The translations under genes were made by a program, and so were the position numbers. Below, in pieces: positions 1 through 11,083 of a stretch of DNA of 11,083 nucleotides. The notes beneath the pieces were generated by a model. That model was not told the origin of the DNA, did no database searches, and saw only the letters and a list, made by a program, of their open reading frames with translations. Source of the DNA: Deltaproteobacteria bacterium RIFOXYA12_FULL_61_11 (GTDB lineage: Bacteria > Bdellovibrionota_F > JAHFAK01 > YA12-FULL-61-11); assembly GCA_001799195.1 (NCBI GenBank), contig MGSU01000120.1:1-11083 (forward strand). Reading direction: 5' to 3'. Each line of letters starts with the position of its first letter. The stretch's first letter is position 1.

Positions 1-119
1 CCCCGTTCCTCCAGGGCGGAGCGAAATTGATGCTCAAGTTCGCCCACATGTCCACGACGAAACCCATCCCGCTGACTTGGTACCTCGACGACGTGGTCAT
101 CTTCGTCAAGGAACAATGA
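1..119 (+). CDS. C-terminal fragment of an unidentified protein, possibly ending in a beta-sandwich binding domain
   Basis: An open frame enters from the left edge and ends at TGA 117-119, giving 38 residues; the start lies outside the window. The last residues read TWYLDDVVIFVKEQ. An aromatic-rich strand followed by a LDDV-type motif close to the C-terminus is common at the end of jelly-roll carbohydrate-binding or similar beta-sandwich domains, where the acidic pair often sits in the last strand. That is a resemblance, not an identification. The gene converges on the M28-like lipoprotein gene, with 160 bp between the two stops. The frame could also be chance coding, but the sensible composition and clean stop argue for a real gene end. 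Confidence 0.5.
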   Translation, partial: PFLQGGAKLMLKFAHMSTTKPIPLTWYLDDVVIFVKEQ

Positions 120-279
120 CCCTCTCTCCCCTCTTCGGCTTCCGTCTCTCCCTCTAATCCCTCACCGCGATTCGCGACAAGCTCCTCCTTCTTCGGGACA
201 TCACCCTGATCTCAGCAGCCAACTGTTCGTGGACGAAGGCCTGGTAGGGGAGTGGTACGTTGGGGAGGAGAAATAAGGC
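120..279. other. Convergent intergenic region, no clear element
   Basis: These 160 bp lie between two converging stops. Two very short inverted repeats occur (CGCGA/TCGCG at 166-176 and TTCGT/ACGAA at 226-237), but their loops are 1-2 bases and neither is followed by a T-run on either strand, so I do not call a terminator. A stop-free plus-strand frame runs 76-276 and ends in protein-like sequence (LFVDEGLVGEWYVGEEK), but it has no ATG and no ribosome site. Confidence 0.5.
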
Positions 280-1209
280 TCAGCGCAAGCCGTGGAGGAC
301 GTGCAGGACCACCGTACCGACCTGTTCCAAGCTGGTGGCGCTGACCTTGTCGAGCGTGTCCTCGAGAGTATGCCACGCGGGATAGTCGAAATCGATGAGG
401 TCGATGCATTTCACACCCGCCCGGTTGAGCGGCAGGTGATCGTCCATGATGCTGTGCCGCACGGTAGCATGAAAGGTGGTGAAGCCCAGCTCGCGGGCCG
501 TGTTCCAGACCAATTCCACGAGTTCGGGTGCGTAGTGGACGGACCAGCGTTCTTGGTAGATCTGGAGGTCTGCGTCGCCGATCATGTCCAGGAGGATACC
601 GAAGCGGTAGTCCGAGGCCTGCAATTGACCCGCGTAGACGTTGCTCCCGAGGAACATGTCTTTGGCACTCGGGCCATGGTCCTCGCCATCGAAGAACACC
701 AATTCGATGGGTATTGGAGGAGGCGCTGCCGCAAAGGTGCGGGCGAGTTCGAGCAGGACCGCGACCCCCGAGGCCCCGTCGTTGGCACCGTCGATGGGTT
801 GGTTCCTGTGGGCCGGGTCCGGATCCTGGTCTGCCCAGGGTCGGCTGTCGAAATGGGCTGCCAACAACACCCTCGGTGCTCGGGGTGGCTCGGCTTTCGG
901 CCAGAAGGCGACCAGGTTGGTGAAGGTTAGATCCTCGTTGTGGACCTCCAGGGTGAAGGGGCGCCGTTCTACACTCAAACCGCAGCCGAGCAGGTGATCC
1001 TCGTAGTAATCGAGCGCGGCAGCGTGGCCGGGGCGGCCGGTGAAGCGAGGCCCGAGTTCGACTTGCGCGGCGACATGCCGCAGCGCTTGTTGCCCGTCGA
1101 AGACCGGGAGTTTCACGCTGCTCGGCGTCGAACGTGGGCAACCGGTCAGGGCGAACAGAGCGGTCGTCACGGGTACCAAGTTACGGTAGAGCGCGGAGGT
1201 ATTCGGCAT
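280..1209 (-). CDS. M28-family zinc peptidase / glutaminyl-peptide cyclotransferase-like lipoprotein
   Basis: A 309-residue predicted lipoprotein. The N-terminus has a short hydrophobic stretch ending in the lipobox LTGC (residues 21-24), so the mature protein should be anchored by Cys24 outside the inner membrane. The rest fits the M28 fold shared by aminopeptidases and glutaminyl cyclases. AAHFDSR (117-123) carries His119 and Asp121; DGANDGASG (140-148) carries Asp144; FFDGEDHG (172-179) carries Glu176 and Asp177; LLDMIGDAD (206-214) follows; and WHTLEDTLDKVS (279-290) carries His280. By family comparison Asp144, Asp177 and His280 are the likely zinc ligands and Glu176 the catalytic acid. 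The closing DYPAWHT..DT.DK pattern favours the glutaminyl-cyclase-like branch, but cyclase and aminopeptidase activity cannot be told apart by eye. The ATG at 1209 is preceded by AAGGTGAG at short spacing. The gene start overlaps the end of the upstream lipoprotein gene by 29 bp, suggesting one transcript. Confidence 0.88.
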   Translation of the reverse strand: MPNTSALYRNLVPVTTALFALTGCPRSTPSSVKLPVFDGQQALRHVAAQVELGPRFTGRPGHAAALDYYEDHLLGCGLSVERRPFTLEVHNEDLTFTNLVAFWPKAEPPRAPRVLLAAHFDSRPWADQDPDPAHRNQPIDGANDGASGVAVLLELARTFAAAPPPIPIELVFFDGEDHGPSAKDMFLGSNVYAGQLQASDYRFGILLDMIGDADLQIYQERWSVHYAPELVELVWNTARELGFTTFHATVRHSIMDDHLPLNRAGVKCIDLIDFDYPAWHTLEDTLDKVSATSLEQVGTVVLHVLHGLR

Positions 1210-2299
1210 AACTCACCTTTTCAATGGCAGCAGCGATGCTCTCGAGCAAACCCGAGGGTTCACCCGTGAGGAGGGACCGAGCCTGGAGCAGGAGCAGGTC
1301 TTCTTCCTCGAAGCCGAGGAACCAGGAGGCAGCAGCTGTTGCACGCAAGCGTTCGAAGGATTGGATATCGATAGTATGAAGGAGTTCGAGACATGTCGTG
1401 CCCGATGGTTCAGGGGGTGAAGTCGGAGCCAGGAGGGTCAGGAAGCCGGGATGCTCGAGGTCGAGGACCTGCAGAAGCCGCGCCCCCGGAGCGCACCTCG
1501 GGGCAATGGAACGCAGGTGTGCGGCAAGCACGAGATGGGTTGGGCATTCGGGTGCAGGCAAGGCAGGGGCAACAAACTGTACCAAGGGCGTTCCCTCGTA
1601 TGTCCACGGATGAGTGAGGGGGGCGGCCTCCTCGGCCGTAGCTGAGAGATGGCGCTCGACCTGTGGTTCGGTGCGACACTCGAAGCTGGGCAGGGCTGCA
1701 TCGGCTCCCTCAGGACCGCGCAGCACCAGGAAGACGGTACGGGGATCGAGTTCGTTGACGTACCAACGCTGGAGAGCTCGGGCGAGCGTGGGAGGCCTGG
1801 GTTCACTCAGAGCGTGCGGGGCAGCCCCCTCTCCGAAAGTGTCGGTCCGGTAACGGTCGAAGACGCGTCTGCCGAGATCAGAGAGTACCTCGATGAGGTC
1901 CGAGGTCGGCACGATCAGGCGCACTGTCGTGGTGAAGGGACCCTGCATGGTTTCCAGGATAGGGGCTGGAGTTCCTTCGCGGGCGGAGAGTTGGGAGCGG
2001 AGATATTCGAGGAACAACGAGGTGCAAGGGATCCCTTCGAATTCGAGACGATGGGCTTTCCCTCGGGTATAGACGAAATAGAGGATGCTGAACGGGTGTT
2101 GGTGTGGTGTGAAGAACACGGAGAACGTCCGACGATATTCCACGAGCGGGGAGAGTTGCAAGGGTGCGTGATCGAGAGGAGGTGTTGTGGCCAACCGTTC
2201 GAGCCTCGCCGCCGGGGAGGGAACACAGGCCACAGCGGCGAACAACAATCCCAGGAGCGCGAGGACACTGGGCGGGAAGGTAGGTGGCAGATACTTCAT
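1181..2299 (-). CDS. Lipoprotein resembling an M16 (insulinase-type) peptidase with a lost active site
   Basis: The protein is 372 residues. The frame stays open upstream to 2521, but I chose ATG 2299 because it is followed at once by a signal peptide with a lipobox-like end (FAAVAC, Cys25), and because the longer version would run into the divergent gene. Weak SD: GAGAGG, about 10 bases upstream. Several stretches line up in order with a single-domain M16B protein: YFVYTRGK (74-81) with the strand before the M16 helix; LFLEY (95-99) at the place of the zinc motif HxxEH; EGTPAP (108-113) with the segment after it; WYVNELDPRTVFLVLRG (179-195) with the linker and strand opening the second half; and ARSLLTGEPSGLLESI (340-355) and AEYLRAL near the end. 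Both motif histidines are replaced (Leu95, Tyr99) while the glutamate (Glu98) stays, so hydrolysis is unlikely. The assignment is by pattern only; a novel lipoprotein is the alternative. It is first in an operon with the M28-like gene. Confidence 0.6.
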   Translation of the reverse strand: MKYLPPTFPPSVLALLGLLFAAVACVPSPAARLERLATTPPLDHAPLQLSPLVEYRRTFSVFFTPHQHPFSILYFVYTRGKAHRLEFEGIPCTSLFLEYLRSQLSAREGTPAPILETMQGPFTTTVRLIVPTSDLIEVLSDLGRRVFDRYRTDTFGEGAAPHALSEPRPPTLARALQRWYVNELDPRTVFLVLRGPEGADAALPSFECRTEPQVERHLSATAEEAAPLTHPWTYEGTPLVQFVAPALPAPECPTHLVLAAHLRSIAPRCAPGARLLQVLDLEHPGFLTLLAPTSPPEPSGTTCLELLHTIDIQSFERLRATAAASWFLGFEEEDLLLLQARSLLTGEPSGLLESIAAAIEKVSYAEYLRALP

Positions 2300-2303
2300 G
2301 GTT

Positions 2304-2335
2304 AGTATCTGCCTCTCATTCTTTTCGCTTGTCAA
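2304..2335 (-). promoter_or_regulatory. Candidate promoter for the lipoprotein pair
   Basis: Read on the minus strand, a perfect TTGACA (2335-2330) is followed after 20 bp by GATACT (2309-2304). The -35 is ideal, but the spacer is longer than the usual 16-18 bp, the -10 is only partial, and a start so near the ATG would leave almost no leader. A tentative call. Confidence 0.22.
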
Positions 2336-2356
2336 CTGGGAGTGATGTTTGATAAA
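2329..2356 (+). promoter_or_regulatory. Candidate promoter for the five-gene operon
   Basis: TTGTCA (2329-2334), 16 bp, then GATAAA (2351-2356) inside the AT-richest patch of the divergent region. This is a fair sigma-70-type match (5/6 and 4/6). It would give a leader of roughly 70 bases before ATG 2433. Its -35 overlaps the minus-strand TTGACA, since TTGTCAA and TTGACAA are the same DNA read on opposite strands, so the two promoters would compete for polymerase. Confidence 0.33.
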
Positions 2357-2394
2357 AGATTGATTCCTTTCAGGCCTTGTGCGGAGGAACGGCG

Positions 2395-2404
2395 CTGCCG
2401 GCAG
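2395..2404. promoter_or_regulatory. Short perfect palindrome in the operon leader
   Basis: CTGCCGGCAG is a perfect 10-bp palindrome 28 bp before the start codon of the receiver/cyclase gene and downstream of the candidate promoter. It could be a half-buried operator or a small RNA stem near the ribosome site. No second copy was seen in the intergenic region, and such palindromes arise by chance in GC-rich DNA. Confidence 0.15.
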
Positions 2405-2432
2405 GTGACATGGAGCAGGTGGCGAAGTGTAG

Positions 2433-4937
2433 ATGAGCGGTCCCTTCAAGGTCTTGATAGTCGACGATTCCAAGTCGGTGTGCGAGTTGCTGCACAAGCA
2501 ATTCCCCCCCGAACGCTTCACCGTGGTCGGGCACGCTCATGATGCCAACTCGGCTCTTGCGGCCATCAAGAAGCAACCCATCGATGTCGCCGTGCTCGAT
2601 ATCGTCCTGCCCCAGGCCTCAGGGATTACGGTTTTCAAAGAGATCGTTCGCATCTCGCCGGACACGCAGGTGATTCTGATAACCGACAAAGCGACCCCGG
2701 ATCTCATCCGTAAGTTGATGAGTCAACAAGCCCGCTATTTCCTGGTCAAACCGATCAAGCGGGAGGTCCTCCTCCTCACCATCCAACGTGCAATGGCCTT
2801 GCGCTCTATCGAGATCATCGCTCCACAGGTGCCGGAGCTGAATTTCTCTCCCCTCTGCGAAGACACCGCGAAGATGCCGCAGAATTATATCTCCCTCATG
2901 GACCGGAGCGAACTGATCACCAGGGCCTTTCAGCTCTTCGATAGTTACGAGGAAGGGGTCATCGAACAACTCCGGAAATTCGAGGGCGAGCGTGACACCA
3001 TCGAGGACAAAGCGATCAAGATCAGATCGCGACTCGAAGCCTCCGCTGGGCAACTCGCCAATCTGCGGTTCATCATTGAGAACCACGAGAAGAGTATCGA
3101 GGAACTCTCCAGAGAACGCAGGGCGAGGACCGAAACGGTCAAGCTCTTGATGGTGGAGAAAACCGCTCAAGAGCGGGAAATAGCCGAGCTGCTCAATCGT
3201 TATAAGACCCAGGAAGAGAACGTCGGCTATGCCAAGCTCAACCTGGACAAGCTCAAGATCCGTTTGATTGAGAAGATCAAGTACCGTGACCGAGTGCTAC
3301 CGCAGTTGGCGGGTCTGCAGCAAGAAGTGGAAAAGGTAGAGACAGAAGTCCTTTCGACCGGAAAGATCGTGCACGCGCTCGGGGACAAGATCAAGCTGGC
3401 TCGAGAACTCTTGGAGAAGATAGCCAACCAGCGGCATCGCCTCGATCACGAAACCCAACAGGGCAAGGAACGCGGCGTAGAGTTGCAGGTGAAACTCCGT
3501 GAGGCGGCCAAACAAGAAGTAAAACTCAGCGATGCTGCGGAGAAGAGTCGCAGGGGGTTGGAAGCCGCGGAAGGCAGAGTGAAGGATTTTATCATTAAAT
3601 TGGCCCCACAGCTCGACCAACAGCAAGCCTTCGACAACTTCCATACCTTGCACAACCTCTGTGAATTGCCACAGGGCATGCTTCCCAAACGCAATACCTT
3701 GCTACGAGAACTCATCGAAGCCAAGGAACGGCACGCTACCATTTCCGAACAATTGCGCCGGTTCATGGCTTCCTATACGCATTTGCGGGGGGAGAACGAG
3801 GCCTTGACCAACTCCTGCAACAGGATTGTCCAAAGTCGGCCGGTGTTGGACAGTAAGTTCAATGAACTACAGGGGCTCCTGAAAAACTTAGGGGAGAAGG
3901 CGAGCGCAGCGGAGAAGCACTATCGGGCTCTTTGTCAGCGAAGGGATGAACGCAAGGTCGATTACATGAAGCTCAAACAGAGCCAGACACACCTATTCGA
4001 AGAGCTCGACCGGTTGCGCGACGAGGTCGAGTTGGCCGAGAGTTCTCTCCGCACCTTCTTGATAAAGAAGGAAAGTCTCGAGAAAGACCTGACTCAAAAA
4101 GATAATTTATTCAACCAAGTCGAACGGCGTATCGTTGAGGCGACCAATGCCAACAGCCGGATCACCGAGAAAGTATCGGTGCAGCGCAGGGAGATAGAAA
4201 AAGCTCAGGCCGAGATCGCCTCCAAGGAGCAGGACCGCGGTCTACAACAGCAGGCCTTGGTCGAGATGGAGCGCATTCTCCAGCAACTCGAATTGAAACG
4301 GATCCAAGCTCTCTCGGCCGTCAACCGCTTTGCCGAGGCCAGGGGCTACTTCGGCCAGATCCGGGGACGTATCGAGCAACTCCTCCAGGAACGCTTCTGC
4401 CGCAAGGTCGCGATCATGGCCACCGACATCAAAGGCTCAACCTCCTACTTCGAGCGTTTCGGTGATATAGCCGGACGGAGAATGATAAAAACTCACAATG
4501 AGTTGCTTCATCCCTTGGTGCAGAAGTGTGGTCACATCTTCAAGACCAAAGGGGATTCCCTGTTCGCCTATTTCGAGCAGTCAAGAGACGCCCTGGATAT
4601 TGCCCTTGCCATCCAACGCACCCTCAGGAGTTACAATGCCCAGGCGCATCTCGATCCCGACCAGCGTATCCGGGTGCGCATCTATCTCCACTACGGGACC
4701 GCGATTCTCGAACAACGTCCCGAGGGCCTGGAGGTCTATGGAGACGTGGTCTACACCTCGATGAAGATCGAGGAAAAGGGTGGGGACCGGGCGGAAGTCA
4801 TTGTCGCCTCGCGGGATTTCTATGATCAATTCCTCGAGGATGAGGACTTGCTCTTCCGGGATTTCGGCAAGTTGGCGATCAGCAGCGAGGGGGAGGCGTT
4901 ACCCCTGTACGAACTGCTCTGGGAGGAAATGCCGTGA
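2433..4937 (+). CDS. Receiver / long coiled-coil / class III nucleotide cyclase-like signalling protein
   Basis: An 834-residue protein with no signal peptide or membrane segment, so cytosolic. Residues 5-125 form a response-regulator receiver with all key residues: acidic pair Asp11-Asp12, phospho-acceptor Asp56, Thr84 and Lys106. Residues about 165-650 are a nearly unbroken Glu/Lys/Arg/Leu/Gln-rich coiled coil, broken around 388-420 by a short proline- and aromatic-containing stretch. Residues 655-800 are a class III adenylate/guanylate cyclase domain: metal aspartates Asp665 (ATDIKGST) and Asp708 (KGDSLFA) and the ATP-type lysine Lys704 (FKTKGD) are present. In the usual dtVNxASR segment, however, the transition-state Asn is Tyr774 and the Arg is Lys778, and the second base-recognition position is Glu767 in place of Asp or Thr, so activity is doubtful. 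The start is ATG 2433 with AGGTGG ten bases upstream. The stop overlaps the ExbB start (GTGA). It heads the five-gene operon and may be a phosphorylation-controlled regulator of the motor subunits. Confidence 0.9.
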   Translation: MSGPFKVLIVDDSKSVCELLHKQFPPERFTVVGHAHDANSALAAIKKQPIDVAVLDIVLPQASGITVFKEIVRISPDTQVILITDKATPDLIRKLMSQQARYFLVKPIKREVLLLTIQRAMALRSIEIIAPQVPELNFSPLCEDTAKMPQNYISLMDRSELITRAFQLFDSYEEGVIEQLRKFEGERDTIEDKAIKIRSRLEASAGQLANLRFIIENHEKSIEELSRERRARTETVKLLMVEKTAQEREIAELLNRYKTQEENVGYAKLNLDKLKIRLIEKIKYRDRVLPQLAGLQQEVEKVETEVLSTGKIVHALGDKIKLARELLEKIANQRHRLDHETQQGKERGVELQVKLREAAKQEVKLSDAAEKSRRGLEAAEGRVKDFIIKLAPQLDQQQAFDNFHTLHNLCELPQGMLPKRNTLLRELIEAKERHATISEQLRRFMASYTHLRGENEALTNSCNRIVQSRPVLDSKFNELQGLLKNLGEKASAAEKHYRALCQRRDERKVDYMKLKQSQTHLFEELDRLRDEVELAESSLRTFLIKKESLEKDLTQKDNLFNQVERRIVEATNANSRITEKVSVQRREIEKAQAEIASKEQDRGLQQQALVEMERILQQLELKRIQALSAVNRFAEARGYFGQIRGRIEQLLQERFCRKVAIMATDIKGSTSYFERFGDIAGRRMIKTHNELLHPLVQKCGHIFKTKGDSLFAYFEQSRDALDIALAIQRTLRSYNAQAHLDPDQRIRVRIYLHYGTAILEQRPEGLEVYGDVVYTSMKIEEKGGDRAEVIVASRDFYDQFLEDEDLLFRDFGKLAISSEGEALPLYELLWEEMP

Positions 4938-5557
4938 TCGAAGGAGCCAACCTCTTCCAGTTCCTCGAGAAAGGCGGGCCGATCATGTATCCGCTGGGCC
5001 TCTGTTCGGTGCTGCTTCTCGGGATCGTGTTCGAACGCGCATGGTCCTTGCGGCTCCGGCGTATCCTGCCCACGCGCTTCCTCATAGAAGTTGATGATCT
5101 GGTGCGCCGTGGAAAATTGCCCGAGGCCTCGACCCTGTGCAAAACCAATGACTCTTCCATCGCCAGGATCTTCCTCGCCGGACTGCAGCATCCTACGCGG
5201 CCACGGGAATTGTGTCGGGAAGCTCTCGAGGCTGCCGGTCGCCAGGAGAGCGCGAAACTGCAGACCAATCTCGGGATACTGGCCGCGATCGCCTCGGTAT
5301 CACCTTTACTCGGTCTCCTCGGTACAGTCATGGGCTTGCTCCAGGTATTTCGCACTATCGAGGCCCATGGAGCCGGGAATACCAGTATTTTTGCGGGGGG
5401 CATCTACCAGGCTTTGATCACCACTGTGGTGGGCTTGATCATCGCTATTCCCGCTTTCCTGGTTACCAAGTACTTCGAGAGTAAAGTCGAGAGCTTGGTC
5501 AGGGAAATGGAGCGCGCGGGTTTGGAATTGCTCGACCTCTTGCGCGGAGAGTCCTGA
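4934..5557 (+). CDS. ExbB/TolQ/MotA-family proton-channel subunit
   Basis: A 207-residue inner-membrane protein starting at GTG 4934, overlapping the cyclase-like gene by 4 bases, with GGAGG at 4922-4926 as ribosome site. Three membrane helices fit the ExbB/TolQ plan: about 17-37, 112-138 and 160-181, with a large cytoplasmic loop between the first two and a charged cytoplasmic tail. The family signature SPLLGLLGTVMGLLQVF (123-139) and ALITTVVGLIIAIPA (160-174) are both clear; Thr131 and Thr163/164 match the polar residues that line the proton path in ExbB and TolQ. The family forms pentamers around an ExbD/TolR dimer and uses the proton gradient to drive TonB, TolA or gliding motors. None of those usual partners is encoded nearby, so which one it drives is unknown. 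Sequence alone does not separate ExbB from TolQ, so I give no symbol. Confidence 0.93.
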   Translation: MIEGANLFQFLEKGGPIMYPLGLCSVLLLGIVFERAWSLRLRRILPTRFLIEVDDLVRRGKLPEASTLCKTNDSSIARIFLAGLQHPTRPRELCREALEAAGRQESAKLQTNLGILAAIASVSPLLGLLGTVMGLLQVFRTIEAHGAGNTSIFAGGIYQALITTVVGLIIAIPAFLVTKYFESKVESLVREMERAGLELLDLLRGES

Positions 5558-5964
5558 TGCACTTCTCCGTGCTGAAGAAACAGAATGTCGAATTGGGAAT
5601 CACGCCTCTCATCGATGTGATTTTTACCTTGCTGGTGTTCCTGCTCATCTCCACCACCTTCGAACAACAGGGAGGGCTCGAGGTCGAATTGCCCGGGTCC
5701 AGCTTCAGCGAGACGGCGAGTCCGGTCGAACGCAGTACGGTGACGATCGATCGGAACGGGCATGTGTATCTCAATCGTCAACGGGTCGAACTCGATGGGC
5801 TCGTACTCGCTTTGCGTACTCTGAGCCGTACCTCTGCGGTAGTCCTCGAGGCCGATCGTGAGGTCAAGCACGGCCGCATCGTTGCGGTCATGGATGCAGT
5901 GCGCCGCAGTGGGATCAAGGCGGTTTCCATTGCCACGAAGACCGGGGGAATCCCGAAGCGCTAA
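5557..5964 (+). CDS. ExbD/TolR-family biopolymer transport protein
   Basis: A 135-residue protein with a short cytoplasmic N-terminus, one membrane helix (about 16-36) and a periplasmic domain. The helix carries the essential aspartate of the family, Asp20 (TPLIDVIFTLLVF), which takes up and releases protons inside the ExbB/TolQ ring. The periplasmic part has the normal ExbD end: VVLEADREVKHGRIVAVMD (95-113), then the GIKAVSIAT strand (119-127). Its ATG shares one base with the stop of the ExbB-like gene (TGATG), with GGAGAG at 5546-5551, so the two are translationally coupled and should be made in fixed ratio. There is no OmpA-like peptidoglycan-binding domain, which rules out a MotB or ZorB type protein. 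Confidence 0.93.
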   Translation: MHFSVLKKQNVELGITPLIDVIFTLLVFLLISTTFEQQGGLEVELPGSSFSETASPVERSTVTIDRNGHVYLNRQRVELDGLVLALRTLSRTSAVVLEADREVKHGRIVAVMDAVRRSGIKAVSIATKTGGIPKR

Positions 5965-5981
5965 GACCTGGAGGAAAGACG

Positions 5982-7052
5982 ATGTACGCGATCATCATGG
6001 CTGGAGGGTATGGCACCAGGTTCTGGCCCAAGAGCAGGCGAAGTCTGCCCAAGCAATTTCTCGCGATCGGCACCCGCAGGACCTTGCTCCAGGAAACCTA
6101 TGACAGGTTGGCTCGCTTGCTTCCCTCCGACCACATTGTGGTGCTCACCAACGCGCTGCATGTACCCCTGGTGCGAGCCCAATTGCCGGAGTTGCCGGCC
6201 GCGAATTTGCTGGCCGAGCCCATGGTCCGCGACACCGCGCCGTGTATCCGCTTGGCCGCTGCCCTGGTCGCGGGGAGGGATTCGCGAGAGACCATGCTCA
6301 TCGTTCCCTCGGATCACGTTATCAGGGACCAGGAGGGTTTCGCGCGGGTGGTAACCGCCCTCGAAGCAGAATTGGTAAGAGAGGACGGTGCGGTGACCAT
6401 CGGTATCCCTCCGGACAGAGCTGAAACTGCCTATGGATACCTTGAGGTGGGTGAATTACTGGCGCATCATGCCGGGGTAGCTGTCCATCGTACCCTTCGC
6501 TTCACCGAGAAACCGGATTTGGCGACCGCCGAGCGATTCCTCTCTGGAGGCACCCATTGGTGGAACAGCGGGATGTTTGCTTGGCGGGTCGATACCTTGC
6601 TCGAAGCGTATGCTACCTGCTTGCCTGAAGTCGCAGCCTTAGCCGAGGGGCTGCAGGGGGAACTCGACGGTCCGAAGCGCGAGAGCGTGATCGAAGCCTT
6701 CTATCGCGAGGTGACCCCTATTTCGGTGGATTTCGGCCTCATGGAGCGCTATCCCCATCAACGCACGATCAAGGCCTGCTTCGACTGGAACGATGTCGGT
6801 GGTTGGGCAGCGGTCCCGGGGGAGGTGACCGGCAACAACCGGCTGATTTCCGGACACCTCTGTGACCTCGACGCTTCGGGTAACATCGTGGATATGGCCG
6901 AGCACCGCAAGGTTGTAGCTCTGCTGGGGGTTCACGACCTCGTCGTCGTGGATACCGCGGATGCTCTTCTGATCTGCCCGATCGGACGCAGCCAAGAGCT
7001 CAAAGCGTTACTCGGGAAATTGCGAGCCCAAGGAAGAGAGGACGTGCTATGA
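5982..7052 (+). CDS. manC: Mannose-1-phosphate guanylyltransferase (GDP-mannose pyrophosphorylase)
   Basis: A 356-residue cytosolic enzyme that joins mannose-1-phosphate and GTP to give GDP-mannose and pyrophosphate, the donor for mannose, fucose or rhamnose units in surface glycans. The nucleotidyltransferase signature AGGYGTRFWP..SR...PKQ covers residues 7-25. The further family motifs AEPMVRDTAPC (78-88), PSDH (109-112), FTEKPD (174-179), WNSGMF (194-199), SVDFGLMER (248-256) and DWNDVGGW (268-275) occur in the right order. The length matches the short form that has only the guanylyltransferase domain; the mannose-6-phosphate isomerase domain of the long bifunctional form is absent. Ribosome site GGAGG (5970-5974) lies seven bases before the ATG. 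The gene sits 17 bp after the ExbD-like gene and overlaps the next gene by 4 bases (ATGA). No glycosyltransferase or other sugar-nucleotide gene is near it, so its product may feed a pathway encoded elsewhere. Confidence 0.95.
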   Translation: MYAIIMAGGYGTRFWPKSRRSLPKQFLAIGTRRTLLQETYDRLARLLPSDHIVVLTNALHVPLVRAQLPELPAANLLAEPMVRDTAPCIRLAAALVAGRDSRETMLIVPSDHVIRDQEGFARVVTALEAELVREDGAVTIGIPPDRAETAYGYLEVGELLAHHAGVAVHRTLRFTEKPDLATAERFLSGGTHWWNSGMFAWRVDTLLEAYATCLPEVAALAEGLQGELDGPKRESVIEAFYREVTPISVDFGLMERYPHQRTIKACFDWNDVGGWAAVPGEVTGNNRLISGHLCDLDASGNIVDMAEHRKVVALLGVHDLVVVDTADALLICPIGRSQELKALLGKLRAQGREDVL

Positions 7053-7705
7053 GAACTCTGCTGTGGATCCTGATTTGCGCGTTGCTGGTCCTACCCGCGA
7101 GTCTGGCGAAGGAAAACTTCCTGACCTCGGACGGGCTGTTGACCCTCGGTGGAGCGGGGGCCGACTGGGGTGGGGAAGATCGAGTACTCGGCCTCCTCGA
7201 TCTCAACCTCGAGCTGCGTTCGAAGAACCGCGATGTGGTGCACTTCTATATTGGGGCTGAAAATCTTTTCGGTTATGGAGCGATGCGGGACGACCTTGAC
7301 CAGCAGCACGGTGCACTCGATCTCTTCCCCTATCTCGGCATGGATCTCGCCCTCCCACGCCAGAGTCCGATCTCGATCGTCCTCAAGCCAAAGCTCGGCT
7401 ATGGTTATTCCCTGGTACCCGGCTATCTCCAGCACGATACCGAGGAGAACTTCCATACCTATCGTTGGGGTCTAGCCGGGGCCCTGGCCTTGAACCACCT
7501 CACCGTCGCTCGTTCTGTACTGCTCGAGGCCGAGTACTCGCGTTATGCTCAGCACTATGCCTACCATTTTCTTACGACCAGGCTGTTCTATGTTCCCTAC
7601 GATACCTATGAAGCCTCCATGGGAGCTGGGGTTTGCCTGGTATTCCATCATATACGCAACAAGAAATTCTCCCTCACGGGTGGGGGGATAGGCTTGACCT
7701 TCTGA
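7049..7705 (+). CDS. Small predicted outer-membrane beta-barrel protein of unknown function
   Basis: A 218-residue protein of no family I recognise. A standard signal peptide is clear: Arg2, a hydrophobic core at 4-17 and a cleavage site at ASLA (17-20), then the mature protein. The mature part is rich in alternating polar and hydrophobic strands with many Gly, Tyr and Leu, for example GLLTLGGAGADWGG (29-42), DLNLELRSK, HFYIGAENLFGYG and KPKLGYGYSLVPGY. It ends in GGGIGLTF with a C-terminal Phe, the usual last-strand signal for outer-membrane assembly. The size suits a barrel of about eight strands. The start overlaps the manC stop (ATGA), with GAGAGG seven bases upstream, so it is the last gene of the operon. 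It could be a porin-like or structural partner of the proton-channel pair, or act with surface glycan; nothing in the sequence decides this. Confidence 0.75.
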   Translation: MRTLLWILICALLVLPASLAKENFLTSDGLLTLGGAGADWGGEDRVLGLLDLNLELRSKNRDVVHFYIGAENLFGYGAMRDDLDQQHGALDLFPYLGMDLALPRQSPISIVLKPKLGYGYSLVPGYLQHDTEENFHTYRWGLAGALALNHLTVARSVLLEAEYSRYAQHYAYHFLTTRLFYVPYDTYEASMGAGVCLVFHHIRNKKFSLTGGGIGLTF

Positions 7706-7714
7706 AGTCCGGGG

Positions 7715-9133
7715 TCACTCCTCTCGTTCTTCGGGGTGCCCTCGCCCGAGCGAGCGCGGGTAATCGACCAGACCATGTTTCTGCAATCGGTAACGGAACG
7801 ATCTGAAGGTGGTATTCAGGAGTTTGGCGGCTTCGCCGATGACTCCGTTGGTCCTGGTCAGGGCCTTGATGAGGTAGTCGCGTTCCAACGTCGAGAGGAC
7901 CTCTTCGAGATCGAGGCCCTGTTCCGGCAATTCGCTGCCCGGACAAGGTCTACCCCCCTGACCTCCCTTCCTCCCGAGGGTTCCGAGCGCCTCGGCGGTG
8001 AGGACGGTGCTGGTCTCTATCGCGAGACCTCGTTCGATAATGTTGCGCAATTCTCTGATATTTCCCGGATAATCGTGGTTGGCGAGGAGTTCGAGAGCCT
8101 CGGGACTGAGCTGTTGCACGGTGGGGTTGATGGCAGGAGCCAGACGCTGCAAGAAGTGCGCGGCCAGCTGGGGGATGTCCTCTCGGCGTTCGCGTAGCGG
8201 GGGCATATGGAGATGGAAGACGTTGAGACGATAGTACAGGTCTTCGCGAAAAGAGCCCTGGGCTACGGCTTGATCAAGGTCGCGATTGGTGGCGGTGATC
8301 ACGCGGGCTTCGATCTTGGTATCCTCGTTGGAACCGAGCCGGCGTACCGTTCTCTCCTGAAGCACCCGGAGCAGCTTGACCTGGGTCATGGGCGGCAGAT
8401 CCCCGATCTCATCGAGGAAGATCGTCCCACCGCCGGTATACTCGAACAAGCCCTTCTTATGAGCGGTAGCTCCGGTAAAGGCTCCCTTCACGTGACCGAA
8501 TAGTTCGCTCTCGATCAGGGTTTCTGGGATCGCGGCGCAGTTCAGGGCGACGAAAGGCCGCTCGTGGAAGCGGGAGGTGTAGTGCAGGGTCCGGGCGATC
8601 AATTCCTTCCCGGTGCCGCTTTCGCCGGTGATCAGCACCGTGATGTCCTTATCCTTGATGCGTTCTATGAGCACGAGGAGTTTCTGCAGTTTCTGACTCT
8701 CGCCCACGATGACGTCTTCCGTCATCCGCTTTTCCAGGGTCGTGCGCAGATAGACATTCTCGCGAGCCAAGAGCAATCGTTCGGAAGCCTTGGTCACCAC
8801 ATGCTTGATGTTGTCTACTTGAAAGGGTTTGAGGATGTAGTCGTACGCTCCGCGTTTCATCGCTTCGATCGCGTTCTCCATAGAGCCGAAGGCAGTGATC
8901 AGGATAACGATGGTATTCGGGTCGACCTCCTTGGCCCGTTGCAGCACCTCCAACCCACCGACACCGGGCATCTTCAGGTCTGAGATGACCAGGTCGAAAT
9001 GGGTGGCGCGCAGCATCTCCAACGCGTCGTTGCTGCTCGTCGTGGTAGTCACGAGGTAGCCTTCCTTGCGAAGGAAGATCTCGAAGAATTCGCAGATGCT
9101 TACCTCGTCATCGACGACTAGGACCTTGATCAT
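7715..9133 (-). CDS. pilR: Sigma-54-dependent response regulator, PilR type
   Basis: A 472-residue NtrC-family activator. Residues 1-120 are a receiver with Asp8, Asp9, phospho-acceptor Asp52, Thr80 and Lys102. Residues about 140-370 are the AAA+ sigma-54 contact domain: Walker A GESGTGKE (170-177), the sigma-54 loop GAFTGA (217-222), Walker B IFLDEIGD (238-245) and the arginine-finger region FREDLYYRL (295-303). A Gly-rich linker (about 385-400) leads to a Fis-type helix-turn-helix at about 430-453 (GEAAKLLNTTFRSFRYRL). When phosphorylated by its kinase it should hydrolyse ATP to open sigma-54 promoters. The ATG overlaps the kinase stop (ATGA), with GGAG eight bases upstream. I use the name pilR because the gene follows pilC and the PilS-like kinase; domain content alone would only say NtrC family. 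It converges on the barrel gene with 9 bp between the stops. Confidence 0.9.
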   Translation of the reverse strand: MIKVLVVDDEVSICEFFEIFLRKEGYLVTTTTSSNDALEMLRATHFDLVISDLKMPGVGGLEVLQRAKEVDPNTIVILITAFGSMENAIEAMKRGAYDYILKPFQVDNIKHVVTKASERLLLARENVYLRTTLEKRMTEDVIVGESQKLQKLLVLIERIKDKDITVLITGESGTGKELIARTLHYTSRFHERPFVALNCAAIPETLIESELFGHVKGAFTGATAHKKGLFEYTGGGTIFLDEIGDLPPMTQVKLLRVLQERTVRRLGSNEDTKIEARVITATNRDLDQAVAQGSFREDLYYRLNVFHLHMPPLRERREDIPQLAAHFLQRLAPAINPTVQQLSPEALELLANHDYPGNIRELRNIIERGLAIETSTVLTAEALGTLGRKGGQGGRPCPGSELPEQGLDLEEVLSTLERDYLIKALTRTNGVIGEAAKLLNTTFRSFRYRLQKHGLVDYPRSLGRGHPEEREE

Positions 9134-10794
9134 TGCATAGGCTCCGTATCCAGGGGCAGCACGACGTGGAAGCGTGTGCCGCGGCTTTCTTTGTTCTCGA
9201 CGTGGATCTTGCCTCCATGACCTTCGATGATCTGGTAGACGATGGACAAACCCAAGCCTGTGCCGCGTTGTTTGGTGGTGAAGAAGGGATCGAAGATGCG
9301 TTTGACCACATCCGCGGGTATGCCAGGACCTTCGTCCTCGACCATCAGATCGGCGAGAGTGCCTCGTTGCCGGGTGCTTACCAGGACTGTTCCCTCTTCA
9401 CCCATGGCTTCTACAGCGTTGCGAAGGAGATTGAGGAGTACTTGGTGGAGCAGGCGTTCATCGATCATGACGGGGAGCGGTGTGCAGAAATCGGTCGTGA
9501 TGGTCGGTCCCGGGACTTCACCGCGCCGACCGAGGAACAGCTCGACCGTACTTGCCGCCAACTCGGAAAGGTCTTTCCTCTCGGGCCGCGGGTTCTGTGG
9601 GCGGGCAAAGATCAGGAAGTCGCTGATGAGGCTGTCGAGTCGGCCGATCTCCCGCAGGACGATGTTCATCAGTCGTTGATCTTCTGGCGCAAGGGTCAGG
9701 TCCCTGGACAGGAGTTGGATGGATCCGCTGATCGAGGCCAGAGGGTTACGGATCTCGTGGGCGATACCTGCGGCGAGTTGACCGAGGGCAGCGAGCTTGT
9801 CCGAGGTCCGCAACCTTTCTTCCATCTCGCAGTACTCGGTGTTGTCGCGAACGAGGACCAACCGCTGTTCTTCGTGGTGCTCATCCCCGGGAAGATGTTG
9901 TCCGAAGACGACCAAGTGCCGGCGTTTTTTATGCCGATCGAGGTGGATGAACTCCCAACGTACCGACGGTTTTGAGGATTGGAGGCCACGCAGGACCTCG
10001 AGGTGTTGCGGACCCAGGAAGGGGAGTGCGCCCTCCAGAGGCCCGCGCTCCGGGAGGTCGTCGATGTGGTCGAGGATGCGTCCCAACCGCGAGTTGCGGA
10101 ACAGGGTGGAGAGGTTGGCATTGGTGAGGACCAAGCCATCCCCGAGGTTGCGTACGATGGTCGAGTTTATTCGATTGAGTTGTTCGAGGTCGCTCTGCCG
10201 GGCGCGCAATTCGATACTGGTGCGGTGCAGGGCTTCGGTGATGTAGCCGGCTACATAGGCAATAATGAGGAAGAGCGACAGATTGGTGATGACCTTGATG
10301 GCTACGTCGATCGCATCCAGGGTCTCCGGCCTGACCGGTCTGTCGAGGGGCGGGAGTACCCCGTGGTACTGGAGCAGAGAGAGACCACCATAGAGCAGAC
10401 AGCAGGCGTAGGCAGTGGCAACACCTCCTCCGCGCAGGAGCAGGATGTTGGCGCTCAAGATGTTGAGCAGGTACATGAAGGTGAAGATGCTATCCACGCC
10501 TCCGGTGAGATAGATCACGCAGGTGGTGAAGAGAACGTCCCAGGCGAGTTGGAGTGCGGCGAAGACCATGGGATTGCGCAAGGTTGAGAAGCGCAGGATG
10601 ACCCAGAAGATGAAAGAAGCGACATACGAACTGGAGATGAGGACATAGATGAACATGAGGGTGGAAGATAGGAAGGCGTTCTGATCGTAGATGCGCAAAA
10701 TGATCGTGGTGCTGAACAGGATGGTGACGAACAGCACTCGCGAGAGAAGGTGCCAGTAGAGCTTGTCTGAGAGTTCGAAGGTCGGGGTCTTCAC
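9130..10794 (-). CDS. pilS: Membrane sensor histidine kinase, PilS type
   Basis: A 554-residue kinase that should phosphorylate the adjacent PilR-like regulator. The first 190 residues hold about six hydrophobic membrane segments (near 16-34, 44-67, 76-97, 101-121, 126-143 and 164-186) with almost no periplasmic domain, as in PilS, where pilin is sensed inside the membrane. A short coiled linker and a PAS-like region (about 205-320) follow. The HisKA helix has GIAHEIRNPLASISGSIQ (343-360) with phospho-acceptor His346. The ATPase domain shows the N box LLNLLRNAVEA (453-463), G1 VEDEGPGI (485-492), F box FDPFFTTK (501-508) and G2 GTGLGLSI (511-518). The start is GTG 10794, 8 bp after the pilC stop; GGAGG lies about 12 bases upstream, somewhat far. 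The order pilC-pilS-pilR supports the PilS name over other NtrB-like kinases. Confidence 0.9.
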   Translation of the reverse strand: MKTPTFELSDKLYWHLLSRVLFVTILFSTTIILRIYDQNAFLSSTLMFIYVLISSSYVASFIFWVILRFSTLRNPMVFAALQLAWDVLFTTCVIYLTGGVDSIFTFMYLLNILSANILLLRGGGVATAYACCLLYGGLSLLQYHGVLPPLDRPVRPETLDAIDVAIKVITNLSLFLIIAYVAGYITEALHRTSIELRARQSDLEQLNRINSTIVRNLGDGLVLTNANLSTLFRNSRLGRILDHIDDLPERGPLEGALPFLGPQHLEVLRGLQSSKPSVRWEFIHLDRHKKRRHLVVFGQHLPGDEHHEEQRLVLVRDNTEYCEMEERLRTSDKLAALGQLAAGIAHEIRNPLASISGSIQLLSRDLTLAPEDQRLMNIVLREIGRLDSLISDFLIFARPQNPRPERKDLSELAASTVELFLGRRGEVPGPTITTDFCTPLPVMIDERLLHQVLLNLLRNAVEAMGEEGTVLVSTRQRGTLADLMVEDEGPGIPADVVKRIFDPFFTTKQRGTGLGLSIVYQIIEGHGGKIHVENKESRGTRFHVVLPLDTEPMQ

Positions 10795-10802
10795 GCCAAG
10801 GC

Positions 10803-11083
10803 TCAGCCTCCACCGCCCTGCAGGCTGCCGGCGAGTTCGAAGATCGGGAGGTACATGGCCAACACCAAACCGCCGATGATGCCGCCCAAGAAAACCATCA
10901 TCAAGGGTTCAATGATCTTGGTCAGACCGGACATTGCAGCGTCGACCTCTTCCTCGTAGAAGTCAGCGATCTTGTTCATCATCTGGTCGAGCGCTCCGGT
11001 GCTCTCGCCGACCCGGATCATCTGAGGGACCATATCCGGGAAGATGGAACGCTCTTCAATCGGCTCGGCCATGGTCTTGCCTT
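10803..11083 (-). CDS. pilC: Type IV pilus inner-membrane platform protein PilC, C-terminal part
   Basis: Ninety-two C-terminal residues are visible; the frame runs off the right edge, and the in-frame ATG at 11072 is internal, since GKT precedes it in the same frame. The stretch MIRVGESTGALDQMMNKIAD is the hallmark of the second F domain of the type II secretion / type IV pilus platform family (GspF/PilC). It is followed by ADFYEEEVD and the last membrane helix IIEPLMMVFLGGIIGGLVLA with its typical MYLPIFELAG end. PilC sits in the inner membrane, where it works with the PilB and PilT ATPases. A GspF assignment is possible from this fragment alone, but the pilS/pilR neighbours point to the pilus. 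Confidence 0.92.
   Translation of the reverse strand, partial: GKTMAEPIEERSIFPDMVPQMIRVGESTGALDQMMNKIADFYEEEVDAAMSGLTKIIEPLMMVFLGGIIGGLVLAMYLPIFELAGSLQGGGG

Follow-up and report, generated by a model that had tools for sequence, protein, structure and literature searches.

A receiver/coiled-coil/cyclase-homology gene in a five-gene run with an ExbBD-type pair in a Bdellovibrionota_F genome

When the genes of an ExbB/ExbD-type proton motor overlap the gene of a cytosolic receiver protein, do the products build one machine, or are they made together without working together? This question is raised by the window analyzed here, an 11,083-nt stretch that represents the entire contig C120 of a draft genome (4.64 Mb, 342 contigs, 87% complete) of Deltaproteobacteria bacterium RIFOXYA12_FULL_61_11. 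The phylum is represented in our sample by two genomes, namely the source genome and G001, and the class by the same two.

Gene layout of the locus

The first three reading frames in Table 1 are open and are linked by the overlaps described in the first-pass annotation: the GTG start of exbB overlaps the stop of the 834-aa gene (GTGA, 4 nt), and exbB and exbD share a single nucleotide (TGATG). That annotation ended the coupled genes at exbD and missed their continuation. The co-directional run on the + strand in fact comprises five genes, since a gap of 17 nt leads from exbD to manC, and an ATGA overlap (4 nt) joins manC to the gene for a 218-aa protein. The genes upstream of 2433 are divergent from this run. 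The five genes are likely co-expressed, and we infer that they are co-transcribed. The overlap alone, however, does not demonstrate a complex, because the PilR-like and PilS-like genes of the same window also share 4 nt and such overlaps were observed in 20 of the 175 same-strand ORF pairs of the loci compared. As had been noted earlier, no TonB-, TolA- or Pal-like gene is present; the Pfam annotation of the window extends this absence to the whole contig.

Table 1. Genes of the co-directional run in the window
Gene product	Position	Strand	Features
Receiver / coiled coil / class III cyclase-homology protein	2433..4937	+	834 aa; receiver 1–125, coiled coil about 160–650, cyclase-homology domain 655–834
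ExbB/TolQ-type proton-channel subunit	4934..5557	+	207 aa; three predicted TM helices; GTG start
ExbD/TolR-type subunit	5557..5964	+	135 aa; one TM helix; Asp20 at proton-binding position
Mannose-1-phosphate guanylyltransferase (ManC)	5982..7052	+	Probable fourth operon gene
218-aa protein, N-terminal signal-like segment	7049..7705	+	Probable small outer-membrane barrel, judged from sequence

The manC gene is the only copy found in the genome; its counterpart in G001 is flanked by phosphomannomutase-like and MiaA-like genes, with no ExbBD there. For the 218-aa protein, a search of 386 genomes revealed no homologue and the PDB and PHROG comparisons no match; no family was found for it, and its single-sequence model was too poor for use. 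Elsewhere in the window, positions 280–2299 encode an M28 peptidase and a 372-aa predicted lipoprotein that matched no family, both divergent from the operon, and positions 7715–11081 of the - strand carry the PilR-like and PilS-like genes together with a PilC-like gene that is cut by the contig end.

The 834-aa protein and its distribution

The 834-aa protein has the three parts that were first reported, a receiver (residues 1–125; Pfam Response_reg, 7.5e-23 at residues 7–117), a coiled coil (about 160–650) and a cyclase-homology domain (CHD; 655–834, with Guanylate_cyc at 1.1e-5 over residues 657–792). The phosphorylation residues of the receiver (D11, D12, D56, T84 and K106) are all intact. 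The coiled coil, of some 480 residues, follows a heptad pattern, as evidenced by the hydrophobicity power at period 3.5 over residues 166–640 (z=9.9 against composition-preserving shuffles). A low-confidence structural model (mean pLDDT 59) was helical over most of residues 158–654, with a break near 391–415, and its Foldseek matches mainly restated the cyclase domain.

The first-pass annotation had drawn a parallel to FrzS and AglZ of Myxococcus, in which an N-terminal receiver is likewise followed by a long coiled coil. In FrzS both the phospho-accepting and the Mg-binding Asp are missing, and in AglZ residues that phosphorylation requires are absent (PMC1974792). The 834-aa protein, in contrast, retains the full site and carries an additional C-terminal CHD; membership in the FrzS/AglZ group was hence rejected on the published descriptions of these two proteins. 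Short REC-cyclase proteins (e.g. at loci L076, L115 and L126) also join a receiver to a class III cyclase domain, with about 12–25 residues between the two domains, whereas the 834-aa protein has ~520 residues with the heptad repeat and has lost the catalytic Asn and Arg.

A protein with the same order of receiver, coiled coil and CHD is encoded by the genome a second time. This 609-aa paralogue on contig C23 is 28% identical to the 834-aa protein over the alignment, is unlinked to the 834-aa gene and is not adjoined by any ExbBD gene. Its receiver has Thr at the second acidic position, and its coiled coil is shorter (about 280 residues versus about 480).

Outside the source genome, no protein combining a receiver, a long coiled coil and a CHD was found in the survey with the 834-aa protein, in the A1 survey, in the CHD survey of 386 genomes or among 80 named loci. 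The A1 survey, which scored two candidates per genome in the 386 genomes, was swamped by receiver domains, and a survey with the CHD only was therefore used; this matched 17 genomes besides the source genome, and the closest matches inspected lacked a receiver. A contig scan with the 834-aa protein alone found no relative, the alignment scan yielded the 80 loci, none with all three parts together, and no such protein lay beside ExbB in any of the 40 nearest ExbB relatives. The order REC-coiled-coil-CHD/ExbB/ExbD was likewise seen only in the source genome among those sampled, which carries little weight as a negative inside the phylum, where the sample comprises two genomes. A literature search returned nothing on this gene combination. 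The arrangement is real and unusual, and in this sample it is confined to one genome.

The ExbBD pair: one machine or shared expression?

Both motor subunits were confirmed by Pfam (MotA_ExbB, 9.7e-34; ExbD, 1.5e-28), and the pair is complete, as had been proposed. The channel residues are kept: Asp20 of ExbD aligns with the Asp of the TPFID motif in solved ExbD, and Thr131 and Thr164 of ExbB are each present in 40/40 relatives. With its three TM segments, channel Thr residues and TM Asp, the pair has the features of an ExbB/TolQ-ExbD/TolR proton motor. Compared with its relatives, the ExbB contains no specific insertion save three N-terminal residues, and hence no obvious docking module. In a tree of the 40 nearest relatives (40 genomes) and the other ExbB-type proteins of the genome, the operon ExbB joined a widespread set, the fork uniting this set being weakly supported (85/22), and the TolQ, TonB-linked ExbB and AglR-like proteins of the genome fell in other, strongly supported groups.

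The closest ExbB sequences (38–50% identity) belong to TPR-ExbB-ExbD-TonB clusters of many bacterial families, which resemble the present pair in subunit sizes and channel residues. They differ in their neighbors: the TPR and TonB genes are absent from this operon, and the REC-coiled-coil-CHD gene lies upstream and manC downstream instead. The lack of a TonB gene had been taken as exceptional, but TonB directly follows ExbD in only 17 of the 40 relatives' loci and was not detected in the remainder, so that an ExbBD pair without TonB is ordinary. TPR genes occur in 17/40 loci, one or the other of TPR and TonB in 21/40 and neither in 19/40, with three of the 40 loci ending within 1.5 kb downstream. 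The neighbors of these pairs are varied, and MutS, DivIC and Lon are among them. In two different families (L186 and L188) ExbBD is followed by a DivIC-family septum protein, and in two families (L203 and L218) an ExbB-type gene lies just upstream of a MutS-like gene.

Assignment to a known motor system was considered in each case against the other loci of the genome. A Ton system with a local TonB was rejected, as the contig has no TonB and the TonB genes lie elsewhere. Two ExbBD-TonB-receptor loci are on C342 and C121, and a TonB-like gene at C60 (L235, positions 4963–5940) has no ExbBD gene beside it in the stretch read. Tol-Pal, which is a TolQ-TolR-TolA-TolB-Pal cluster, was rejected, since the Tol cluster is on C29 and the operon ExbB scored 90.3 bits to tolQ against a cut-off of 221. 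A MotAB flagellar stator, in which MotA has four TM segments and MotB an OmpA-like domain, was also rejected, given the three TM segments of ExbB, an ExbD with no OmpA domain and the MotAB-like pairs on C309 and C186. The AglRQS/Glt gliding motor of Myxococcus, which the first-pass annotation had suggested as a parallel, belongs to the same superfamily but is composed of one TolQ-type and two TolR-type subunits (PMC3169522). The operon has one ExbD, and its ExbB lies outside the AglR-like group. The AglRQS-like motor of this genome is a different locus, on C324 (L038, positions 5500–9584), where one ExbB, two ExbD and an 806-aa FHA protein stand in a row that resembles AglRQS plus GltG, the protein with which the gliding motor works. 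A second set of one ExbB and two ExbD is present on C38.

The first-pass annotation had interpreted the three genes as a dedicated proton-driven machine with its own regulator. In such a machine, the coiled-coil protein would dock on the ExbB pentamer from the cytoplasmic side, and phosphorylation of the receiver would gate or localize the proton motor. The tight gene overlap, the lack of TonB nearby and the intact phosphorylation site are in keeping with this idea, and the long coiled coil could serve as a scaffold. We nevertheless regard it as quite unlikely, considering that the gene order occurs in no other sampled genome, the C23 paralogue has no ExbBD, the operon ExbB has no special cytoplasmic insertion and the Agl-like motor is another locus. 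The earlier interpretation is therefore only partly supported and for the most part fails, as do its Myxococcus parallels at the features tested. It had itself named two outcomes that would speak against it, an order confined to this strain, or relatives that keep ExbBD with TonB and the coiled-coil protein elsewhere. The results came close to both, with the order in a single genome, TonB in 17/40 close relatives and the coiled-coil protein beside none.

Could the genes then be chance neighbors, brought together by a rearrangement that put an orphan ExbBD pair downstream of an unrelated regulator without linking the two functionally? The absence of the arrangement from G001 and every other sampled genome would agree with this, as would the many unrelated genes that adjoin TonB-less ExbBD pairs. 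Five co-directional genes with intact frames, two 4-nt overlaps and one 1-nt overlap speak against it, their expression probably being shared, and we judge this account improbable.

The explanation that we favor, with middling confidence, treats the five genes as an envelope operon: an orphan ExbBD proton motor and a soluble response-regulator protein are co-expressed from it, a shared machine being no more than possible. It is in agreement with the intact channel residues, the position of ExbB in a widespread set, and a paralogue and a G001 manC that both stand apart from ExbBD; what speaks against it is that subunits of one complex could also be encoded with such a 4-nt overlap between the regulator stop and exbB. 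In this co-expressed operon the motor, presumably ExbB5-ExbD2, would take up protons via Asp20 of ExbD and might drive a TonB-like protein encoded elsewhere, for which the C60 gene is a candidate. The 834-aa protein would dimerize through its long coiled coil and be switched by phosphorylation of Asp56. Its CHD may bind nucleotide or serve in docking, or it may combine with the C23 paralogue to contribute one half of a composite cyclase site, and any effect on the motor is conjectural. Should the pairing prove functional, a phosphorylation-switched cytosolic protein would act on an ExbBD motor; we know of none in Ton or Tol systems.

Complementary residue losses in two cyclase-homology domains

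The best PDB cyclase match of the CHD, both by sequence and by Foldseek, was Ma1120. With the catalytic positions (metal, purine and transition-state) named as is customary for class III cyclases, the CHD of the 834-aa protein retains both metal Asp residues (D665 and D708) and K704, and has Glu for Asp at the second purine position (E767), Tyr for the transition-state Asn (Y774) and Lys for the Arg (K778). This Asn is present in 71/71 and the Arg in 69/71 other CHDs; the set was partly collected with a pattern containing the first Asp, which biases that column and leaves the Asn and Arg columns unbiased. An active homodimeric class III cyclase has the two metal Asp, the Asn and the Arg in one chain, and the 834-aa protein does not. 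Judged by these residues, its CHD is catalytically degenerate.

The C23 paralogue shows a complementary pattern, with Glu438 in place of the first metal Asp and with K477, D481, D538, N545 and R549 kept. Both Asp residues, the Asn and the Arg are present in all five of the remaining single cyclase domains detected in the genome, and an AAA protein with two cyclase domains on C111 (L020, positions 481–3351) has its catalytic residues divided between them. In mammalian adenylyl cyclase, one site is functional and one is dead, each monomer lacking residues that the other provides (PMC2576301). From the complementary losses, the five intact domains, the C111 split and the mammalian example, a class III cyclase split between the 834-aa and C23 proteins is a reasonable inference.

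Carried further, this would explain the locus as follows: the 834-aa protein contributes the two metal Asp and the C23 protein the Lys, Asp, Asn and Arg, so that of the two sites one is active and the other dead; the two receivers set the cyclic-nucleotide output; and ExbBD is only co-expressed. We consider this full account unlikely, as the two genes are unlinked, coiled coils of such different lengths disfavor a full-length parallel heterodimer, the D-to-E change in C23 may leave activity, and both domains may simply be decaying. Far more speculative still would be a split cyclase of which one half is co-made with, and controls, the orphan ExbBD, tying two-component and cyclic-nucleotide signaling to proton-driven envelope work. 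More accessible to testing is that two paralogous receiver-cyclase proteins have lost catalytic residues in a complementary manner, which may represent an in trans counterpart, in a bacterium, of mammalian C1/C2. The nearest CHDs elsewhere are part of longer proteins, in which they lie close to the N-terminus, and their sites are complete.
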